A DNA stretch of 64,000 bases from NCBI RefSeq assembly GCF_003369835.1, contig NZ_QPMJ01000004.1:62001-126000 (forward strand). Reading direction: 5' to 3'. This document shows positions 1 through 64,000 of the stretch, piece after piece (position 1 is the first letter of the stretch; each line of letters begins with the position of its first letter). The notes under the pieces are model-generated. The model was not told the DNA's origin. It was given only the letters and a program-made list of their open reading frames with translations, and made no database searches. The translations under genes were made by a program, and so were the position numbers. This stretch comes from Halorussus rarus (GTDB taxonomy: Archaea > Halobacteriota > Halobacteria > Halobacteriales > Haladaptataceae).

Positions 1-60
1 GTCTCCTACTCGCTGGGTCACGTCCGCCGGCTGATGCGGCAGGCGGACCCGACCGAGTGA
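1..60 (+). CDS. C-terminal end of an unidentified protein (partial)
   Basis: The first 20 codons form an open frame ending in TGA. They encode the last 19 residues of a protein whose body lies before the window; the tail reads VSYSLGHVRRLMRQADPTE. It is basic and then acidic, with no recognisable motif, so no function can be given. The next gene on this side is convergent (minus strand, ending at 158), leaving about 100 bases without a gene. Confidence 0.55.
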   Translation, partial: VSYSLGHVRRLMRQADPTE

Positions 61-157
61 GCCGGGCCGATGACAACGGTCGCAGGGCGAGAATCGCCCG
101 GCCGAGATGTCGGGACGAACCGCAGCGCTAGCGACGCCGCGCGAAATGCGAGGAGTG

Positions 158-3100
158 CTACGGCTCCCCGCGTCGACGTCGCGCGACCAGCATCCCCGCG
201 GCGGCCGCCCCGACCGCCACGGAGGCCTCGCTCGCGGCGAGCGGGGTCGGCGGTCCCGACGGGGCCCCGGACGCGCTCGCGGCGTTCGACGTAGCGGGGT
301 CGTAGCAGAACGAGATTTCCCGGATGGCGAACGGCTGTCCGGTGTCCTCGCTGGTCGGTGCCTGGAGGTCCGCCCGCTCGGAGACGCCTTCCGGGAAGGC
401 GTAGACGTTCCCGCCGGTCTCACTGCGGACGATGACCGCGTCGACCCGGAGCGTCGAGTCGAACGTCACCGATACCGGGTCACCGCCGCCGCCGTCGCGC
501 TCGACGTTCGCGAGTTCGACGCGGTAGGTCTCGCCCTCGACCTCGAACTCGAAGGTGTTCTGCGCGACCTCGGTGGCGTTCTCGCTCCCGAATTCGCCGT
601 CCTCGTACGCGAGCGTCAGGGCGTGCTCCAGCCCGGCGTCCTCATCGCAGGTCGGGTAGCCGGCGACCGGCCGCGGCGTGATCGTCGGCTCCGGTATCGC
701 GGTCGTGGTGGTGGTCGTAGTCGCGGTCGTGGTGGTGGTCGTAGTCGTCGTTTCGGTGGTGGTCGTGGTCGTGGTTTCGGTGGTGGTCGGGGTTTCCGTG
801 GTCGTAGTCGTCTCGGTTGTCGTCGTCGGGGTCTCGGTCGTGGTCGTGGTGGTGGTCGTAGTCGTCGTTTCGGTGGTGGTCGTGGTCGTGGTTTCGGTGG
901 TGGTCGGGGTTTCCGTGGTCGTAGTCGTCTCGGTTGTCGTCGTCGGGGTCTCGGTCGTGGTCGTGGTTTCCGTCGTGGTGGTCGTGGTCGGCTCCTCCGT
1001 GGTCGTGGTGGTTTCGGTAGTCGTCTCGGTGGTAGTGGGTTCCTCGGTGGTCGTAGTCGTCGGCGTCTCGGTCGTCGTCGTGGTCTCGGTGGTCGTGGGC
1101 TCCTCGGTCGTGGTCGTCGTGTCCTCCTCCGCTGCGACCGGACACTCCGCGACGTCGACCGAAACCTCCGCACTGTCGTTGACCGTCACGCCCTCCTCCG
1201 CCGGTCGGACGACGTACTCGCCGGGTTCGAGGTCGGTCGGGCCGACCGGCTCACCGGGCGGCACGGTCACCGCCTCGGCGAAGTCGCCCGGTCCGGTGAC
1301 CGCGACGTCGACTTCCCGGTCGCCCTCGTTCGTCAGCGTCAGCGACTGGCAGTCCGGGCTCTCGGCGACGACGTTCACGGGTTCGGGTTCCGTCGTCGTT
1401 GTCGTCTCCTCGGTAGTGGTCTCCTCGGTGGTGGTCGTCTCCTCGGTTGTCGTCGTGGGTGCCTCAGTCGTCGTGGTCGGTTCCTCGGTTGGCGTCTCGG
1501 TCGTCGTTTCGGCGGTGGTAGGTTCCTCGGTGGTGGTCGCCTCGGCCGTCGTGGTGGTCTCCGTCGTCAGCGGCGGGAGCTCGGCGGTCGTCGTGGTGGT
1601 CGTCTCGGCTGCCTCCGTCGTTTCGGTCGTGGTCGTCGCTGGCGCCGCCGCGACGGCGACCGTGACGTTTACCTGCCCGTTGACGGTCGCCTTGCCCGGC
1701 GGCTCGCCCGCGAGGCCGGTCCGCGCGCTCACCGTGTAGTTGCCCGCCGGCAGGTCGTCCAGCGTCGTCTCGCTGCCGGGTTCGAGCTCCAGCGTCTCGG
1801 CGAAGTCGTCCGGCCCGGTGACGTTGACGGTCACGTTCAGGTCGGTCGGATTCTCGACGGTCAGCGATTCGGGCGCGGTCGACGCCACGTCGACGTCCGG
1901 GCAGTCGGCCACGCTCACGGTCGCGGACTCCTCGCCGTTGACGGTTGCGTTTCGCGTCGCTTGGTCTTCCTCGCCGTCCGCGTCCGCTGTCGGCACCGTC
2001 GCCGAGACCGAGTAGTCACCGGGCGTCAGGTTCGCGAGCGTCCGGTTCTCGCCGGGCTCGACCGTCACCGCCTCGTCGTAGTCGTCCGGCCCAGTAATTT
2101 GGAACGTCGCGTTCCGGTCGGTCGGGTTCGCGAGGGTCAGCGACTCGCACTCCTCCGAGCGCGCCTCGACGTCAGGCGGCGGTGCGGGCGCCTCGGCGGT
2201 TGTGGTCGTCGTCTCTGCCGTCGTCGTAGTCGTCTCCTCCGCGATGGTTTCGGGCGTCGCTCGGGTGGTCGTCTCGTCGGTCGTCGTCACCTCGGCGCCC
2301 TCCGTCGTGGTGGTCTCCTCCGCCGTGGTGTTCGTCGGCGTCTCTGCCGCCGTCGTGGTCTCGGTCGTGGTGGTCGGGGTTTCAGTCGTCGTGGTGGTCT
2401 CAGTAGCCGTCGTCGTGGGTTCCTCCGTCGTGGTCGTCTGCGTCGTCGTGGTTGTGGGCTCCTCTGTCGTGGTCGTCGTCTCGGTCGTCGTCGTGGTCGT
2501 CGGCGTCGGGCAGGCTTCGACCTGGATGGTGGCGATCTGGTCGCCGTTGACCGTGGCGGGCCGGGTCGGCTCGACCAGGCCGCCGGCCTTCGCCTGGACC
2601 CGGTAGGTGCCCGGCGGGACGTCGAACGTCTCGACCTGCCCCGGGTTCAGGATGACGACCTTGGTGAGCCCCGACGCGGCGGTCACCGAGAAGGTGATGC
2701 GCTCGGTCGAGGGGTTCTGGAGCCGCAGGCGCCCGCAGTCCGGACTCCCGGCCCGGGCGTTCGGCGGCGGCCCCGGCGCCTCCGCGGTGGTCGTCGTGGT
2801 GGTGGTCGTCGTAGTCGTGGTCGTCGGGAGGTCGAGCGTCGTGGTCGTGGTGGTCGTCGTGTCCCGCTCGACGCACTCCTGGAAGTCGGGGTTGCGCTGC
2901 GAGGCCGACTCGCCGTCGCGTTTGACTATCGCGCGCTCGACGACCTCGCCGCGGTTCTCGCCCGTGCCGAAGAAGACGTTCCGGCCCCGGAAGCTGCCGC
3001 GGAAGGTCTGGCGGTCGCCGTCCTCGAAGACCAGCGTCACCGCGTCGTACCGGGCGGCGCTCACCGCGACCTTCGCGCAGTCGAAGTCGTAGCTCGGGTC

Positions 3101-6091
3101 GAGCGGCCGGGGCGTCTCGGTCGTGGTGGTAGTCGTAGTCGTTGTGGTCGTCGTATCCGGGTCCGCGCAGGCCTCGAAGCTCGGATTCCGTCTGGTGACC
3201 GATTCACCGTCCGGTCCGCGCACGGCGACCGACTCGATGACCTCGCCCTGGTTGTCGCCGGTGCCGACGAACTGCGCGCGGTCCCGGAAGTCCCCGCGGA
3301 AGGTCTGGCGGTCGCCGTCGGCGAACGTCAGCGTCACGGACTGGAACGCCTCGGCCTGGACCACGGCCCGCTCGCAGCTCGTGAAGAAGATTCTCGGGAC
3401 GAACGGCTCGTCCGGTTCCTCCTCGGGCTCGCAGCCGCTTGTGTCGTTTCGCCGGACGACGAAGCTGTCCGGCCCGTTGAACACCTTGATCTGGGTGATC
3501 ACCTCCCCGTCGTTCCCGCCCGTCCCCGAGAAGGTGTTGCGCCCGCTGTAGACGCTGGAGAACGTCTGGGTGTCGCCGTTGGCGAAGGTGAGGACGACCC
3601 GAGTGTACTGCTCGGTCGCGACCGTCACCCGCCGGCAGTCGAACGCCACCCGGATCTGGAGGGGTTCCGGCGTCTCGGTCGTCGTCGCGGTCGTGGTGGT
3701 CGTCTCGGTCGTCGTGTCCGTCTCGGGCTCGGGGTCCTCGCAGATCTCCTGGGTGATGGAGTCGTAGATGCCGACCAGGTCGTTCGGCGACGGCGCGTCG
3801 TAGAAGTCCTCGCCCGAGGACGCCACGCGCCGCAGCAGCCCCTCGTCGGCCTCCTCGCCGAGCGCGATGGTGATGATTCGCGTCCCATCCTGCTTGATCT
3901 CCCGCGCGACCTCGGCGGGGTCGCCCTCCTGGTTGTGCTCGCCGTCGGACAGCAGGACGATGACCGACTGGGCGTCCTCGCGCTGGTCGTCCTCCAGTTC
4001 GTCGTTCGCCGTGCTCAGCGCCTCGGCGATGTCGGTGTAGCCGTCGGCTTCAAGATCCTCGATCTCGTCGACGACCTCCGCGCGGTCGTCCGTCAGCTCC
4101 TCGTCGACCCGGGCCGACTCGGCGAACGACACGAGCCCGAGCCGGTCGTTCGGCCGGTCGACCGCGTTCACGAGCCGGCTGCCGGCCAGCTTGGCCGCCT
4201 CGAGGGGCTCGCCCTCCATCGACCCGGAGCGGTCGGTCACCAGCATCACGTCGAGGGGCCTGCCCGGTCTGCATTCGGGCGTCGGCGGCAGGGGCGTGGT
4301 GGTCGTCTCGGTCTTCGTGGGCTTCTGCGGGCAGTCGCCGTCGACGACGTAGCCCATGCCGGTGTTGTCGGCCCCGTCGGCCTCCTCGCCCGCGTCGGCG
4401 AACGGCGCGCCCACCAACAGGTCGGCCACCGAGTCGTTGTTCCGGTCGCCGCTGGCCAGCGCGTAGCCCGCCAGGTCGCTCTCGGACTCGCCGCGGAACT
4501 TGGCGTGGGCGCCCGACAGCGCGTGGCGCTCGGCGATGCGCGAGCCGTAGAGCAGGTAGGCCGCCCCGGCGTCGGCGGCGGTGGAGTTGTTGAACGGCGC
4601 GCCCACCAGCAGGTCGCCGTAGCCGTCGCCGTTGGCGTCGCCCGCGCTCGCGAGCGACCAGCCGGCGTAGTCGCCCTCGCCCTCGCCGGGCAGCGCGGCG
4701 TCGGCCTCCGAGGAGAGGTTCACCGTCCGCGGGACGTCGCCGCCGTACGCCACGTAGGCCGCGCCGGCGTCCTCGACCGGAACGTCGTGAAACGGCGCGC
4801 CGACCGCGACGTCGTCGCGGCCGTCGCCGTTCAGGTCGCCCGCGTCGGCCACCGCGAACCCGGCCTGGTCGCCCTCGCCCGCGCCCCGGAAGGTGACCGG
4901 CGAGTTGACGAGCAGCGACGCTCCCTCCAACTGCGGGCCGTGCTGGAGGTAGGCCGCGCCCGCGTCCGGCGCGGTCGAGTCGTTGCCGCGCGCGCCGATC
5001 AGCACGTCACTTGCGCTGTCATTGTTCGCGTCGAGCGCCGCGACGTCCGAGCCGGCGTAGTCGCCCTCGGCCACGCCGTAGTAGGTCGCGTTAGCGAACG
5101 CGAGGCTGTAGGTGCCCACCCGGGGCATGTACGCGAGGTAGGCCGCGCCCGAGTCGTCAGCCACGCCGTCGTGCTGGGGCGCGCCGACGAGCAGTCCGGC
5201 GGTCCCGTTGCTCGCGTTGGGCATCGTCGCGAGCGACCACCCCGCGCGGTCGCCCGCCGACTCGCCGTGGAACGTCGCCGCGGCGTACTCCATCCAGACC
5301 ACGCCCGGCAGGCTCTCGCTGCCGTACACCACGTAGGTCGACCCAGAGTTCCGGCCGTTCGCGTCGGCGAGGGGCGCGCCGATGACGACGTCGGCCAGGC
5401 CGTCGTCGTTCAGGTCGCCGAGTTCGACGTCGAAGCCGGCGCGCTCGCCGGCCGCCCGGCCGCGGAAGGTGACGTCGGCCTCCGAGACGTCGACGTCGCT
5501 CCGGTTGACCGGACCGTAGAAGAGGTAGGCCGCCCCGGACTCGTCGCCGGCCGAGTCGTTCGCGGGCGCGCCGACGAGCAGGTCGGCCACCCCGTCGCCG
5601 TTCACGTCGCCCGCTGCGGTCGACCACCCGGCGCGGTCGTTGCTCGCCGCGCCCGTGAGCTCGGCGTCGGCGTCCGAGAGGTTCGCGGACCCGACCGGCC
5701 CGCGGGGAATCGCGCCGCGGCCGCACCTCGTGTCCTCGTCCTGCGCGCCGCCCGTCCCCTTGGCGATGCTACCATTCGCGCCCGCCGGGTTCCCGTTCGC
5801 GTTCGAATTCGACGACGCGCCTTGCGGAACGCCGTCCGGCCCTGCGCCGGCTACATTCCCGCCGGCAGGCACCTCGCCCGGATTCGACGCGGCCGTGACC
5901 GCGTTCGCGCCCGTGGGCGCCGGGCCGGGACCTCCCGGCTGTCCGCCTGCACCGGCCCCGACCGCCCGCGCGGCTCCGCCGGCCGCGAGCGTGACCCCGC
6001 TCGCGCCGACGATGCTGCTGGCGACCAGCAGCCACGCGAGAACGAGTACGTCGGCTCGCCGCCTCGTGTCGTCTCCCTCCCCCCGTGTCAT
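158..6091 (-). CDS. giant secreted/surface protein with FG-GAP propeller, VWA domain and Thr-rich stalks
   Basis: 1977 residues, ATG start at 6091. A hydrophobic N-terminal segment (about residues 13-40) looks like a signal or anchor. Residues about 130-580 hold roughly seven FG-GAP/integrin-alpha-like repeats (patterns such as GDVNGDGVADLLVGAP), expected to fold as a calcium-binding beta-propeller. A von Willebrand A domain follows at about 612-785, with a MIDAS motif DRSGSM, a later Thr in YTDIAEAL and an Asp in LLSDGEHN. Next come three related beta modules (about 810-884, 897-977, 1000-1073), then PEGA/Ig-like modules, all joined by long Thr/Glu linkers probably carrying O-glycans. The C-terminus is a hydrophobic Ala/Val segment followed by RRRRGEP, without a PGF tripeptide. 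Probable role: cell-surface adhesion or ligand binding. The domain calls are firm; the ligand is unknown. Confidence 0.9.
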   Translation of the reverse strand: MTRGEGDDTRRRADVLVLAWLLVASSIVGASGVTLAAGGAARAVGAGAGGQPGGPGPAPTGANAVTAASNPGEVPAGGNVAGAGPDGVPQGASSNSNANGNPAGANGSIAKGTGGAQDEDTRCGRGAIPRGPVGSANLSDADAELTGAASNDRAGWSTAAGDVNGDGVADLLVGAPANDSAGDESGAAYLFYGPVNRSDVDVSEADVTFRGRAAGERAGFDVELGDLNDDGLADVVIGAPLADANGRNSGSTYVVYGSESLPGVVWMEYAAATFHGESAGDRAGWSLATMPNASNGTAGLLVGAPQHDGVADDSGAAYLAYMPRVGTYSLAFANATYYGVAEGDYAGSDVAALDANNDSASDVLIGARGNDSTAPDAGAAYLQHGPQLEGASLLVNSPVTFRGAGEGDQAGFAVADAGDLNGDGRDDVAVGAPFHDVPVEDAGAAYVAYGGDVPRTVNLSSEADAALPGEGEGDYAGWSLASAGDANGDGYGDLLVGAPFNNSTAADAGAAYLLYGSRIAERHALSGAHAKFRGESESDLAGYALASGDRNNDSVADLLVGAPFADAGEEADGADNTGMGYVVDGDCPQKPTKTETTTTPLPPTPECRPGRPLDVMLVTDRSGSMEGEPLEAAKLAGSRLVNAVDRPNDRLGLVSFAESARVDEELTDDRAEVVDEIEDLEADGYTDIAEALSTANDELEDDQREDAQSVIVLLSDGEHNQEGDPAEVAREIKQDGTRIITIALGEEADEGLLRRVASSGEDFYDAPSPNDLVGIYDSITQEICEDPEPETDTTTETTTTTATTTETPEPLQIRVAFDCRRVTVATEQYTRVVLTFANGDTQTFSSVYSGRNTFSGTGGNDGEVITQIKVFNGPDSFVVRRNDTSGCEPEEEPDEPFVPRIFFTSCERAVVQAEAFQSVTLTFADGDRQTFRGDFRDRAQFVGTGDNQGEVIESVAVRGPDGESVTRRNPSFEACADPDTTTTTTTTTTTTETPRPLDPSYDFDCAKVAVSAARYDAVTLVFEDGDRQTFRGSFRGRNVFFGTGENRGEVVERAIVKRDGESASQRNPDFQECVERDTTTTTTTTLDLPTTTTTTTTTTTTTAEAPGPPPNARAGSPDCGRLRLQNPSTERITFSVTAASGLTKVVILNPGQVETFDVPPGTYRVQAKAGGLVEPTRPATVNGDQIATIQVEACPTPTTTTTTETTTTTEEPTTTTTQTTTTEEPTTTATETTTTTETPTTTTETTTAAETPTNTTAEETTTTEGAEVTTTDETTTRATPETIAEETTTTTAETTTTTAEAPAPPPDVEARSEECESLTLANPTDRNATFQITGPDDYDEAVTVEPGENRTLANLTPGDYSVSATVPTADADGEEDQATRNATVNGEESATVSVADCPDVDVASTAPESLTVENPTDLNVTVNVTGPDDFAETLELEPGSETTLDDLPAGNYTVSARTGLAGEPPGKATVNGQVNVTVAVAAAPATTTTETTEAAETTTTTTAELPPLTTETTTTAEATTTEEPTTAETTTETPTEEPTTTTEAPTTTTEETTTTEETTTEETTTTTEPEPVNVVAESPDCQSLTLTNEGDREVDVAVTGPGDFAEAVTVPPGEPVGPTDLEPGEYVVRPAEEGVTVNDSAEVSVDVAECPVAAEEDTTTTTEEPTTTETTTTTETPTTTTTEEPTTTETTTETTTTTEEPTTTTTTETTTTTETPTTTTETTTTTETPTTTETTTTTTTETTTTTTTTTTTETPTTTTETTTTTETPTTTETTTTTTTETTTTTTTTTATTTTTTTAIPEPTITPRPVAGYPTCDEDAGLEHALTLAYEDGEFGSENATEVAQNTFEFEVEGETYRVELANVERDGGGGDPVSVTFDSTLRVDAVIVRSETGGNVYAFPEGVSERADLQAPTSEDTGQPFAIREISFCYDPATSNAASASGAPSGPPTPLAASEASVAVGAAAAGMLVARRRRGEP
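725..967. repeat. perfect 117-bp tandem duplication inside a Thr-rich stalk
   Basis: Two head-to-tail copies of a 117-bp unit (39 codons) start at about 728 and 845 and stay identical until about 967. They lie in the longest Thr/Glu linker of the surface protein, so the duplication is in frame and lengthens the stalk. Perfect identity in both codon positions and spacer indicates a recent event, or that the assembly has fixed a variable-copy repeat. Confidence 0.9.
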
Positions 6092-6243
6092 TGTGTCTCT
6101 CCCCGGGAGTAACCTGCATCCGCCCTTTGTTATGGGGAAGCAAGCCCCGCGTAACGCCGCGTTGCCCGCGCCTGTTCGGGCGGTAGGCCGAGCTTATCGT
6201 GGGGAGGGGCGCGCTGGGGATTGCGCGGACGACCCGTCCCGGC

Positions 6244-7776
6244 CTACCGCCGGGCGGCGACCAGGGCGCCGGCGAGCAGCGCGGCCGCCAGCAGGGCGAC
6301 CAGCGCCGTCCCGAACCCGAATCCGGGGACGGGGCCGTCGGACGACGCGGTGGCCGTGGCCGTGTCGCCCCGCATCGCCTCGTTGGTCGTGTTGCTGCCG
6401 GGCGTCGTGTCCCCTGTGGTCGTCTCGTTCCCGTCGTCCGGCGGGGTCGGGGTGTTGTCGGCCTCGCCGGTCGACCCGCCGACGCGGACCAGCCAGCCGT
6501 CGCGGCCGTCGGCGCCGGCGCCGCCGGTCTGGCCGGCGAACAGGTAGCCGCCGTCGTGGGCCCGGATGGCGGGCCACGGCTTGTCCCAGCCGTCGGTGCC
6601 GACGTACGTCTCCCACCGGGTCTCGCCCGCGGCGTCGGTCGTCACCACGTAGCCGTCGGCGCTGGCCTTCGGGCCGGCGTCCGACCCGCCGGTGAACAGG
6701 TAGCCCTCCTCGGTCCGCATCGCCGAGTCGAGCCACTGGGTGCCCTCGCCGCCGGGCCGGCGCTCCCACGCGACCTCGCCGTCGGCGCCGAACTTCACCA
6801 CCCAGCCGTCGCGCGGGCCGGTGCTGTCGCTCTCGGTCTCGCCCGCGAGGACGAACCCGGCCGACGCGTTGCCGTCGCGCGAGGCGGGCGCGGCGGCCCA
6901 GACGTCGTCCCTGCTCGGGCCGCCGACGACGCTCTGCCACTCGCGGCTCCCGTCGGCCGCGAGCCGGAGCGCCCAGCCGTCGTCGGTGTCGCCGACCGCC
7001 TTCCCGGCGAGGTAGTAGCCCGAGTCGGTGGGCACGACCGCCCGGAGGTAGCCGTCGCCGTGGCTCTCGGGGGTGGCGTGACTGGCCTCCCACGCCGTCG
7101 AGAGGTCGGCCGAGAGCCCGACCGTCCAGCCGGCGCGGGCGCCGTCGCCGTAGGTCCAGCCCGCGAGCAGGTAGTCGGTGGCGTTCCCGGCGGTCCGGCG
7201 CTCGACCGCGTAGAACGCGCCGGTGCCGAGGGTGCGGTTCGAGCGCACCTCGCCGTCCGGCCCGACCTCGACCGCCCAGCCCTTCGCCCCGTCGGCGTCG
7301 GTCCGGCCGGCGAGCAGGTAGCCGTCGTCGGTCTTCGCGAGGCCCCAGAACCGGTCGGTGCCGGGCCCGCCGAGGGTCTTCGACCACTGCTTCAGCCCGT
7401 CGCCGTCGACCTTGAGGACCCAGCCGTCGCGATCCTCGCCGGTCCAGCCCGCGAGCAGGTAGCCGCCGTCGTCAGTCCGGACCGCGTCGGCGAACATGTC
7501 GTCGCTGCTCCCGCCGTAGGTCCGGCGCCACTGCTGTGGAAGCTCGGGCGGCTTCACCGCCGGGACCTCGGGGGAGTCGCCGGCCAGAGCATCGGAGGGC
7601 CCGGAGTCGCCGGCGTGCGCTTCGGGGTCGGTCGAGTGGGGCGCGTCGCCCGTCTGTGCGTCTCGCTTCTCGGGGATCTCTCGTGGCGCCGCGTCGCCGG
7701 TCGTCGCCGCGGGGACGGCCGCCGCGACGCTCGCGCCGACGAGCAGCGCCACCAGTGCCGCTGCGAGGGTCCGCAT
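6244..7776 (-). CDS. secreted repeat protein with PGF-CTERM anchor
   Basis: The ATG at 7776 is preferred over an in-frame GTG at 7785; it gives 510 residues starting MRTLAAALVALLVG, a clear signal peptide. The body has about eight degenerate repeats of roughly 50 residues built around GGYLLAGWT and DGWVLKVDGDG motifs, typical of beta-propeller-like blades. A Thr/Pro/Asn linker follows. The C-terminus is a PGF-CTERM signal: the PGF tripeptide, a hydrophobic helix and terminal arginines. In haloarchaea, archaeosortase A cuts such signals and a lipid replaces the helix. The protein is therefore probably displayed on the cell surface. It lies just upstream of the giant FG-GAP/VWA gene on the same strand, with 152 bases between them, suggesting a surface-protein cluster. 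Confidence 0.85.
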   Translation of the reverse strand: MRTLAAALVALLVGASVAAAVPAATTGDAAPREIPEKRDAQTGDAPHSTDPEAHAGDSGPSDALAGDSPEVPAVKPPELPQQWRRTYGGSSDDMFADAVRTDDGGYLLAGWTGEDRDGWVLKVDGDGLKQWSKTLGGPGTDRFWGLAKTDDGYLLAGRTDADGAKGWAVEVGPDGEVRSNRTLGTGAFYAVERRTAGNATDYLLAGWTYGDGARAGWTVGLSADLSTAWEASHATPESHGDGYLRAVVPTDSGYYLAGKAVGDTDDGWALRLAADGSREWQSVVGGPSRDDVWAAAPASRDGNASAGFVLAGETESDSTGPRDGWVVKFGADGEVAWERRPGGEGTQWLDSAMRTEEGYLFTGGSDAGPKASADGYVVTTDAAGETRWETYVGTDGWDKPWPAIRAHDGGYLFAGQTGGAGADGRDGWLVRVGGSTGEADNTPTPPDDGNETTTGDTTPGSNTTNEAMRGDTATATASSDGPVPGFGFGTALVALLAAALLAGALVAARR

Positions 7777-7936
7777 GCGTGGCACTCGGGGACGGACGCG
7801 TTTTGTTATGGTCCGTCTGTCGTCGGCGTAGGCGGAACCTGTTGGACCGCTGTGATGACCGCGCGGCCGGTTCGGCGGTCCAGCGTCCGGTCGCCGATAC
7901 GGAACGGACCGGGCTCGTCGCGCTGCCGGGTCGCCT

Positions 7937-8131
7937 TCACCGCTTCCAGACGTCCGGCTCGCGGCCGAGCGACCGGAGCGCCGCCGGGTAGCCGAAGGCG
8001 ACGACGAGCGCGACGACGACGCTCGGGACGAACCCCTCCACGCCGGCGAGCCCCAGCGCGGTGACGCCGACGACGTAGAGGACCAGCATTATCAGCATCT
8101 GAGGCAGCAACTGCCGCCACTTCGAGGTCAT
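7937..8131 (-). CDS. small two-helix membrane protein
   Basis: 64 residues with ATG at 8131 (MTSKWRQLLPQM). Residues about 10-28 and 32-50 are hydrophobic helices; the tail is charged and ends VWKR. An upstream in-frame start at 8173 would overlap the divergent promoter region and is less likely. There is no characterised family that I recognise. It is divergent from the lipoprotein gene starting at 8239. Confidence 0.6.
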   Translation of the reverse strand: MTSKWRQLLPQMLIMLVLYVVGVTALGLAGVEGFVPSVVVALVVAFGYPAALRSLGREPDVWKR

Positions 8132-8238
8132 ACGGGAACTGACGCCGTAGGGGGAGTTAAGTGTGGCTGACAACCGGGACCCGGCGCTGCTCCGACTCCG
8201 GAACGTTGATGCCAGCGCGCCGAGGGGTTCGGAACGTC

Positions 8239-9018
8239 ATGTCCGCCCTCCCCCGGAGACGCCTCCTCGCCGGCGCGGCCGCCCTCCTCTCGGGCCTCGC
8301 CGGCTGCAGCGAGTCGACGACCGACACCGGTTCGGCACCCGGCGAGCACCGTCCCGAGAACGTCGCACGGAACCCCGAGGCCGCCGTTCTCCGGAGCTCC
8401 GACGAGGCCGGCCCGCTCGCGTGGCTCCCGCCGGACGACGCGTCCGGGTCCGGTGACGCCGCCGCGTCAGACTCCTCTGACGCCGCCGCCGCGTCGGACC
8501 CGCCGGCGGGCTCCACCCGGTGGGTCATCGTGGCGTCTCGGAGCCGGGCCGACCGGCTGCGGTTCGCCGACGTCGACGGCGCGGCAGACGCCCGGCGATT
8601 CGTCGCGGAGACCGACTTCGACGAGGAGACGCTGTACCTCGACCCTCAGACAGTCTCGGAGTGCTTCGCGCTGGAGCTGTGCTACGTCACCTGGTCGGCC
8701 ACCGAGATCGACACGCGGTACGGGCGCCACTACCGGGACGCCGACGTCTCGTGCCGGACCGACGCCACCGACCGGACGGCGTGGCTGATTCGAATTCCCG
8801 ACGCGCTCGACCCCGACGAGGTGTCGAGCCACGGCTCCGGGATGAGCAGCGGCGGCTGCACTTACCCGCCGTACCTGCGGGCGACCCCTGGGTCGTATTC
8901 ACCGACCGAAACGGGGAGGGCGACTACGGCCGCCGAGACGACACCGACGAGCGCCGACGCGAAGTCCGCGACGGCCGGCACCACCACAGCGAACCCAGAA
9001 ACGGAGGCCGAGCGATGA
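8239..9018 (+). CDS. Tat-exported lipoprotein of unknown function
   Basis: 259 residues from the ATG at 8239. The N-terminus PRRRLLAGAAALLSG ends in the lipobox LAGC, with Cys at about residue 23, so it is predicted to be a Tat-exported, lipid-anchored protein as is common in haloarchaea. The mature part begins with an Asp/Ala/Ser-rich linker (roughly residues 60-90), then a compact domain with four cysteines within about 70 residues (ECFALELCYV, DVSCRTD, SGGCTYPP). These could form disulfides outside the cell. The end is Thr/Ala-rich. Its stop codon overlaps the start of the next lipoprotein gene (ATGA), so the two are translationally coupled. In-frame alternative starts lie at 8161 and 8209. 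The function is not recognisable. Confidence 0.75.
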   Translation: MSALPRRRLLAGAAALLSGLAGCSESTTDTGSAPGEHRPENVARNPEAAVLRSSDEAGPLAWLPPDDASGSGDAAASDSSDAAAASDPPAGSTRWVIVASRSRADRLRFADVDGAADARRFVAETDFDEETLYLDPQTVSECFALELCYVTWSATEIDTRYGRHYRDADVSCRTDATDRTAWLIRIPDALDPDEVSSHGSGMSSGGCTYPPYLRATPGSYSPTETGRATTAAETTPTSADAKSATAGTTTANPETEAER

Positions 9019-10382
9019 CCGACCGGTCGGCGCGGCGGGCCGCTCGCTCGACGCGGCGGGGGTTCCTCGCGCTCGCCGGCGCCGCCTCGCTCGCCGGCTG
9101 CGGCCTCCCCGACCCCCAGAAGGTCCTGCACGGCGAACCCCCGAAGGTCGACCGGGCGGCGCTCGCCGAGATTCCGTCGACCGACCCGCCGTCGGTCCCC
9201 GAGACGGTGCCGGTCGAGATACGCCGGACCTACCTGGACGACGGCATCGCTCGCGCGCGCGACCTGCTCGCGTCGGTTCCGGCGCCGTTCGAAGAGGAGG
9301 AGATCCCCAACGGCGCGATCCGCGAGGACCTGGCCCGGAAGCACGAGCGGGCCCGCACGGCGGTCGAATCGGTGGACGAGGCGGCGTCGCCGCTCGGCGC
9401 GATGGAGACGGTCAGGGACGCCCGCGGCGAGGCCCGCGCGGTGGCGGCCGGCTGGAAGGCCATCGACGCCGACCTCACCCGGGCGGACGTCCGCGAGTCC
9501 GGGCGGTCGCTGTTCGACGCCGCCGACCGATTCCGCTCGCGGTGGTCGTACGACGGGGCCGACCCGATTCGGGCGGTGGTGGTCCACGCCGAGATCGAGA
9601 CCCACCTCGACGCGGCGGTGAACCGGGCCGAGCGCGTCGTGGCCGGCGAGCGTTCGGGCCGCGAGAACCCCGTCGCGGTCGGCGAACTCGCCGGTGACAT
9701 CGAACTCGCGCGGGCCTCGCTCGACGACGCGGGCCACCTCTACGACCGACTAACGGCGACCGCGGACGGGAGCCGAAGCCTCCGCGCCGGTTTCATCGCG
9801 GCGGTCGAGACGCTCGGTTCGCTCGTCGGTCCTCGCCGAGGAGAGCTTCCGGACGGCGACCCGACCGAACCGTCGTCGTTCGTCTCTCGCGACGTCGACG
9901 GAACCCCGGCGGGCGAGGCGATCCGGCGACTCGCGACCGACCTCGAACACGACGACGCGGTCGACCGGGCGCGGACCGCCGACGAGTACGCGAGCGCGGT
10001 CCTGGCGGCCCACGGAATCCTGGTGCGGATCCGGGCGCTGAACGCGCTCCTCCGGCGGGTCGAGGCCGGCGAGCACGTCATCGTCGAGTCCGCGGCCGAC
10101 GCGCGGGGGATTCGGGCGGACGCGGTCGCGGCGCTGGAAAAAGGACTGCGAAAAGACGACTATCGGCATCTGAATCGCCGAGTGATCGGGAACGCGGCCG
10201 GTCATATCACCTACGCCGACCGGGACCTGTCGAGGTACGACGGCGACGGAACGGTGTCGGTCACCGCCGTAGCGGACGAGCTCGGGGAGTACGTGATGGC
10301 GGGGGCGCTGGCGCGGGCGACGCCGCCGACGAGCGCGCGGGTCGCGGGCGTCGTCCGGCGGTCGGTCCGGCAGTCGCCCTGA
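9015..10382 (+). CDS. second Tat lipoprotein, mostly helical, unknown function
   Basis: 455 residues. The ATG at 9015 overlaps the previous stop codon. The signal STRRGFLALAGAASLAGC has a twin-arginine pair and a lipobox Cys at about residue 29. The mature protein is rich in Ala, Arg, Asp and Glu with long helical stretches and no obvious catalytic motif; it resembles helical exported lipoproteins rather than an enzyme. The overlap with the preceding lipoprotein implies one operon and perhaps one complex on the outer face of the membrane. No named family is recognised. Confidence 0.75.
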   Translation: MTDRSARRAARSTRRGFLALAGAASLAGCGLPDPQKVLHGEPPKVDRAALAEIPSTDPPSVPETVPVEIRRTYLDDGIARARDLLASVPAPFEEEEIPNGAIREDLARKHERARTAVESVDEAASPLGAMETVRDARGEARAVAAGWKAIDADLTRADVRESGRSLFDAADRFRSRWSYDGADPIRAVVVHAEIETHLDAAVNRAERVVAGERSGRENPVAVGELAGDIELARASLDDAGHLYDRLTATADGSRSLRAGFIAAVETLGSLVGPRRGELPDGDPTEPSSFVSRDVDGTPAGEAIRRLATDLEHDDAVDRARTADEYASAVLAAHGILVRIRALNALLRRVEAGEHVIVESAADARGIRADAVAALEKGLRKDDYRHLNRRVIGNAAGHITYADRDLSRYDGDGTVSVTAVADELGEYVMAGALARATPPTSARVAGVVRRSVRQSP

Positions 10383-10409
10383 CGGCCGGCGGGTTCCTCG
10401 GGTGCGGAG

Positions 10410-10655
10410 CTATTCGTATATCTTCTCTCGCTCGCGCGAGCGGGACCGCGACCGGGAGTTCCCGCCGCTCCCGCCGAACAGCCGCGACACGGCTAGGTAG
10501 GCGAGGTACAGCAGGACCGCGACCACAAGCAGCGAGACGAGGGTGCTCACGACCCACGAGACGATTCCGAGGACGATGCTGACGATCTCGGCGACGACCC
10601 AGAGCAGCACGAGCCCGAGCAGCGCCCAGCCGCCGAGCCGGAGGACCCGGTTCAT
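10410..10655 (-). CDS. small membrane protein with Arg/Ser tail
   Basis: 81 residues. About residues 8-60 are almost wholly hydrophobic (two helices or one long hairpin). A Gly/Ser hinge follows, then a tail of alternating Ser and Arg ending REKIYE. The DNA for that tail contains the 14-bp palindrome CGCTCGCGCGAGCG. It is convergent with the lipoprotein gene, leaving only 27 bases between stop codons. Function unknown. Confidence 0.65.
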   Translation of the reverse strand: MNRVLRLGGWALLGLVLLWVVAEIVSIVLGIVSWVVSTLVSLLVVAVLLYLAYLAVSRLFGGSGGNSRSRSRSREREKIYE

Positions 10656-10762
10656 ATTGATTGCGTTAGATGTCCGGCGATATCAGTGTTTGGTTGGCAA
10701 CCTCACAACTTCGGGGGTCGGGGTCGAAAACCGGGGGATGTCGGAAACCGCACCACTCGTCG

Positions 10763-11530
10763 TCAGGTCGTCACGCCCAGGTGGCGGTCCATCACCTCGT
10801 CGTTCCCCCTGAGCTCCTCGCTGGTCCCGTGGTAGACGATCTCGCCGCGGTCGAGCACGTAGTGGTGGTCGGCGAGTTCGAGCGCGACCTGGACGTTCTG
10901 CTCGACCAGCAGGACCGAGATGCCCTCGTCGTGGAGGCTCTTCACCAGGTCCTCAACCTGCCGGACGACGAACGGCGCCAGCCCCTCGGTGGGCTCGTCG
11001 AGCAGCAGGAGGTCCGCGCCCGCGACCAGCGCCCTCGCGATGGCGAGCATCTGCTGCTCGCCGCCCGACAGCGCCGACCCCAGCCTGTCGGGGTGCTCGC
11101 GCAGGTTCTCGAACTCCGCCAGCACGTCGTCGGGGTCGCGCGACCGGGCGGTGTCGCCGCCGCCGAGGTGGCCGACCCGGAGGTTCTCCGCGACCGTCAG
11201 TCCCGGGAAGACGCGGCGCTCCTCGGGCACGAACGCGACGTTCCGCCGGACCGTCTCCTCGGTCGAGAGCCGGGTCACGTCCTCGCCCCGGAAGGTGACG
11301 CGGCCCGCGGTGGGGACGACGTTGCCCACCACCGACCGCAGGGTTGTCGTCTTGCCCGCGCCGTTCCGGCCGACCAGCGAGACCACCTCGCCCTCGCCGA
11401 CGCAGAGCGAGACGCCGTGGAGCACCTCGGTCGGGCCGTACCCCGCGACCAGGTCCGCGACGTCGAGCAGCGGGTCGTCGCAGAACCCGTCGTCGAGGCG
11501 GTCGCCCCGATTCGATTCGTTCGGACTCAC
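10763..11530 (-). CDS. livF: branched-chain amino-acid-type ABC transporter ATP-binding protein LivF
   Basis: 255 residues with a GTG start overlapping the livG stop (GTGA). Walker A is GRNGAGKTT at residues 54-62, the signature LSGGEQQ at 154-160 and Walker B LLLLDEP at 174-180. The switch region reads LLVEQN, with Gln where most ABC ATPases have His, as is usual for LivF. It is the last gene of livK-livHM-livG-livF. It powers uptake of branched-chain amino acids or another small carboxylate/amide ligand; substrate cannot be told from the ATPase. Confidence 0.95.
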   Translation of the reverse strand: MSPNESNRGDRLDDGFCDDPLLDVADLVAGYGPTEVLHGVSLCVGEGEVVSLVGRNGAGKTTTLRSVVGNVVPTAGRVTFRGEDVTRLSTEETVRRNVAFVPEERRVFPGLTVAENLRVGHLGGGDTARSRDPDDVLAEFENLREHPDRLGSALSGGEQQMLAIARALVAGADLLLLDEPTEGLAPFVVRQVEDLVKSLHDEGISVLLVEQNVQVALELADHHYVLDRGEIVYHGTSEELRGNDEVMDRHLGVTT

Positions 11531-12330
11531 TCGCGGACACCCCCGAGGTACGCCTCCTGGACCGCGTCGTCGTCGGCGATGCGCTCGGGCGGCCCGGTCG
11601 CCAGCACCTGGCCGCGGTGGAGCACCGTCACGGCGTCCGAGACGTCCATCACGAGGTCGATGTCGTGCTCGATGAGTAGCAGCGTCCGGTCGGAGAGCAC
11701 CTCCTCGACCAGCGCGATGGTCCGCCGGGTCTCCTCGCTCCCCATCCCGGCGGTGGGCTCGTCGAGCAGCACGAGGTCGGGGTCGGTCGCCAGCACCAGG
11801 CCGAGTTCGAGCCGCCGCCGGTCGCCGTGGGCCAGATTGCGGGCGTACTCCCCGGCTCGGTCGGTCAGCCCGATGTCGGCCAGCACCTCGTCGGTCCGCT
11901 CTTCGACGCCCTCGAAGCGGTCGGTCGGGCTGAACAGCTCGCGGGCCAGCGAAATCTCTCCGGCGCCTGCAGCGACCGACTGGGCGGCCAGCCGGACGTT
12001 CTCCCGGACCGACAGCCCGCCGAAGACGGTGGATATCTGGAACGACCGGCCCATCCCGCGCCGGACCCGCTCGTGGGGCGCCAGCCGGGTCACGTCCTCG
12101 CCGCGGAACCGGACGGATCCGGCGGTCGGCGCGAGCGCCCCGGTGAGGCAGTTGAACAGCGTGGTCTTGCCCGCGCCGTTCGGCCCGATGACGCTCCGGA
12201 ACTCCCCGCTCCGGACGTCCAAGTCCACGCCGTCGAGCGCGGTGAAGTCGCCGAACTGCTTGGTCAGTCCCTCGGCCCTGAGGACGGGGTCGGTCTCGGG
12301 GTCGAAGTCCGCGGCGTCGGCGACGACCAT
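11527..12330 (-). CDS. livG: branched-chain amino-acid-type ABC transporter ATP-binding protein LivG
   Basis: 267 residues, ATG at 12330 sharing one base with the upstream permease stop (TGATG). Walker A GPNGAGKT is at 49-56, Walker B LVLLDEP at 186-192, and the switch His is at about 222 in LLIEHD. The signature loop reads LAHGDRRRLELG, a LivG-type variant of LSGGQ. Adjacent LivF and LivG form the heterodimeric nucleotide-binding domains. All junctions in this operon overlap or are nearly zero, implying coupled translation. Confidence 0.95.
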   Translation of the reverse strand: MVVADAADFDPETDPVLRAEGLTKQFGDFTALDGVDLDVRSGEFRSVIGPNGAGKTTLFNCLTGALAPTAGSVRFRGEDVTRLAPHERVRRGMGRSFQISTVFGGLSVRENVRLAAQSVAAGAGEISLARELFSPTDRFEGVEERTDEVLADIGLTDRAGEYARNLAHGDRRRLELGLVLATDPDLVLLDEPTAGMGSEETRRTIALVEEVLSDRTLLLIEHDIDLVMDVSDAVTVLHRGQVLATGPPERIADDDAVQEAYLGGVRE

Positions 12331-14318
12331 CACTCGTTCACCTCCTCGGCGAGGGGGTCGGCGTCGTCGCCGCGCGCCTCCCCGCGGCCCTCCGGAGCGC
12401 CGCCGCGCCCGCCCGCGGTCTCCAGCAGCTTCTCGGGGAGCGAGACCAGCCCCCGCGGGAGCGCGATGACGAAGACGACGAACACCAGCCCGAGGAAGAA
12501 CTGCCACTGGTCGGTGTACGACGACAGCAGGTCCTCGAAGCCGATGTAGACGCCCGCGCCGACCATGGGGCCGTAGAGGGTGCCCATCCCGCCGAGCACG
12601 GTCATCACGACCACCTCGCCCGAGTTGAGCCAGAACAGCAGCGAGGGCGCGACGAACCCGTCCTGGACCGCGAACAGCCCGCCGGCCAGCCCGGCCATCG
12701 CGCCCGAGACGACGAACGCCCGGCGCTTGTAGGCGGTCACGTCGTAGCCGACGAACTCGGTCCGGCGCTCGCTCTCCCGGATGGACTGGAGCACGCTGCC
12801 GAACGGCGCCCGCATCATCCGGCGGGCGATCAGGTACGAGCCGACCACGGCCGCCAGCAGGAAGTAGTAGAACAGCCCCTCCTCGCTCACGGCTGGAATC
12901 GACTCGGCGATCTCGTCGAGTTCCATCGCCGCGCTCCCGAGGCCGTACACCACGTCGGCGCCGAACAGGCCGTCGCTCCCGCCGGTCCAGTCGAACTTGA
13001 ACACCGCCCGGTAGAACAGCTGAGCGAACGCCAGCGTGATCATCGCGAAGTAGACGCCAGAGACCCGGATGGAGAGGTAGCCGACGACCCACGCGATGGC
13101 GGCGCAGACGACCACCGCGACTGCCAGCGCGACGAACGCCGACGGCGTGAAGTGCAGGAGGACGAGTATCGCGGCGTACGCCCCGGTCCCGTAGAACAGC
13201 GCGTGGCCCAGCGACACCAGGCCCGCGTACCCCATCACGAAGTCGAGGCTGAGCGCGAACAGCGCCCAGATGAGCGCGTCCGACAGCAGCGTCAGGACGT
13301 ACTCGGAGTACAGCACCTTGACGCCGAAGGGGACGACCGCGAGCAGGCCGACCGCGACCGCGCCGAGGCGGAACCGCTGTCGGTCGGTCAGCACGCCGCC
13401 GGTCCGGCCCGCGAGGAGCTCGCCGTCTCCCTCGCCGCCGTCGCCGGCGCTGGTGCCGAACAGTCCTTCGGGCTTCGCGAGCAGGACGCCGATCATCAGC
13501 ACGAACACGACGAGCCCCTCCATCACCGGGAGGTACGTCCGGGTCAGCGTCTGGATGACGCCGACCGCCAGCCCGCCCGCGACTGCGCCCCGGAAGCTGC
13601 CGAGTCCGCCGAGGACGACGATGACGAACGCGGGGATGATGACCGCGTTGCCCATCCCGGGGTTGACGTTCTGGTAGGCGCCGAGCACCACGCCCGCCAC
13701 CCCGGCGAGCGCGGCGCCCGCGCCGAACACCAGGGTGTAGTAGCGGTCGATGTCGATGCCGAGGTTCCGGACCATCTCGCGGTCCATCGAACCGGCCCGC
13801 ACCACCAGCCCGAACCGGGTCTCGTTGAGCGCCCACCAGGTCGCCAGCGACAGCGCCGCGCCGAACGCGATGATGAAGTAGCTGTACAGCGAGTTGGTTA
13901 CGCCGAGAATCGTGACCGGGCCGTCGAGCAGCGGCGGCGCGCTCAGCGCCTTGGCCTGTTTGCCCCACAGGAAGGTGATGGCGTCGTTGAGCATCAGCAC
14001 CAGCCCGAACGTCAACAGGATGTGGTAGAGCGGGCTCCGGTCGTACAGCGGCCGGAGCGTGAGCCGCTCGATACCGGCGCCCAGCAGGCCGACCACCAGC
14101 GGCGCGACCACCAGCGCGAGCCAGAACCCCGCACCGCCGAACGGCGCGACCACGGCGAACGCGAAGTACGCGCCCAGCGCGAACAGCTCGCCGTGCGCGA
14201 AGTTGATGACGTCCATCACGCCGAAGATGACCGACAGCCCCGCGGCGATCAGGACGTACACCATCCCGATGGTCAGCCCGTTCAGCAGCTGCTCGGCGAA
14301 CCCCGCGACCCCGACCAT
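12330..14318 (-). CDS. livHM: fused LivH-LivM permease
   Basis: 662 residues, about the sum of the two permeases (roughly 290 plus 320). Residues 1 to about 290 match LivH: LNGLTIGMVYVLIAAGLS at the start, the FAHGELFALGAY motif, and the cytoplasmic loop near NLGIDIDRYY. A charged Gly/Glu/Asp linker spans about 290-320. From about 320 to 620 it matches LivM: FALSLDFVMGYAGLVSLGHA, FYRAVFKFDWTGGSDGL and the coupling-loop region SIRESERRTEFVGYD. A hydrophilic tail ends the protein. In most organisms these are separate proteins; here one polypeptide forms both halves of the membrane channel. The start is one base after the livK stop. Confidence 0.93.
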   Translation of the reverse strand: MVGVAGFAEQLLNGLTIGMVYVLIAAGLSVIFGVMDVINFAHGELFALGAYFAFAVVAPFGGAGFWLALVVAPLVVGLLGAGIERLTLRPLYDRSPLYHILLTFGLVLMLNDAITFLWGKQAKALSAPPLLDGPVTILGVTNSLYSYFIIAFGAALSLATWWALNETRFGLVVRAGSMDREMVRNLGIDIDRYYTLVFGAGAALAGVAGVVLGAYQNVNPGMGNAVIIPAFVIVVLGGLGSFRGAVAGGLAVGVIQTLTRTYLPVMEGLVVFVLMIGVLLAKPEGLFGTSAGDGGEGDGELLAGRTGGVLTDRQRFRLGAVAVGLLAVVPFGVKVLYSEYVLTLLSDALIWALFALSLDFVMGYAGLVSLGHALFYGTGAYAAILVLLHFTPSAFVALAVAVVVCAAIAWVVGYLSIRVSGVYFAMITLAFAQLFYRAVFKFDWTGGSDGLFGADVVYGLGSAAMELDEIAESIPAVSEEGLFYYFLLAAVVGSYLIARRMMRAPFGSVLQSIRESERRTEFVGYDVTAYKRRAFVVSGAMAGLAGGLFAVQDGFVAPSLLFWLNSGEVVVMTVLGGMGTLYGPMVGAGVYIGFEDLLSSYTDQWQFFLGLVFVVFVIALPRGLVSLPEKLLETAGGRGGAPEGRGEARGDDADPLAEEVNE

Positions 14319-14319
14319 G

Positions 14320-15600
14320 TTAGAGGTCGCACTCGGTCTCGCTGCACGGCGGGATCGCGTTCTTCCCCTCGACCTTCCGGCGGAGCGCCACCCGGGCGGC
14401 GTCGCCGGAGTCGGGCTCGACGTTCTCGCCGGCCCACACCGGGTTGGTGGCCTGGTGGTCGCACTCCCGGAACGTGTTCGGGCCGAAGACGCTCGGGACC
14501 TCGAGGCCCGGGAGGGTGTCCTTGACCTCCTCGGGGTCGCTGCTGCCGGCCTCCTCGATGCCGTGGGCGGTCATCCGGATGGAGTCGTAGGCGACTCGCG
14601 CGAAGCTGTCCGGCGTCGAGCCGTAGGCGTCCCGGTACGCCGACACGAACTCCCGGTTGTCGCCCGTCTCTATCTGGGCGTTGTACCGGACCCCGCCGTA
14701 GGTCCCGTAGGCCGCCGGGCCGAGCGCGTTCCGGACGACCTGGAACGTCATCGTGGGGCTCACCAGTTCGACGTCCTGCTTCAGTCCCGAGTTGGCGGCC
14801 TGCTTGGTGAAGTTGATGAGGTCGCCGCCGGTCATCCCGAGGACCGCCACGTCGGCGTCGGAGTTGCTGATCTGGCTGACGTAGGACCCGTAGTTGCTCG
14901 CGCCGAGCTGGGACCGCGAGACCCCGACCTCGGTGAAGTCGTCGCTGGCCTCCTGCATGCGGGACTTCCACTCCTGGCGGACCGACTGGCCGTACGCGTA
15001 GTCGGCGATGTGGAACCAGACGCTGGTCCCGACGTTGTTCGCGGTCCACGGCGCGACCGCCTCGGCGATCTGGGCGGTGTGAGTCTCGGCCCGGAACACC
15101 CACTCGTTGCACTCCGACCCCGTGATGTTCATCGCGGCCGCGCCCGGATTGTAGACGATCTCCTCGCTCTCGGCGAACGAGTTGAGCGCCAGCGCGGTCG
15201 AGCTCGAGATGGCGCCCATCAGGAACTCCGCGCCGTCCTGCTGGACCACCTTCTGGGCGGCCTGCCGACCGGTCGCGGTGTCGGCCTCGGTGTCCTCGTA
15301 CACCGCGTTCAGCTCGAAGCTGAACTGGTCGCTCTGGTTGACGTGCTGGACCGCCAGCTTCGCGCCGTTGCGCTGGCCCTCGGCCAGCCCGCCGTACGGC
15401 CCGGTCATCGGGTTCAGCACGCCGTAGGTCACCGCGTCGATGTTCTGGGTTCGGTTCCCCGGTCCGGCGCCGCCGACGCAGCCGGCCAGCGCGCCCGTCC
15501 CCGCCAGGCCGGCGAGTCGCAGGACGCTCCGCCGCGACGCGCGGCCGTCTGCGGTTCCGCCGCTCGTCTCCCCACCTTGAGAGCCGTTTTCGTACCCCAT
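14320..15600 (-). CDS. livK: ABC transporter substrate-binding lipoprotein, LivK type
   Basis: 426 residues from the ATG at 15600; a GTG three codons upstream is possible. A twin-arginine motif (ASRRSVLRLAGLAG) and lipobox LAGC (Cys about 41) mark a Tat-exported lipoprotein. The mature domain is a type I periplasmic binding fold: YGVLNPMTGPYGGLAEGQRNG at its start, the phospholigand-like loop GAISSSTALAL, and DYAYGQS near the hinge. First gene of the liv operon. A TATA-like TTTATT about 25 nt before the ATG suggests a leaderless transcript. Ligand could be Leu/Ile/Val or another amide or aromatic acid. Confidence 0.92.
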   Translation of the reverse strand: MGYENGSQGGETSGGTADGRASRRSVLRLAGLAGTGALAGCVGGAGPGNRTQNIDAVTYGVLNPMTGPYGGLAEGQRNGAKLAVQHVNQSDQFSFELNAVYEDTEADTATGRQAAQKVVQQDGAEFLMGAISSSTALALNSFAESEEIVYNPGAAAMNITGSECNEWVFRAETHTAQIAEAVAPWTANNVGTSVWFHIADYAYGQSVRQEWKSRMQEASDDFTEVGVSRSQLGASNYGSYVSQISNSDADVAVLGMTGGDLINFTKQAANSGLKQDVELVSPTMTFQVVRNALGPAAYGTYGGVRYNAQIETGDNREFVSAYRDAYGSTPDSFARVAYDSIRMTAHGIEEAGSSDPEEVKDTLPGLEVPSVFGPNTFRECDHQATNPVWAGENVEPDSGDAARVALRRKVEGKNAIPPCSETECDL

Positions 15601-15720
15601 ACCACCCACGCGGTAGCTTCGCTAATAAACTATTGTGTAGGATGTGGGCGGGTGGACGGCGAAATTACGCGAGAACGTGTCGGAAAAACGCCAATGTCGG
15701 CGAACCGATTCTGCGAGCCC

Positions 15721-16755
15721 TCACTCGAAGTGCGGGACTACCTCGTCGCCGAGCCGCTCGACGCACTCGACCATCCGGTCGGTGCCGACGCCGGGGTGGT
15801 AGGTCCGGAGGATGACGTGGACGTCGTCGCCGAGCGCCTCGCGGTACGCCTCCAGCTGGTCGACGACCTGCTCGGGCGTGCCGTAGATGGCCTGGTCCTT
15901 CAGCTCCCGCTTGCGCTCGTCGTCGAGTTCGTCGACCGTCTCGCCCGAGAATATCTCGGCGTAGCGCCGCTGGATGTAGAAGTAGCCGTCCTTCATCGCC
16001 TCCCACGCCTGCTCCTCGGAGTCGCCGACGAAGCCGTGCTGGAGCGCGTAGACGTCGAAGTCGTCGGCCTCGTCGCCGGCTTCGCTCGCGTCCTCACGCA
16101 GTCCCTCCTCGGCGCGGACGTTCCGGATGTCTTCGACGCGCTTGCGGACGCCGTCGACCGACAGCGCCGAGGGGGCGCACCACGCGTCGGCCACTCGGGC
16201 GGCCCGCCGGACCGCGGGCTTCGCGGACCCGCCGTACATGACGGGAATCTCCCCGTCCGGCTTGGGCGTGACGCTCACGTCGGGCGAGACGTCGTGAAAC
16301 TCGGGGTCGTAGTCGAGCGTCCCCGCGGACCACGCCGCCCGGAGCAGCTCTGTCGCATCGCCCAGGCGCTCGACCCGCTCCTCCCGGGGGACGCCGAACT
16401 CCTCGAACTCGGTGGGGTTCGACCCGATGGCGAGCCCGAGCGTGAGCCGGCCGTCCGCGAGCAGGTCGACCGTCGCGGCGTCCTCGGCCAGCCTGACCCC
16501 GTCGTACAGCGGGGCGAGCGCGATACACGTCCCGAGCTCGACGTCGTCGGTCTCGGCCGCCAGCGCGCCCAGCGTCGGCATCGTCGCCGAGAGGTAGCCG
16601 TCCTCCGTGAAGTGGTGCTCGGAGACCCACGCGCTGGCGAGCCCCGCGTCGTCGATGGCCCGCCCGAGGGTCAGCATCTCGTCGTATATCTCGCCCATCG
16701 ACCGGTCGTCGTCCGGCCGACGCTGGCCGGTGAACAGTCCCGTCCCGATGTCCAT
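15721..16755 (-). CDS. luciferase-like flavin/F420-dependent oxidoreductase
   Basis: 344 residues. It has the bacterial-luciferase TIM-barrel pattern: IGTGLFTG at strand 1, the WVSEHHF motif near residue 45, LGTCIALAPLYDG and DLLADGRLTLGLAIGSNPTEFEEFG, then PVMYGGSAKPAVRRAARVADAW. Family members use FMN or, in archaea, coenzyme F420 to oxidise or reduce small organics. The cofactor is not proven here. An extra acidic insert (EDASEAGDEADD) lies near residue 230. The gene stands alone on the minus strand between livK and the S9 peptidase, with its own TATA-like GTTAAG about 27 nt upstream. Confidence 0.88.
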   Translation of the reverse strand: MDIGTGLFTGQRRPDDDRSMGEIYDEMLTLGRAIDDAGLASAWVSEHHFTEDGYLSATMPTLGALAAETDDVELGTCIALAPLYDGVRLAEDAATVDLLADGRLTLGLAIGSNPTEFEEFGVPREERVERLGDATELLRAAWSAGTLDYDPEFHDVSPDVSVTPKPDGEIPVMYGGSAKPAVRRAARVADAWCAPSALSVDGVRKRVEDIRNVRAEEGLREDASEAGDEADDFDVYALQHGFVGDSEEQAWEAMKDGYFYIQRRYAEIFSGETVDELDDERKRELKDQAIYGTPEQVVDQLEAYREALGDDVHVILRTYHPGVGTDRMVECVERLGDEVVPHFE

Positions 16756-16832
16756 GCCCCAACGGTCGGCCGGGGGCGCCTTAACGTTTTAGCGGGGTGA
16801 CGATTCGCTCGACCCCGCCGGTCGAGCCCGCC

Positions 16833-18716
16833 TCAGTCGTCGGCCGTCGCCGCGGGGGCGTCGAGTCTCCGGTCGAGGAACTCGTCGAGCAGTTCGAGCG
16901 ACCGGATCTTCTGGTCGATGTCCGACGAGCCGTGGCCCTCCTCGCCGAGTTCCGCGTACTCGAAGTCGCCGTCCTCGCCCTCCTCGTAGCCGGCGTCGAG
17001 CAGCGCGTCGCGGAAGATGCGGGCCTGCGAGACCGGCACCCGGTGGTCGTTGACGCCGTGGGGCATCAGCAGCGGCGCGTCGAGGTTCTCGACGTACTCG
17101 ACCGGACTCCGCTCGCGGTAGAGCTCCGGGTTCTCCTCGGGCGTCCCGAGGTTCTTCTCCATCAGGCCGGTCCTGAAGTGGGGCATCGTGTTCTCGTACA
17201 TGTCCTCGAGGTCGGTCAGGCCGACCCAGGCGATTCCGGCGTCGTACAGGTCGGGATACTGGACCATCTGCCAGTAGGCCGAGTAGCCGCCGTACGATCC
17301 GCCGAACACGACCACCCGGTCCTCGTCGATCCAGTCGCGGGTGTCGAGCACGTGCTCGACCGCGGTCGCGACGTCGCCCTGCTCGGCGCCGCCCCAGTCG
17401 TCGTAGAGCCGCTGCGTGAACTCCCGGCCGCGTCCGGACGACCCGCGGTAGTTGACCTGGAGCACCGAGAACCCCCGCTGGACCAGGAACTGGGTGCGAT
17501 AGCCGAACGCCTTCTGGTCCATCGAGCGCGGGCCGCCGTGGGGGTTGACGATGAGCGGCGACGGTCGCTCGCCCGAGTCGTAGAGCAGCGCGCCGATTTC
17601 GAGCGACTCGTAGGGGTCGTGGTCGACCGCCTTGGCGGGGGTGTCGGGCACGCCGTCGGACTCGAAGGTGAAGTACTCGGCGTCGGCGAAGTCGTCGGGC
17701 GAGAACGGGCCGTACTCCCGGTCGAACACCGTCTCGTGCTCGTCGGTCGAGAGGTCGTAGACGAGCAGTTCTTCACGGCGTGTCGGCGTGGTGTGGCCGA
17801 CCAGCACCCGATCGTCGTCGACGACGCGGTCGCTCTGCCACCCGAACGAGGCCACGCCGTCGGGCAGGTCGAGCTCGCGGGACTCGCCGGTCTCGACGTC
17901 GTAGACGACCGGCATGCTGGTGGCGTCGCGGTACCGCGTCGCGAGGAATCGGTCGCCGTCGGGCGTGAAGAACGACGGCGCGACCGAGTGGTCGCCCTCG
18001 CCGTACCACCGGACCTCGTCGGTCGCGAGGTCGTAGATTCCGCACCGGTCGAGGTCCTCGGAGTTGTCGCCGACGAGGAGTCGCTCGCCGTCCGGGCCCC
18101 AGTCCACAGGCATCGCCTCCGCCCCGATGTCGCCGATTTCGAGGTTGCGCGGATTCGACCCGTCGGCGTCGGCGACGTAGACGTCCATGTTGTTGGTGTC
18201 CTCGGCCTCGTTGGTGGCGTAGGCGATGTGCTCGCCGTCGGGCGAGAGCCGGGCCGCCCTGACCGACCGGTCGTACTCGGTCAGCTTGGTCGTCTCGCCG
18301 GCGGCCAGGTCGTGAGCGTAGAGGTTCATCTGGCCGTCCCGGTTCGAGCCGACCAGCAGCGTCTCGCCGTTCTCGCCGACGTCCTGGACCGATAGCTGAC
18401 CGTCGTCCTCGACGATCCGCTCGGTCGTCCCGTCGCGGTCGATGGCCCAGACGTCGTTCTGCTCGTCGCCGCCCTCGTCCCGGTGGAAGAACACCCGGTC
18501 GCCGTCGGCGGCCCACGCGACCGGCCACCGGTTGTTCCGGGGGACCTCGCCGTCGCTCCATCGCTCGCGCTCACCGGTCTCGAGGTTCAGGACGTGGAGC
18601 TCGTTGCGCCCGGTGCCGTTGTAGTAGAACGCCACCCGGTCGCCGTCCGGGGAGACGGTCGGGTGGGCCAGCTCCGGCAGGCGCGCGAGCTCCTCCAGGA
18701 TGTTCTCGTCTGACAT
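16833..18716 (-). CDS. S9 family prolyl-oligopeptidase-like serine peptidase
   Basis: 627 residues, no signal peptide, so probably cytoplasmic. Residues about 1-370 are WD/TolB-like propeller blades (LSPDGEHIAYATN, FFTPDGDRFLATR). From about 380 the alpha/beta-hydrolase domain begins: VNPHGGPRSM for the oxyanion region, GGSYGGY with Ser474, GVNDHRVP with Asp557, and EEGHGSSD with His595, a complete triad in the right order. Such enzymes remove dipeptides or acyl-amino acids from short peptides. It could supply amino acids alongside the Liv transporter, but the genes are not one operon. Confidence 0.93.
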   Translation of the reverse strand: MSDENILEELARLPELAHPTVSPDGDRVAFYYNGTGRNELHVLNLETGERERWSDGEVPRNNRWPVAWAADGDRVFFHRDEGGDEQNDVWAIDRDGTTERIVEDDGQLSVQDVGENGETLLVGSNRDGQMNLYAHDLAAGETTKLTEYDRSVRAARLSPDGEHIAYATNEAEDTNNMDVYVADADGSNPRNLEIGDIGAEAMPVDWGPDGERLLVGDNSEDLDRCGIYDLATDEVRWYGEGDHSVAPSFFTPDGDRFLATRYRDATSMPVVYDVETGESRELDLPDGVASFGWQSDRVVDDDRVLVGHTTPTRREELLVYDLSTDEHETVFDREYGPFSPDDFADAEYFTFESDGVPDTPAKAVDHDPYESLEIGALLYDSGERPSPLIVNPHGGPRSMDQKAFGYRTQFLVQRGFSVLQVNYRGSSGRGREFTQRLYDDWGGAEQGDVATAVEHVLDTRDWIDEDRVVVFGGSYGGYSAYWQMVQYPDLYDAGIAWVGLTDLEDMYENTMPHFRTGLMEKNLGTPEENPELYRERSPVEYVENLDAPLLMPHGVNDHRVPVSQARIFRDALLDAGYEEGEDGDFEYAELGEEGHGSSDIDQKIRSLELLDEFLDRRLDAPAATADD

Positions 18717-18809
18717 GCAACGGTCCGAAAGCGCCGATTAGTACAAAAATTTACCTGTTCTCGGATTCCCCACTGTCCCCGCCCGGACGGCCCCGGGGTC
18801 GAAAGCCGA

Positions 18810-19526
18810 CTACGTCTCGTCCTTCTGGACGGTCTCCTCGCCGATGAACCGGGGGCGCTCGTCGATGGCGAGGAAGTTGTCGACGTCCCGGCGGGCCTCT
18901 CTGGCTTTGCCCTTCTCGGGGTCGTAGTCGCGTGAGCCCTCGCTACCGAGGGCGTCGTGGAGCTTGTCGAGGTCCTCGAAGTAGAGTTCGGCGACGCCGT
19001 CGAATTCGGCGTGCTCGGGGTCCGTGGGCAGGACGGTGTTGTACTTCACGACGCCCTCGATCTCGCGGGCGATGGGGGTGTGCTCGTTCTGCCAGTGGTC
19101 GACGAACTCCTCGTGAGTCATCCCTTCCTTGCGGACGAGGAACGCCGAGTGCTTGTAGAGACCGTCGGTGTCGCCGTCGACCTCGTCCTTCTGGACGGTC
19201 TCCTCGCCGATGAACCGGGGACGCTCGTCGATGGCGAGGAAGTTGTCGACGTCCCGGCGGGCTTCTCTGGCTTTGCCCTTGTCGGGGTCGTAGTCGCGTG
19301 AGCCCTCGCTGCCGAGGGCGTCGTGGAGCTTGTCGATGTCCTCGAAGTAGAGCTCGGCGACGCCGTCGAACTCGGCGTGCTCGGGGTCGGTCGGGAGGAC
19401 GGTCTGATAGCGCGTGACGCCCTCGATCTCGCGGGCGATGGGGGTGTGCTCGTTCTGCCAGTGGTCGACGAACTCCTCGTGGGTCATCCCCTCCTTCCGC
19501 ACGAGCAGGGCGACGTGCTTGTACAT
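18810..19526 (-). CDS. tandemly duplicated EthD-like ferredoxin-fold protein
   Basis: 238 residues made of two almost identical halves of 122 residues, each beginning (M/L)YKH and holding LVRKEGMTHEEFVDHWQNEH, the hallmark of EthD-like dimeric alpha-beta barrel proteins. Single-domain members normally dimerise, so this protein would form the pseudo-dimer within one chain. The ATG at 19526 is chosen over 19553 because a TATA-like element (TTTTATG on the minus strand, 19551-19557) lies 28 nt upstream, which fits a leaderless transcript. Family members act in degradation of ethers or other organics, often without a defined reaction. The substrate is unknown. Confidence 0.88.
   Translation of the reverse strand: MYKHVALLVRKEGMTHEEFVDHWQNEHTPIAREIEGVTRYQTVLPTDPEHAEFDGVAELYFEDIDKLHDALGSEGSRDYDPDKGKAREARRDVDNFLAIDERPRFIGEETVQKDEVDGDTDGLYKHSAFLVRKEGMTHEEFVDHWQNEHTPIAREIEGVVKYNTVLPTDPEHAEFDGVAELYFEDLDKLHDALGSEGSRDYDPEKGKAREARRDVDNFLAIDERPRFIGEETVQKDET
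18810..19526. repeat. 366-bp direct duplication within the EthD-like gene
   Basis: The unit containing GATGAACCGGGG occurs at 18843 and again at 19209, a period of 366 bp (122 codons). Most differences are scattered third-position changes, so the nucleotide match is high across the whole unit. The duplication is therefore much younger than the family. Confidence 0.9.
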
Positions 19527-19550
19527 ACTTGCTGGCACAGTTCGGACGGT

Positions 19551-19557
19551 CATAAAA
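19551..19557 (-). promoter_or_regulatory. TATA-like element for the EthD-like gene
   Basis: CATAAAA on the + strand, TTTTATG on the coding strand, is centred 28 nt before the ATG at 19526. This is the usual spacing for a haloarchaeal leaderless promoter, and it decides against the upstream in-frame ATG that lies inside the element. Confidence 0.6.
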
Positions 19558-19595
19558 CCAGGCGGGAGGGTGGAGAGGAGAACGGTCGGACGCCC

Positions 19596-19919
19596 TCAGT
19601 GGCCGCCCGACACGAAGTGGAGGCCCGCGATGCCGACCACGATGACGCAGATGAACGCGACGCGCGCGAGGTCGGCGGGCTCTTCGAACAGCACGATACC
19701 GAGCGTCGCGGTCCCGACGGCGCCGATGCCGGTCCAGACCGCGTAGGCGGTCCCCACGGGCAGATCCTCGACCGCCTTCGCGAGCAGGACCATGCTGATC
19801 ACCAGCGCGACGACGGTCGCGGCGGTCGGCACCGGCTTCGACAGGCCGTCCGAGTACTCCAGGCCGACGGCCCAGGCGATTTCGAACAGCCCCGCGACGA
19901 GGAGGACGTACCACGACAT
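19596..19919 (-). CDS. SMR family exporter, guanidinium (Gdx/SugE) type
   Basis: 107 residues, four transmembrane helices, the standard SMR length. The essential membrane Glu is at position 13 (AGLFEIAWAVGLEYSDG), and the segment LPVGTAYAVWTGIGAVG is the signature that separates Gdx/SugE proteins from multidrug EmrE types. Gdx proteins are dual-topology dimers exchanging guanidinium for protons. A single gene here fits a dual-topology homodimer. A TATA-like CTATAG is at 19945-19950, 28 nt upstream. Function by homology is strong; drug export is the alternative. Confidence 0.92.
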   Translation of the reverse strand: MSWYVLLVAGLFEIAWAVGLEYSDGLSKPVPTAATVVALVISMVLLAKAVEDLPVGTAYAVWTGIGAVGTATLGIVLFEEPADLARVAFICVIVVGIAGLHFVSGGH

Positions 19920-20023
19920 GGCCGTCGGTAGTCATCCGTCGGGGCTATAGCTTGCGTTCTCGGTCGTCGGGCCGGAACTCTTCCGGGTCGGTCGCTCCGA
20001 GCCGGTCGCTCTGGCCGGGTCGG

Positions 20024-20193
20024 TTACAGTCCGTAGCGCTCGACCAGCAGCATCGCGACGACCGTCGCGCCGATGACGAGGACCGGCGGGACGATGTCGC
20101 CGTCGACGTAGGCGAGGAGACCGCCGATACCAGGGCGGCGATGACCGGCCCGACGTTCCGCACCGTGTCCCGGTCGGCGAAGAGCGCGTTCAT
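20024..20193 (-). pseudogene. frameshifted small membrane protein
   Basis: From the ATG at 20193 the frame reads MNALFADRDTVRNVGPVIAALV. It then leaves the natural course near 20125-20133 and becomes Ser/Arg-rich nonsense. If one base is restored there, the other frame continues GGLLAYVDGDIVPPVLVIG, then a second hydrophobic run ending LLVERYGL and a TAA at 20024-20026. The total of 170 bases is exactly one short of 57 codons. The intact product would be a 56-residue protein with two membrane helices. Either the gene is inactivated by a single-base deletion or this is a sequencing error. Confidence 0.75.
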
Positions 20194-20372
20194 TCCCTGT
20201 ATTCTGGATATTATCTCACATAGGCGGTGAACTTCCCGCGCTCGATTCCCTGACGGAGGCAGTCTTCGTATCGAGACACACGTTCGGCGCCCGTTCGCGG
20301 AGCCGAAGCCACCGCCTTCCTCCGCCGGAGCTGACCCAAAGCTTATCCCGGCATCCCCGGAAATCTAGGGTG

Positions 20373-20717
20373 ATGCCCTCCACCTACGGCAGTCGCTCGC
20401 GGAACAGACCCCTCGGGGTGACCGTCCTGTGTCTCCTCGGGTTCGTCGGGTCGTTCTTCGCGCTGTTCCGAACGCTCGGTCTCGCCGGTTCCGGCGGCCC
20501 CTTCGCCGTCGTCGGCTCGCTGCTGTTCGCCCTCGTCGTCGCGAAGATCGTGGTCCTCTGGGGGCTCTGGAACCTCCAGTACTGGGGGTACAAATGGGCG
20601 GTCCGGCTGTACGGCCTCAGCGCCTTGGTTGACCTCGTGACCATCAGTCCCCTGGCGCTCGTCCTGGACGGCCTCATCGTCCTCTACTTACTGAGCAAGG
20701 CCGACCACTTCCGGTGA
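20373..20717 (+). CDS. four-helix small integral membrane protein
   Basis: 114 residues from the ATG at 20373; a GTG codon directly before it is also in frame. Four hydrophobic helices with short loops (LLCLLGFVGSFFALF, VVGSLLFALVVAKIVVLWGLW, a Trp/Tyr-rich loop, and LALVLDGLIVLYLL) resemble small DUF2127-like or unnamed halobacterial membrane proteins. No catalytic residues are visible. It is convergent with the histidine kinase gene; only 36 bases separate them. Confidence 0.7.
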   Translation: MPSTYGSRSRNRPLGVTVLCLLGFVGSFFALFRTLGLAGSGGPFAVVGSLLFALVVAKIVVLWGLWNLQYWGYKWAVRLYGLSALVDLVTISPLALVLDGLIVLYLLSKADHFR

Positions 20718-20753
20718 CGCTTCGGGGCTCCGCCGACTGTCATTCCGGTTCAG

Positions 20754-22559
20754 CTACACCGAGCTGTCCGTTCTGTGAACTCGTCCCGCTTCGGTCTCGA
20801 GTCCGGTGAACTCGAACCGGGCGCCACCCGCCTCGCTGTCGGTCGCGTCCACCGCCCAGCCGTGCGCGTCGGCGATGCGCCGGACGATCGTGAGTCCGTA
20901 ACCGGTCCCCTCCTCCGCGGTCGAGTAGCCCGCCTCGAACGCTGCTTCTTCGTCGGGAATCCCCGGGCCGTCGTCGGCGACGTAGAACCCGTCTTCGAGG
21001 TCGCCGACAGTTACCGTCACGTCCGTCCCGCCGTGGTCGACCGCGTTCCGAAGGAGGTTCTCCAGCAGCTGTCGGACCCGGCTCCGGTCGCCCCGAAACG
21101 TTCGCGTCGCGTCTGCATCGAGCGTCGCCCGCTCCGTCTCGACGTTTCGCCAGCAGGCGTCGACCGTCTCCGCGAGGTCGATACGCTCGGCGTCGGACGC
21201 GGTGTCGCCGCCCCGGGCGAGCGTCAGCAGGTCGTCGATCAGCGTCCGCATTCGCTGATGGGCGTCCGCGATCTCGTCGAGGTGGTCGCCGTCGCACTCC
21301 TCGCGGATCAGTTCGAGCCGGCCCTCCGCGACGTTCAGGGGGTTCCGGAGGTCGTGGGAGACCACGCTGGCGAACTCCTCCAGCCGCTCGTTCTTCCGCT
21401 CTAGCTCCTGTTCGTGCTTCTTGCGTTCGGTGACGTTCCTGGAGAACCCGACCACGCTGTCGATCGGCCTCTCGGTCTGGAGGGACGTCAGCCGGAGGTC
21501 GATCACGAAGTCCTCCTCGGGCACCCTCGGAGCGACCTCCACGCTCACCTGGTCCCGCGCACCGTCGATGATCGCCTCGAACCCCTCCTCGAGCGAGGCG
21601 ACTTCACTGTCGGTGAGGATTCCGAGGTCCGAGAGCATCGAGACGTGTTCGCCCAACCAGGCCTCCTGGGGAATTCCGGAGGCTTCGGCGACGCGTTGGT
21701 TCACGAACTCGAACCGACAGTCGGCGTCTCCCACGTAGATGCCGTCCTCGGTGTTCTCCACGATGGTCTCGTACAGTTCGAGTTCCCGCTCGCGCTTCTT
21801 GCGTTCCGTGATGTCGCGTGCGTAGACGACGATTCCGTCGATGATCGGGGCGTCCAGGAGATTCCGTCCCTTCACGCCCATCCACTGCCAGCCCCCGTCG
21901 GGATGATCGAACCGGAACTCGGTCGTGACGCGCTCGTCCGGGTGTTCGACCTGGGTGGCGAACTCCGCTACCAGCCGCTCGCGGTCGTCGGGATGGACGT
22001 AGTCGAACGCGTTTTCGCCGACCATCTCGTCGGCGGCGTAGCCGAGCACCCGGTCGGCGGCGGGACTCAGATACTGGAACGTCCCCGAGGCGTCGACGAC
22101 GATGATCACGTCGGTCGATTCTTCGATCAGGTGTCGATACCGATCCTCCGTCTGCTTCACCTCCTGTTCCGCCCGGTACTGGGCGACGGCGTTCTTGATC
22201 CGGTTCGCCAGTAGCGTGTACTGTTCGGTGCCGGGCGTCTTCTGGAGATAATCCGTGACGCCGGCCGAGATCGCCTCGCTGGCGACCTCTTCGCTGCCCT
22301 TCCCGGTGAACAGGACGAACGGAAGGTCGGGATAGTCCTCGCGGACGGCGCCGAGAAACTCGATCCCGTCCCGCTCGGGCATGTCGTAGTCCGAGACGAT
22401 GCAGTCGAAGTCCCCGTCGGAGAGCCGGGCTACCCCCTCGCTGACGTTCGTCGCGGTCTCGATGGCGAACCGCTCGTCGGCCCGTTCGAGATACGTCGCG
22501 GTCAACTCTGTGAGGTCGGGGTCGTCGTCGACGTGAAGTAGTCGAACCGGCTCGTCCAT
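20754..22559 (-). CDS. hybrid REC-PAS-PAS sensor histidine kinase
   Basis: 601 residues, no membrane helix, so a soluble sensor. An N-terminal receiver domain (residues 5-120) has the acidic triad DDD at 11-13, phospho-acceptor Asp57 in SDYDMP, and Thr85/Lys87 in FTGKG. PAS domains lie at about 141-255 and 266-380, each ending with the DITERKK or NVTERKK linker. The HisKA helix has the phospho-accepting His402 in SHDLRNPL. The ATPase domain has the N box NLLRNAVDHG (501-510), G1 DDGPGIP and G2 GTGYGLTI. The order receiver-first is common in haloarchaea. No dedicated partner regulator lies beside it. The 5' end faces an AT-rich intergenic region shared with the M24 gene. Confidence 0.95.
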   Translation of the reverse strand: MDEPVRLLHVDDDPDLTELTATYLERADERFAIETATNVSEGVARLSDGDFDCIVSDYDMPERDGIEFLGAVREDYPDLPFVLFTGKGSEEVASEAISAGVTDYLQKTPGTEQYTLLANRIKNAVAQYRAEQEVKQTEDRYRHLIEESTDVIIVVDASGTFQYLSPAADRVLGYAADEMVGENAFDYVHPDDRERLVAEFATQVEHPDERVTTEFRFDHPDGGWQWMGVKGRNLLDAPIIDGIVVYARDITERKKRERELELYETIVENTEDGIYVGDADCRFEFVNQRVAEASGIPQEAWLGEHVSMLSDLGILTDSEVASLEEGFEAIIDGARDQVSVEVAPRVPEEDFVIDLRLTSLQTERPIDSVVGFSRNVTERKKHEQELERKNERLEEFASVVSHDLRNPLNVAEGRLELIREECDGDHLDEIADAHQRMRTLIDDLLTLARGGDTASDAERIDLAETVDACWRNVETERATLDADATRTFRGDRSRVRQLLENLLRNAVDHGGTDVTVTVGDLEDGFYVADDGPGIPDEEAAFEAGYSTAEEGTGYGLTIVRRIADAHGWAVDATDSEAGGARFEFTGLETEAGRVHRTDSSV

Positions 22560-22852
22560 AGCGTGCGAGCATCTACTCTTGTGACTAAAATATCTATCCC
22601 TAAATTTTGATTTTTAGTTGAATTGTAGGTATTATTTTAGTAAATATACTGCCAGCTCCGGCGCGCTCGGTCGAGAAGTTCACTAGATTCAGACTTGCAC
22701 CGAGCATGACTACCTCCACGTCGACCCCGACCAACTGGAGTCCGTCCCACTCAGTGTATCGACGAACGCCCCATGCGCTGGCCTCTCGCCCGAAGACGCC
22801 ACGCCACCTTCTCCCACCCACTTTCATTACCGGCCTCGGCGTACTCCTGCCC
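22560..22852. promoter_or_regulatory. AT-rich divergent promoter region
   Basis: The 293 bases between the histidine kinase and the M24 peptidase-like gene hold a sharply AT-rich stretch (about 22583-22660), with TAAATTTTGATTTTTAG and ATTATTTTAGTAAATATAC runs on a GC-rich background. It probably contains the TATA elements of the kinase on one strand and upstream elements of the M24 gene on the other. No open frame here looks coding. Confidence 0.5.
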
Positions 22853-24127
22853 ATGGGATTCTATCAGCGCGATTTCATGGAAGGCACCCGCGGGACCATG
22901 GGCGTCGACTGGGAGGAGCGGATCGACTTCCAGCGCATGCGCGAGGAGCGCAAGGAACGGGCCCGCGAGCGGATGCGGGAGGCCGGTCTCGGCAGCATGC
23001 TCCTCATCAACGACCCCAACGTCCGGTACGTCACCGGGCTGGCGATGACCGGCGGGAGCGGGGCCGACCACTACACCCTGCTCACCGAGGACGGCGACGT
23101 CGTCCACTGGGACACCGCCGACCACGCGAGCAACCAGCGGTTCAACTGCCCGTGGCTCGACGACATCCGGTACGCCGCGCCCGGACTGGGCAACGTCCCG
23201 CGCGCGTCCGGCCGCGACTCGGCGCGCAACTGGCTCAAGGGCAAGATGGCCGACCTCGTGGTCGATGCGATGGACGAGTACGGCGTGAAGAACGAGCCGA
23301 TGGGCATCGACGTGGGCAACCAGGCCCTCATCTCCAAGTTCGAGGACCGGGACGTCGACGTCCGACCGGGCGACTGCGCGCAGGTCATGGAGGACGCCCG
23401 AAAGGTCAAGACCCGCGACGAGATCGAGTGCCTCCGGATGGTCGCGGCGCTCTGCGAGGCCGGGTTCCAGCGCATCACCGAAACCGCGAAACCGGGCATG
23501 CGCGAGTCGGAGGTGTGGGGCGAGGCGACGAAGGAGCTCTGGCGGCTCGGCGCGATGGTCCAGGGCGGCTACGTCACCTCCGGCCCGAACACCTGGCCCA
23601 AGCACCAGGCCAACACGACCGACCGCGTCATCCGGCCGGGCGACCTCGTCTACGCCGACTTCTACAACATCGGATTCATGGGCTACCGGTCGTGCTACTA
23701 CCGGACCTTCAGCGTCGGCGAACCGACGCAGGCCCAGAGAGAGGCCTACGAGAAGGCCCGCGACGACCTCTACGACGTGCTAGAGCGCATCGAACCCGGC
23801 GCGACGACCGACGAGATCTGCCGGGGCTTCCCCGACGAGGAGGGCGAGCACATGGACTGGTACGACGCCGACGAGTACTGGGAGATGACCACCAACCACT
23901 GGGCCCACGGCCTGGGCCTCCAGCTCTACGAGGTGCCGCTCATCTGGCGCGGGCTCTCGCCCGACCACCCCATCGAGATCGAGGAGGGGATGACGATGGC
24001 GGTCGAGACGATGCGGCCCGCCGACCGGCAGGGCGTCCGCGTCGAGGAGATGGTGGTCGTCCGCGAGAACGGCGTCGAGATCCTGAGCCAGTGGCCGGTC
24101 GAGGAGATCACGACCATCGAGCACTGA
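22853..24127 (+). CDS. creatinase-like M24 family protein with altered metal site
   Basis: 424 residues from the ATG at 22853 (MGFYQRDFMEG). Residues about 25-180 are the creatinase/prolidase N-domain (LLINDPNVRYVTGLAM). The C-terminal pita-bread domain has Asp269, His352 in HWAHGLGLQ, Glu385 in AVETMRP and Glu399 in VRVEEMVVV. However, the second metal-ligand Asp expected in the GYxSDxxRTF motif is Cys281 (GYRSCYYRTF), with one extra residue of spacing. Metal-free creatinase-type hydrolases show comparable losses. It may hydrolyse a C-N bond in a small solute rather than a peptide. An upstream in-frame ATG at 22706 falls in the promoter region and is less likely. Confidence 0.85.
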   Translation: MGFYQRDFMEGTRGTMGVDWEERIDFQRMREERKERARERMREAGLGSMLLINDPNVRYVTGLAMTGGSGADHYTLLTEDGDVVHWDTADHASNQRFNCPWLDDIRYAAPGLGNVPRASGRDSARNWLKGKMADLVVDAMDEYGVKNEPMGIDVGNQALISKFEDRDVDVRPGDCAQVMEDARKVKTRDEIECLRMVAALCEAGFQRITETAKPGMRESEVWGEATKELWRLGAMVQGGYVTSGPNTWPKHQANTTDRVIRPGDLVYADFYNIGFMGYRSCYYRTFSVGEPTQAQREAYEKARDDLYDVLERIEPGATTDEICRGFPDEEGEHMDWYDADEYWEMTTNHWAHGLGLQLYEVPLIWRGLSPDHPIEIEEGMTMAVETMRPADRQGVRVEEMVVVRENGVEILSQWPVEEITTIEH

Positions 24128-24196
24128 ATCGGCGTTCCCGTCTCTCATCCTCCCGTTCTCTTCGATATCCAGGCGCGGAGCCGACGCGCGTCTGAC

Positions 24197-24286
24197 GCTT
24201 CGCCCGGTTCGGACGCTTCGCTCGCTTCGGGTCCGCCGACCGCTTCCCGTGTTTCGGCGGCTTCCGCCGTTTCGGGTGGTTCGACT
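24197..24286. repeat. degenerate 9-bp tandem repeat, consensus GNTTCGNNN
   Basis: Ten consecutive nonamers follow one another without slippage (GCTTCGCCC, GGTTCGGAC, GCTTCGCTC, GCTTCGGGT and so on, with one poor unit at 24233-24241). On the minus strand one frame is open through them to a TGA at 24145-24147 and gives Glu at nearly every third residue (EASEASEPGEAS). That frame has no start codon here, and it is out of frame with the cupin gene upstream. It may be the remnant of a coding tail or a simple repeat. Confidence 0.65.
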
Positions 24287-24307
24287 GGAGGTTGCGGCCG
24301 GGTCGCG

Positions 24308-24703
24308 TCAGGACGCGCCGTCCCCGTCGTCGGCGTCGTCCTCGGTGACCGCGTCGTCCTCCGCGTTCGGCGCGCCGACCACCAGCAGGCGACCGTCGGT
24401 CTCCGCCTCGAACTGCCGCCACGTCTCGGGCGGAATCACGACCACCTCGTCGGCGCCGAGTTCGAAGGACTCGCTCGTTCCATCATCGTCCTCGACGGTG
24501 ACGCGGAACTCTCCGTCGAGAACGTAGTACAGCTCCTCCTGCTCGCGCTGGCGGTGCCGGTTGTTCGACTCGCCCGCCGCGAACTCCCAGATGCTCGGAC
24601 GCATCTCCTCGGGCCGAAGCTCGTACCCGACCGCCTTCAGGCCGGGCTCGACGCCCTCCACGTCCCGGGTCTCGAGGTCCGCGAGGCCGGTCTTCTCGTA
24701 CAT
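24308..24703 (-). CDS. cupin domain protein
   Basis: 131 residues. A single conserved beta-barrel: NNRHRQREQEELYYVLDGEF for motif 1 (Gly-His...His/Glu pattern, partly altered) and DEVVVIPPETWRQFEAETDG for motif 2. Metal-binding residues are incomplete compared with classic cupins, so it may be an enzyme or only a ligand-binding protein. The last 20 residues are an acidic tail. It starts 7 bases after the dUTPase-like gene, in one transcription unit. An unframed 9-bp repeat lies directly downstream. Confidence 0.85.
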   Translation of the reverse strand: MYEKTGLADLETRDVEGVEPGLKAVGYELRPEEMRPSIWEFAAGESNNRHRQREQEELYYVLDGEFRVTVEDDDGTSESFELGADEVVVIPPETWRQFEAETDGRLLVVGAPNAEDDAVTEDDADDGDGAS

Positions 24704-24710
24704 GGCCGGA

Positions 24711-25148
24711 CTACTCCGAGCCCTCCTCGGGCGGGAGCACCGTCGAGATGCGGGCGTTCTCCTTCAGTCGGATTCCCCCGGGCGCAACCGAGAGGGGTAT
24801 CCTACCGAGGTCGGTCAGTTCGAGCGTCGGGTGGAACGCGCCCATCTCGCGCACCGCGTCGCGGGTCTGGACCCGGAGCGGGCGGTCGGCCGCGACGGTC
24901 TCGTTGTACTCCACTAGGTACTGGCCGCCGGCGAGGTGCCACCACTGGTAATCGTCATCGTCGCTCCGCCACACCTTCTCGTGGGCCGAGACGTTGGGGT
25001 CGTCGAGTTCGTCGCCGCCGAAGTCGACGCGGCCGGGCGTCTCGACGCGGAGCACCTCGTTCACCGTCAGGTCGACACCGCGGTCGGTCACCTGGGTCTC
25101 CTCGTGGAGCAGGCCGTCGACGAGCGTGGTCAGTTCGCTTGGTCGCAT
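24711..25148 (-). CDS. dCTP deaminase/dUTPase superfamily protein
   Basis: 145 residues. The pattern ETQVTDRGVDLTVNEVLRVETPGRVDFGG, the WWHLAGGQYLVEYNETV segment and the turn GAFHPTLELTDLGRIPLSVAPGGIRLKENARIS fit the trimeric dCTP deaminase/dUTPase fold. Such enzymes keep dUTP low and make dUMP. It is shorter than typical Dcd (about 190 residues), so the exact reaction is uncertain; a non-catalytic relative is possible. First gene of a two-gene unit with the cupin. Confidence 0.75.
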   Translation of the reverse strand: MRPSELTTLVDGLLHEETQVTDRGVDLTVNEVLRVETPGRVDFGGDELDDPNVSAHEKVWRSDDDDYQWWHLAGGQYLVEYNETVAADRPLRVQTRDAVREMGAFHPTLELTDLGRIPLSVAPGGIRLKENARISTVLPPEEGSE

Positions 25149-25248
25149 GGCTCGGTTGGACAGACGTGCGCGACCGGGAAAAGTGTCCGACGTCGTTCCG
25201 CCGCGGTGAGCGCCGCGACGAGCGGACCGACGGGAGTGCGTTCCCGCC

Positions 25249-26361
25249 TCAGAGCTCGCCCATCTCCTGCTGCTGACGCATCAGGTAGAGGAAGTACGGG
25301 CCGCCGACCAGCCCGGTCACGACGCCGACCGGAATCTGAGTCGGGGCGAGCGCCAGCCGCGCGCCCACGTCGGCCGCGACCATGAGCGCGGGGCCGGCGA
25401 AGACGCACCCGACCATCAGGCGCTTGTACTCGCTGCCGACGATGGTCCGGACCATGTGGGGCACGACCAGCCCGACGAAGCTCACGATGCCCGCGACCGA
25501 GATGGCGGCGCTGGCCGCCAGCACCGCCACGCCCGCCAGCGCGAACCGGACCCTCTCGACCGACATGCCCAGCGACTTCGCGGTCCGCTCGCCGAGCAGG
25601 AGCACGTTCAGCTGCCGCGAGCCCGCCAGCGCCAGCACGAGCGAGAGCGCGCTCCACGGGAGGATGATCCGGACCTGCTCCCAGTCGACGCCGGTGAGCG
25701 ACCCGGTAGTCCACGCGATGGCCGACTGGACCACGCCGAGGTCCTCGGCCAGGTAGAACAGCCCGCGCTGGAGCGACCAGAAGACGGTGCTGACGATGAC
25801 CCCCGCGAGCACCAGCCGGACCGGACTCGTCCCGCCCTTCCACGCGATGAGGTAGACCATCAGGAACGCGAGCGCGCCGCCCAGCGCGGCGAAGATCGGC
25901 AGGAACGGTGCGAGCCCCGAGAACACGACGAGCGTGAGCAGCACCGCCAGCCCGGCCCCGGAGCTCACCCCGAGGACGTACGGGCTGGCGAGCTCGTTCC
26001 GGGTCACCGCCTGGAAGATGGCGCCCGAGATGGCCAGGTTGGTCCCGACCAGCGCGGCCACGATGACCCGCGGGAGCCGGATGTTCCAGATCACCAGTCG
26101 GCGCCGGCCCATCTCGGGGAGTTCGGCGCCGAACAGGAACGCCCGCCACGCGTCCGGGTTGAGCGCGATGCTCGGGTCGATCACCGCCCGCCACGCCTGG
26201 GCGAGCGTCATCGAGTAGGTTCCGAAGCTCACCTGTATCAGGCCCGCCACGACGACCACGGCGACGCTGCCGAGGACGACCGTGGCGAGCGAGCCGTCGA
26301 TCCAGCCGAACGGGCCGGACTCGGCCTGGTTGTCTCTGTGTCCGCGGGTGTCGCTCGCCAT
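25249..26361 (-). CDS. FecCD/BtuC-type ABC permease (iron-siderophore or cobalamin)
   Basis: 370 residues with about ten helices. The family signature is plain: RLPRVIVAALVGTNLAISGAIFQ, NELASPYVLGVSSGAGLAV, the coupling region GERTAKSLGMSVERVRF, AGIVSFVGLVVPHMVR and PTQIPVGVVTGLVGGPYFLYLM. It forms a homodimeric channel for a siderophore, heme or cobalamin. Its binding protein and ATPase are not in the neighbourhood, so it is an orphan permease here. A DtxR-type inverted repeat 8 bases upstream of the ATG points to iron or manganese control, favouring an iron-complex substrate. Confidence 0.93.
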   Translation of the reverse strand: MASDTRGHRDNQAESGPFGWIDGSLATVVLGSVAVVVVAGLIQVSFGTYSMTLAQAWRAVIDPSIALNPDAWRAFLFGAELPEMGRRRLVIWNIRLPRVIVAALVGTNLAISGAIFQAVTRNELASPYVLGVSSGAGLAVLLTLVVFSGLAPFLPIFAALGGALAFLMVYLIAWKGGTSPVRLVLAGVIVSTVFWSLQRGLFYLAEDLGVVQSAIAWTTGSLTGVDWEQVRIILPWSALSLVLALAGSRQLNVLLLGERTAKSLGMSVERVRFALAGVAVLAASAAISVAGIVSFVGLVVPHMVRTIVGSEYKRLMVGCVFAGPALMVAADVGARLALAPTQIPVGVVTGLVGGPYFLYLMRQQQEMGEL

Positions 26362-26369
26362 TCTCTGCT

Positions 26370-26383
26370 TTAGGGTAGCCTAA
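26370..26383. promoter_or_regulatory. DtxR/IdeR/SirR-type metal-responsive operator
   Basis: TTAGGGTAGCCTAA is a near-perfect dyad (TTAGG...CCTAA) that matches the half-sites of iron boxes bound by DtxR-family repressors, including haloarchaeal homologues. It ends 8 nt before the ATG of the FecCD permease, where it would cover the transcription start of a leaderless gene and block it when metal is replete. Confidence 0.7.
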
Positions 26384-26475
26384 ACCGACACAAAGTGATT
26401 TCGATACTGCCGCGGTCCCGGACGCCGTCCCGGACCCGCCCCGAGCGCCGTATCCTGCCGACGCGACAGGGACAA

Positions 26476-26483
26476 AATTATAT
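26476..26483 (+). promoter_or_regulatory. TATA-like element for the membrane-tethered wHTH gene
   Basis: AATTATAT is centred 29 nt before the ATG at 26508, consistent with a leaderless transcript. It lies about 90 bases from the metal-responsive operator on the divergent side. Confidence 0.6.
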
Positions 26484-26507
26484 CCCGGCTGACCGCAACG
26501 CGACTGT

Positions 26508-27377
26508 ATGGCCGACCTCCTGCCCTCCAGCCCCGACCCCTCGGCCGGCGACGGGGGCGACCCCCGCGTCGTGGGCGTCGACTCCGACGACGCCGAGGAC
26601 CTGCTGGCCGCCCTCCAGTCGGAGACGGCCCGCGACATCCTCGGGGCGCTCTACGACGACCCGGCGAGCCCCTCGGCGCTGGCCGACGAGGTCGACACCT
26701 CCATCCAGAACGTCCGCTACCATCTCGACCGGCTGACCGACGCTGACCTGGTGGAGGTGGCCGACACCGTCTACTCCGAAAAAGGCCGCGAGATGAAGGT
26801 GTACGCACCCGCGGCCAAGCCCCTGGTGGTCTTCGCCGGCAGCGACGACGACGCGCCCGGCGTCGAGTCGGCCCTCTCGAAGCTGCTGGGCGCGCTCGGC
26901 GTCCTCGGCCTGTCGAGCCTCCTCGTCCAGCGGCTCTTCGGCGACTCGACCGGCGGTGTGACCGACTCCGACGTGTCCTGGGGCGGCGCCGGCGACGCGG
27001 CGGGCACCACCGCAGCGGAGAACGCGACGGCGCCCGGACCGAACGCCGCCGCCACAACCGCTGCCGAGTCGGGCGACTCGCTCACCGGCGCCGAGACCAC
27101 CGCCGACGCAGGCCGCGAGACGGCGACCGAGTCGGGCCGGACCGTCGCGGAGGCGACCCGAACCGCGACCGAGGCGCCTCGGACGATGGAGGAGGCGACC
27201 CGGACGGCGGCCGAGACGACCAGGACCGCCACGGATCTGACCCTCGATTCGACGACCGCGGCCGCGACGGCCGGCGATACCGCCGCCAGCGGGCTCCCGC
27301 CGGGCCTGGTCTTCTTCGCAGGCGGACTGGTCGTCCTGCTGGCGCTCGGAATCGCGTGGCACCTGCGCGCGCGCTGA
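26508..27377 (+). CDS. membrane-tethered winged-helix regulator
   Basis: 289 residues. Residues about 25-105 are an ArsR-like winged helix (TARDILGALYDDPASPSALADEV, SIQNVRYHLDRLTDADLVE, with a wing ending MKVYAP). About 125-145 is a hydrophobic helix (LLGALGVLGLSSLLVQRLF). A long Ala/Thr/Glu linker follows, including five heptads of the form RTxxExT at about residues 211-245. A second strong transmembrane helix lies near the C-terminus (GLVFFAGGLVVLLALGIAW). The DNA-binding domain is thus held at the membrane and the linker is either outside or a helical spacer. Divergent from the FecCD permease, but no direct link is shown. Confidence 0.82.
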   Translation: MADLLPSSPDPSAGDGGDPRVVGVDSDDAEDLLAALQSETARDILGALYDDPASPSALADEVDTSIQNVRYHLDRLTDADLVEVADTVYSEKGREMKVYAPAAKPLVVFAGSDDDAPGVESALSKLLGALGVLGLSSLLVQRLFGDSTGGVTDSDVSWGGAGDAAGTTAAENATAPGPNAAATTAAESGDSLTGAETTADAGRETATESGRTVAEATRTATEAPRTMEEATRTAAETTRTATDLTLDSTTAAATAGDTAASGLPPGLVFFAGGLVVLLALGIAWHLRAR

Positions 27378-27475
27378 GAGGTGGGCCGACCGCTCCCCGA
27401 CCTCGCTTTCGATTTCCATATCAGAGGGCTAAATTTACGGAATCGTTTCCGGGACGTGGGGGAAAACGGTGGGTC

Positions 27476-27482
27476 TTTTATA
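27476..27482 (+). promoter_or_regulatory. TATA-like element for the small zinc-ribbon gene
   Basis: TTTTATA centred about 26 nt before the ATG at 27505; no space remains for a leader. It decides the start in favour of MEQLLESRE rather than an upstream ATG. Confidence 0.65.
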
Positions 27483-27504
27483 CGATGCCGCGGTTATTAC
27501 GTGT

Positions 27505-27735
27505 ATGGAACAACTACTCGAGAGTCGCGAGACCGGAACCGACGGCGTAGACCTCTCCCGCGGCGCGGACGACTTCGACTCGCTGCTGTTCTGTGGTCGA
27601 TGCGGCGAGCGATTCCAGGCCGCCGAGGCCACCGACGACGGCTGGTACTATCGATGTCCGAACGACGACTGCGACGCGGAGGGGATCCACGAGGACCTCT
27701 ACCCGGTCAAAGACGTGCTTCCATCGACACACTGA
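27505..27735 (+). CDS. small zinc-ribbon protein
   Basis: 76 residues. Two zinc knuckles: LFCGRCGERF and YRCPNDDCDAEG (CxxC and CxxxxC), enough for one zinc-binding site. Highly acidic N-terminus. Small single-zinc-ribbon proteins are numerous in haloarchaea and many act as regulators or ribosome/transcription-associated factors, but this one cannot be named. Confidence 0.75.
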   Translation: MEQLLESRETGTDGVDLSRGADDFDSLLFCGRCGERFQAAEATDDGWYYRCPNDDCDAEGIHEDLYPVKDVLPSTH

Positions 27736-27925
27736 ACCGCACCGACTCGCGGAGCGTCGCGGTCCGTCGACGCGCCGTCCCGACGCTCCGCCGGCGACCG
27801 CCGCGGCGCGAGGTCTCGCGCCGCGCCGCCCCCGACCGCGAGCCGCTCCTAGCTCAGAGCTACGGCCGTCGCTACCGATTCACGCGATACGCCTTTATAC
27901 GTTCGCCGGCCTACCACTCGTTCAC

Positions 27926-28564
27926 ATGATGGCGACTACCCACGCGCTGTTCGGCGTCGTCCTGGCCAGCGCCGCGGCGGCCGTCGCGCCCGAGTTCGCG
28001 CCCGTCGCGCTCGTCGCCGGCGTTGTCGGGAGCGTCTTCCCCGACCTCGACCTCTACGCGGGCCACCGGCGGACGCTCCACTTCCCGGTGTACTACGCCG
28101 TCGCGGCGCTCCCGGCTATCGCGCTCGCGGTCGCGGTCCCCGCGACCGCCACCGTCGCGCTCGCGGTGTTCCTCGCCGGCGCGGCGGCCCACTCGCTGAT
28201 GGACGTGCTCGGCGGCGGCCTCGAACTCAAGCCGTGGCGCGCCGAGTCCGAGCGCGCGGTGTACGACCACTACCGCGGGCGGTGGGTCCCGCCCCGGCGC
28301 TGGGTACGCTACGACGGCGCGCCCGAGGACTTCCTCGTCGCGGCGGCGTTCGGCGCGCCGGCCCTGCTGACCTACGACGGCCACGTCCAGGCGTTCGTCG
28401 CCGCGGTCCTGGCCGTCTCGGCGGGGTACGTACTGGCCCGCAAGCGGCTCGCATCGCTGGCCGAGCGCCTCGTCCCGCACGCGCCAGCAGCGCTCGACCC
28501 CCACATCCCCGAGCGCTTCCGCGACGGCGGCGACCCGGCGCCCCGCGGCGAGATGGGCGACTGA
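27926..28564 (+). CDS. membrane-bound metal-dependent hydrolase (YdjM/DUF457-like)
   Basis: 212 residues, ATG at 27926. The N-terminal pattern MATTHALFGVVLASAA, then GSVFPDLDLYAGHRRTLHF and AAHSLMDVLGGG gives the His/Asp metal-binding set of the YdjM/DUF457 membrane hydrolase family (H...D-x-D...HR..H...H...D). About five helices. In bacteria YdjM is an SOS-induced membrane protein. The C-terminus is soluble and Pro/Asp-rich. A TTTATA element lies at 27894-27899. Confidence 0.82.
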   Translation: MMATTHALFGVVLASAAAAVAPEFAPVALVAGVVGSVFPDLDLYAGHRRTLHFPVYYAVAALPAIALAVAVPATATVALAVFLAGAAAHSLMDVLGGGLELKPWRAESERAVYDHYRGRWVPPRRWVRYDGAPEDFLVAAAFGAPALLTYDGHVQAFVAAVLAVSAGYVLARKRLASLAERLVPHAPAALDPHIPERFRDGGDPAPRGEMGD

Positions 28565-28618
28565 GGTCGGACTCCTCCCCTCGATTCGCCCCGCTCGACC
28601 CCCTTCTCCGTCACCGGA

Positions 28619-28626
28619 TTTTAATA
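28619..28626 (+). promoter_or_regulatory. TATA-like element for the 95-residue protein
   Basis: TTTTAATA centred 27 nt before the ATG at 28649, the usual leaderless spacing. Confidence 0.6.
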
Positions 28627-28648
28627 CGCTGACCCCACTTCTCGACGT

Positions 28649-28936
28649 ATGGCACCTTCCCGGCCGACTGTGTTCACGGTCGACGAGTACGACGCGCTGG
28701 AGTTCGACGCGGTGCTCTTCCGCGAGCGGAGCATCGTCTGCCTCGAAGGCACCGACGAGGTCCGGGTCGTCCCGCTGAACAAGGTCAACCACGTCGACGC
28801 CGACCCCGAGACGATGCTGGTCGAGCGCGAACTCCCCGAGAGCTTCTACGGCGGCGGCGACTACGGGTTCGTCGACCTGGAACAGTACCCCGAGCTCCAG
28901 CAGCACCTCGAGGACTTGGAAGCAGAGGAGTACTGA
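28649..28936 (+). CDS. small acidic soluble protein, unknown function
   Basis: 95 residues. Beta-rich first half (VFTVDEYDALEFDAVLF, SIVCLEGTDEVRVVPLNKV), then a helical acidic end (LQQHLEDLEAEEY). No Cys pair, signal or membrane segment. It has its own promoter and is convergent with the alcohol dehydrogenase gene. Not recognised. Confidence 0.65.
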   Translation: MAPSRPTVFTVDEYDALEFDAVLFRERSIVCLEGTDEVRVVPLNKVNHVDADPETMLVERELPESFYGGGDYGFVDLEQYPELQQHLEDLEAEEY

Positions 28937-29009
28937 ACCGCGGGACGCCGGCGGTCCCCTCGGTTCGCGATTCCGGCCGCCGAGCGTGGCCCGGCACCCG
29001 CTCCGGCGC

Positions 29010-30059
29010 TCAGAACCGAATCAGCGGTTTGATGACGCCGTCCTCCTTCGACGCCATCAGCTCGAACGCCTCGTCGATGTCCGCGAAGTCGAACTCGTGG
29101 GTCGTCATCGGCGTCGGGTCGACCCGGCCGGCGTCGAGCAGTCGGAGCAGCCGCCGCAAGCGGAGCCGGCCGCCCGGACAGAGGTCGGTCACGATGTCCT
29201 TCTCGGCCATGCCGACGCCCCACGCCTCCCGCGGGATGCCGACCGTCTCGCCCTCGCCGTAGTAGCCCACGTTCGAGACGGTGCCGCCGGGCTTCGTCAC
29301 CGCGACGCAGTCGGCGAGCGTCTCCTCGCGACCGAGCGCCTCGATGGCGGCGTCGACGCCCGCGCCGTCGGTCAGCTCCAGGATTCGCTCGACAGGATCG
29401 GTCTCGGAGAAGTCGACGACCTCGTCGGCGCCGTACTCGCGGGCGAACTCCCGGCGCTCGGGGACGCTCTCGACCGCGAAAATCTCCCCGGCGCCCTGCA
29501 ACGCCGCGCCCTTCGTCGCCATGAGGCCGACCGGCCCCTGCGCGAACACCGCGACGGTCCCGCCCATGGGAATCTCCGCGTTCTCGGCCGCGACGAACCC
29601 GGTGCTCAGCATGTCGCAGACGTAGACCGCCTCCTCGTCGGCGACGTCCTCCGGAATGGGCGCCAGGTTCGCGTCGGCGTCGTTGACGTGGACGTACTCG
29701 GCGAACACTCCGTCCTTCTCGTTGGCGAACTTCCACCCGCCGAGCGGCCCGTCCGACTGCGAGGGGTGGCCGTTCTGGGCCTCGGCAGACCCCCAGTCGG
29801 GCGTGATTGCGCTCACGGCGACCCGGTCGCCCGCGGCGAAGTCCTCGACCTCCGACCCCACCTCGTCGACGACTCCGACGGCCTCGTGGCCGAGCGTGAG
29901 GTTCTCGCGCTCGCCGATGGCGCCGCCGACGGTGTGAACGTCCGAGGTGCAGACGAGCGCCCGCGTCGGTTCGAGGATCGCGTCGTTCGGTCCCGGTTCC
30001 GGTCTCTCCTTCTCGGCGAACCCCGTCTCTCCGACGCCGTTCATGACGAATGCCTGCAT
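29010..30059 (-). CDS. zinc-dependent secondary alcohol dehydrogenase, CbADH/TbADH type
   Basis: 349 residues, ATG at 30059. It follows the clostridial/Thermoanaerobacter secondary alcohol dehydrogenases along its whole length: catalytic zinc ligands Cys37, His58, Asp149 with Glu59 (GHEA), and segments such as DGVFAEYVHVNDADANLAP and PGGTVSNVGYYGEGE. No structural-zinc lobe is visible. The Rossmann motif is AQGPVG (173-178). Where NADP-dependent CbADH has Gly198-Ser-Arg, this protein has Glu197-Ser-Val, so NAD is the likelier cofactor. It follows the E1 alpha/beta genes by 40 bases on the same strand, suggesting oxidation of an alcohol such as butanediol or isopropanol in one pathway. Confidence 0.9.
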   Translation of the reverse strand: MQAFVMNGVGETGFAEKERPEPGPNDAILEPTRALVCTSDVHTVGGAIGERENLTLGHEAVGVVDEVGSEVEDFAAGDRVAVSAITPDWGSAEAQNGHPSQSDGPLGGWKFANEKDGVFAEYVHVNDADANLAPIPEDVADEEAVYVCDMLSTGFVAAENAEIPMGGTVAVFAQGPVGLMATKGAALQGAGEIFAVESVPERREFAREYGADEVVDFSETDPVERILELTDGAGVDAAIEALGREETLADCVAVTKPGGTVSNVGYYGEGETVGIPREAWGVGMAEKDIVTDLCPGGRLRLRRLLRLLDAGRVDPTPMTTHEFDFADIDEAFELMASKEDGVIKPLIRF

Positions 30060-30099
30060 CGAATCCCCCGACGGGGTGACGATACGGTCGCTATTCAAT

Positions 30100-31074
30100 C
30101 TATGCCGACAGCGCGCGCTCGATGCCCCGCCGAATCCGCTCGGCGTCCGGTCGGTACGCGTCCTCGCGGGCGAACAGCGGGAACGGGACGTCGTAGCCCG
30201 TGACGCGCTCGACCGGCGCCTCCAGGTAGTAGAGCGCGTCGTCGTTGATGCGGGCGATGATTTCGGCCGCGAGCCCGGCGGTGCGTGGCGCTTCGTGGAC
30301 CACGACGCACCGCCCGGTCTTCCGGACCGAGTCGAGTACGGTCTCCGAGTCCATCGGGGAGACGGTGCGGAGGTCAATCACCTCCGCATCGACATCTGCG
30401 TCGCCGCGGCCGACCGCGCTCAGCGTCTCCGCGAGCATCGCGCCCCACGCGACCACGGTCACGTCCGCGCCCTCCCGGACCACCTCGGCCTCCCCGAGCG
30501 GGACGGTGTGCTCGCCCTCGGGGACCGCTTCCCGCGAGGCCCGGTACCGGCTCGTGGGTTCGAGGAACATCACCGGGTCGGGGTCCCGGACGGCCGACGT
30601 CAGCAGCCCCTTCGCGTCCGCGGCGTTCGACGGCACCACCGTCTTGAGCCCCGGCACGTGGGCGTAGCCCGCCTCGAAGCTCTCGGAGTGGAGCTCCAGC
30701 GCCCGGATACCGCCCCCGTACGGGGTCCGGACGGTCATCGGCACGCCGAGCGTCCCGCGGGTCCGGCTCCGCAACCGGGTGGCGTGCTGGACGAGCTGGT
30801 GGAACCCCTGGTAGGCGAAGCTGGCGAACTGTATCTCTGTGACCGGCGTGTACCCCGTCGCACCGAGGCCGACGCCGAGTCCCAGGATGGCCGATTCGGC
30901 CAGCGGCGTGTCGTACACCCGGTCGGGGTACGACTCGCGGAGCTCCTTCGTCGCGCGGAACACCCCGCCGCTGACACCCACGTCCTCGCCGTAGACCAGC
31001 ACCGACTCGTCGCGGGCCATCTCCTCGTCGAGCGCCTGCTGAATCGCCTCCACCATCCGGATCTCATTCGCCAC
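30100..31074 (-). CDS. 2-oxoacid (or acetoin) dehydrogenase E1 component, beta subunit
   Basis: 324 residues, normal for E1 beta. VYGEDVGVSGGVFRATKEL near the start, DTPLAESAILGLGVGLG, EIQFASFAYQGFHQL and the C-terminal transketolase-like part (VIDLRTVSPMD, VVVHEAPRTAGLAAEI) mark the family. It pairs with E1 alpha, whose gene overlaps it by 11 bases. The E2 and E3 subunits are not in the window. Substrate could be pyruvate, branched-chain oxoacids or acetoin; the adjacent secondary alcohol dehydrogenase makes acetoin worth considering. Confidence 0.93.
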   Translation of the reverse strand: MANEIRMVEAIQQALDEEMARDESVLVYGEDVGVSGGVFRATKELRESYPDRVYDTPLAESAILGLGVGLGATGYTPVTEIQFASFAYQGFHQLVQHATRLRSRTRGTLGVPMTVRTPYGGGIRALELHSESFEAGYAHVPGLKTVVPSNAADAKGLLTSAVRDPDPVMFLEPTSRYRASREAVPEGEHTVPLGEAEVVREGADVTVVAWGAMLAETLSAVGRGDADVDAEVIDLRTVSPMDSETVLDSVRKTGRCVVVHEAPRTAGLAAEIIARINDDALYYLEAPVERVTGYDVPFPLFAREDAYRPDAERIRRGIERALSA

Positions 31075-32233
31075 GGCCGGACACCTCCCCGCCGCCGGCC
31101 CGCTCGTCGCCGCTCGACCCCTCCTCGGGCGTGGTCGTCTCGCCGCCGCCCGTCTCGCGCTCGAACTCCGCCTTCTGCCGGCGGAGCTCCGACGTCGGCT
31201 CGGCGTAGACGTAGTCGAACATCTCGGCGGGAACGACCCGCTTCTGGCCCTCCTTGGCCCGGTCGATCTCGTCGGCGATCGCCCCCTCGACCTCCTCGGC
31301 GATGTCGGCGATTCGCTCGTCGTCGAGCAGCCCCTCCGCCCGGAGGTAGCGCTCGAACCGGGCGATGGGGTCCCGGGCCTCCCACTCGGCCTCCTCCTCC
31401 TCGGTCCGGTAGACCCGGGGGTCGTCGCTCGTGGTGTGCATCGACCGCCGGTAGGTCAGCGCCTCCACCAGCACGGGGTCGCCTCCGCGGGCCGATTCGA
31501 GCGCATCCCGCGTCACGGCGTGGACGCCCAGCGGGTCGTTGCCGTCGACCTGTACCCCCTCGATGCCGGCCGCCACGGCCTTCTGGGCGATGGTCCCGGC
31601 CCGGGTCTGGCTCGCCCGGGGCGTCGAGATGGCCCACTGGTTGTTCTGACAGAGGAAGACGACGTGGGCGTCGAGCGCCCCGGCGACGTTCATCGCCTCG
31701 TAGACGTCGCCCTGGCTGGTCGCACCGTCGCCGAAGTAGACCATCGCGGCCTCCTCCTCGCCCGCGATCTCCTTGCCCCACCCGATGCCTGTGGCGTGAA
31801 GCGGCTGGGAGCCGACCGGTATCGACGGCGGGAAGTTCGCACCGTCGACCTCGGCACCCTCCTCCATCCCCATCGAGTACCACAGCAGCCGGTGGATGGG
31901 AGCGCCCCGCGCGAGCAGCGCCGCGCCCTCGCGGAAGGATGGCACCAGCCACTCCTCGGGGGCGAGGGCGGTCGCCGACCCGACCTGGGCGGCCTCCTGG
32001 CCGACGCCGGGCGCGTAGGTCCCGAGCTCGCCCCGGCGCTGGAGCGCGACCGCGCGCTCGTCCAGCCGCCTGGCGAGCCGCATGAGCCGGTAGAACTCCA
32101 GCAGTTGCTCGTCGTCGAGGTCCGGCGCGACCGCCTCGTCGAGGTTCGCCTCCTCGTCCAGTGCTTGCACGTACTCTATCGAGAACTCGGCCACCTGCTC
32201 ACGGGTCACGGGTCGGCTACCACGGCGTCGCAC
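31064..32233 (-). CDS. 2-oxoacid (or acetoin) dehydrogenase E1 component, alpha subunit
   Basis: 389 residues from a GTG at 32233; a second GTG at 32209 is possible, but a GTATATACA promoter element about 35 nt upstream fits the earlier one better. The thiamine-diphosphate motif runs from GDGATSQGDVYEAMN (168-182) to CQNN (195-198). HATGIGWG and the phosphorylation-loop region TYRRSMHTTSDDPRVYR are also present. The last 35 residues are a hydrophilic Glu/Gly tail not needed for the fold. First gene of an E1 alpha, E1 beta, alcohol dehydrogenase unit. Confidence 0.93.
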   Translation of the reverse strand: MRRRGSRPVTREQVAEFSIEYVQALDEEANLDEAVAPDLDDEQLLEFYRLMRLARRLDERAVALQRRGELGTYAPGVGQEAAQVGSATALAPEEWLVPSFREGAALLARGAPIHRLLWYSMGMEEGAEVDGANFPPSIPVGSQPLHATGIGWGKEIAGEEEAAMVYFGDGATSQGDVYEAMNVAGALDAHVVFLCQNNQWAISTPRASQTRAGTIAQKAVAAGIEGVQVDGNDPLGVHAVTRDALESARGGDPVLVEALTYRRSMHTTSDDPRVYRTEEEEAEWEARDPIARFERYLRAEGLLDDERIADIAEEVEGAIADEIDRAKEGQKRVVPAEMFDYVYAEPTSELRRQKAEFERETGGGETTTPEEGSSGDERAGGGEVSGRGE

Positions 32234-32399
32234 TTAGGTGGCCGTGGCAGGAGGAAGGCGTTCGCCGATTGTATATACGGAGGCGGCAGACCGGCTCCTC
32301 GGTGGTTGCCCTGTGACGGTCGATGGCCGTGTAACGACGACTGGCGTACCCCCGTCGGCCGACCCGACAGGTGCGTTCATCAGTCGCGAGCGGTCGGCT

Positions 32400-33191
32400 C
32401 TACATCAGCGAAGTCACGACGGTTGCGATTCCGGCGACGCCGGCGAGGACGCCGACCGCACGCGCAAGCTGTCCGCCCCACGCGACCGTCCGCTCGAGCG
32501 AGAGCACGACCGCGATGAGGGCCATCCACACGATGTTCATCGAGCCCACGACGACCATGAACGCGAACAGCGCCCAGCAGCATCCGACGCAGAAAATGCT
32601 GAACTGCCAGCTCGTCCGCACGGCGCCCCGAACTCCCGGCCGATGGTGACTCATCAGGAATCCGAGCGGCGACCGGCAGTATCGAAGACACCGGTACTTG
32701 TACGGGGATAGCTGGTACCCGGCCAGAAGCAGCAGCGTCCCGCCCAGCAGGAGCGCACCGCGATCGCTCGCGAGGCCCGAGATCGGCACCGTCGCGTTGA
32801 CGGCGAGCGGGACGATTCCCGTCAGCGTCCAGACGAACGCGTACGTGCCGACGAACGCTCCGACCCGCGCCGCTTTCCCTGCGGTCGACGATCCCTCGAG
32901 CGTCCTGGCGTACAGCCGGAAGAGCGGGATCGACGACGGATACATCATGGCGACCATCATCACCCCCCACATGAACAGGTAGAGGCCGATACCCGTCGCC
33001 CCGTTCGAGAGCGCCATCTCCTCGGGCACCCCCGGGTCGGACATCCGCGTGCCCGCCTCTCCGCCCGGCATCGGGAGCCAACGACCGACAACCGCCGCCC
33101 ACGCCAGCAGTGCGAGCGCGTAGGTGACGACGGCGACTATCGGGATGCGCCGGCGAGTGATCCGGTCCCGTAACGAGTCGTGTGCCCCCAT
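32400..33191 (-). CDS. DUF2182 integral membrane protein
   Basis: 263 residues, about seven helices. The family hallmark is the Met-rich helix LFMWGVMMVAMMYPSSIPLF, plus paired cysteines in KYRCLRYCRSPLGF and IFCVGCCWALF. These Met and Cys residues suggest binding of a soft metal such as copper, but the function of the family has not been settled to my knowledge. It begins 28 bases after the DUF1326 gene and probably forms one operon with it; DUF1326 and DUF2182 genes are often neighbours. Confidence 0.88.
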   Translation of the reverse strand: MGAHDSLRDRITRRRIPIVAVVTYALALLAWAAVVGRWLPMPGGEAGTRMSDPGVPEEMALSNGATGIGLYLFMWGVMMVAMMYPSSIPLFRLYARTLEGSSTAGKAARVGAFVGTYAFVWTLTGIVPLAVNATVPISGLASDRGALLLGGTLLLLAGYQLSPYKYRCLRYCRSPLGFLMSHHRPGVRGAVRTSWQFSIFCVGCCWALFAFMVVVGSMNIVWMALIAVVLSLERTVAWGGQLARAVGVLAGVAGIATVVTSLM

Positions 33192-33219
33192 GGTAGCGTA
33201 GAGTACCGTCCGACCGCGG

Positions 33220-33831
33220 TCAGGAGTTCGCCAGCTCGAAGTCGCCGAGGTAGGCGTTGTTCCCCGAGACGTCCCACTCGAACTGGTCGTCGTAGGCGAC
33301 GGTGGCCGTCGTCGACTTGCCCGTCTGCACCACGTGACTCTCCGTCAGCGGGTGAGGCGATACCGTGCCGACTTCTTCGTTGAACCCGACCGCACCGTTC
33401 GCGTCCATCGCGAGGACGTCACCGATTTCGACGGAGAAGTCCGACCCGTCCCGCGAGAAGCTGATCGGGACGGTCGCGACGTCGGCCGACCTGACGTGTG
33501 TGTCGGCGACGGGCGCCCAGATTCCGCCGGCCCGGCCGAAGTAGATGTCCTCGACGGCCGCGCGCTGGTCGTCGTCGGCCGTTTCATCGACGAGCAGGAC
33601 GACGTCCCACTCCGTCTCGGAGCCGAACATGACGCCCTCCTCTGTCGAGATGAGCATGCCGACGTCCACCCCGTCCAGATCGACGTCGCCGTATCTTCCC
33701 TCCTCGATGTGCCACGCCAGCGAGACGTTGCAGACGTCGTCGTCCGGTGGTTCCATCCAGACGCACTGGCACGCCACGTCGCAGTTGCAGGCTTCGACGT
33801 AGTCCCCCTTGATAGTCCACTCCTGTGTCAT
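33220..33831 (-). CDS. DUF1326 cysteine-motif protein
   Basis: 203 residues. The family motif EACNCDVACQC supplies Cys15, Cys17, Cys21 and Cys23 near the N-terminus. Beta-rich body without signal peptide; ends FELANS. Probably a metal- or ligand-binding partner of the DUF2182 membrane protein encoded next. No reaction is known. Confidence 0.85.
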   Translation of the reverse strand: MTQEWTIKGDYVEACNCDVACQCVWMEPPDDDVCNVSLAWHIEEGRYGDVDLDGVDVGMLISTEEGVMFGSETEWDVVLLVDETADDDQRAAVEDIYFGRAGGIWAPVADTHVRSADVATVPISFSRDGSDFSVEIGDVLAMDANGAVGFNEEVGTVSPHPLTESHVVQTGKSTTATVAYDDQFEWDVSGNNAYLGDFELANS

Positions 33832-33972
33832 TGGCGAACACCGTGTTGGGTGACAACGCTGAGCACGATATAGTTACCTAGCGGGAATCGGTCACCCGGG
33901 TGAAACTGTCTGAACTGTCCCGGCTCCATCCCCGTACGTACTTTTAACTCGAGTCGCGCGCAACTCCCGGAC

Positions 33973-35133
33973 ATGAGCGCGTTCGAGGACCGAACCCGGC
34001 GGTGTCAGCGCCGCCTCGACGAGGCGGGCGCCGACGCGGCCGTCCTGTTTCCGAGCACCAACCTGTTCTACGTCTCGGGGTTCCGCGAGGAGCCCGGCGA
34101 GCGCCACCTGTTCCTGGTCGTCCCGAGCGCGGAGCGTGGCTCCGCGGAAGGCGCGAGCGGGCACGGCCCGCGAGTCACCGGGGCCGACCCGGCGTTCGTC
34201 GCGCCCGAGATGTACGACGAGCAGATCCGCGACGCCTCCTGGGTCGCGGACGTCCGGCTCTGGGCCGACGGCGAGGACCCGACCGACCTCGTGGCCGACC
34301 TCGCCGACGAATTCGACCTCCGGGGCGGCCGGCTGCTGGTCGACGACACGATGTGGGCGCGGTTCACACAGGACCTCCGCGAGACGCTGCCCGACGCCAC
34401 CTTCGGGCTGGCCAGCGAGGTCTTCGACGACCTCCGGGCGCGCAAGGACGAGGCCGAACTCGCGGCGCTCCGGACCGCGGGCGACCTCGCCGACGCGGTG
34501 AGCCTCGAGATACGGGAACTCGGCGAGGAGGCCGTCGGGATGACAGAGACCGAACTCGCGGCCGAGATCGATCGCCGCCTCGCGGAGAAGGGCGGCGAGG
34601 AGGTCGCGTTCGGGACCATCGCGGGCTCGGGCCCGAACGGCGCCAAGCCCCATCACCGTCACGGCGGGCGCGAGATCGAGCGCGGCGACCCGGTGGTGCT
34701 GGACTTCGGCGCGTACGTCGACGGCTACCCCGGCGACCAGACCCGGACGGTCGTGTTCGCGGGCGACCCGCCCGCGGAGTTCGAGCGGGTCCACGAGGTC
34801 GTCCGCGAGGCCCAGCGGGCCGCGGTCGAGGCCGCGGAACCGGGCGTCCCGGCCGAGTCGGTCGACCGCGCGGCCCGCGAGGTCATCGAGGACGCGGGCT
34901 ACGGCGAGGAGTTCGTCCACCGAACGGGCCACGGCGTCGGCCTCGACGTCCACGAGGACCCCTACATCGTGGCGGGGAACGACGAGGAACTCGAACCGGG
35001 GATGGTGTTCAGCGTCGAACCCGGTATCTACCTGCCCGGCGAGTTCGGCGTCCGCATCGAGGACCTGGTCGCCGTCACCGACGACGGCTGCGAGCGCCTG
35101 AACGACTCGCCCCGGACGTGGGAGCCGCTCTGA
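33973..35133 (+). CDS. M24B Xaa-Pro aminopeptidase/dipeptidase
   Basis: 386 residues. N-domain LFPSTNLFYVSGFREEPGER, then the metallo-domain with all five ligands in place: the Asp pair in LDFGAYVDGYPGD, His in HRTGHGVGLDVHEDP, Glu in SVEPGIYLPG and Glu in VRIEDLV. It removes residues before proline or splits X-Pro dipeptides, needing two metals (Mn or Co). A TTTTAA promoter element lies about 27 nt upstream. Unlike the M24 protein at 22853, this active site is intact. Confidence 0.93.
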   Translation: MSAFEDRTRRCQRRLDEAGADAAVLFPSTNLFYVSGFREEPGERHLFLVVPSAERGSAEGASGHGPRVTGADPAFVAPEMYDEQIRDASWVADVRLWADGEDPTDLVADLADEFDLRGGRLLVDDTMWARFTQDLRETLPDATFGLASEVFDDLRARKDEAELAALRTAGDLADAVSLEIRELGEEAVGMTETELAAEIDRRLAEKGGEEVAFGTIAGSGPNGAKPHHRHGGREIERGDPVVLDFGAYVDGYPGDQTRTVVFAGDPPAEFERVHEVVREAQRAAVEAAEPGVPAESVDRAAREVIEDAGYGEEFVHRTGHGVGLDVHEDPYIVAGNDEELEPGMVFSVEPGIYLPGEFGVRIEDLVAVTDDGCERLNDSPRTWEPL

Positions 35134-35144
35134 CCGAGTCTACC

Positions 35145-35405
35145 GTGACCTACCTCAGCCACGCCGTCCGGTCGATCCGGGACGACCCGGTCGAGGGGGA
35201 GTCGGTCCGACTCGTCCTGACCGTCGGGGGCGACGCCGACGAGTCGGCGGTCGCAGAATCGGTCGAGTCGCTCGGCGGCGAGGCGGTCCGGGACCTCCGG
35301 TTCGACCGCCTGCTGGTCGAGGTGGCCCAGACCGACGTCGACGCGGTCTGCTCGCTGGCGGGCGTCGCCTCGGTCGAGACCGACGCGGTGCTGGACCCGA
35401 CCTGA
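35145..35405 (+). CDS. small ferredoxin-fold protein, unknown function
   Basis: 86 residues from a GTG at 35145, 11 bases after the peptidase stop. Alternating strands and helices (RLVLTVGG, AVAESVESLGGEAVRDL, RLLVEVAQTDVDAVCSL, ASVETDAVL) resemble the beta-alpha-beta fold of inhibitor I9/propeptide domains. It could bind the neighbouring peptidase, but that is only a guess from position and shape. Confidence 0.6.
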   Translation: MTYLSHAVRSIRDDPVEGESVRLVLTVGGDADESAVAESVESLGGEAVRDLRFDRLLVEVAQTDVDAVCSLAGVASVETDAVLDPT

Positions 35406-35527
35406 GCCGCTCGGGGGCGGTCCGCGCCGTCTCGGCTGGGGCCGCGGATTCCCCCGTAGACGTTTTCACGGCGCGGTTCCGGGGTTGTACTAACCGAGCG
35501 GAGCCGCCACCGGGCAAGCAGTTTCAA

Positions 35528-36694
35528 GTGAGTGACTGGTGTAGGGTCTGCGGGGAAATGGGGGACGACGACACTGAACACCGGCCCGGTGCGGTCCACG
35601 ACGAACCGGTGACGACGATGGGCCGGCGCCGGTTCGTGGACACGCTCGCGAGCCTCGGCTTCGGCGCGCTCTCCGCGAGTCTGCTCACCGCCGACGACGT
35701 GCGGGCGGCGAGCCGCGACGAGGTGCCGGTGGTCTACGGTCTGACGCGGAGCGACGACGGGGGATTGACCCCCCGGCGAAAGACGGTGCCGGCCGACTGG
35801 TACGAGGACTTCCGGACGGCGCTCGCGGCCCACCGGAACCTGGAGGCGGTCCACCGCGACGCGGTGGCGAACTCGGCGGTGGCGCCCGGGGAGTACGGCG
35901 GCGCGAACGCGTCGATTCGCGTCGAGATAACCTCGGAGGACGTCCGGGGCGACGTCCCCGAGCGCGTCCAGAACACGCCGGTCGAGGTCCGCAAGGTCGA
36001 GCGAGCGACCGGGGGCGACCGGGGCCTCCGGGCCGAACCGAGCGCGTCGGTCGGTCTCCAGGACGGCGGCGTCCCGGGGAGCGTCGCGGTCGCCAGCGAG
36101 GACCTCTACGGGACCTTAGCGCCCGCGATGCGCGACCCGGCCGACGGGTCGCTGTACTTCGCCACCGCCAACCACGTCTTCGGCGGGACCGGCAACGAGG
36201 GCAAGCCGATGTACCTGCTCGACGACGGCCGGACCAAGATCGGGGAGGTGCGGTCGGGCTACCCGAAGGCGGACGTCGTCTGCGCCAGCCCGACCGACGA
36301 CTACCGACCGCTCCACCGCATCCGGGACGGGTCGCCCGGCCGGGTCCTGGGCCAGTTCACCCGGACCGGCCTCGCCGACCTGAAGGCCGCGGGCGAACCG
36401 CTGGAGAAGATCGGCGTCAAGACCGGCCACACGAAGGGGAAAATCCAGGCGGTGGACGGGCTCACCTGCGCCTACGGCGCCATCTGCAAGCAGGGGCAGC
36501 TCAAGTGGGGCGACGAGTCGGGATTCGACGACGGCGACAGCGGGTCGGTCAACTACCACCCCGACCCGGACGACCCGGACGCGGGCGTGCTCGTCGGCGG
36601 GTTCAACAACGCCCGGACGTGGTGGCCCGGCGAGAACTACATCTGGGGGACCGCGGCCCACCACATCACCGAGACCCACGGACTGACGTTCTGA
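35528..36694 (+). CDS. Tat-exported trypsin-like serine protease
   Basis: 388 residues from a GTG at 35528 (an ATG at 35558 is the alternative). Before the Tat signal lies a CRVCGE motif. The signal is GRRRFVDTLASLGFGALSASL (about 32-52) without a lipobox, so the product is probably released. A pro-region follows to about 185. The catalytic triad fits the chymotrypsin fold: His216 in TANHVFGG, Asp249 in KADVVCAS and Ser338 in DDGDSGS. Two cysteines near 314 and 320 may pair. Likely an extracellular protease active in brine. Confidence 0.8.
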   Translation: MSDWCRVCGEMGDDDTEHRPGAVHDEPVTTMGRRRFVDTLASLGFGALSASLLTADDVRAASRDEVPVVYGLTRSDDGGLTPRRKTVPADWYEDFRTALAAHRNLEAVHRDAVANSAVAPGEYGGANASIRVEITSEDVRGDVPERVQNTPVEVRKVERATGGDRGLRAEPSASVGLQDGGVPGSVAVASEDLYGTLAPAMRDPADGSLYFATANHVFGGTGNEGKPMYLLDDGRTKIGEVRSGYPKADVVCASPTDDYRPLHRIRDGSPGRVLGQFTRTGLADLKAAGEPLEKIGVKTGHTKGKIQAVDGLTCAYGAICKQGQLKWGDESGFDDGDSGSVNYHPDPDDPDAGVLVGGFNNARTWWPGENYIWGTAAHHITETHGLTF

Positions 36695-36730
36695 ACGGGC
36701 GGACTACCTGCACTTTCAGACTGGCGCGCG

Positions 36731-36756
36731 CTGGCGCGACCCTTGTGTCGCGCCAG
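36731..36756. repeat. 10-bp perfect inverted repeat with 6-nt loop
   Basis: CTGGCGCGAC, loop CCTTGT, GTCGCGCCAG. It lies 36 bases after the protease stop, between convergent genes (the large regulator ends at 36925). It may be a transcription barrier, or the left end of a GC-rich intergenic element that runs on to about 36840. No T-run follows, so a classic terminator is uncertain. Confidence 0.55.
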
Positions 36757-36924
36757 TGCGTGCGAGGGACGAGGAGCACAGCGAAGCGAGCACCGCAGGA
36801 GGCTGGGGAGGGTGAGGCTGTCGCGGTGCGGGGCAGTGCGGAGATTCAGAGGTGACGGCAGTAGCTAGCGTCTCGCGGTCGTATCCCCCTAGACCCACCA
36901 AAGAACAGTCCTCGAACCTACAAC

Positions 36925-39900
36925 TCACTCTTCGTCCAGAAACGCCGACAGTAGCTTCCGCTCGCCCACCCGGAGGTGCTGGTGGAACGTCGGCGGCGAG
37001 ACGCCCAGCGACTCGCTGACCTCCTCGCCGGTCGACTCGCGGGGCCACTCGAAGAAGCCCGCGTAGAACGCCGCCTCCAGTGCCGAGCGCTGGCGCTCGG
37101 TCAGGTCCTCGCCCAGCGCGGTCCGGAACTCCTCGACCGTGCGGGCCGGCCGCTCGCGCTCGCGCTGGGCGGCGGCCGACGTGCCCGGCAGCCCCTCCTG
37201 GATGGACTCGACCACCGAGCGGACGTCTGCGTTCTGCGGGAGCTCGACCACGCTCCGGCCGCCCTCGGGGGTGAACTCAGCGTGCCGGAGCGTCCCGCCG
37301 TGGTCGGCCAGGCCGGTCAGCGGCGACGGCCCGGTGTAGACCAGCTCGAACAGCGCGCCGTCGTCGTGCTCGTTGATCAGGCGGGCCTGCTCGACGTCGT
37401 CGGCGTCCTCGGCCCGCGAGAGCACCGTCCCGGGGTCGAGCCCGTCCGCGGTGACGAAGTAGACGAACGACCCCTCGGCGGTCATGGTCACGCCCTCCAG
37501 CGCGAACCGGCCGCCCTCCTCGCGGGGGACCCGCGCGAGGAACCCCTCGCCGTGGTCGATCTCGAACTCCACCTCGACGACCGCGTCCGTCAGCAGCGCC
37601 CGCTTGTTCTCCGCGGCGTTGATGGCGTGGCCGATGGTCTCGCCCAGCTCGGCGAGCACCGCCCGCTCGCGGTCGTCGAAGGCGTTCGCGCGGTCGGCGT
37701 ACACGCAGAGGACGCCGTACACCGTCTCGCGGTAGCGCAGCGGGAGCGCGGCCGCCGACTGGTAGCCCCGCTCGAGCGCCGCCTCGCGCCACGGCGCGAA
37801 CTCGTCGTCCTCCGGGACGCTCTGTACCACCTGGACCTCTCCGGTCTCGACCGCGATCTGGGCCGGCCCGCGGGGCGTCTCCTCGTGCATGGCCTTGATC
37901 TCGTCGAGGTACCCCTCTCCGGCGCCCGCCCAGGTGGTCGGCTCCGCCCAGTCCGAACCGGCCATCGTCTCGCCGGTCCACGCGAACTGGTACTGGTCCG
38001 ACTCCGCGAGCCGGTCGCAGACCGCCTGGAGTATCTCCTCGCGGGTCGCGGCACGGACCAGCAGCTGGTCGACGTCCCGGATGACCGCGTTGATGCGGTC
38101 GAGCTCGGCGAGCTGGCACCGCTGGTCGGCGAGCTCGGCCTCGCGGGCCGCCCGGTTGAGCGCGACCTCCGCGTTGGCCGCCAGGACCCGCACCAGGTCC
38201 ATCTCGTAGTCGTCGAACGCGCCGACAGCCCGGGAGGCCACGGTCATCACGCCCCAGTCGCCCAGCGGGAACGCGCCGAACGCCCGGATGCCCTCGGCGC
38301 CGTTCTCGTGGGCGCGCGGGTCGTCCCACGCGTTGTCGAAGTGGAGCGCCTCGCCCTCGGCGAAGGCGGTGCCGACGATCCCCTCGCCGCGTTCGAGGGT
38401 CGGCGCCGCGCCGAGCTCGGCGACGGTGTCCTCGAGCTGGATGTACGGATCGAGCAGCTCGCGCTCCTCGTCCCACCGGAAGACCGTCGCGTAGGGGATG
38501 TCCAGGACGTTCTGGGCCGTGTCGACCGCGGTCCGGCAGATGTCGCGCTGGGACCCGGCCGCCATCAGATCGCGGGTCGCGCCGTGGAGCGCGTCGAGCA
38601 TCTCCTCGCGCCGGACCCGCTCGGTCACGTCGTAGTAGAGCTCGACCCGGCCGCCGGCGTACAGCCCCGACTCGATGGGCCGGCTCCGGTGGTGGAGGTG
38701 GCGCTCCCCGCGGTCGCCGCCCGCCGTGACGTGGCAGGTGAACTCCTCGACGTAGCTGTTGTCCTCGTAGGTCGCGGTCACGGTGTCGACGAACGCCTCG
38801 TCGTCCGCGACCACGTCGCGTATCTCAGCGTCGATGAGCGACCGCTTGTCCGCCCCGAGCACGCGTTCGCGGTCCAGATCGAAGTACTCGGTCACCGCGG
38901 AGTTGGCCCACGCCACCTCGAACTCGTCGTCGAGCACGAAGATGCCGACGTCGGTGTTGTCCATCACGTCCTCGGTCATCGACCGGTGGCGCTCCGCGTT
39001 GCGCTTGCGCTCGGTGATGTCGGTGTAGATGACGTAGTGCTCGTCGCCGCCCGACACCGAGGCGTTGCGCACCAGGAAGTCCCGGACGCCGTCGACCGCC
39101 TCGCGCTCGACTTCGGCGTCGATACGCTCGCCGTTGCGCACGCGCTCGGTGAGTCGCTCGGCCTCCTCGCGCCGGCCGTCCGGAACGAGGATGTCGTCGA
39201 TGGAGGCGCCCAGTGCCTCCTCGCCGTCGTAGCCGAACACGTCCTCGAACGCCTCGTTGACCGACAGGACGACCGGCTCGCCGTCCCGGAGCTCGTACCG
39301 CGCGGTCGGCTCCGGGACGTTCTCGAACAGGGCGGCGAACCGGTCGCGCTCGGCCCGGAGCGCCTCCTCCGACCGGACCCGGCTCAGCGCCTCGGCGGCG
39401 TGGGCGACCAGTAGCTCCGCCAGTCGGAGGTCCTCCTCGTCGAACTCCCCGGGGGTGTACGCCCCGGCCTGGAGCACCCCCACGTCGCCGAACGGGACGC
39501 TCAACACCGACCGGTACCGGTCGCTCACGACCTCGACGTCCCCGACCTCGTGGATGTCGTCGACGACGAACGTCCTGCCGGTCAGGTAGGTCTCGCCCGC
39601 CAGCCCCTCGTCGGCCCGGAGCACGTCGTAGCCCGTCTCGTCGAGCTCCGAGGAGGTGGCCTTCGGGACCAGGTAGCCGTCCTCCTCGACGTCGACCCCG
39701 CAGATGTCGAACTTCAGGATCTCCTCGGCGGCGTCGACGGTCCGGCGGTAGATCTCCCGGGGCGTGTCGCAGCCCTCCAGACTGACCGCCACGTGGTGGA
39801 GCTCCTCGATCTTCTGCTTCTCGCGGGTCAGGTCCCGCTCTAACTGCTTGCGGTCGGTGATGTCGGTGTAGATGACGTACCCGCCGGTGGCGTCGTCCGG

Positions 39901-41460
39901 GACCTTCGCGGTCCGGACCTGGAAGTCCCGGACCCCCGTCGCCGTCTCCCGGCGCACCTCCGCGTCGACGTGGTCGCCTCGCTGCATCCGGTCGACGTGT
40001 CGCTTCGCCTCCTCGGCGTACTCGTCGGGGACCAGGACGTCGAGCACCGACTCGCCGACGACCCGCTCGGCGTCGTAGCCGAACACCGCCTCGAACGACT
40101 CGTTGACCGACCGGATCACCGGCTCGCCGTCGACGACGTCGTGGTAGATGATCGCGTCGCGGGTGTTCTCGAACAGCGCGGCGAACCGGTCGCGCTCGGC
40201 TTCGAGGGCCGCCTCCGACCGGATGCGCTGGACCGACTGGGCCAGGTGGGAGGTCAACAGCTCGGCCAGCTTCCGGTCGCTCCGGTCGAACGCGCCGACC
40301 TCCTTCGAGACCGCCTGGAAGACGCCCACCTCGCCGACCGGGACGGTCAGCGCCGCCCGGTAGCCGCTGGCGGCCGGGTCGACGCCCGCCTCGCGGAGGT
40401 CGGCCGTCCGGATCGACCGGCCCGCACGGTAGGCCCGCGCCGCGAGGTTGTCGTCGGCCGACACCGGCGTGGTGGTGTAGACGCCGTCGGTCGGCACGCC
40501 CCTCGAGACCGCCTGTGGCACCAGCTCGCCGTCCTCGACCGTGTCGACCGCGCAGAGGTCGAACTCCAGCAGCTGCTCGGCCGTCTCGACCGCCAGCTCG
40601 CAGGCGGCCTCGACGCTGCCGGACTCCTCGAGCATCACCGCGACCTCGTGGAGCTCGCGGGTCTTGCGCTTCTCGGCCTCGAGCCGGTCGGCCAGCCGCT
40701 CGCGCTCGTTCACGTCCCGGACCACCGCCGAGAAGTAGCGCGCCCTGTCGCGCTCGGCCTCGCGGATCGACACCGCGAGCGGCACCTCGCGACCGTCGCG
40801 GTGCCGCCCCGTCAGCTCGACGTAGTCGCGCTGGTCCGGACCCGAGTCCGCGGCCAGCGACTCGACCACCTCGGCGACCCGGTCGGCCTCGCCGTCGGCG
40901 AGCAGCGTCCGGACCGGCTCGCCCGCGATGGTATCGGGATCGTAGCCGAACACGCGCTCGACCGCCCGGGTGGCGAACGCCACCTCGCAGTCCTCGTCGA
41001 CGGTCAGGATGGGGTCGGGCGTCCCCTCGACCAGCGTCTCGACCCGGTCGGCGAGCCGGTCGCGCTCGTCGGCGGCCGACCGCAGCTCCGCGGCGCGCTC
41101 GACCCGTCGCGCGGTCCGCGCCGGGAGGTCGGCTCGCGGCCGGGTCGGGACGAACGCGACGTCGCGGGGCGCGTCCTCGACCGACTCGGCGACCAGCACC
41201 CTGGCGGCGTCGGGCCGGAGCTCGCCGACGGCGCCGAGCAGCTCCGCGCCGTCGACGTCGGGGAGGTCGGCCTCGGCGACGACGCAGTCGACCGCATCGG
41301 TCTCGATCCGGTCGAGCGCCTCGGTTCCGCGGCGCTCGACGCGCAGTTCGGAGTCGAACAGTTCCCCGGCGACGGCGGCCCCCCGCGTCTCCTCGCCGAC
41401 GTACAGCACCCGTCGCGCGACGGCTCGCGGCCGGCCTCGTTCCCCCTCGGGCCGTTGCAT
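36925..41460 (-). CDS. multi-PAS/GAF bacterio-opsin-activator-type transcriptional regulator
   Basis: 1511 residues from the ATG at 41460, exceptionally long for the family. Order: a degenerate receiver-like domain (about 15-100); PAS (144-251); GAF (284-404); PAS (424-538); GAF (557-687); PAS (707-816); PAS (827-949); GAF (967-1100); GAF (1131-1274); the GAF/HTH_10-associated domain (1291-1414); and an HTH_10 DNA-binding domain at the end, with LTERQRSALEAAFYAGFFEWPR and LGVSPPTFHQHLRVGERKLL. It has no kinase domain: sensing and DNA binding are in one soluble chain, as in Bat. Inputs may be redox, light or small ligands; PAS ligands cannot be told. The target genes are unknown. Confidence 0.93.
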   Translation of the reverse strand: MQRPEGERGRPRAVARRVLYVGEETRGAAVAGELFDSELRVERRGTEALDRIETDAVDCVVAEADLPDVDGAELLGAVGELRPDAARVLVAESVEDAPRDVAFVPTRPRADLPARTARRVERAAELRSAADERDRLADRVETLVEGTPDPILTVDEDCEVAFATRAVERVFGYDPDTIAGEPVRTLLADGEADRVAEVVESLAADSGPDQRDYVELTGRHRDGREVPLAVSIREAERDRARYFSAVVRDVNERERLADRLEAEKRKTRELHEVAVMLEESGSVEAACELAVETAEQLLEFDLCAVDTVEDGELVPQAVSRGVPTDGVYTTTPVSADDNLAARAYRAGRSIRTADLREAGVDPAASGYRAALTVPVGEVGVFQAVSKEVGAFDRSDRKLAELLTSHLAQSVQRIRSEAALEAERDRFAALFENTRDAIIYHDVVDGEPVIRSVNESFEAVFGYDAERVVGESVLDVLVPDEYAEEAKRHVDRMQRGDHVDAEVRRETATGVRDFQVRTAKVPDDATGGYVIYTDITDRKQLERDLTREKQKIEELHHVAVSLEGCDTPREIYRRTVDAAEEILKFDICGVDVEEDGYLVPKATSSELDETGYDVLRADEGLAGETYLTGRTFVVDDIHEVGDVEVVSDRYRSVLSVPFGDVGVLQAGAYTPGEFDEEDLRLAELLVAHAAEALSRVRSEEALRAERDRFAALFENVPEPTARYELRDGEPVVLSVNEAFEDVFGYDGEEALGASIDDILVPDGRREEAERLTERVRNGERIDAEVEREAVDGVRDFLVRNASVSGGDEHYVIYTDITERKRNAERHRSMTEDVMDNTDVGIFVLDDEFEVAWANSAVTEYFDLDRERVLGADKRSLIDAEIRDVVADDEAFVDTVTATYEDNSYVEEFTCHVTAGGDRGERHLHHRSRPIESGLYAGGRVELYYDVTERVRREEMLDALHGATRDLMAAGSQRDICRTAVDTAQNVLDIPYATVFRWDEERELLDPYIQLEDTVAELGAAPTLERGEGIVGTAFAEGEALHFDNAWDDPRAHENGAEGIRAFGAFPLGDWGVMTVASRAVGAFDDYEMDLVRVLAANAEVALNRAAREAELADQRCQLAELDRINAVIRDVDQLLVRAATREEILQAVCDRLAESDQYQFAWTGETMAGSDWAEPTTWAGAGEGYLDEIKAMHEETPRGPAQIAVETGEVQVVQSVPEDDEFAPWREAALERGYQSAAALPLRYRETVYGVLCVYADRANAFDDRERAVLAELGETIGHAINAAENKRALLTDAVVEVEFEIDHGEGFLARVPREEGGRFALEGVTMTAEGSFVYFVTADGLDPGTVLSRAEDADDVEQARLINEHDDGALFELVYTGPSPLTGLADHGGTLRHAEFTPEGGRSVVELPQNADVRSVVESIQEGLPGTSAAAQRERERPARTVEEFRTALGEDLTERQRSALEAAFYAGFFEWPRESTGEEVSESLGVSPPTFHQHLRVGERKLLSAFLDEE

Positions 41461-41668
41461 TATTACCACGACAGACACCGGGAGGTTGTTAGCGTTTCGT
41501 CTCGGGTTGGGTTCGAAATCTCTTTTCCGTCCCGTGCGGCGTCGGAGACGCTCCGAACTCCTTTGTTCCTGTAATATGTGGGGCGGATAAATACCACTCG
41601 TCTGACGCACTCCGGGGCGCGGCGCGGCTTGTGTAACCATTAAGAGTCGGGGGCGGCACGTCTCGGAC

Positions 41669-43474
41669 ATGCGACTGGAGGAGTACTGGGGGGTCGGACC
41701 CAAGACGCGCGAGCGCCTCGAGGCCGAACTGGGCACCGAGCGCGCGGTGGAGGCCATCGAGTCCGGCGAGGTCCGTGCGCTCGTCTCGGCGGGGCTGCCC
41801 CGCGGGCGCGCGACACGCATCCTCCGGCGGGCCAACGGCGGCGAGGGGATGTCGGTCCTGGCGACCCGCGACGCCCGGGCGGTCTACAAGGAACTGCTCG
41901 ACGTGGCCAGCGACTACGCCGTGACCGAGGACGCGGCCGACCGCATCCGGGTGTTGACGCCGCTGATGGACCGGGAAGAGGCCGAGGAGCGACTCGACGC
42001 GGTGACGGACGCCGCCGAATCGTGGGCCGCGCTGGACGACCCGACCCGCGAGGAGGTGCTGTCGGCGTTCGCCGAGTTCGCCGGCGACGACCGCATCGGC
42101 GAGGACGAGGCCGCGGTCCGGACCGTGCTCGCGCTCCGGGACGCCGGACTCTCCGAGGGAGCATTCTCGCGCGTCGCCGACATCGACCGCGCCGACCTCG
42201 AGGCCGCCGCCTCGGCGCTCGCGGACCTCGACGGCGGCGACGTGGCCCGGGGCGTCGACGACGAACTCGACGACCTCCGGGACGCGCTCGACGGCGCGGA
42301 GGCACTCTCGGCCGACTCGCTCGACGCGATGGAGGAGATCCGCGAGGAGGCCCGCGCCGGCGCGGAGTTCGGCGAGGTGGTGGTCGACTACGTGGCGAGC
42401 GAGACCGACGCCGGGTTCCAGCGCGTCCGGGACGCCGCGCCCGAGGACGCGGTCGACGCCGCCGACTTCGTGAACGCCACGCTCCGGAACCTGCTCGAGG
42501 ACCTCCGGGAGACCGCCGAGGAGCGCGAGCGCTCGGTCGCCCGGCGGCTCCGGGGTCGAATCGCCGAGAACCAGGCCGCCGTCGACGACGCGCGGGCGGC
42601 GGTGTCGGACCTGGCGTTCCACCTCTCGCTGGCCCGGTTCGCCCGCGACTTCGACCTCGCCCGGCCGTCGTTCACCGACGAGGGCTTCGCGGTCCTGAAC
42701 GCCCGGAACGTCTCGCTCGAGGCGGGCGGCGAGTCGGTCCAGCCGGTGACGTACGCGGTCGGCAGTCACGGGCTCGGGGACGGGTCGGCGTCCGATTCCG
42801 CCCCCTCCGAGGACGATGCGGACGCCGACCCGGCGCCGCCCGACGGCGACAGGGTCTCGGTGCTGACCGGCGCGAACTCCGGCGGGAAGACGACCCTGCT
42901 GGAGACGATGTGCCAGGTCGCGCTGCTGGCCCAGATGGGCCTGCCGGTGCCCGCCGAGCGCGCGGAGGTGTCGCTCTCCGAGGACATCGTCTTCCACCGG
43001 CGCCACGCCAGTTTCAACGCGGGCGTGCTGGAGTCCACCCTGCGGAGCATCGTCCCGCCGCTGACCGACGGGTCGAACACCCTGATGCTGGTCGACGAGT
43101 TCGAGGCTATCACCGAACCCGGGAGCGCGGCCGACCTGCTCCACGGTCTGGTCCGGCTCACGGTCGACCGCGGCGCGCTCGGGGTGTTCGTCACTCACCT
43201 CGCCGACGACCTCAAGCCCCTCCCCGAGAAGGCCCGCAAGGACGGCATCTTCGCCGAGGGCCTCGACGACGACCTCGAACTCGAGGTCGACTACCAGCCC
43301 CGGTTCGGCACGGTCGGCAAATCCACCCCGGAGTTCATCGTCTCCCGGCTGCTGGCGGGCGCCGACGACCGGACCGAGCGGGCCGGCTTCGAGACGCTGG
43401 CCCGCGCTGTCGGCGAGGAGGCGGTCCAGCGCACCCTCGACGACTGGTCGCCCGAGGCCGAGGCGGACGACTGA
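41669..43474 (+). CDS. MutS-like DNA-structure ATPase with helix-hairpin-helix start
   Basis: 601 residues. Residues 1-60 resemble a helix-hairpin-helix (YWGVGPKTRERLEAELG, GLPRGRATRILRR). A helical lever region follows, then the ATPase: Walker A TGANSGGKTT at about 400-409, Walker B LMLVDEFEA at about 471-480, and the signature segment HASFNAGVLESTLRSI. There is no mismatch-recognition domain or Smr nuclease, so it fits the archaeal MutS-related group rather than classical mismatch repair. An acidic Asp/Ala/Ser insert sits just before Walker A. It shares an operon with the glycosyltransferase 6 bases downstream. Confidence 0.88.
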   Translation: MRLEEYWGVGPKTRERLEAELGTERAVEAIESGEVRALVSAGLPRGRATRILRRANGGEGMSVLATRDARAVYKELLDVASDYAVTEDAADRIRVLTPLMDREEAEERLDAVTDAAESWAALDDPTREEVLSAFAEFAGDDRIGEDEAAVRTVLALRDAGLSEGAFSRVADIDRADLEAAASALADLDGGDVARGVDDELDDLRDALDGAEALSADSLDAMEEIREEARAGAEFGEVVVDYVASETDAGFQRVRDAAPEDAVDAADFVNATLRNLLEDLRETAEERERSVARRLRGRIAENQAAVDDARAAVSDLAFHLSLARFARDFDLARPSFTDEGFAVLNARNVSLEAGGESVQPVTYAVGSHGLGDGSASDSAPSEDDADADPAPPDGDRVSVLTGANSGGKTTLLETMCQVALLAQMGLPVPAERAEVSLSEDIVFHRRHASFNAGVLESTLRSIVPPLTDGSNTLMLVDEFEAITEPGSAADLLHGLVRLTVDRGALGVFVTHLADDLKPLPEKARKDGIFAEGLDDDLELEVDYQPRFGTVGKSTPEFIVSRLLAGADDRTERAGFETLARAVGEEAVQRTLDDWSPEAEADD

Positions 43475-43480
43475 TCTCGG

Positions 43481-44839
43481 ATGGCAGGTCCCCCGAACGG
43501 CGACGAATCCGCCGATTCCTCCGCGTCCTCCGGACCGTCGGCATCCTCTCCGTCGTCTGCGCCCTCCGCGACCTCCCCGTCTCCCCCACCGGCTACTCCT
43601 TGGGACGCCCGCCTCGTCCTCGCCGCCGGCGTCCTGTTGGGAATCGTCGGCCTCGCCGCCACCGTCGCTCGACACCCGGCGAAGATCGGCATGGACCTCC
43701 AGGTGTACTACTTCGCGGCAAAAGCCGCCCTCTCGGGCGCGGACTTCTACGCGGCCGCGCCGCCGGCCCACCCGACCTACGGCTACGTCTACCCGCCGGT
43801 CACGCTCCCGGTCTTCTACCCCTTCGCGCTGTTCGGGAGCTGGCGGGCCGCGTTCGCCGCGTTCACCCTGCTCAACGTCGCCGCGGCGCTCGCTACGGCC
43901 GCCCTGCTCGTCGACTACGTCGAGCGCTACCGCCAGCCCCTGGCCCGGCTCGACCGCGCGCTGATCGCGGGCTTCGTCCTGCTCTCGCTCCACTCGGCGT
44001 CGACGCTGCTGTACGGGGAGACCAACTACTTCCTCGTGCTGGCGCTCGTCGCGGGGTTCCGGTGGCTGGACGCCGCCGAAACCACCGACGTCGGTGCGGA
44101 GACCCGCGGTTGGCTCGGCGACGAGGCGAAGGCCGGCGTCGCCTTCGCGCTCCCGGCGGTGGTCAAACTCTTCCCGGCCGCCGTGGGGCTCTGGCTGCTC
44201 CGTCGCCGGGCCTGGCGGGCCGTCGCGGCCGCGACCGCGACCGGCGTCGGGGCGTTCGCGCTCGGCGTCGCGGCGTTCGGCGTCGACGCCCACCTGACCT
44301 ACCTCGACGTCGCGGTCCGCCCGCGGCTGTCGAGCGAGGAGTTCGCCGGCGGACTCGACCCGGCCGCGGCCATGGTGACGCTCCGGCGGCCGCTCTCGGT
44401 GCTACTGCCGGACCTCGACCCCTCGCTCTACGGCCCGCTGGCGTTCCTGCTGCTCGCGCCGGTCGTGGCGTACTGCTACCGGCGGATCGACGGGCCGGTC
44501 GAGCGACTGGTCGCCGTCTTCGCCACGATGGCGGCGATAGTCGTCGGGTTCCCGTCGCTGCTGCTGTACGCCGTCTTCCTCGTCTTCCCGCTGGTTCCGC
44601 TGCTCTACCTGCTGGAGCGCGGGCCGGCCCGGCGGCTGTTCGTCGCGGGCGCGTTCGTCTCGAACGTCGCGGTGACGCTGGCAAACGTCCGGGCGCTGGT
44701 CGGGGCGACGCCGATTCCGGCCGGCGTCCTCGACGTTGCGACGCCGGTGCTCACCTTGGGAACTCCGACGCTCTACGGCGTCGTCCTGATGCTGGCCGCC
44801 TGCGCGCTCGCCGTCAGAAGAACATCGCCCACGCGATGA
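43481..44839 (+). CDS. GT87 (DUF2029)-type membrane glycosyltransferase
   Basis: 452 residues. A Ser/Pro/Ala-rich N-terminal tail of about 40 residues precedes about ten helices. The family pattern is present: GMDLQVYYFAAKAALSGADFY after helix 1 (the catalytic Asp lies in this loop), YGYVYPPVTLPVFYPFALFG, and ETNYFLVLALVAGFRW. GT87 enzymes transfer mannose or arabinose from polyprenyl-phosphate sugars outside the membrane. It could modify the Thr-rich surface proteins, though that is inference. Its 3' end overlaps a small convergent gene by 26 bases. Confidence 0.85.
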   Translation: MAGPPNGDESADSSASSGPSASSPSSAPSATSPSPPPATPWDARLVLAAGVLLGIVGLAATVARHPAKIGMDLQVYYFAAKAALSGADFYAAAPPAHPTYGYVYPPVTLPVFYPFALFGSWRAAFAAFTLLNVAAALATAALLVDYVERYRQPLARLDRALIAGFVLLSLHSASTLLYGETNYFLVLALVAGFRWLDAAETTDVGAETRGWLGDEAKAGVAFALPAVVKLFPAAVGLWLLRRRAWRAVAAATATGVGAFALGVAAFGVDAHLTYLDVAVRPRLSSEEFAGGLDPAAAMVTLRRPLSVLLPDLDPSLYGPLAFLLLAPVVAYCYRRIDGPVERLVAVFATMAAIVVGFPSLLLYAVFLVFPLVPLLYLLERGPARRLFVAGAFVSNVAVTLANVRALVGATPIPAGVLDVATPVLTLGTPTLYGVVLMLAACALAVRRTSPTR

Positions 44840-45026
44840 GTCCCATGGTGAGCACCGCCAGGAGCGCGGGCAGCAGTCCGAGCAGAACCGTCGTGAGCCG
44901 GTCGAGCCGGCGCTCGTCGTCGACCGGCTCGAGCACGCTGTAGCCGCACTCCACGCACTGCTTGCGGTCGCTCCGGTGCTTTCTCCCGCAGTCCTTGCAC
45001 TTCCAGCGCTTGGGACCGAGACTCAT
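44814..45026 (-). CDS. small zinc-ribbon membrane protein
   Basis: 70 residues from the ATG at 45026. A zinc ribbon at the start (WKCKDCGRKH, QCVECGYSV), an acidic/basic middle (LEPVDDERRLDRL) and a C-terminal membrane helix (VLLGLLPALLAVLTMGLIAWAMFF). Such tail-anchored zinc ribbons are common and unnamed in haloarchaea. Confidence 0.75.
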   Translation of the reverse strand: MSLGPKRWKCKDCGRKHRSDRKQCVECGYSVLEPVDDERRLDRLTTVLLGLLPALLAVLTMGLIAWAMFF

Positions 45027-45167
45027 TGACGTTGGCCCACCCGATGAACGCATGTGTTTTAGGTCTTGCGTCCCGCGGCGGGTCGACGCCGACGATTCGT
45101 CGTCTCGCGGCCGGAACGGACCAACACTCACGAACACTTATCAATTCGGCGCGAGTTCCGGGAACCG

Positions 45168-46802
45168 ATGGACGGACGCGAGCGGGACGACGCGGCGGAC
45201 GACCGCGAGCGCGGCAGGGCGGGCGCCGACCGCGAGCGGTTCGACCGCCTCCGCGAGGCGGCCCGCGACCGGTGGGCCAGCGCCGACGGGGACGTCGACG
45301 CCGCGGCGCCGCGCCTCGACAGCGCCGACGCGGACGAGCGCGCGGCGGCGGCGTGGACCCTCGCGGAACTCGCCGCGAGCGACCCCGACCGCGCCCGCCG
45401 GCTCCCGGTCGAGGACGGACTCGCGCCGCTGCTGGCCGACGGCGACCGGTGGGTCCGCAGGGGCGCCTCCTGGGCGCTGGCGGCCGTCGCCGAGGACCAC
45501 CCGGCGCGGGCCCGGGCCGGCCTCTCGGCCGTCGCCGGCGGCCTGACCGACGACGACCCCCTCGTTCGAGAAAACAGCGTCCTCGCGTTCGCGGACGTCG
45601 CCCGGGAGTACCCGCGCGCCGCCGAACCCGGGCTGAGCGACCTCGCGGCCCTCGCGTCCGACGGCGACGACCGGGTTCGACGGACCGCCGTCGAGACCCT
45701 CCGGCGACTCCTCGTCCGCCTCGACGAGGACGGCTTCCCGCGGACCGTCGCGGTCACGCCGGAGGTCGCCGAGAGCCTGCGCGGCGAGGCCGACGTGGTC
45801 GAGGTGACCGAAGAGGACGACGACCCCGACGGTCCGGCGGTCCGGGTCCGCGACGCGTCGGCGGACGAGGAGCGCGGCGATGACGAGGGTGATGGAGATA
45901 CCGAGGGTCCGGGCGACCGCGACGAGGAATCGCTCGGCCCGCCGGAGCGGATTCCCGAGGTGCCCGCGGTCGAGGGCCGGCGCCGCGACTTCGACAGGCT
46001 CTCGGACCTCGGCGGCGGCCCGCTGACGACCGCCGCGAAGGCCCGGGTCCGAACTGTCGGCGAGGGCGGCCACCACGTCGTGGTCGTCCTCCGGTCGCTC
46101 CGGGCCGGCGCCGGCGTCGACCCCGACGAGTTCGCGGCGGCGATACGCGCGTGGGACAGCCTCGACGACCACGACCACGTCGCGCCGGTCCTGGCCCGCG
46201 GCGAGACGCCCCGGCCCTGGCTCGCCACCGAGTTCATGGACGGGGGTAGCCTCCGGGACGCCGTCGGCTCGGCGGGTATCGGGCGCGCGGTGTGGTACGC
46301 CCACTGCGTCGTCACGGCGGTCTGTCACGCCCACGCACGCGGCGTGGTCCACGGCGCCCTCCGACCCGGCGCGGTCGGCCTCTCGCGGACGCTGGGGGCG
46401 TGGCCGGTCCCGAAGGTCGGCGACTGGGCGTTCGGCGGTCCGCTGTCGGCGGTCCGGGACCTGCCGGTGCCGCCGGCCTACGCCGCGCCCGAGCACGTCG
46501 CCCCGGACGAGTTCGGCCGCCCCGACCCCGCGACCGACGTCTACCAGGTCGGGGCGCTCTGCTACGCGCTGCTCGCGGGCCGGCCGCCGTTCGTCGGCGA
46601 CCCGGACGACGTCGCGCGCCGGGTCACGACCGAGGACCCGGCGCCGCCGAGCGCGCACGCTCCGGCGGTGCCGGAGACGCTCGACGCGCTGGTCGACCGG
46701 GCGCTCGCCAGGGAGAAGCGCGCGCGGTTCGAGACGGCCGAGGACCTCCGGCGGGAACTGGAGGTCGTCGCGCGCGACCTGTCGCTGTCCGTCGAGCTGT
46801 AA
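45168..46802 (+). CDS. HEAT-repeat and protein-kinase-like (pseudokinase) fusion
   Basis: 544 residues. About residues 40-190 are HEAT/armadillo helices (ADERAAAAWTLAELAA, GDRWVRRGASWALAAVAEDH, DPLVRENSVLAFADVAREY, DDRVRRTAVETLRRLL). An acidic linker follows to about 265. From about 280 the fold of a Ser/Thr kinase is visible: FMDGGSLRDAVG at the hinge, CHAHARGVVHGALRPGAVGLS in place of the HRD loop, VGDWAFGG in place of DFG (Asp419), and a late YAAPEHV with DVYQVGALCYALLAGRPPF. The HRD aspartate is lost (H395-G-A) and the VAIK lysine is not seen, so catalysis is unlikely. Probably a scaffold or ATP-binding sensor. TATA-like CTTATCA about 27 nt upstream. Confidence 0.85.
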   Translation: MDGRERDDAADDRERGRAGADRERFDRLREAARDRWASADGDVDAAAPRLDSADADERAAAAWTLAELAASDPDRARRLPVEDGLAPLLADGDRWVRRGASWALAAVAEDHPARARAGLSAVAGGLTDDDPLVRENSVLAFADVAREYPRAAEPGLSDLAALASDGDDRVRRTAVETLRRLLVRLDEDGFPRTVAVTPEVAESLRGEADVVEVTEEDDDPDGPAVRVRDASADEERGDDEGDGDTEGPGDRDEESLGPPERIPEVPAVEGRRRDFDRLSDLGGGPLTTAAKARVRTVGEGGHHVVVVLRSLRAGAGVDPDEFAAAIRAWDSLDDHDHVAPVLARGETPRPWLATEFMDGGSLRDAVGSAGIGRAVWYAHCVVTAVCHAHARGVVHGALRPGAVGLSRTLGAWPVPKVGDWAFGGPLSAVRDLPVPPAYAAPEHVAPDEFGRPDPATDVYQVGALCYALLAGRPPFVGDPDDVARRVTTEDPAPPSAHAPAVPETLDALVDRALAREKRARFETAEDLRRELEVVARDLSLSVEL

Positions 46803-46847
46803 CTGTCGCGCGGGTGTAACCGCGGCCCGGTCGCGGCCTTGTTCCAC

Positions 46848-47087
46848 TCAGCGCCCGCCGGCCGGACCGTCGTCGTGGAAGTAGACCACGCGCTCGGAAT
46901 CGCTCCGGGCGCGCTCGTCCTCGGCGTCGTACCGGGTCGCGCACCGCCGCGCGTACTTCGTCAGCGCCGAGAACGGCGGCCCGCCGAAGACGTCGGCCCA
47001 GCGGTCCCCGCGCTCGACCACGACGCGCTGGTCGTAGGCTTTGCCACAGACCGGGCAGGGCGTCTCGTCGGGGTCGTGGGAGTGCAC
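46848..47087 (-). CDS. small cysteine-motif protein, unknown function
   Basis: 79 residues from a GTG at 47087. A CPVCGKAYDQRVVVERGDRW segment gives one CxxC; a third Cys in ARRCATRYD may complete a zinc site. The end is acidic and Gly-rich. Convergent with the HEAT/pseudokinase gene. Not a recognised family. Confidence 0.6.
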   Translation of the reverse strand: MHSHDPDETPCPVCGKAYDQRVVVERGDRWADVFGGPPFSALTKYARRCATRYDAEDERARSDSERVVYFHDDGPAGGR

Positions 47088-47276
47088 GTCACGCTAGACG
47101 GACGCGAGCGGTTTCAATCTCCCGGGCGCCGGCGGTCCGGAACGTCGCTCCGCGCGACCCGGTGCCGGAAGCCCCGCATCCGGGACCGCGGAGAGCGGCG
47201 GGTCGCTCCGCGGTTGGCGGCCGCCCGACCGCACTCCGCCCGCATTTAAGTATCCTCGATGCGACAGGACGGTACG

Positions 47277-48017
47277 ATGGCGCTCGCGTCGCTCACCGCG
47301 CAGGCGTCCGGCGACCCGAGCGGTGCGGTCGTCCGCTTCCTCGGGTCGGTGCTGCTCGCGTTCGCGGCCGGGACGTTCGGCTACTACGCGCGCCGGAACC
47401 GCCGGCTCGACCGACTGGAGTCCCAGCGACCGTTCTGGCGGTACCTCGGCCTGGTTGGGGCGACCGCCGGCGCCTTCGGCGTGCTCGGCGTCGCCGGCGT
47501 GGTCGCCGAGTCGCGCGCGCTGACCGCGTTCGGCCACGGGGCGCTGCTGCTGTGCATCGTCTTCCTCGCGTTCTCGATGCGGGAGGTGTACTACAACTCC
47601 GCGCTCGCGCCGCCGCCCGACGAGCAGCGGTTCTCGCTGGCGACGCTGCGCCGGATCGAGGCCGGCTTCGTCGCGGTCATCCTGGTCGAGTGGGTCGCGG
47701 TGCTGCTCATCGACCAGACGGTGGTCGCCGAACTCGTGAAGGGGGTCGGCAGCGTCGCGTTCGCGGCCTACGGGCTGGTGTTCGCCGAGAAGCTGGAGTC
47801 GATGGCCAGGGGCACCAGCCTCGACACGCTCCGCCGCCACCTGATGCCGGTGCTGGCGGCGCTCGGCGGGCTCGGGCTGGCGGACCTCGGGGCCGCCGCG
47901 GGGATCAGCCCAGTGGTCGCCGGGGCGGTCGAGAACGTCTTCCTCGTCCTGGTCGCGGGCTTTCTCATCACCGCGACCATCCGGCTCCAGCAGAACGTCG
48001 AGGGGCTGTCGGCCTGA
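47277..48017 (+). CDS. multi-pass membrane protein, unknown function
   Basis: 246 residues from the ATG at 47277, favoured over 47259 because a TTTAAGT element is 27 nt upstream. About seven helices: GAVVRFLGSVLLAFAAGTFGYY, LVGATAGAFGVLGVAGVV, GALLLCIVFLAFSM and so on, with a conserved-looking loop VYYNSALAPPPDEQRFSL. The layout resembles the seven-helix 7TM-like sensor membrane domains found in some haloarchaeal signalling proteins, but no kinase part follows. Confidence 0.7.
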   Translation: MALASLTAQASGDPSGAVVRFLGSVLLAFAAGTFGYYARRNRRLDRLESQRPFWRYLGLVGATAGAFGVLGVAGVVAESRALTAFGHGALLLCIVFLAFSMREVYYNSALAPPPDEQRFSLATLRRIEAGFVAVILVEWVAVLLIDQTVVAELVKGVGSVAFAAYGLVFAEKLESMARGTSLDTLRRHLMPVLAALGGLGLADLGAAAGISPVVAGAVENVFLVLVAGFLITATIRLQQNVEGLSA

Positions 48018-48121
48018 CCAGCGCATCCGACGCCGCCTCCGCCTTTCCTCCGCGCCCGCAGTGGCCGAACGCGTCGGAAATCATTAGTATCACCCCGTAG
48101 TCTTGCCGCCGGGGGTTACCA

Positions 48122-49405
48122 ATGGGAGCAAACGACGACACGTTTTCGAGGCGCAGGTATCTGAAGGCGACGGGCGCGGCGGGCGCCGCGGGACTCGGGA
48201 GCCTGACCGGCTACCTCGACGCACAGAACAATCCGCTCGAAGTACAGCACTGGTGGACCGGCGGGGACGGCGGGCGGGCCATCAGCGCGCTGTTCGAGGG
48301 GTTCCGCGAGCAGTACCCCGACGTCCAGGTCAACGAGAACCCGGTGGCGGGCGGCGCGGGCCAGAACCTCCACACCGTCATCAAGAAGCGGGTGCTGAAC
48401 AACAACCCGCCGAGCACCTGGCAGGACTGGCCGGGCCAGAACCTCACGCCGTACACGGACGCTGGCGTCCTCGAGGACATCGAGGAGTCGGTGTGGGACC
48501 AGAACGACATGAAGTCGGCGTACCTGGAGGGGCCCAAGCAGGTCGCCCAGCCGGCGGGCAACTACGTGACGGTCCCGCTCAACATCCACCGGCTCAACAA
48601 CCTGTTCTACAACGTCGAGGTCGTCGAGCAGGCCGGCGTCGACCCGACGTCGTTCTCGTCGCCGAGCGACCTGCTGGCGGCGCTGGAGACCGTCGAGGCC
48701 GAGACCGACGCCGCGGGGATGGCCCACCAGACCCAGTCGCCGTGGTCGACGCTCCAGCTGTGGGAGACCGAGCTGCTGGCCCGCCACGGCCAGCAGACCT
48801 ACGAGCAGTTCGCGAACGGTAACGTCGGCGCGGTCGAGAGCCAGGTGAAGGACGCGCTGGAGGCGGTCAAGGGGTACCGCCAGTACTTCAACGACGACGC
48901 CGGGTCGGTCGACTGGACCCAGGCCAACTCCAAGGTCGTCAACGGCGGGGCGGCGTTCATCCATCAGGGCGACTGGGCCGCGGGCATGTACCGCGGCCAG
49001 GACGGCTTCGAGTACGAGCAGCACTGGAATCAGGTGACCTACCCGGGCACGAGCGGGATGTACTCGCTGGTCATCGACTCGTTCCCGTTCCCGAAGAACA
49101 ACCCGTCGCCCGACGCGACGACCAAGTTCCTGCGGTACGTCGGCAGCGTCGACGGGCAGCGCCGGTTCAATCCCCTGAAGGGGTCGATCCCTCCGCGGAC
49201 CGACGTCCCGCGCGACGCGTTCGGGCCGTTCCTCCGGAGCCAGATGGACGACTTCCAGAACGCGCAGACCCAGCCGCCGTCGACCGCCCACGGGCTGGCG
49301 GTCACGCCCGAGCAGCTGACCAACCTCGAGGGCGCCATCTCGACATTCAACTCCTCGTGGAACGTCCAGCGGACCTTCGACCAGCTCCAGCAGGCGTTCC
49401 AGTAG
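48122..49405 (+). CDS. orphan sugar ABC transporter substrate-binding protein, lipobox Cys replaced by Tyr
   Basis: 427 residues. The Tat motif SRRRYLKATGAAGAAGLGS leads to what should be a lipobox but reads SLTGYLDA, so the lipid-bearing Cys is Tyr31 (codon TAC, one transition from TGC). The rest fits the family-1 extracellular sugar-binding fold of haloarchaeal glucose-type transporters (VQHWWTGGDGGRAISALFEGF, NNPPSTWQDWPG, GAAFIHQGDWAAGMYRG). The permeases and ATPase normally encoded after it are absent: the next gene is a minus-strand regulator. The protein may be free in the extracellular space, or may be an inactive remnant. Confidence 0.88.
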   Translation: MGANDDTFSRRRYLKATGAAGAAGLGSLTGYLDAQNNPLEVQHWWTGGDGGRAISALFEGFREQYPDVQVNENPVAGGAGQNLHTVIKKRVLNNNPPSTWQDWPGQNLTPYTDAGVLEDIEESVWDQNDMKSAYLEGPKQVAQPAGNYVTVPLNIHRLNNLFYNVEVVEQAGVDPTSFSSPSDLLAALETVEAETDAAGMAHQTQSPWSTLQLWETELLARHGQQTYEQFANGNVGAVESQVKDALEAVKGYRQYFNDDAGSVDWTQANSKVVNGGAAFIHQGDWAAGMYRGQDGFEYEQHWNQVTYPGTSGMYSLVIDSFPFPKNNPSPDATTKFLRYVGSVDGQRRFNPLKGSIPPRTDVPRDAFGPFLRSQMDDFQNAQTQPPSTAHGLAVTPEQLTNLEGAISTFNSSWNVQRTFDQLQQAFQ

Positions 49406-49409
49406 CGCG

Positions 49410-49428
49410 ACCCGGCGGCCCGCCGGGT
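49410..49428. terminator. GC-rich inverted repeat after the sugar-binding protein gene
   Basis: ACCCGGCGG, one base, CCGCCGGGT lies 5 bases past the TAG. A perfect 9-bp stem of this kind could end transcription or protect the 3' end; there is no T-run close by. Confidence 0.45.
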
Positions 49429-49684
49429 CCGCACAGCTAACCACGAAGCAGTGCCGCATCGACGAACTTTCGCTGCGGACGGACCGCAGCGTCAGCGGAG
49501 TCCAGTCGCTACCGGGGTCGGAATCAGGGCGGCGGGGACCGCCCCGGTCAGAGGCACAGTGGCTGTTTACGACTCCCTTGCCTGCGACGTGAGGGGGAGG
49601 ACCCCCTGCAGGCGTATCTTAGTACTGACTGAACGTTCATATCAATACTGCATGGCATGGCGGTTCTTTAAGTGTCCTCCCGAC

Positions 49685-49987
49685 TCACCCCGGCGACTCC
49701 GCGTCCGCAGGTGCTTCGACCGATAGGGGTTCGTACAACCGCTTGCGCGCGTCGGGGACGTACAGTCGCTCCTCGACGAGTTCGTCGTCCTCGAGCTTCG
49801 TCAGGGCGTCGCGGGTGGTCCGCGGCGGCAGGAGCGCCTGCTCGCGGATCTGACCCTGCGTCAACGGTCCGCCGGCGCCCTCGAGAACCTTGTAGACGAG
49901 TTTCGCGCTCGGTGGAAGCGCTACGAGTCGTTCGAATCGTCGCTGTGGCGTCGTCTCCGAATCACTGCCCGTGGCAAAAACGATCAC
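49685..49987 (-). CDS. winged-helix transcriptional regulator (TrmB/MarR-like)
   Basis: 100 residues from a GTG at 49987. LPPSAKLVYKVLEGAGGPLTQGQIREQALLPPRTTRDALTKLEDDELVEERLYVPDARKRLY is a standard winged-helix with a basic wing. No ligand domain. Faces the orphan sugar-binding gene tail-to-tail and may once have regulated a sugar uptake cluster, but evidence for this is positional only. Confidence 0.8.
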   Translation of the reverse strand: MIVFATGSDSETTPQRRFERLVALPPSAKLVYKVLEGAGGPLTQGQIREQALLPPRTTRDALTKLEDDELVEERLYVPDARKRLYEPLSVEAPADAESPG

Positions 49988-50312
49988 TGGACTTCGACAT
50001 GGCCAGTTCAGCGTTCGATGGCGACCGGTTTAGTCGTTGCTGTTCCCGAGGCGACGACGGAGACGTCGTCGGGTCGGCGCGTCGCTTCGGCGAGTCGAAC
50101 CCGGGCCCTCGGGACCGAACCTGTTCGGACTCAATGCCGGTCGCGACGCCGGCGTTCGAAGGCCGCTGCGCTGACGCCGTCGTACCGCCCTCTGCAAAAT
50201 TTTGCACGGCAGCGAGCGAATCGTTTCCGCTCGGTAACCACAAGATATAAGTTCATCTTGTCGCATGATTCAGTCGGTAAACAGAGGCTGTTTGCGTCGC
50301 GCCCGAATCATC
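49988..50312. other. 325-bp divergent intergenic region with palindromes
   Basis: No convincing gene. It holds a hairpin CGACGACG-GAGA-CGTCGTCG near 50052, a perfect 14-bp AT-rich palindrome TGCAAAATTTTGCA (50193-50206), and a GATATAAG element near 50242 that may be the promoter of the response regulator. The sequence GGGTTCGACTC on the minus strand near 50100 looks like a tRNA T-arm, but the flanking stem does not pair. Confidence 0.5.
50193..50206. promoter_or_regulatory. 14-bp palindrome TGCAAAATTTTGCA, candidate operator
   Basis: Perfect two-fold symmetry in an AT-rich island amid GC-rich sequence, 107 bases before the ATG of the HalX response regulator and upstream of the divergent winged-helix gene. 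It could be a dimeric-regulator site for either gene. Confidence 0.5.
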
Positions 50313-50876
50313 ATGTCCCCCGACCAATCGACAGTGCTCGTCGTCGACGACGAGCGAGACGTTGCGGACCTCTACGCGATGTGGCTGGAAGGCGACTATC
50401 GCGTGCGGAGTGCCTACGAGGGCGACGAGGCGCTGGCGGTCCTCGACGACGACGTCGACGTCGTCCTGCTGGACCGCCGGATGCCCGGCCAGTCGGGCGA
50501 CGAGGTGCTCGGGCAGATCCGCGAGCGCGACCTCGACTGCCGGGTCGTGATGGTGACGGCGGTCAAACCCGACTTCGACATCCTCGAGATGGGGTTCGAC
50601 GACTACCTCGTCAAGCCGGTATCGAAGGACGAACTCCACGAAACGGTGGAGAAGATGCTCACCAGGGTCGACTACGACGCCCAACTCCAGGAGTACTTCT
50701 CGCTGGTCTCGAAGCGGGCGGTCCTCGAGGCCGAGAAGGACACCGAGTCGCTGGCCTCGAACGAGGAGTACGCCCGACTCCAGGCAGAGATCGAGGAACT
50801 GGAGACCGTGGTCGACACCACACGGGCCGAACTCGACGACCACGACGACTTCGTCGGCGCGTTCCAGGACCTCTGA
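50313..50876 (+). CDS. HalX-type response regulator
   Basis: 187 residues from the ATG at 50313. The receiver domain has VVDDE (11-14 region), phospho-acceptor Asp54 in VLLDRRMPG, Thr in MVTAVKPDF and Lys in YLVKPVS. The last 70 residues (KMLTRVDYDAQLQEYFSL, SLASNEEYARLQAEIEEL) are the haloarchaeal HalX helical domain, probably a coiled-coil output. It lacks a DNA-binding domain. It likely interacts with a histidine kinase coded elsewhere. Confidence 0.92.
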   Translation: MSPDQSTVLVVDDERDVADLYAMWLEGDYRVRSAYEGDEALAVLDDDVDVVLLDRRMPGQSGDEVLGQIRERDLDCRVVMVTAVKPDFDILEMGFDDYLVKPVSKDELHETVEKMLTRVDYDAQLQEYFSLVSKRAVLEAEKDTESLASNEEYARLQAEIEELETVVDTTRAELDDHDDFVGAFQDL

Positions 50877-51053
50877 CTCTCGGCTCACCTCTTTACGCCG
50901 GTTCTCGGGCGAGAGGATGGTACCGTCAGCGACCAGCCCGACTAGCTAACTCACCGCTCGAGTCCTCGGACCGAGGACGCGCTGGCTGTAGTTGCGAATG
51001 CCAGAATTTGTGCATCAGTTGTGGTTGTTTCCGGGCAACCCTACTGACTTGTC

Positions 51054-52520
51054 TCAGAACGGGTATTTGTCCTTGATCGATTGGAACGCAAGCCGTCCGA
51101 GCAACTGGGCAGGGCCGCGCTTCGGCAGGTCTCGAGCGACACCCATTTTGCTCGGCGGCTCACTTCCACCGATTCCGAGTTCCCAGTCAGTCTCCGACGC
51201 GAAGCGGTCGACCGCGGATTCGACCCTCTCGCGCACAGCGTCGGCGTCCATCGTCTCGACTTCGCCATCTCGCATCAGCACGTCGCCGTCGACGATGACC
51301 GTCTCGACGTCAGCGGGCGCCGCGTTGTTGGCGACGTGGGCAGGGATGTTGGTCAGCGGCGTGAACTTCGGCTTCTCAACGTCGAGCAGGATGACGTCGG
51401 CCCGCTTGCCAGACTCGATGCTGCCGATCTCATCGCCGACGCCGAGGGCTTCTGCCCCCTCGATGGTGAGCATCCGAACCAACTCCATCGAGTGGTATTG
51501 ACCGGTCGACCGCTTGAGATTGGCCGCGAGTCGCGCTTGTCGCGCCTCCCCGAACATGTTGTAGGAGTCGTGCCAGTAGTGGTCGTCGATGCCCAGTCCC
51601 ACGTCGACGCCCGCCGCGCGGAGTTCCGGCACCGGCGTCCACTGCACATCGCCGTCCGTGTTCCAGTAGCAGAATATGGACGGACAGTGTGCGACCGATG
51701 CGTCCGCCTCGGCAGTCCGCCGAATGTCCTCGTCGTCGGCGAGGCGGAAGTGGGCGGCCACCAACCGGTCGTCGAGGAGGCCGACGTCGTCGAGGAGGTC
51801 AAGCGAGTCCTCGGCGCCGTTCGACCGTGCCATCGTGTTGCTTTCCTCAAGTTCGAGCAGGTGGGTGTGAACGAGCAGGTCGGGATACTCGGCGGCGAGA
51901 TCGGCTGTGCGCTCCCACAACTCACGGGTACACGACCAGTCGTCGTGAGGGTTAATCGTCGCTCGAATCCGGCCGTCGTAGGTGTCGTGGTACTCGTCGA
52001 TGAACTCGCGGGCGCGGGCGAACTGCTCATTGACAGGCACGTCCCAGAAGAGGTCGGAGAGTGCCATCCCGAAGAATCCGCGGAGCCCCGCCTTGCCGAA
52101 CGTCTCTGCGCCCGCGCTCGGGCGGACGTCCATTGAGTTGACGGTGGTGACGCCGCCGGCGAGGAAGTTGAGGGCGGCGAGTTCGTAGCCCGCCTCGGTG
52201 AGGTAGTCGTACTCGCCTTCGGCGATGTGGCCGAAAATGGCAGTCATCCCGCTCATCATCTCCATCAGATCGAGGTCGCTGAATGCGCCGAGGAGCGGTG
52301 TTAGTTCGAGGTGGGTGTGAGCGTTGACGAGGCCCGGCATCACGAGCTTGCCCTCGCCGTCGATGACGCGGGCGGCCGCGATGTCCGCATCGTCGTCCCG
52401 AGACGCTCGCACCTCGGTGATACGACCGTCTTCGATGACTACCGTTCCTTGTTCGTAGAGTCGATTCCTATCGTCGACCGTGAGTACGTATGCGTCGTGA
52501 ATCGCGATGTCAGCGTTCAT
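51054..52520 (-). CDS. metal-dependent amidohydrolase (TrzN/AtzA/SAH-deaminase-like)
   Basis: 488 residues. PGLVNAHTHLELTP supplies His68 and His70, LLVHTHLLELEESN a third His, VAAHFRLADDEDI a fourth and GLGIDDHYWHDSYNMFGEARQA the metal Asp. This is the cytosine deaminase/chlorohydrolase-type barrel, which removes amino or chloro groups from purines, triazines or S-adenosylhomocysteine. The C-terminal extension (about 430-488) is longer than usual. The gene body is less GC-rich than its neighbours. TATA-like GATAAGAAATC lies about 30 nt upstream. Confidence 0.88.
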   Translation of the reverse strand: MNADIAIHDAYVLTVDDRNRLYEQGTVVIEDGRITEVRASRDDDADIAAARVIDGEGKLVMPGLVNAHTHLELTPLLGAFSDLDLMEMMSGMTAIFGHIAEGEYDYLTEAGYELAALNFLAGGVTTVNSMDVRPSAGAETFGKAGLRGFFGMALSDLFWDVPVNEQFARAREFIDEYHDTYDGRIRATINPHDDWSCTRELWERTADLAAEYPDLLVHTHLLELEESNTMARSNGAEDSLDLLDDVGLLDDRLVAAHFRLADDEDIRRTAEADASVAHCPSIFCYWNTDGDVQWTPVPELRAAGVDVGLGIDDHYWHDSYNMFGEARQARLAANLKRSTGQYHSMELVRMLTIEGAEALGVGDEIGSIESGKRADVILLDVEKPKFTPLTNIPAHVANNAAPADVETVIVDGDVLMRDGEVETMDADAVRERVESAVDRFASETDWELGIGGSEPPSKMGVARDLPKRGPAQLLGRLAFQSIKDKYPF

Positions 52521-52888
52521 TTTTGTTCAGATATTGGATGATTTCTTATCAGGATTGGCATTGCTCGTCGTCACCCAGTCAGGTGCCCGACGGCATTCCC
52601 GGAGTTCCGTGGTTTCCTTGAGCAGAGGATTCACGCCCTCCTGTGATCTCGGTTCCGGGCTAGCCCTTCGGTAGAGGCATCGCTCTTCTTGGTCACAGTT
52701 ATGTCTGATTAGGGATGCGACTTGATTTCGCTCCAATTCACGAAAGCGAAAGTATGAAGTTGGTGGTTGTGAGCGTCTCTGGCGGCCAATCACGGCATAC
52801 GGCTGGTGCCGATGTTCTCAGGCACAATTCGAAACTACAGCGCTGGCCATCTACAAACCGAAATATGGTTTATCGTCTCGGGCGACGG
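52521..52888. other. 368-bp low-GC intergenic stretch
   Basis: Clearly lower in GC than the surrounding genes. Only short open frames, none with acidic halophilic composition or a promoter. Could be remnant DNA from a lost element; no terminal inverted repeats or target duplication were seen. It separates the amidohydrolase promoter from the end of the exchanger gene. Confidence 0.4.
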
Positions 52889-53884
52889 TCACCCGCCGGG
52901 GAACAGCAGGATGTGACCGGTCAGGAACCCGAAGTAGGCGACCACGAAGGCGGTGGCGTCCCGGCGCCGGAGGACGCCGTCGCTGACGCGGGTGACGTAG
53001 ACGAACGCACCGACGCCGACCGCGACCATCACCGGCAGATCCCAGAACACGACGGCGGGCGGCACCCGGTAGCCCGAGATGGCGGCGCCGAGTCCGACCC
53101 CGACCAGGAGATTCACGACGTTGCTGCCGACGAGCGTCCCGAGCGCCAGCGTCGGTCGATTCCGGCGGACCGACTCGGTGACCGTCGACAGTTCGGGCAG
53201 CGCCGAGCCCGCACCGATCGTCACGACTCCGACCAGCGACCCGCCGAGGCCGAGCGACGCGACCAGCACCTCGAGCGCCGCGAGCGCGACGTACGCGCTC
53301 GTCATCACGACCGCCAATCCGCCGAGCGCGATAGCGGCGTCGGTCCGCACGTCCGCGTTCTCGACCTCCAGTTCGGCCGGAATCACGGTCCGCTCGCGCC
53401 TGTCGTAGGTGTAGTAGAGGTAGACCAGGAACGCTCCGACCAGCAACAGGCCGTCCGGCCGCGAGATCGTCCCGTCGACCGCCAGCGCCAGGGTCAGCGC
53501 CGCCGACAGTACCATCGGCACGTAGCTCGACCGCACGAACGACCGCGAGAGGGTCACCCGGCCCGCGCCGAGGAGGAACGCTCCCACGAGCAGCGTCTGC
53601 TGAACCACAGACGACCCGACGGTGCCGCCCAGCACGGTCGCCGAGGCGACGGCCGGGTCGAGCGAACCGGTCAGGCTCCCCACCGAGGCGGTGACGTTGG
53701 CCGCGATCTCCGGCAGACTGGTTCCGACCGCGACCACGGTCAGCCCGATCACCGCCTCCGAGACGCCGTACCCCTGCGCGACGTTGACCAGCCGCTGGAC
53801 GGTCACCCGTGCCCCGACCAGCAGCAGATAGAGCGCGACCGCACCCACCAGCACTGCCGCGAGCGTCGTCGTCGTGACTGCCAC
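52889..53884 (-). CDS. CaCA family sodium/calcium exchanger
   Basis: 331 residues from the GTG at 53884 (MAVTTTTLAAVLVGAVALYLLLVG), ten or eleven helices in two inverted halves. Alpha-repeat motifs: VVAVGTSLPEIAANVTASVG with GTVGSS in the first half, and TIGAGSALPELSTVTESVRRN with GTLVGSN in the second; the Glu in each motif binds the cation. Exchanges Na or H for Ca or another cation. It lies next to a Ca-type P-ATPase on the same strand (112 bases apart), suggesting shared calcium extrusion. Confidence 0.88.
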   Translation of the reverse strand: MAVTTTTLAAVLVGAVALYLLLVGARVTVQRLVNVAQGYGVSEAVIGLTVVAVGTSLPEIAANVTASVGSLTGSLDPAVASATVLGGTVGSSVVQQTLLVGAFLLGAGRVTLSRSFVRSSYVPMVLSAALTLALAVDGTISRPDGLLLVGAFLVYLYYTYDRRERTVIPAELEVENADVRTDAAIALGGLAVVMTSAYVALAALEVLVASLGLGGSLVGVVTIGAGSALPELSTVTESVRRNRPTLALGTLVGSNVVNLLVGVGLGAAISGYRVPPAVVFWDLPVMVAVGVGAFVYVTRVSDGVLRRRDATAFVVAYFGFLTGHILLFPGG

Positions 53885-53995
53885 GCCGTTGTTTCGGCGG
53901 ACGGGCAGGTAAGCGTTCCTGCGTCGGAGCCGCACCCGCCGTCCCTGGTCGGGACCGCGCCCGCTGTACCAGCTCACGACCTCGCGGCGCCGAAT

Positions 53996-56749
53996 TCACT
54001 CCCCGACGAGACGTGCAAGTCCGACCCGGGCCGCCAGCGCGAGGACGACGAACGCGCCGAAGCCCGCGGCGAGCCACGTCCACTCGGTCGCGCCGAGCGC
54101 GACCACGCCGAAGGGACTCCGGAGCGGCGTGTACAGCACCGCCAGCTGGAGCGCGAACGTGACCCCGACCGCCGCCAGCAGCCACGGGTTCGAGCCGACC
54201 GACAGACCGTAGCGCGACCGAATGAGCTGGATGCGGACCAGCTCGATGACCACCAGGAACGTGAAGAGCACGGTCTGGGCCGCTACCAGCGCGGTGCGGT
54301 CGAGGGCGTAGAAGAAGACCGCCAGTCCCGCGACCGCCATCAGGACCGCGATGGTGCCGACCGACGCCAGCACGCGCCGGTTCACGACGCGCTCGCCGGG
54401 GTCCCGCGGCGGCCGGTCCATCACGTCGTCGGCCTTCGGGTCGGCACCGAGCGCGAGCGCGGGCAGCCCGTCGGTGACCAGGTTGACCCACAGCAGCATC
54501 ACCGGGGTGAGCACCACCGCCTCCCTGCCGGCGAACGCCTCGGGGAAGAGCGCGGCGCCGACCAGCGCGCCGAAGAACACCACCAGGACCTCGCCCGCGT
54601 TGGCCGACAGCAGGTAGTTGACGAACTTCCGGACGTTGTCGAAGACGCCCCGGCCCTCGGCCACCGCGTCCCGGATGGTGGCGAAGTTGTCGTCACGGAG
54701 CACCACGTCGGCGGCGGTCCGGGCCACGTCGGTCCCTCGTCGGCCCATCGCGATCCCCACGTCGGCCCGCTTGAGCGCGGGGGCGTCGTTCACGCCGTCG
54801 CCGGTCATCGCCACCGCGTGGTCGCGCTCCTGGAGCGCCCGGAGGATGGCGACCTTGTGGGCCGGAGAGACCCGGGCGAACACCTCCACGTCCTCCACGC
54901 ACTCGGCCAGTTCGTCGTCCGAGAGCGCCTCGATCTCCGGCCCGGTCAGCGCCCCCTCGGGGTCGAAGCCCAGTTCGGCGCCGATGGCCTTCGCCGTCTC
55001 GACGTTGTCGCCGGTCGCCATCACGGTCCGGATGCCCGCCCGCCGGCAGTCGGCGACGGCGTCGGCCACCTCGGGTCTCGGCGGGTCCATCAGCCCCTGG
55101 AGACCCACGAACGTGAGGTCGCTCTCCAGTTCGTCGTCGCCGGCCTCGGGGTCGACGCCGTTCTTGCGAGCGAACGCCAGCACCCGCAGCGCGTCGGCGG
55201 CGAAGTCCCCGGTCACCGCCAGGATCTCGGCCCGGCGCTCGTCGGTGAGTGCGACCGCCCGCCCGTCGGCCAGCTCGCTCTCGCACCGGTCGAGAATCAC
55301 CTCGGGCGCGCCCTTGACGTACGCGGTCGGGCCGGATTCCGGGATGGCGTTTTCGCTTCCGCGGCCGTTTTCGTTTTCGTATTTATGTCCGTTTGCGTAT
55401 TCGTTTGCGTATGCGTTTACATCATTGTCGTCGGCCGGCGCGACCACGGTCATGCGCTTTCGCTCCGACGAGAACGGGACCTCGCGGAGTCGCTCGACGG
55501 ACTCCGCGACGCCGGCCTCCTCGGCTGCCCGGAGGAGCGCCACCTCGGTCGGGTCGCCCCGATAGCCGTCCGGGCCGCGCTCGGCGTCGTTGCAGACCGC
55601 GCCGGTCCTGAGCAGCGCGGCGAGCGCGGGCGGCGTCGGCCCGTCGGCGCGAGTCTCCGCGGCGGCCCGTTCACCGGTGGGCAGTTCGACGACCTCGCCG
55701 CCGGCGTAGGCCCGCCGGACAGTCATCTCGTTCTCGGTCAGCGTCCCGGTCTTGTCGGTGACGATAACGTCGACCGAGCCGAGGCTCTCGACCACCGGGA
55801 GCCGCCGGACCAGCGCGTTCCGCCGGAGGAGCCGGCGCGACCCGAGCGCCAGCGTGAGCGTGACCACCGCGGGCAGCCCCTCCGGCACCGCGGCCACCGC
55901 CAGCGTCACCGCGACCAGCAGGACCGCGACGGGCGACGACCCCGCGACCAGCAACTGCACCGCGGCGACGAACCCGATGATTCCGAGCGTCAGGCCCGCG
56001 ATGCGCCGGCCGAGCGCGTCGACCTCCTCCTGGAACGGCGTCGGCTGCTCTTCGGTCGACCCGAGCTGCTCGGCGATGGCGCCGACCTCGGTGTCCATCC
56101 CGGTCGCCACCGCGACCGCGGTCCCCCGTCCCTGGACCGCGTGGGTGTTCGTGAAGACCATCCCCTCCCGGTCGGCCGGCGGTGCGTCGGGGGCGACGGC
56201 ATCCGTCGTCTTCTCGACGCTCGCGCTCTCGCCGGTCAGCGCCGACTCGTCGGCGGCGAGCCGCTGGGCGTCGACCAGTCGCCCGTCGGCGGGGATCACG
56301 TCGCCCTGCGCGACGAAGAACACGTCGCCGGGCACCACCTCGCGGGCGTCGACCGTCCGCTTCTCGCCGTCCCGGAGCACGGTCGCGTCCGGCGTCGACA
56401 GCGACCGGAGCGCCTGGATCGACCGCTCGGTCCGGTAGTCCTGGACGAAGCCGAACAGCCCGTTGGCCAGCAGGATGGCGGCGATGAGCCCGGCCTCGGC
56501 GTACTCGGGCGTCTGGCCCGGCAGGAACCCCACGCCGAGCGACAGCGCCGCCGCCACCACGAGCAGGTAGGTCAGCCAGTTCCGGAACTGATCGGCGAAC
56601 AGGCCCGCGAGCGAGACTCCGTCCCGGTCGCGGATCTCGTTCGGTCCGTACTCCGCGAGGCGTCGCTCGGCCTCGTCGGCGCTCAGCCCCGTCTCGTCGG
56701 CGTCGAGTTCGTCGTACACCTCGCTCGGCGGCGCTGCGTGCCAGTCCAT
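53996..56749 (-). CDS. P-type cation-transporting ATPase, calcium type (SERCA/PMR1-like)
   Basis: 917 residues from the ATG at 56749. Cation-ATPase N-domain at the start, A-domain with LTGES, the phosphorylation motif DKTGT with Asp332 (332-336), N-domain KGAPE, P-domain TGDGVNDAP, and transmembrane motifs VPEGLPA in M4 and NLVTDGLPALALG in M6, typical of Ca-ATPases. A 28-residue low-complexity insert rich in Asn, Tyr, Ala and Glu (about 440-468) lies in the N-domain and is encoded by a CGNAAA hexamer array. The insert is in frame and the rest of the protein is intact. Likely exports Ca or Mn together with the CaCA exchanger. Confidence 0.94.
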   Translation of the reverse strand: MDWHAAPPSEVYDELDADETGLSADEAERRLAEYGPNEIRDRDGVSLAGLFADQFRNWLTYLLVVAAALSLGVGFLPGQTPEYAEAGLIAAILLANGLFGFVQDYRTERSIQALRSLSTPDATVLRDGEKRTVDAREVVPGDVFFVAQGDVIPADGRLVDAQRLAADESALTGESASVEKTTDAVAPDAPPADREGMVFTNTHAVQGRGTAVAVATGMDTEVGAIAEQLGSTEEQPTPFQEEVDALGRRIAGLTLGIIGFVAAVQLLVAGSSPVAVLLVAVTLAVAAVPEGLPAVVTLTLALGSRRLLRRNALVRRLPVVESLGSVDVIVTDKTGTLTENEMTVRRAYAGGEVVELPTGERAAAETRADGPTPPALAALLRTGAVCNDAERGPDGYRGDPTEVALLRAAEEAGVAESVERLREVPFSSERKRMTVVAPADDNDVNAYANEYANGHKYENENGRGSENAIPESGPTAYVKGAPEVILDRCESELADGRAVALTDERRAEILAVTGDFAADALRVLAFARKNGVDPEAGDDELESDLTFVGLQGLMDPPRPEVADAVADCRRAGIRTVMATGDNVETAKAIGAELGFDPEGALTGPEIEALSDDELAECVEDVEVFARVSPAHKVAILRALQERDHAVAMTGDGVNDAPALKRADVGIAMGRRGTDVARTAADVVLRDDNFATIRDAVAEGRGVFDNVRKFVNYLLSANAGEVLVVFFGALVGAALFPEAFAGREAVVLTPVMLLWVNLVTDGLPALALGADPKADDVMDRPPRDPGERVVNRRVLASVGTIAVLMAVAGLAVFFYALDRTALVAAQTVLFTFLVVIELVRIQLIRSRYGLSVGSNPWLLAAVGVTFALQLAVLYTPLRSPFGVVALGATEWTWLAAGFGAFVVLALAARVGLARLVGE
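55348..55419. repeat. hexamer array A inside the P-type ATPase gene
   Basis: Twelve hexamers in unbroken register, eleven beginning with CG on the + strand (CGTTTT, CGCTTC, CGTATT, CGTTTG and similar). On the coding strand they read AAC-GNN and TAC-GNN, giving Asn/Tyr followed by Ala, Glu or Gly. This is the longest array in the window. Confidence 0.9.
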
Positions 56750-56798
56750 GCGGGAACTCCTTCGACTCGACATCGGCCAGCGCCGAAAGTGTACGGGG

Positions 56799-57050
56799 CT
56801 ACGCGAGGAGTTCGCCCGAACCCTCGCCCGCATCGGCGACGGCGGGACGGTCCGGAGGCAGCGAGTTCTCCAGCCAGTGGTCGTCCTCGTAGCTGATGCG
56901 GTCGGCGGCGTCCGGATCGCGCGTCGCTCGCTCGTGCTGTGGCTCCCCGTACAGCGGGCGCTCGTCGGCGACCGCCTCGGCCGGGTGTTGGCGGGTCCCG
57001 TAGTGCGCTCGTTCTACTCTCTGGCTCGCGGGTGTCCGGTCGGTGGTCAT
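56799..57050 (-). CDS. short hydrophilic protein, unknown function
   Basis: 83 residues from the ATG at 57050. Rich in Arg, Asp, Glu and Pro, no membrane segment, probably largely disordered (ERAHYGTRQHPAEAVADE, RISYEDDHWLENSLPPD). Ends 49 bases before the P-ATPase start on the same strand and could be cotranscribed. No family recognised. Confidence 0.55.
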   Translation of the reverse strand: MTTDRTPASQRVERAHYGTRQHPAEAVADERPLYGEPQHERATRDPDAADRISYEDDHWLENSLPPDRPAVADAGEGSGELLA

Positions 57051-57134
57051 CGTCTTCCCCCAGTAGACGTTCGGCACGACACACCGTATCAACCCGGGAC
57101 GATTCTCGGAGGGCGGGAATCCGTCTCCCACCGA

Positions 57135-57182
57135 CGTTTGCGGTCACGTTTCCGATTTCGAAAACGATTACAGAACCGGGGC
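57135..57182. repeat. hexamer array B
   Basis: Eight hexamer positions, seven starting with CG (CGTTTG, CGGTCA, CGTTTC, CGATTT, CGAAAA, CGATTA, then CAGAAC and CGGGGC). Polarity flips in the middle from CGTTT to AAACG, around the 8-bp palindrome TTTCGAAA (57156-57163). It lies in the 290-bp gap between the 83-residue gene and the DUF192 gene; nothing else is recognisable there. Confidence 0.85.
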
Positions 57183-57340
57183 TCGCGGCGATCCGTTGCT
57201 CGTCCGGAACCGGGTTCGGCCGACACCCGCGGCTCCCAATCGGCCTCGAAAGAATATACCTCGTGTACCCCTACCCGAGGTATTTTTTCGGTGTCACCCA
57301 TCCTTTAAATGCTTTGTGGTCGGGGATGGTACCGGCGTCG

Positions 57341-57910
57341 CTACTCCGCCGTCGGCGCCGTTCCGTTGAACACGAGTTCGGTCCCCGGACCCACGCCGGT
57401 CCGGTTGGCGAACCCGCGCGGGAGCTCGACGACGTACTTCGCCTTGCCGTCGCTGGGGTAGGTCTCCAGTTCGCTCGTCGACGCGTTCGGCTGGGTCCTC
57501 GCGTGCTGGACGTTGAGCACCTCCCCGTCCGGACCGACGAAGATCATGTCCAGCGGAATCAGGGTGTTCTTCATCCAGAACGACACCTGCTGGGCGTTCG
57601 GGTAGACGAACACCATCCCGCTGTCGTTCGCGAGCGACTCGCGGTGCATCAGGCCCGACCGGCGCTCCCCGGCCTCGTCGGCGACGCGCAGGCTGACCTT
57701 CGCGTTCTCGCCGTTCGGCACGACGAACGTGGCGTTGACGACCCGCTCGACGTCGGTCGTCGTCGGCGCCGGGGTCGTCGTCCGGTCGTCGGCCGTTCCC
57801 GTCGAGTTCGGCTCTCCGCCGGCGTCGGTCGTCGTTCCGCCGCCGAGGCCTCCGACGCACCCGCCGAGCAGCACCATCGCCCCCACCAGAAGCGCTGCGT
57901 ACGTTCTCAT
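57341..57910 (-). CDS. DUF192 family lipoprotein
   Basis: 189 residues from the ATG at 57910. Sec-type lipobox LLGGC (Cys 18) followed by a Gly/Thr linker. The DUF192 domain is clear: GERRSGLMHRESL, GMVFVYPNAQQVSFWMKNTLIPLDMIFVG, and VVELPRGFANRTGVGPGTELVF. The family is widespread and its function is unsettled. A TATA-like element at 57934-57940 supports this start. Confidence 0.88.
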   Translation of the reverse strand: MRTYAALLVGAMVLLGGCVGGLGGGTTTDAGGEPNSTGTADDRTTTPAPTTTDVERVVNATFVVPNGENAKVSLRVADEAGERRSGLMHRESLANDSGMVFVYPNAQQVSFWMKNTLIPLDMIFVGPDGEVLNVQHARTQPNASTSELETYPSDGKAKYVVELPRGFANRTGVGPGTELVFNGTAPTAE

Positions 57911-57933
57911 GCGTCGAAGTACCCCCCGACCAG

Positions 57934-57940
57934 ATAAAAA
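57934..57940 (-). promoter_or_regulatory. TATA-like element for the DUF192 gene
   Basis: ATAAAAA on the + strand (TTTTTAT in coding sense) centred 27 nt before the ATG at 57910, the typical spacing for a leaderless transcript. Confidence 0.65.
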
Positions 57941-57942
57941 GG

Positions 57943-58419
57943 TTAGAGCGCGACGATGACGAAGCCCACCAGCAGCGAGAGCGTGACGACGAACTGCACG
58001 ACCGCCGACCCGAGGACCCCCACTGCGGCGTAGGCGGCCGCCCGGGCGCCCCGCCCGGCGCTCCGCGTGCGGTAGAGTTCGGCGGCGAACACCACGGCCG
58101 CGACCCCGAGGACCAGCGCGGCAGGTCCGGCGACGAACAGCAGCGGGATGCTGACCACGGACGCGAGAGCGACGGTCTTCGTCGAGGCACCGCCCGCGCC
58201 CGCCGCGAGCGCGCCGCCGAACTGGTCGGCGAGGATGGCCGCGATGCCGACGAGCGTGAACGCAGCCAGCGCGAGGAGGCCTGGTACGGCGTAGCCCGTC
58301 GACCACCAGTAGAGGTAGATGCCGACCAGCGACAGCCCCGCGCCCGGAACGAGCGGGACGACGCTCCCGGCCACGCCCCCGAGCAGGATCGCCACGGCGA
58401 CCAGGAAGAACGGGTCCAT
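57943..58419 (-). CDS. DUF456 membrane protein
   Basis: 158 residues with four or five helices rich in Gly and Ala. LLGGVAGSVVPLVPGAGLSLVGIYLYWWSTGY and VGIAAILADQFGGALAAGAGGAS are the two repeat halves typical of DUF456, which carries glycine-zipper motifs. Function unknown. It shares the strand with the DUF192 gene but that gene has its own promoter between them. Confidence 0.85.
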   Translation of the reverse strand: MDPFFLVAVAILLGGVAGSVVPLVPGAGLSLVGIYLYWWSTGYAVPGLLALAAFTLVGIAAILADQFGGALAAGAGGASTKTVALASVVSIPLLFVAGPAALVLGVAAVVFAAELYRTRSAGRGARAAAYAAVGVLGSAVVQFVVTLSLLVGFVIVAL

Positions 58420-58482
58420 GCCCCTCGCTTGGACTGTCCGCCGGTTAGCGGTTCCGGCTGCACTGCGTCTTCCGTGCCCTTA

Positions 58483-58523
58483 GTTTACGTAAACGCAAAC
58501 GTTACTCCAAACGCAATCGCAAA
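58483..58523. repeat. hexamer array C upstream of the ParA-like gene
   Basis: Starts with the perfect 12-bp palindrome GTTTACGTAAAC (58483-58494) and continues CGCAAA, CGTTAC, TCCAAA, CGCAAT, CGCAAA. Five CGs keep the 6-nt register and one position is TC. It lies in the divergent promoter region between the DUF456 and ParA-like genes. Confidence 0.85.
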
Positions 58524-58553
58524 TGTTGTTTCCGATACACGTGTCTGACGAAG

Positions 58554-58560
58554 GATTAAA
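58554..58560 (+). promoter_or_regulatory. TATA-like element of the ParA-like operon
   Basis: GATTAAA centred 33 nt before the ATG at 58590. The predicted start of transcription falls inside the following 22-bp palindrome, so a protein bound there would block initiation. Confidence 0.55.
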
Positions 58561-58567
58561 TGGGTCG

Positions 58568-58589
58568 TTTGCGTTTGCGCAAACGCAAA
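58568..58589. promoter_or_regulatory. 22-bp perfect palindrome at the ParA-like start codon
   Basis: TTTGCGTTTGCGCAAACGCAAA equals its own reverse complement and ends exactly at the base before the ATG. It is made of two hexamer units in each orientation, with CGs at 58566, 58572, 58578 and 58584, in register with array C. A natural candidate for an autoregulatory operator. Confidence 0.75.
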
Positions 58590-59480
58590 ATGGCACGCTC
58601 CATCCGGGCCTGTACCTTCCTCGACAAGGGCGGTACGGGCAAGACGACCACGGCGGCCCACCTCGGGGTCGCGCTGGCCGAGCAGGGCAACGACGTGCTG
58701 CTCATCGACCTCGCGGGCAAGCAGGGCGACCTCGTCAAGCACTTCGGCCGGTGGGAGACCGTCGAGCGCCAGATCGCCGAGGACGACGACTGGCCCAACA
58801 TCTCCACGGTGTTCCAGGACCAGTGGGGCGCAATCGCCGAGAAGCTTGGCGAGGCCGCGGTCGAGGGGCTCATCCTCGAGACCGACGAGGGCGTCGACCT
58901 GATTCCGGCCCACCCGGGCCTCGACGGCCTCGACGCCGAACTGGGCAACATCGACGACGCCCAGGACCGCTACTCCCGGCTCGACGCGTTCCTCGACGAG
59001 TACATCGAACCGCTGGGCTACGACGCCGTCCTCATCGACCTGCCGGGGCTGACCAACAACGTCAGCTACAACGGCCTCTGGGCCGCCCGGAACGTCATCG
59101 CGCCGGTCGAGATGGGCCCGTTCGAGTCCGAGCAGGCCGAGGCGCTCCGCGCGGACCTCGACAAGATCGGGGCCAACTTCGACGTGGACGTCCGCCTCTC
59201 CATGGTGCTGCCGAACAAGGTCGACACCCGGACGAAGCTCGCCGAGGAGTACCTCGCCGACTTCGAGGCGGCCTACCCCGAGGCCTTCGTCGCCTCCCAC
59301 GTCCCGGTGAGCCAGGACATCCGGAACGCGGCCGAGTCGGGCCGGACCGCGTTCGCGCTCGAGGAGCCCTCGACGACTGCCCGGCGTGCACGCGAAGCGT
59401 TCCTCGACATCGCCGAGACGCTGACCGAGCGACTGGAGCGCGCCGAGCCCCGCGCGGCCGCCGGAGGTGAGACCGCGTGA
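58590..59480 (+). CDS. ParA/Soj-family partition-type ATPase
   Basis: 296 residues from the ATG at 58590. The deviant Walker A is KGGTGKTT (13-20), the A-prime motif is LLIDLAGKQGDL with Asp40, and Walker B is AVLIDLPGLTNN. The order and spacing match ParA/Soj/MinD-like ATPases that bind DNA as ATP dimers. An in-frame ATG ten codons earlier would add RLRLRKRK encoded by the palindrome and overlap the TATA element, so it is rejected. It overlaps the next small gene by 4 bases (GTGA). Probably segregates or positions DNA or a protein array; chromosomal Soj-like regulators are the alternative. Confidence 0.92.
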   Translation: MARSIRACTFLDKGGTGKTTTAAHLGVALAEQGNDVLLIDLAGKQGDLVKHFGRWETVERQIAEDDDWPNISTVFQDQWGAIAEKLGEAAVEGLILETDEGVDLIPAHPGLDGLDAELGNIDDAQDRYSRLDAFLDEYIEPLGYDAVLIDLPGLTNNVSYNGLWAARNVIAPVEMGPFESEQAEALRADLDKIGANFDVDVRLSMVLPNKVDTRTKLAEEYLADFEAAYPEAFVASHVPVSQDIRNAAESGRTAFALEEPSTTARRAREAFLDIAETLTERLERAEPRAAAGGETA

Positions 59481-59869
59481 GCGACCCGGATCTCGAGGAG
59501 CTCCGCCAGCAGACCCAGCGCACCGACCGACTCGCGGAGTCGGCCGCCGGCGACGACGGGACCGACGACCTGGTCGAGGACCTGGTCGACGCCCTGACCG
59601 CCATCGACGAGGGCGACCAGGCCAAGACGTTCGCGGCACGCGACGAGTCGGTGACCGCGCTCCTCACTACCCTGGCCGACCGCGAGGAGGACCTCGAGGC
59701 GGTCGGCACCTCCCTCCAGGGCGCGCTGGGCCGGGACGTCGACCGCGACGCGCTCGACCGCAGCGAGATCGTCCGGCTCGCGGTCCGGCTCGGTCTCAGG
59801 GAGGCCGCGCCGGAGTACCTCGACCTGCTCGCCGACGCGTCGGCCGAGCACGCCCGTCGGAACTTCTGA
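59477..59869 (+). CDS. small partner protein of the ParA-like ATPase
   Basis: 130 residues from the GTG at 59477. Strongly acidic and helical, with LVEDLVDALTAIDEGDQAKTFAARDESVTALLTTL in the middle and a possible helix-turn-helix at SEIVRLAVRLGLREAAPEYLDLL. It has no ParB nuclease-like motif. Translational coupling to the ATPase and the nearby arrays suggest it is the site-binding adaptor, but DNA binding is not shown by the sequence. Array D begins 5 bases after its stop. Confidence 0.8.
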   Translation: MSDPDLEELRQQTQRTDRLAESAAGDDGTDDLVEDLVDALTAIDEGDQAKTFAARDESVTALLTTLADREEDLEAVGTSLQGALGRDVDRDALDRSEIVRLAVRLGLREAAPEYLDLLADASAEHARRNF

Positions 59870-59873
59870 GGGC

Positions 59874-59966
59874 CGTTTCCGGGTTCGTCTTTCGCATCCG
59901 TTCTCCGATTTGCATCCGTGTCCGGTTCCGTTTGCGTTTTCGAAAACGCTCACGCACACGTTATCG
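59874..59966. repeat. hexamer array D, downstream of the ParA/partner operon
   Basis: A degenerate left part (59874-59916) has CG spacings of 6, 7 and 11. The right part has nine CGs at exact 6-nt spacing (59917, 59923, 59929, 59935, 59941, 59947, 59953, 59959, 59965). The centre is the perfect 12-bp palindrome GTTTTCGAAAAC (59936-59947), where polarity turns from CGTTT to AAACG. Confidence 0.9.
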
Positions 59967-60076
59967 CTAGTCGATAGTCATTGGGTTGCCCGTCATCGAC
60001 GACGGTTCGTTTTCCATCTCCGGACCGATGGAACCCTTCTGTCGGACCCGAACGTCGGACCGCGAAGACCTCTATG

Positions 60077-60118
60077 CGAAAACGTATTCGTTAACGTAAT
60101 CGTAAATTCCTTCGTAAC
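60077..60118. repeat. hexamer array E
   Basis: CGAAAA, CGTATT, CGTTAA, CGTAAT, CGTAAA, one degenerate unit TTCCTT, CGTAAC. Six of seven positions keep CG. The centre has CGTTAACG, an 8-bp palindrome. Confidence 0.85.
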
Positions 60119-60192
60119 GGCAACCCCAGTCCTCGAGAGAAACGACGCGGTCCCGAAGGGCCGAGACTCGAACCGTATTCGAACCGATCTGG

Positions 60193-60246
60193 CGGAAACG
60201 CAAACGTAAACGAACACGAAAACGATACCGGAAACGAAACCGGGGC
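60193..60246. repeat. hexamer array F
   Basis: Nine CGs at exact 6-nt spacing from 60193 to 60241: CGGAAA, CGCAAA, CGTAAA, CGAACA, CGAAAA, CGATAC, CGGAAA, CGAAAC, CGGGGC. All in one orientation, the cleanest unidirectional array of the set. Confidence 0.9.
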
Positions 60247-60316
60247 TGCTGCGGCGTTCGTTGTTTTCAGCCGCGCGAGGTAGAGATTGATAAGTGATGG
60301 CGACGTACGACCAGTC

Positions 60317-60706
60317 GTGACCGACGAGGCGCCGACGTTCGACATCCCCCGCCGGCCCGAGCGGACCTACCCCCGCGACGGCGGCGTGGAGTACGAGGGC
60401 GGCACCGTCTTCCGGCTCTCGCCCGACGCCGACCGGTCGGAGTCGGACCTGGTCGCGCTCGTCGAGGACGTGCTCGACGGCGACCGGTACACCTTCGGCG
60501 ACTGGTTCGAACTCCCCGCGCCGGTGTATCTGGTCCACGACGAGCGCCACTCCACCGCGTTCCGGGTCGTGATCCGCCACGGGAGCGTGGAGCTCCACGT
60601 CCTCCCCGAGACCGCCCCGGAGGCCCTGGAGGGGATGTACGCCCGCCTCTGCGAGGACGACGACTGCGGCTGGCGCGTCGATTGCGAGACGACGCGGCCG
60701 GACTGA
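60317..60706 (+). CDS. conserved-looking acidic protein, unknown function
   Basis: 129 residues from the GTG at 60317, chosen because TTGATAAG lies 26 nt upstream. Two-part layout: an extended N-terminus (PRRPERTYPRDGGVEYEGG) and a compact alpha/beta domain (LVALVEDVLDGDRYTFGDWFELPAPVYLVHDE, AFRVVIRHGSVELHVLPET). Two cysteines in CEDDDCGWRVDCE at the end may bind metal. Not recognised. Confidence 0.65.
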   Translation: MTDEAPTFDIPRRPERTYPRDGGVEYEGGTVFRLSPDADRSESDLVALVEDVLDGDRYTFGDWFELPAPVYLVHDERHSTAFRVVIRHGSVELHVLPETAPEALEGMYARLCEDDDCGWRVDCETTRPD

Positions 60707-60787
60707 CGCGCCGGGCCGGCTCGGAACGGGAGGGCGGCGCCCCGCCGCGCGGTAGCTTTTTATCGTCGCCGCGATACCGGACCCGTA

Positions 60788-61456
60788 ATGACCCTTCCCA
60801 CGACCGACGACGCCCAGTTGCGGACCAGCGACACCGCCCCCGAGATGTGGGAGTTCGCGGAGGACGCCGACCCCGCCGAGGCCCGCCGGGCCTACCCCAG
60901 CGGGTGGCTCTGGGTGACCGGCGAGGACGCCGTCCGGTCGCTGCTGATCGCGCTGCTGGACGCCGACCCCGACGCTCGGTACGGCTTCGACGACCTCGCT
61001 TCGCGGGCGGACCGCGACGACGCGGCGGTCGAGCGGGCCATCGACGCGCTCATCTCGCTCGGCGTGCTGTTCGCCGACGAGGGGACGTATCGCATCAACG
61101 AGCACGCCATCGTCTACCACGCGGCGGGCGAACTCGCGGCTGCCGTCGAGGCGACCGGCGCGCCCGACGACGAGTCGGGCCTGGCGTACCTCGCGCGACT
61201 CGAGTCGGTGCGGCTGATGCTCGACGCCCTGCTGGAGGCAGACCTCGACCGGTCGCTGACCCAGGAGGACGTGCATCTACTGACGGGCGTCTCGCGCAAG
61301 CGAGTCTGGCTCCACGTCGAGAAGCTGGTCGAACTCGGCGTCCTCGAGGAGTCGGGCGACGAGTACCGCCTCGGTTCCGAGAGTCCCGTCCTGCGGCTGG
61401 TGCAGTCGCTCGACGCGGCGGTCGTCGGCGCGACGCTCGCTCCGTCCCACCCCTGA
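60788..61456 (+). CDS. tandem winged-helix DNA-binding protein
   Basis: 222 residues. Two winged-helix units: about 45-110 (SLLIALLDADPDARYGFDDLAS, VERAIDALISLGVLFADEGTYRIN) and about 140-205 (LMLDALLEADLDRSLTQEDV, GVSRKRVWLHVEKLVELGVLEESGDEYRL). No ligand domain. TTTTTATC at 60757-60764 is its promoter element. A transcription regulator of unknown target. Confidence 0.82.
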   Translation: MTLPTTDDAQLRTSDTAPEMWEFAEDADPAEARRAYPSGWLWVTGEDAVRSLLIALLDADPDARYGFDDLASRADRDDAAVERAIDALISLGVLFADEGTYRINEHAIVYHAAGELAAAVEATGAPDDESGLAYLARLESVRLMLDALLEADLDRSLTQEDVHLLTGVSRKRVWLHVEKLVELGVLEESGDEYRLGSESPVLRLVQSLDAAVVGATLAPSHP

Positions 61457-61503
61457 GACGTTCTCGGTCGGTCGTCCCCGATGCCCGCAGTGGGGTCAGT
61501 CGC

Positions 61504-61797
61504 TCAGGCGGTCGCTTCCTGCGGAAGGTCCACGTACTGGGCCTCCCACTCCCGGCGGGCCTCGATCTCGCGAGTGCCCCGGCGCGTCAGCGTGTAGTAG
61601 TTGGTGCGGCGGTCGCGCTGGCCCTTCTCGACGAACCCCTTGTCGACGAGGGTGTCGAGGTTCGGGTAGAGCCGGCCGTGGTGGATCTCCTTCTCGTAGT
61701 AGTCCTCGAGTTCGTCCTTGATGGCGAGCCCGTGCGGTTCGTCCAGCCCCGCGATGACGTACAGCAGATCTCTCTGGAAGCCTGTCAGGTCGTACAT
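61504..61797 (-). CDS. PadR family transcriptional regulator
   Basis: 97 residues. The PadR winged-helix pattern is complete: LLYVIAGLDEPHGLAIKDEL, HHGRLYPNLDTLVDKGFVEKG and NYYTLTRRGTREIEAR. It lacks the C-terminal dimerising helix of long PadR proteins, as in haloarchaeal short forms. Convergent with the tandem winged-helix gene. Confidence 0.92.
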   Translation of the reverse strand: MYDLTGFQRDLLYVIAGLDEPHGLAIKDELEDYYEKEIHHGRLYPNLDTLVDKGFVEKGQRDRRTNYYTLTRRGTREIEARREWEAQYVDLPQEATA

Positions 61798-61899
61798 CGT
61801 CTCCCCTTTTAGACCGGAACCTTCCTATCGGGAAAAGGATGATGGCCGTTTCGAACTCGCGGAACTGTCACGCCCGCGAGACGGCAGAATCGCCGGACG

Positions 61900-62634
61900 C
61901 TACCGGTTTTGCTCGGTTAAGCATTCCATACTCACCGACTCGACCCAGGTGTCGGCGACCGCCGACTCGTCGGTCCGATTGGCACGTGGGATGCCAACGA
62001 GGCGCAAATGGTCGCCGTCCGACACCGCGCCAGCGAGGTCGTGCTCGAGCAGGACCGGCACCTCGTCGTCGCCGTCGGGGTCGCGGACCGTCACCTCCTG
62101 GGCGTCGACGTACTCGCTGGCTTCGGGCTCGAAGGAGAGGTAGCCCACCGAACTGCACCGCGGGCACTTGGCGTTGGTCCGGAACTCCCGGCCGGACTGG
62201 GGGACGTGGCGGGTCACGTCCTCGCACTTCGCGCACCGGAACGCCGCGCGCACGACCTTGGGGCGGAGCGGCCCCGCGTCGGTGACGACGCAGCGCATCG
62301 TGTGGAGGCTGTTGAGGTGCTCCGCGCGGAGGTCCGCGAGCGCGACCTCGCTCTCGCCGGGCAGGTCGCTGACCCGGAGGTAGACGTCCCGGAGCTCCCG
62401 GTCGATCTCGCCCGAGAGGAACCGCGACAGCGCGGCCTTGCCCGCGCGCAGCGCCTCGTCGGGGTCCGCGAGCAGCGGCCTGACGAACCGGTAGTCGTGG
62501 CCGAACCGCTCGGAGCTCACCGATAGCGCCCGCTCGTCGGGGTAGCGGTCCACGAACCGGCGGACCGTCTCGGTCTCGTCGCGGTACACGTACTCGTACC
62601 ACTTCTCGGTCAGGTCGCCGCTTCGCGCTGACAT
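61900..62634 (-). CDS. MCM N-terminal-domain protein lacking the AAA+ motor
   Basis: 244 residues. The sequence follows the N-terminal part of archaeal MCM: helical A subdomain, the zinc site Cys134, Cys137, Cys157, Cys160 (FRCAKCED, AKCPRCSS), the OB-fold strands (LPGESEVALADLRAEHLNSL, VVRAAFRC) and QEVTVRDPDGD. MCM proteins run on into an AAA+ helicase of about 400 residues; here a stop follows the OB fold and the next gene is PadR. It can bind DNA and perhaps form or join hexamers, but cannot unwind. Could modulate the true MCM helicase. Confidence 0.8.
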   Translation of the reverse strand: MSARSGDLTEKWYEYVYRDETETVRRFVDRYPDERALSVSSERFGHDYRFVRPLLADPDEALRAGKAALSRFLSGEIDRELRDVYLRVSDLPGESEVALADLRAEHLNSLHTMRCVVTDAGPLRPKVVRAAFRCAKCEDVTRHVPQSGREFRTNAKCPRCSSVGYLSFEPEASEYVDAQEVTVRDPDGDDEVPVLLEHDLAGAVSDGDHLRLVGIPRANRTDESAVADTWVESVSMECLTEQNR

Positions 62635-62739
62635 GGGGGTGCGTTCCCCCGCGTCGGTCTTTGTTACACGCCACCTGTCCGCGGCGGGACCGGTTTAGCG
62701 TGATCCTGCGACCCCGACGCTGCCGGGCGATACCTCAGC

Positions 62740-62793
62740 CGTTTTCGTTTACGTTTACGCTTCCGTTTCCGAAATCGTGTTCGAAGGCGCATC
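62740..62793. repeat. hexamer array G
   Basis: Nine CGs at exact spacing from 62740 to 62788: CGTTTT, CGTTTA, CGTTTA, CGCTTC, CGTTTC, then the polarity change to CGAAAT, CGTGTT, CGAAGG, CGCATC. It lies between the MCM-like gene and the FAD oxidase, 87 bases before the start codon of the latter. Confidence 0.9.
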
Positions 62794-62879
62794 GGTCTAC
62801 CGGCAGGTCGGTCGGGGACCGCCCTGCGACGGCGGGCGACACACCCGTCTTTATGGAGTCTCACGTGCCATCACCTCTC

Positions 62880-64000
62880 ATGTCATCTCCCCCCGCGGAC
62901 GGGTCCGACTTCGAGAGCTACCGGGAGACGGTCGGCGTCGACGCGCCAGACGACGCGGCCCACGCCGACCTCGCCGGGGACCTCCGGTCGGCCTGCGACG
63001 GCGATGTCCGGTTCGACGAGTACACGCAGATCCTGTACGCGACCGACGGGAGCATCTACCAGGCCCGACCGGCGGGCGTCGTCTTCCCGACCGATACGGC
63101 CGATGTCCAGGCCGCGATGCGGGTGGCGGCCGACCACGACGCGACGGTCCTGCCCCGCGGCGCAGGCTCGTCGCTGGCGGGTCAGGCCGTCGGCTCCGGG
63201 TGCGTCGTGCTCGACTTCACCCGGCACATGGACGCGATTCTCGAGGTGGACGCCGACGCCAAGCGAGCGACGGTCCGCCCCGGCGTCGTCCAGGACCACC
63301 TCGACGCCCGGCTCGCCGAGGACGGCCTGAAGTTCGCGCCCGACCCGGCGTCGTCGAACCGGGCGACCGTCGGCGGCGGCATCGGCAACAACTCGACCGG
63401 CGCCCACTCGGTCCGGTACGGTATCACCGACGCGTACGTCGAGGAGTGCGAGGCGGTGCTGGCCGACGGGACGACGATTCGCGCACGCGAGGTCGAGCTC
63501 GACGGGCCCGAGTGGGACGAGATCGTGTCGGGCGACGACCGCGAGGCCGACCTCTACCGGACCGTCCGCGGCCTGGTCGAGGACAACGCCGACGAGATCG
63601 AGCGCCGGTATCCCGAGCTCAAGCGGTCGGTGTCGGGGTACAACCTCCACAAGTGCGTGTACGTAAACGAAAACGGAAACGAATGCGTAAACATCGCCAA
63701 GCTGCTGGTCGGCGCCGAGGGGACGCTGGGCGTCGTGACCGAAGCGACCCTCTCGCTGGTGTCGAAGCCCGACGAGACCGCCCTGGCGCTGTACTGCTTC
63801 GAGGACCTGTTGTCGGCGATGGAGGCCGTCCCGGTCGCGCTCGACTTCGATCCGAGCGCGGTCGAACTGATGGACGACGAGGTGTTCCGGCTCGCCCGGG
63901 AGTCGACCGAGTACGCCGAGTACGCCGAACCCATCCCCGACGAGGCGGCGGCCGCCCTGATGCTGGAGTTCGACTCGGAGGTCCGCGACGACCTCGAAGG
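62880..64000 (+). CDS. GlcD-type FAD-linked oxidase, N-terminal part (runs off the window)
   Basis: At least 373 residues, continuing past the end. The PCMH FAD-binding domain is clear: GVVFPTDTADVQAAMRVAADH, TVLPRGAGSSLAGQAVG and PASSNRATVGGGIGNNSTGA. LLVGAEGTLGVVTEATL starts the catalytic oxidase domain. Family members oxidise D-lactate or glycolate; long haloarchaeal forms add an Fe-S domain at the C-terminus, not visible here. Residues about 260-271 (YVNENGNECVN) are encoded by hexamer array H in frame. TTTATG about 30 nt upstream is the likely promoter. Confidence 0.9.
   Translation, partial: MSSPPADGSDFESYRETVGVDAPDDAAHADLAGDLRSACDGDVRFDEYTQILYATDGSIYQARPAGVVFPTDTADVQAAMRVAADHDATVLPRGAGSSLAGQAVGSGCVVLDFTRHMDAILEVDADAKRATVRPGVVQDHLDARLAEDGLKFAPDPASSNRATVGGGIGNNSTGAHSVRYGITDAYVEECEAVLADGTTIRAREVELDGPEWDEIVSGDDREADLYRTVRGLVEDNADEIERRYPELKRSVSGYNLHKCVYVNENGNECVNIAKLLVGAEGTLGVVTEATLSLVSKPDETALALYCFEDLLSAMEAVPVALDFDPSAVELMDDEVFRLARESTEYAEYAEPIPDEAAAALMLEFDSEVRDDLE
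63656..63691. repeat. hexamer array H inside the FAD oxidase gene
   Basis: Six CGs at exact 6-nt spacing: CGTGTA, CGTAAA, CGAAAA, CGGAAA, CGAATG, CGTAAA. Read in the gene frame it gives GTA-AAC-GAA-AAC-GGA-AAC, the same codon phase (AAC-GNN) as array A in the P-ATPase. Confidence 0.88.

Follow-up and report, generated by a model that had tools for sequence, protein, structure and literature searches.

A candidate ParA-based partition locus with a small unclassified adaptor and tandem hexamer arrays on a Halorussus megaplasmid

A ParA-type ATPase gene of Halorussus rarus and the small gene overlapping it, together with the clusters of 6-bp repeats around them, very probably serve a 395-kb haloarchaeal megaplasmid as its partition (centromere) locus, in which the small protein is a sequence-specific adaptor; binding, ATPase stimulation, repression and segregation are all inferred. 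The locus lies in a window of 64,000 nucleotides, the whole stretch of DNA that was analysed, whose numbering is used below unless a contig is named. This window sits in contig C4, which comprises 395,042 bp of a 4.37-Mb genome and encodes its own Orc1/Cdc6 (C4:45.7-46.8 kb). The relatives of C4 are complete plasmids of 300-560 kb from Halorussus aquaticus, limi, caseinilyticus, vallis, pelagicus and salilacus, and C4 is therefore inferred to be a megaplasmid.

An initial annotation had described a ParA/Soj ATPase gene overlapping the gene for a 130-residue partner without a ParB motif. Both genes are present, and they overlap by 4 bases:

58543 to 58561, plus strand: promoter box GTCTGACG followed by TATA-like GATTAAAT, upstream of parA; the box is kept across loci
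58590 to 59480, plus strand: parA, a ParA/Soj-type ATPase of 296 aa lacking an N-terminal HTH extension (Pfam, phmmer, alignment)
59477 to 59869, plus strand: partner of 130 aa, a candidate centromere-binding adaptor with no Pfam match, whose homologs lie directly 3' of parA (alignments)

The ATPase carries KGGTGKT, a Walker A motif of the deviant type, at residue 13 of 296, matches the Pfam families AAA_31 (E 3e-18), CbiA (E 4e-16) and MipZ, and finds its best phmmer matches in Thermus Soj (2bek/1wcv). KGGxGKT is invariant in an alignment of 20 relatives, and the ParAs of close relatives all open with M-x-R-S-I-R-A-C or nearly so. Because these relatives, as well as the annotated parA of H. 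aquaticus, begin at the homologous Met, the start is best set at 58590 and not at that of the longer open reading frame (58560). The partner begins at a GTG (59477) within the 4-base overlap with the parA stop and ends at 59869.

Upstream of parA, GTCTGAC is found in 45 of 66 loci, compared with an expectation of 1.7% per 130 bp, and GTCTGAC(G) may be a host-factor binding site or an unusual promoter element. It sits 3-5 bases 5' of a TATA-like TTTA, even in plasmids with wholly different arrays. The longer pattern GTCTGACGN5TTAA occurs three times in the H. rarus genome, at parA, C2:1042922 and C2:1155954, and the copy at C2:1042922 precedes a 48-residue RHH-like gene.

The partner has no match in Pfam and no meaningful one in NCBIfam, so the absence of a ParB motif noted earlier holds; the N-terminal CTPase/HTH domain of ParB was not found in either search, and the protein does not qualify as ParB/Spo0J. 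Alignments of relatives reveal an invariant N-terminal arginine (R18) and a C-terminal DRSEIVRLAVRLGL helix. AlphaFold models from 20 and then 52 sequences have a confident helical core (pLDDT 83 then 88), and in the model from 52 relatives an extended unpaired segment (residues 46-56) is followed by helices; the N-terminal region carrying R18 is of low confidence. Four database-match rows were left out of one of the input alignments for structure prediction, and the models, being monomeric, cannot show an inter-subunit ribbon. Foldseek returned no solved relative for either the 20- or the 52-sequence model, and the solved-structure matches of the partner profile included neither ParG nor, up to E 10, any SegB chain. 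Direct indications of an RHH protein are weak, consisting of an RHH_1 match (E 0.14) in a single member of the family and an hhalign probability of 24% between the partner profile and haloarchaeal RHH proteins (shuffles ≤0.7%). The strand-helix...DRSEIVRLAVRLGL pattern is RHH-like, and the RHH fold remains unconfirmed.

The repeats follow a single register in which CG recurs every 6 bp, spaced by NAAA or TTTN (AAACGN or its complement). Direct and inverted hexamers are combined in this register, the inversions reading CGTTTN-CG-NAAACG. No strand is assigned to the sites within the window, which are as follows:

55348 to 55418: hexamer array in the coding sequence of a P-type ATPase (53996-56749, minus strand)
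57135 to 57166: weaker hexamer array, intergenic (strict scan)
58485 to 58525: array C, hexamer repeats 5' of parA (sequence and motif scan)
58568 to 58589: 22-bp perfect hexamer palindrome TTTGCGTTTGC.GCAAACGCAAA (TTTGCGTTTGCGCAAACGCAAA) (sequence)
59874 to 59948: array D, with a core at 59917-59948 that has inverted hexamers (sequence and scans)
60077 to 60119: array E, CG-N4 hexamer register with AT-rich N4 (sequence; under the strict-scan threshold)
60193 to 60242: array F, eight hexamers (scans)
62740 to 62783: hexamer array 5' of a FAD-linked oxidase gene (scans)
63656 to 63687: hexamer array in the coding sequence of the FAD/Fe-S-linked oxidase (start about 62880, plus strand), encoding VYVNENGNECVN (scans)

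Four more array sites were located on C4 beyond the window by the strict scan. Array C and the 22-bp palindrome had been placed ahead of the operon by the initial annotation, with array D beginning five bases after the partner stop and E and F following; all are where it had put them, the first CGTTT of array D starting at 59874. It was also right that arrays flank the operon, but the interval it gave (58483-59967) is narrow: the arrays are not limited to the operon flanks, spanning about 10 kb and lying in part inside two coding genes. The palindrome lies 3' of the TATA-like box, abuts the parA ATG and is near-invariant in Halorussus (13 sister loci listed).

The window contains 10 copies of the hexamer doublet AAACGNAAACG, where 0.07 would be expected, and 20 of the triple hexamer with at most 2 mismatches, where 0.05 would be expected; shuffles never approached either count. 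With at most one mismatch, the H. rarus genome holds 12 triple-hexamer matches, all 12 on C4 and mostly less than 10 kb from the operon, and zero matches to a reversed control pattern. The strict scan identified 11 arrays on C4, of which seven cluster in 8.5 kb about the operon, and zero in 400 kb from C1 and C2, the two largest contigs seen. Chance low-complexity DNA as the source of the arrays is ruled out by the shuffles, the control pattern and the control contigs. Elsewhere in the window (18816-19505), a 366-bp unit is present in about 1.9 tandem copies with 93% identity.

Both in-gene arrays are in frame. The hexamer unit preserves the reading frame, and it is inferred that this may explain why it is tolerated in genes. 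In the P-type ATPase, the array corresponds to an Asn/Glu-rich insert that is length-polymorphic among the plasmids of relatives. In the oxidase, the VYVNENGNECVN codons hold the array in 11 of 11 orthologs from par plasmids (1-5 AAACG words each). Where the genome lacks this Halorussus system, homologs have 0-1 AAACG words, except for the ortholog in G016, a Halorussus species lacking the partner, which has a degenerate CG-N4 run with 2 such words. Beside the ParA/partner system the in-gene array of the oxidase is thus preserved, and homologs elsewhere almost entirely lack it.

Within Halorussus, the arrays, the operon and the replicon follow one presence/absence pattern. The 18 genomes together contain 43 exact triples. 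Of these, 40 share a contig with the partner, and three belong to two fragmented assemblies; 29 of the 40 are less than 15 kb from the operon (one plasmid being taken as circular). The three Halorussus species without the partner (G014, G015 and G016) have zero exact triples. G016 is a natural knock-out in which parA, partner and arrays have been lost jointly: the neighbouring genes (P-type ATPase, DUF456, DUF192, PadR, MCM-OB and oxidase) are still present on its 532-kb contig, and the syntenic 19.9-kb region contains no parA, no partner and no hexamer doublets. A different ParA (about 30% identical) is encoded elsewhere on the same contig.

Two Halorussus plasmids also have in common a distal five-hexamer array right after a stop codon (locus L180, G012:C2:380746; locus L181, G026:C4:353125). 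It is about 75-120 kb from the operon and is a possible secondary site.

Arrays that act as operators only, with the partner as an autorepressor or regulator of parA and its neighbours and with partition not its main role, would account for part of this anatomy. In nearly all loci the arrays overlap the parA promoter, from the TATA-like box to the ATG, and one array lies 5' of the oxidase gene. Such a restricted role is nevertheless improbable, given that several arrays are inside coding sequences or far from promoters and that arrays are limited to the operon's own replicon and lost along with the operon. Furthermore, operator and centromere roles are compatible, as the parS arrays of plasmid pSM19035 overlap promoters (PMC9499535).

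The assignment to a partition system can also be examined across the order. Partner homologs were detected in 61 of 243 Halobacteriales genomes, and partner genes are carried by 29 haloarchaeal PLSDB plasmids, those listed annotating them as 'hypothetical protein'; a scan of the collection with the partner gave three named loci only. A parA homolog is directly 5' of the partner in 69 of 69 loci examined. A few partner loci are on chromosome-sized contigs (e.g., G204, G236 and G177), a point against the plasmid-partition reading. Self-similarity of the operon flanks is enriched at lags of 6, 7, 12 and 13, with no enrichment at 4, 5, 8-11, 14 or 15. In most Halobacteriales operons, tandem arrays with a 6- or 12/13-bp unit occur where parA starts, past the partner stop or at both places. 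The initial annotation would have been contradicted by ParA/partner operons of relatives without arrays nearby; most loci display the opposite, and a few divergent or truncated ones (e.g., L081, L136, L139 and L157) have no recognisable array.

The sequence of the array differs by clade and includes AAACGN, ATACGN, CTATAG (12-13 bp period), GTATCTG (13 bp) and GTAACC (13 bp). On the partner tree, array class changes 6 times, compared with 25-36 times when labels are shuffled and with 26 changes of host family. Halorussus shares the AAACG class with Natrinema and with two genomes of another family, whereas Haladaptatus, from the same family as Halorussus, carries other arrays. On the basis of these counts and this distribution, the array follows the partner and not the host. 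Classes were counted crudely by 5- and 6-mers and the counts are approximate, since pooling ATATG k-mers with ATACG gave the ATACG label to some loci whose repeats are 13 bp. As a gene and its flanking DNA are passed on together and the tree rests on few columns, the pattern documents co-inheritance and does not prove binding.

Other secondary replicons bear different ParA types with acidic partners of their own (L182, C5:57000-63000; L216; L218; L221), and an AACGA-type repeat run precedes parA in L218. Several haloarchaeal partition types may therefore exist, possibly one per replicon.

Two further explanations fare poorly. ParA-family ATPases position many cargoes and the fold of the partner is unknown, so that the pair could be MinD/McdA-like and the arrays unrelated low-complexity DNA, but this is very unlikely in view of the co-distribution, the joint loss, the co-variation of motif and partner and the lack of triple arrays elsewhere in the H. 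rarus genome. Direct iterons are typical of replication origins and the replicon has its own Orc1/Cdc6, yet the idea that an initiator (Orc1/Cdc6 or Rep) binds the arrays as origin iterons is scarcely tenable and was rejected because orc1/cdc6 is 70 kb from the array cluster with no arrays adjoining; the array motif also tracks the partner over many plasmid types, and G016 keeps the syntenic plasmid region without arrays.

A partition-like system, as the initial annotation had proposed, is supported by the co-distribution, the joint loss and the co-variation of motif and partner, which together strongly imply that adaptor and arrays work together; there are no binding or segregation data. The locus meets the features of a type I (ParA-based) system, namely a deviant Walker ATPase, an adaptor gene in the same operon and a replicon-specific cluster of cis sites, with binding and plasmid stabilisation inferred. 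It also has two features of type Ib: ParA lacks the N-terminal HTH domain, and repeats 5' of parA (the palindrome and array C) are kept in relatives, with more arrays downstream. By analogy, the system resembles a type Ib partition system with a new adaptor family, for which RHH membership is unconfirmed and binding inferred.

The closest model is provided by pSM19035, in which dimers of the RHH-ParB omega coat contiguous 7-bp parS repeats, and arrays of at least 4 repeats activate ParA; the sites also overlap promoters (PMC9499535). The delta/omega pair and the Halorussus system both combine a small ParA and a small adaptor with contiguous short direct and inverted repeats, at multiple promoter-overlapping array sites per plasmid. 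In contrast, the Halorussus repeat is 6 bp (12/13 bp in other clades) and not 7 bp, the adaptor has no detectable similarity to a known one, parA and adaptor form a single overlapping operon, some arrays are inside coding genes, and the host is an archaeon. It is on this analogy that the partner is proposed to coat the arrays, repress parA and activate ParA. Partner dimers would bind the contiguous 6-bp repeats, direct and inverted, and could nucleate a partition complex across the array-rich region of about 10 kb. Repression of parA would result from occupation of the palindrome, which separates the TATA-like box from the ATG, and an N-terminal tail bearing the invariant arginine may stimulate the ParA ATPase. 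ParA-ATP on nucleoid DNA would then capture, move and release plasmid copies.

ParF-ParG of TP228, a type Ib system, likewise pairs a small ParA with a small adaptor, and ParG has a flexible N-terminal tail bearing an arginine. However, no sequence similarity is detectable between the partner and solved ParG, and the centromere repeats differ. SegAB, found in Sulfolobales and some Euryarchaeota (PMC5120986, PMC12284271), is comparable in its overlapping segA-segB operon, ParA ATPase, small archaea-specific adaptor and sites 5' of the operon. Unlike the Halorussus system with its tandem AAACGN arrays on a plasmid, SegAB is chromosomal and SegB sites are scattered imperfect palindromes (core AGAg/cTCT), and neither the partner's profile against solved structures nor Pfam places it in the SegB family. 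AspA-ParB-ParA of pNOB8 is also an archaeal plasmid partition system with a ParA, but it has three components and a 23-bp palindrome where Halorussus has two genes and tandem arrays (PMC5120986).

How haloarchaeal chromosomes and megaplasmids are segregated counts among the outstanding questions named in PMC5120986. From work on Haloferax it has been argued that random partitioning can suffice for new replicons and that eukaryote-type centromeres are absent from archaea (PMC6063281). No description of the ParA/partner pair or of haloarchaeal centromere arrays was found in the open-access papers searched, subscription papers being outside the search; the searchable papers likewise contain no account of the adaptor family, of an archaeal host for such a system, of arrays within genes or of array specificities that have diversified. 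That the presence of the pair tracks repeat clusters suggests that haloarchaea sort plasmid copies actively and not by chance. A broader proposal, tentative and rated at slightly less than even odds, is that haloarchaeal secondary replicons, for which random partitioning has been assumed, are actively segregated by an order-wide ParA family and a structurally new adaptor that assembles on a regional centromere. This centromere would extend over about 10 kb and consist of many short arrays, some within the codons of neighbouring genes, and adaptor and array would have co-diverged into mutually distinct specificities. The locus offers a defined candidate, with an ATPase, an adaptor and a recognisable cis array, and its relatives supply a natural series in which specificity has diverged as well as a natural case of loss. 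As partner genes occur on 29 PLSDB plasmids and carry the name 'hypothetical protein' in those listed, the result would annotate many plasmids; it would also throw light on plasmid compatibility and provide haloarchaeal vectors with a stabilising cassette.
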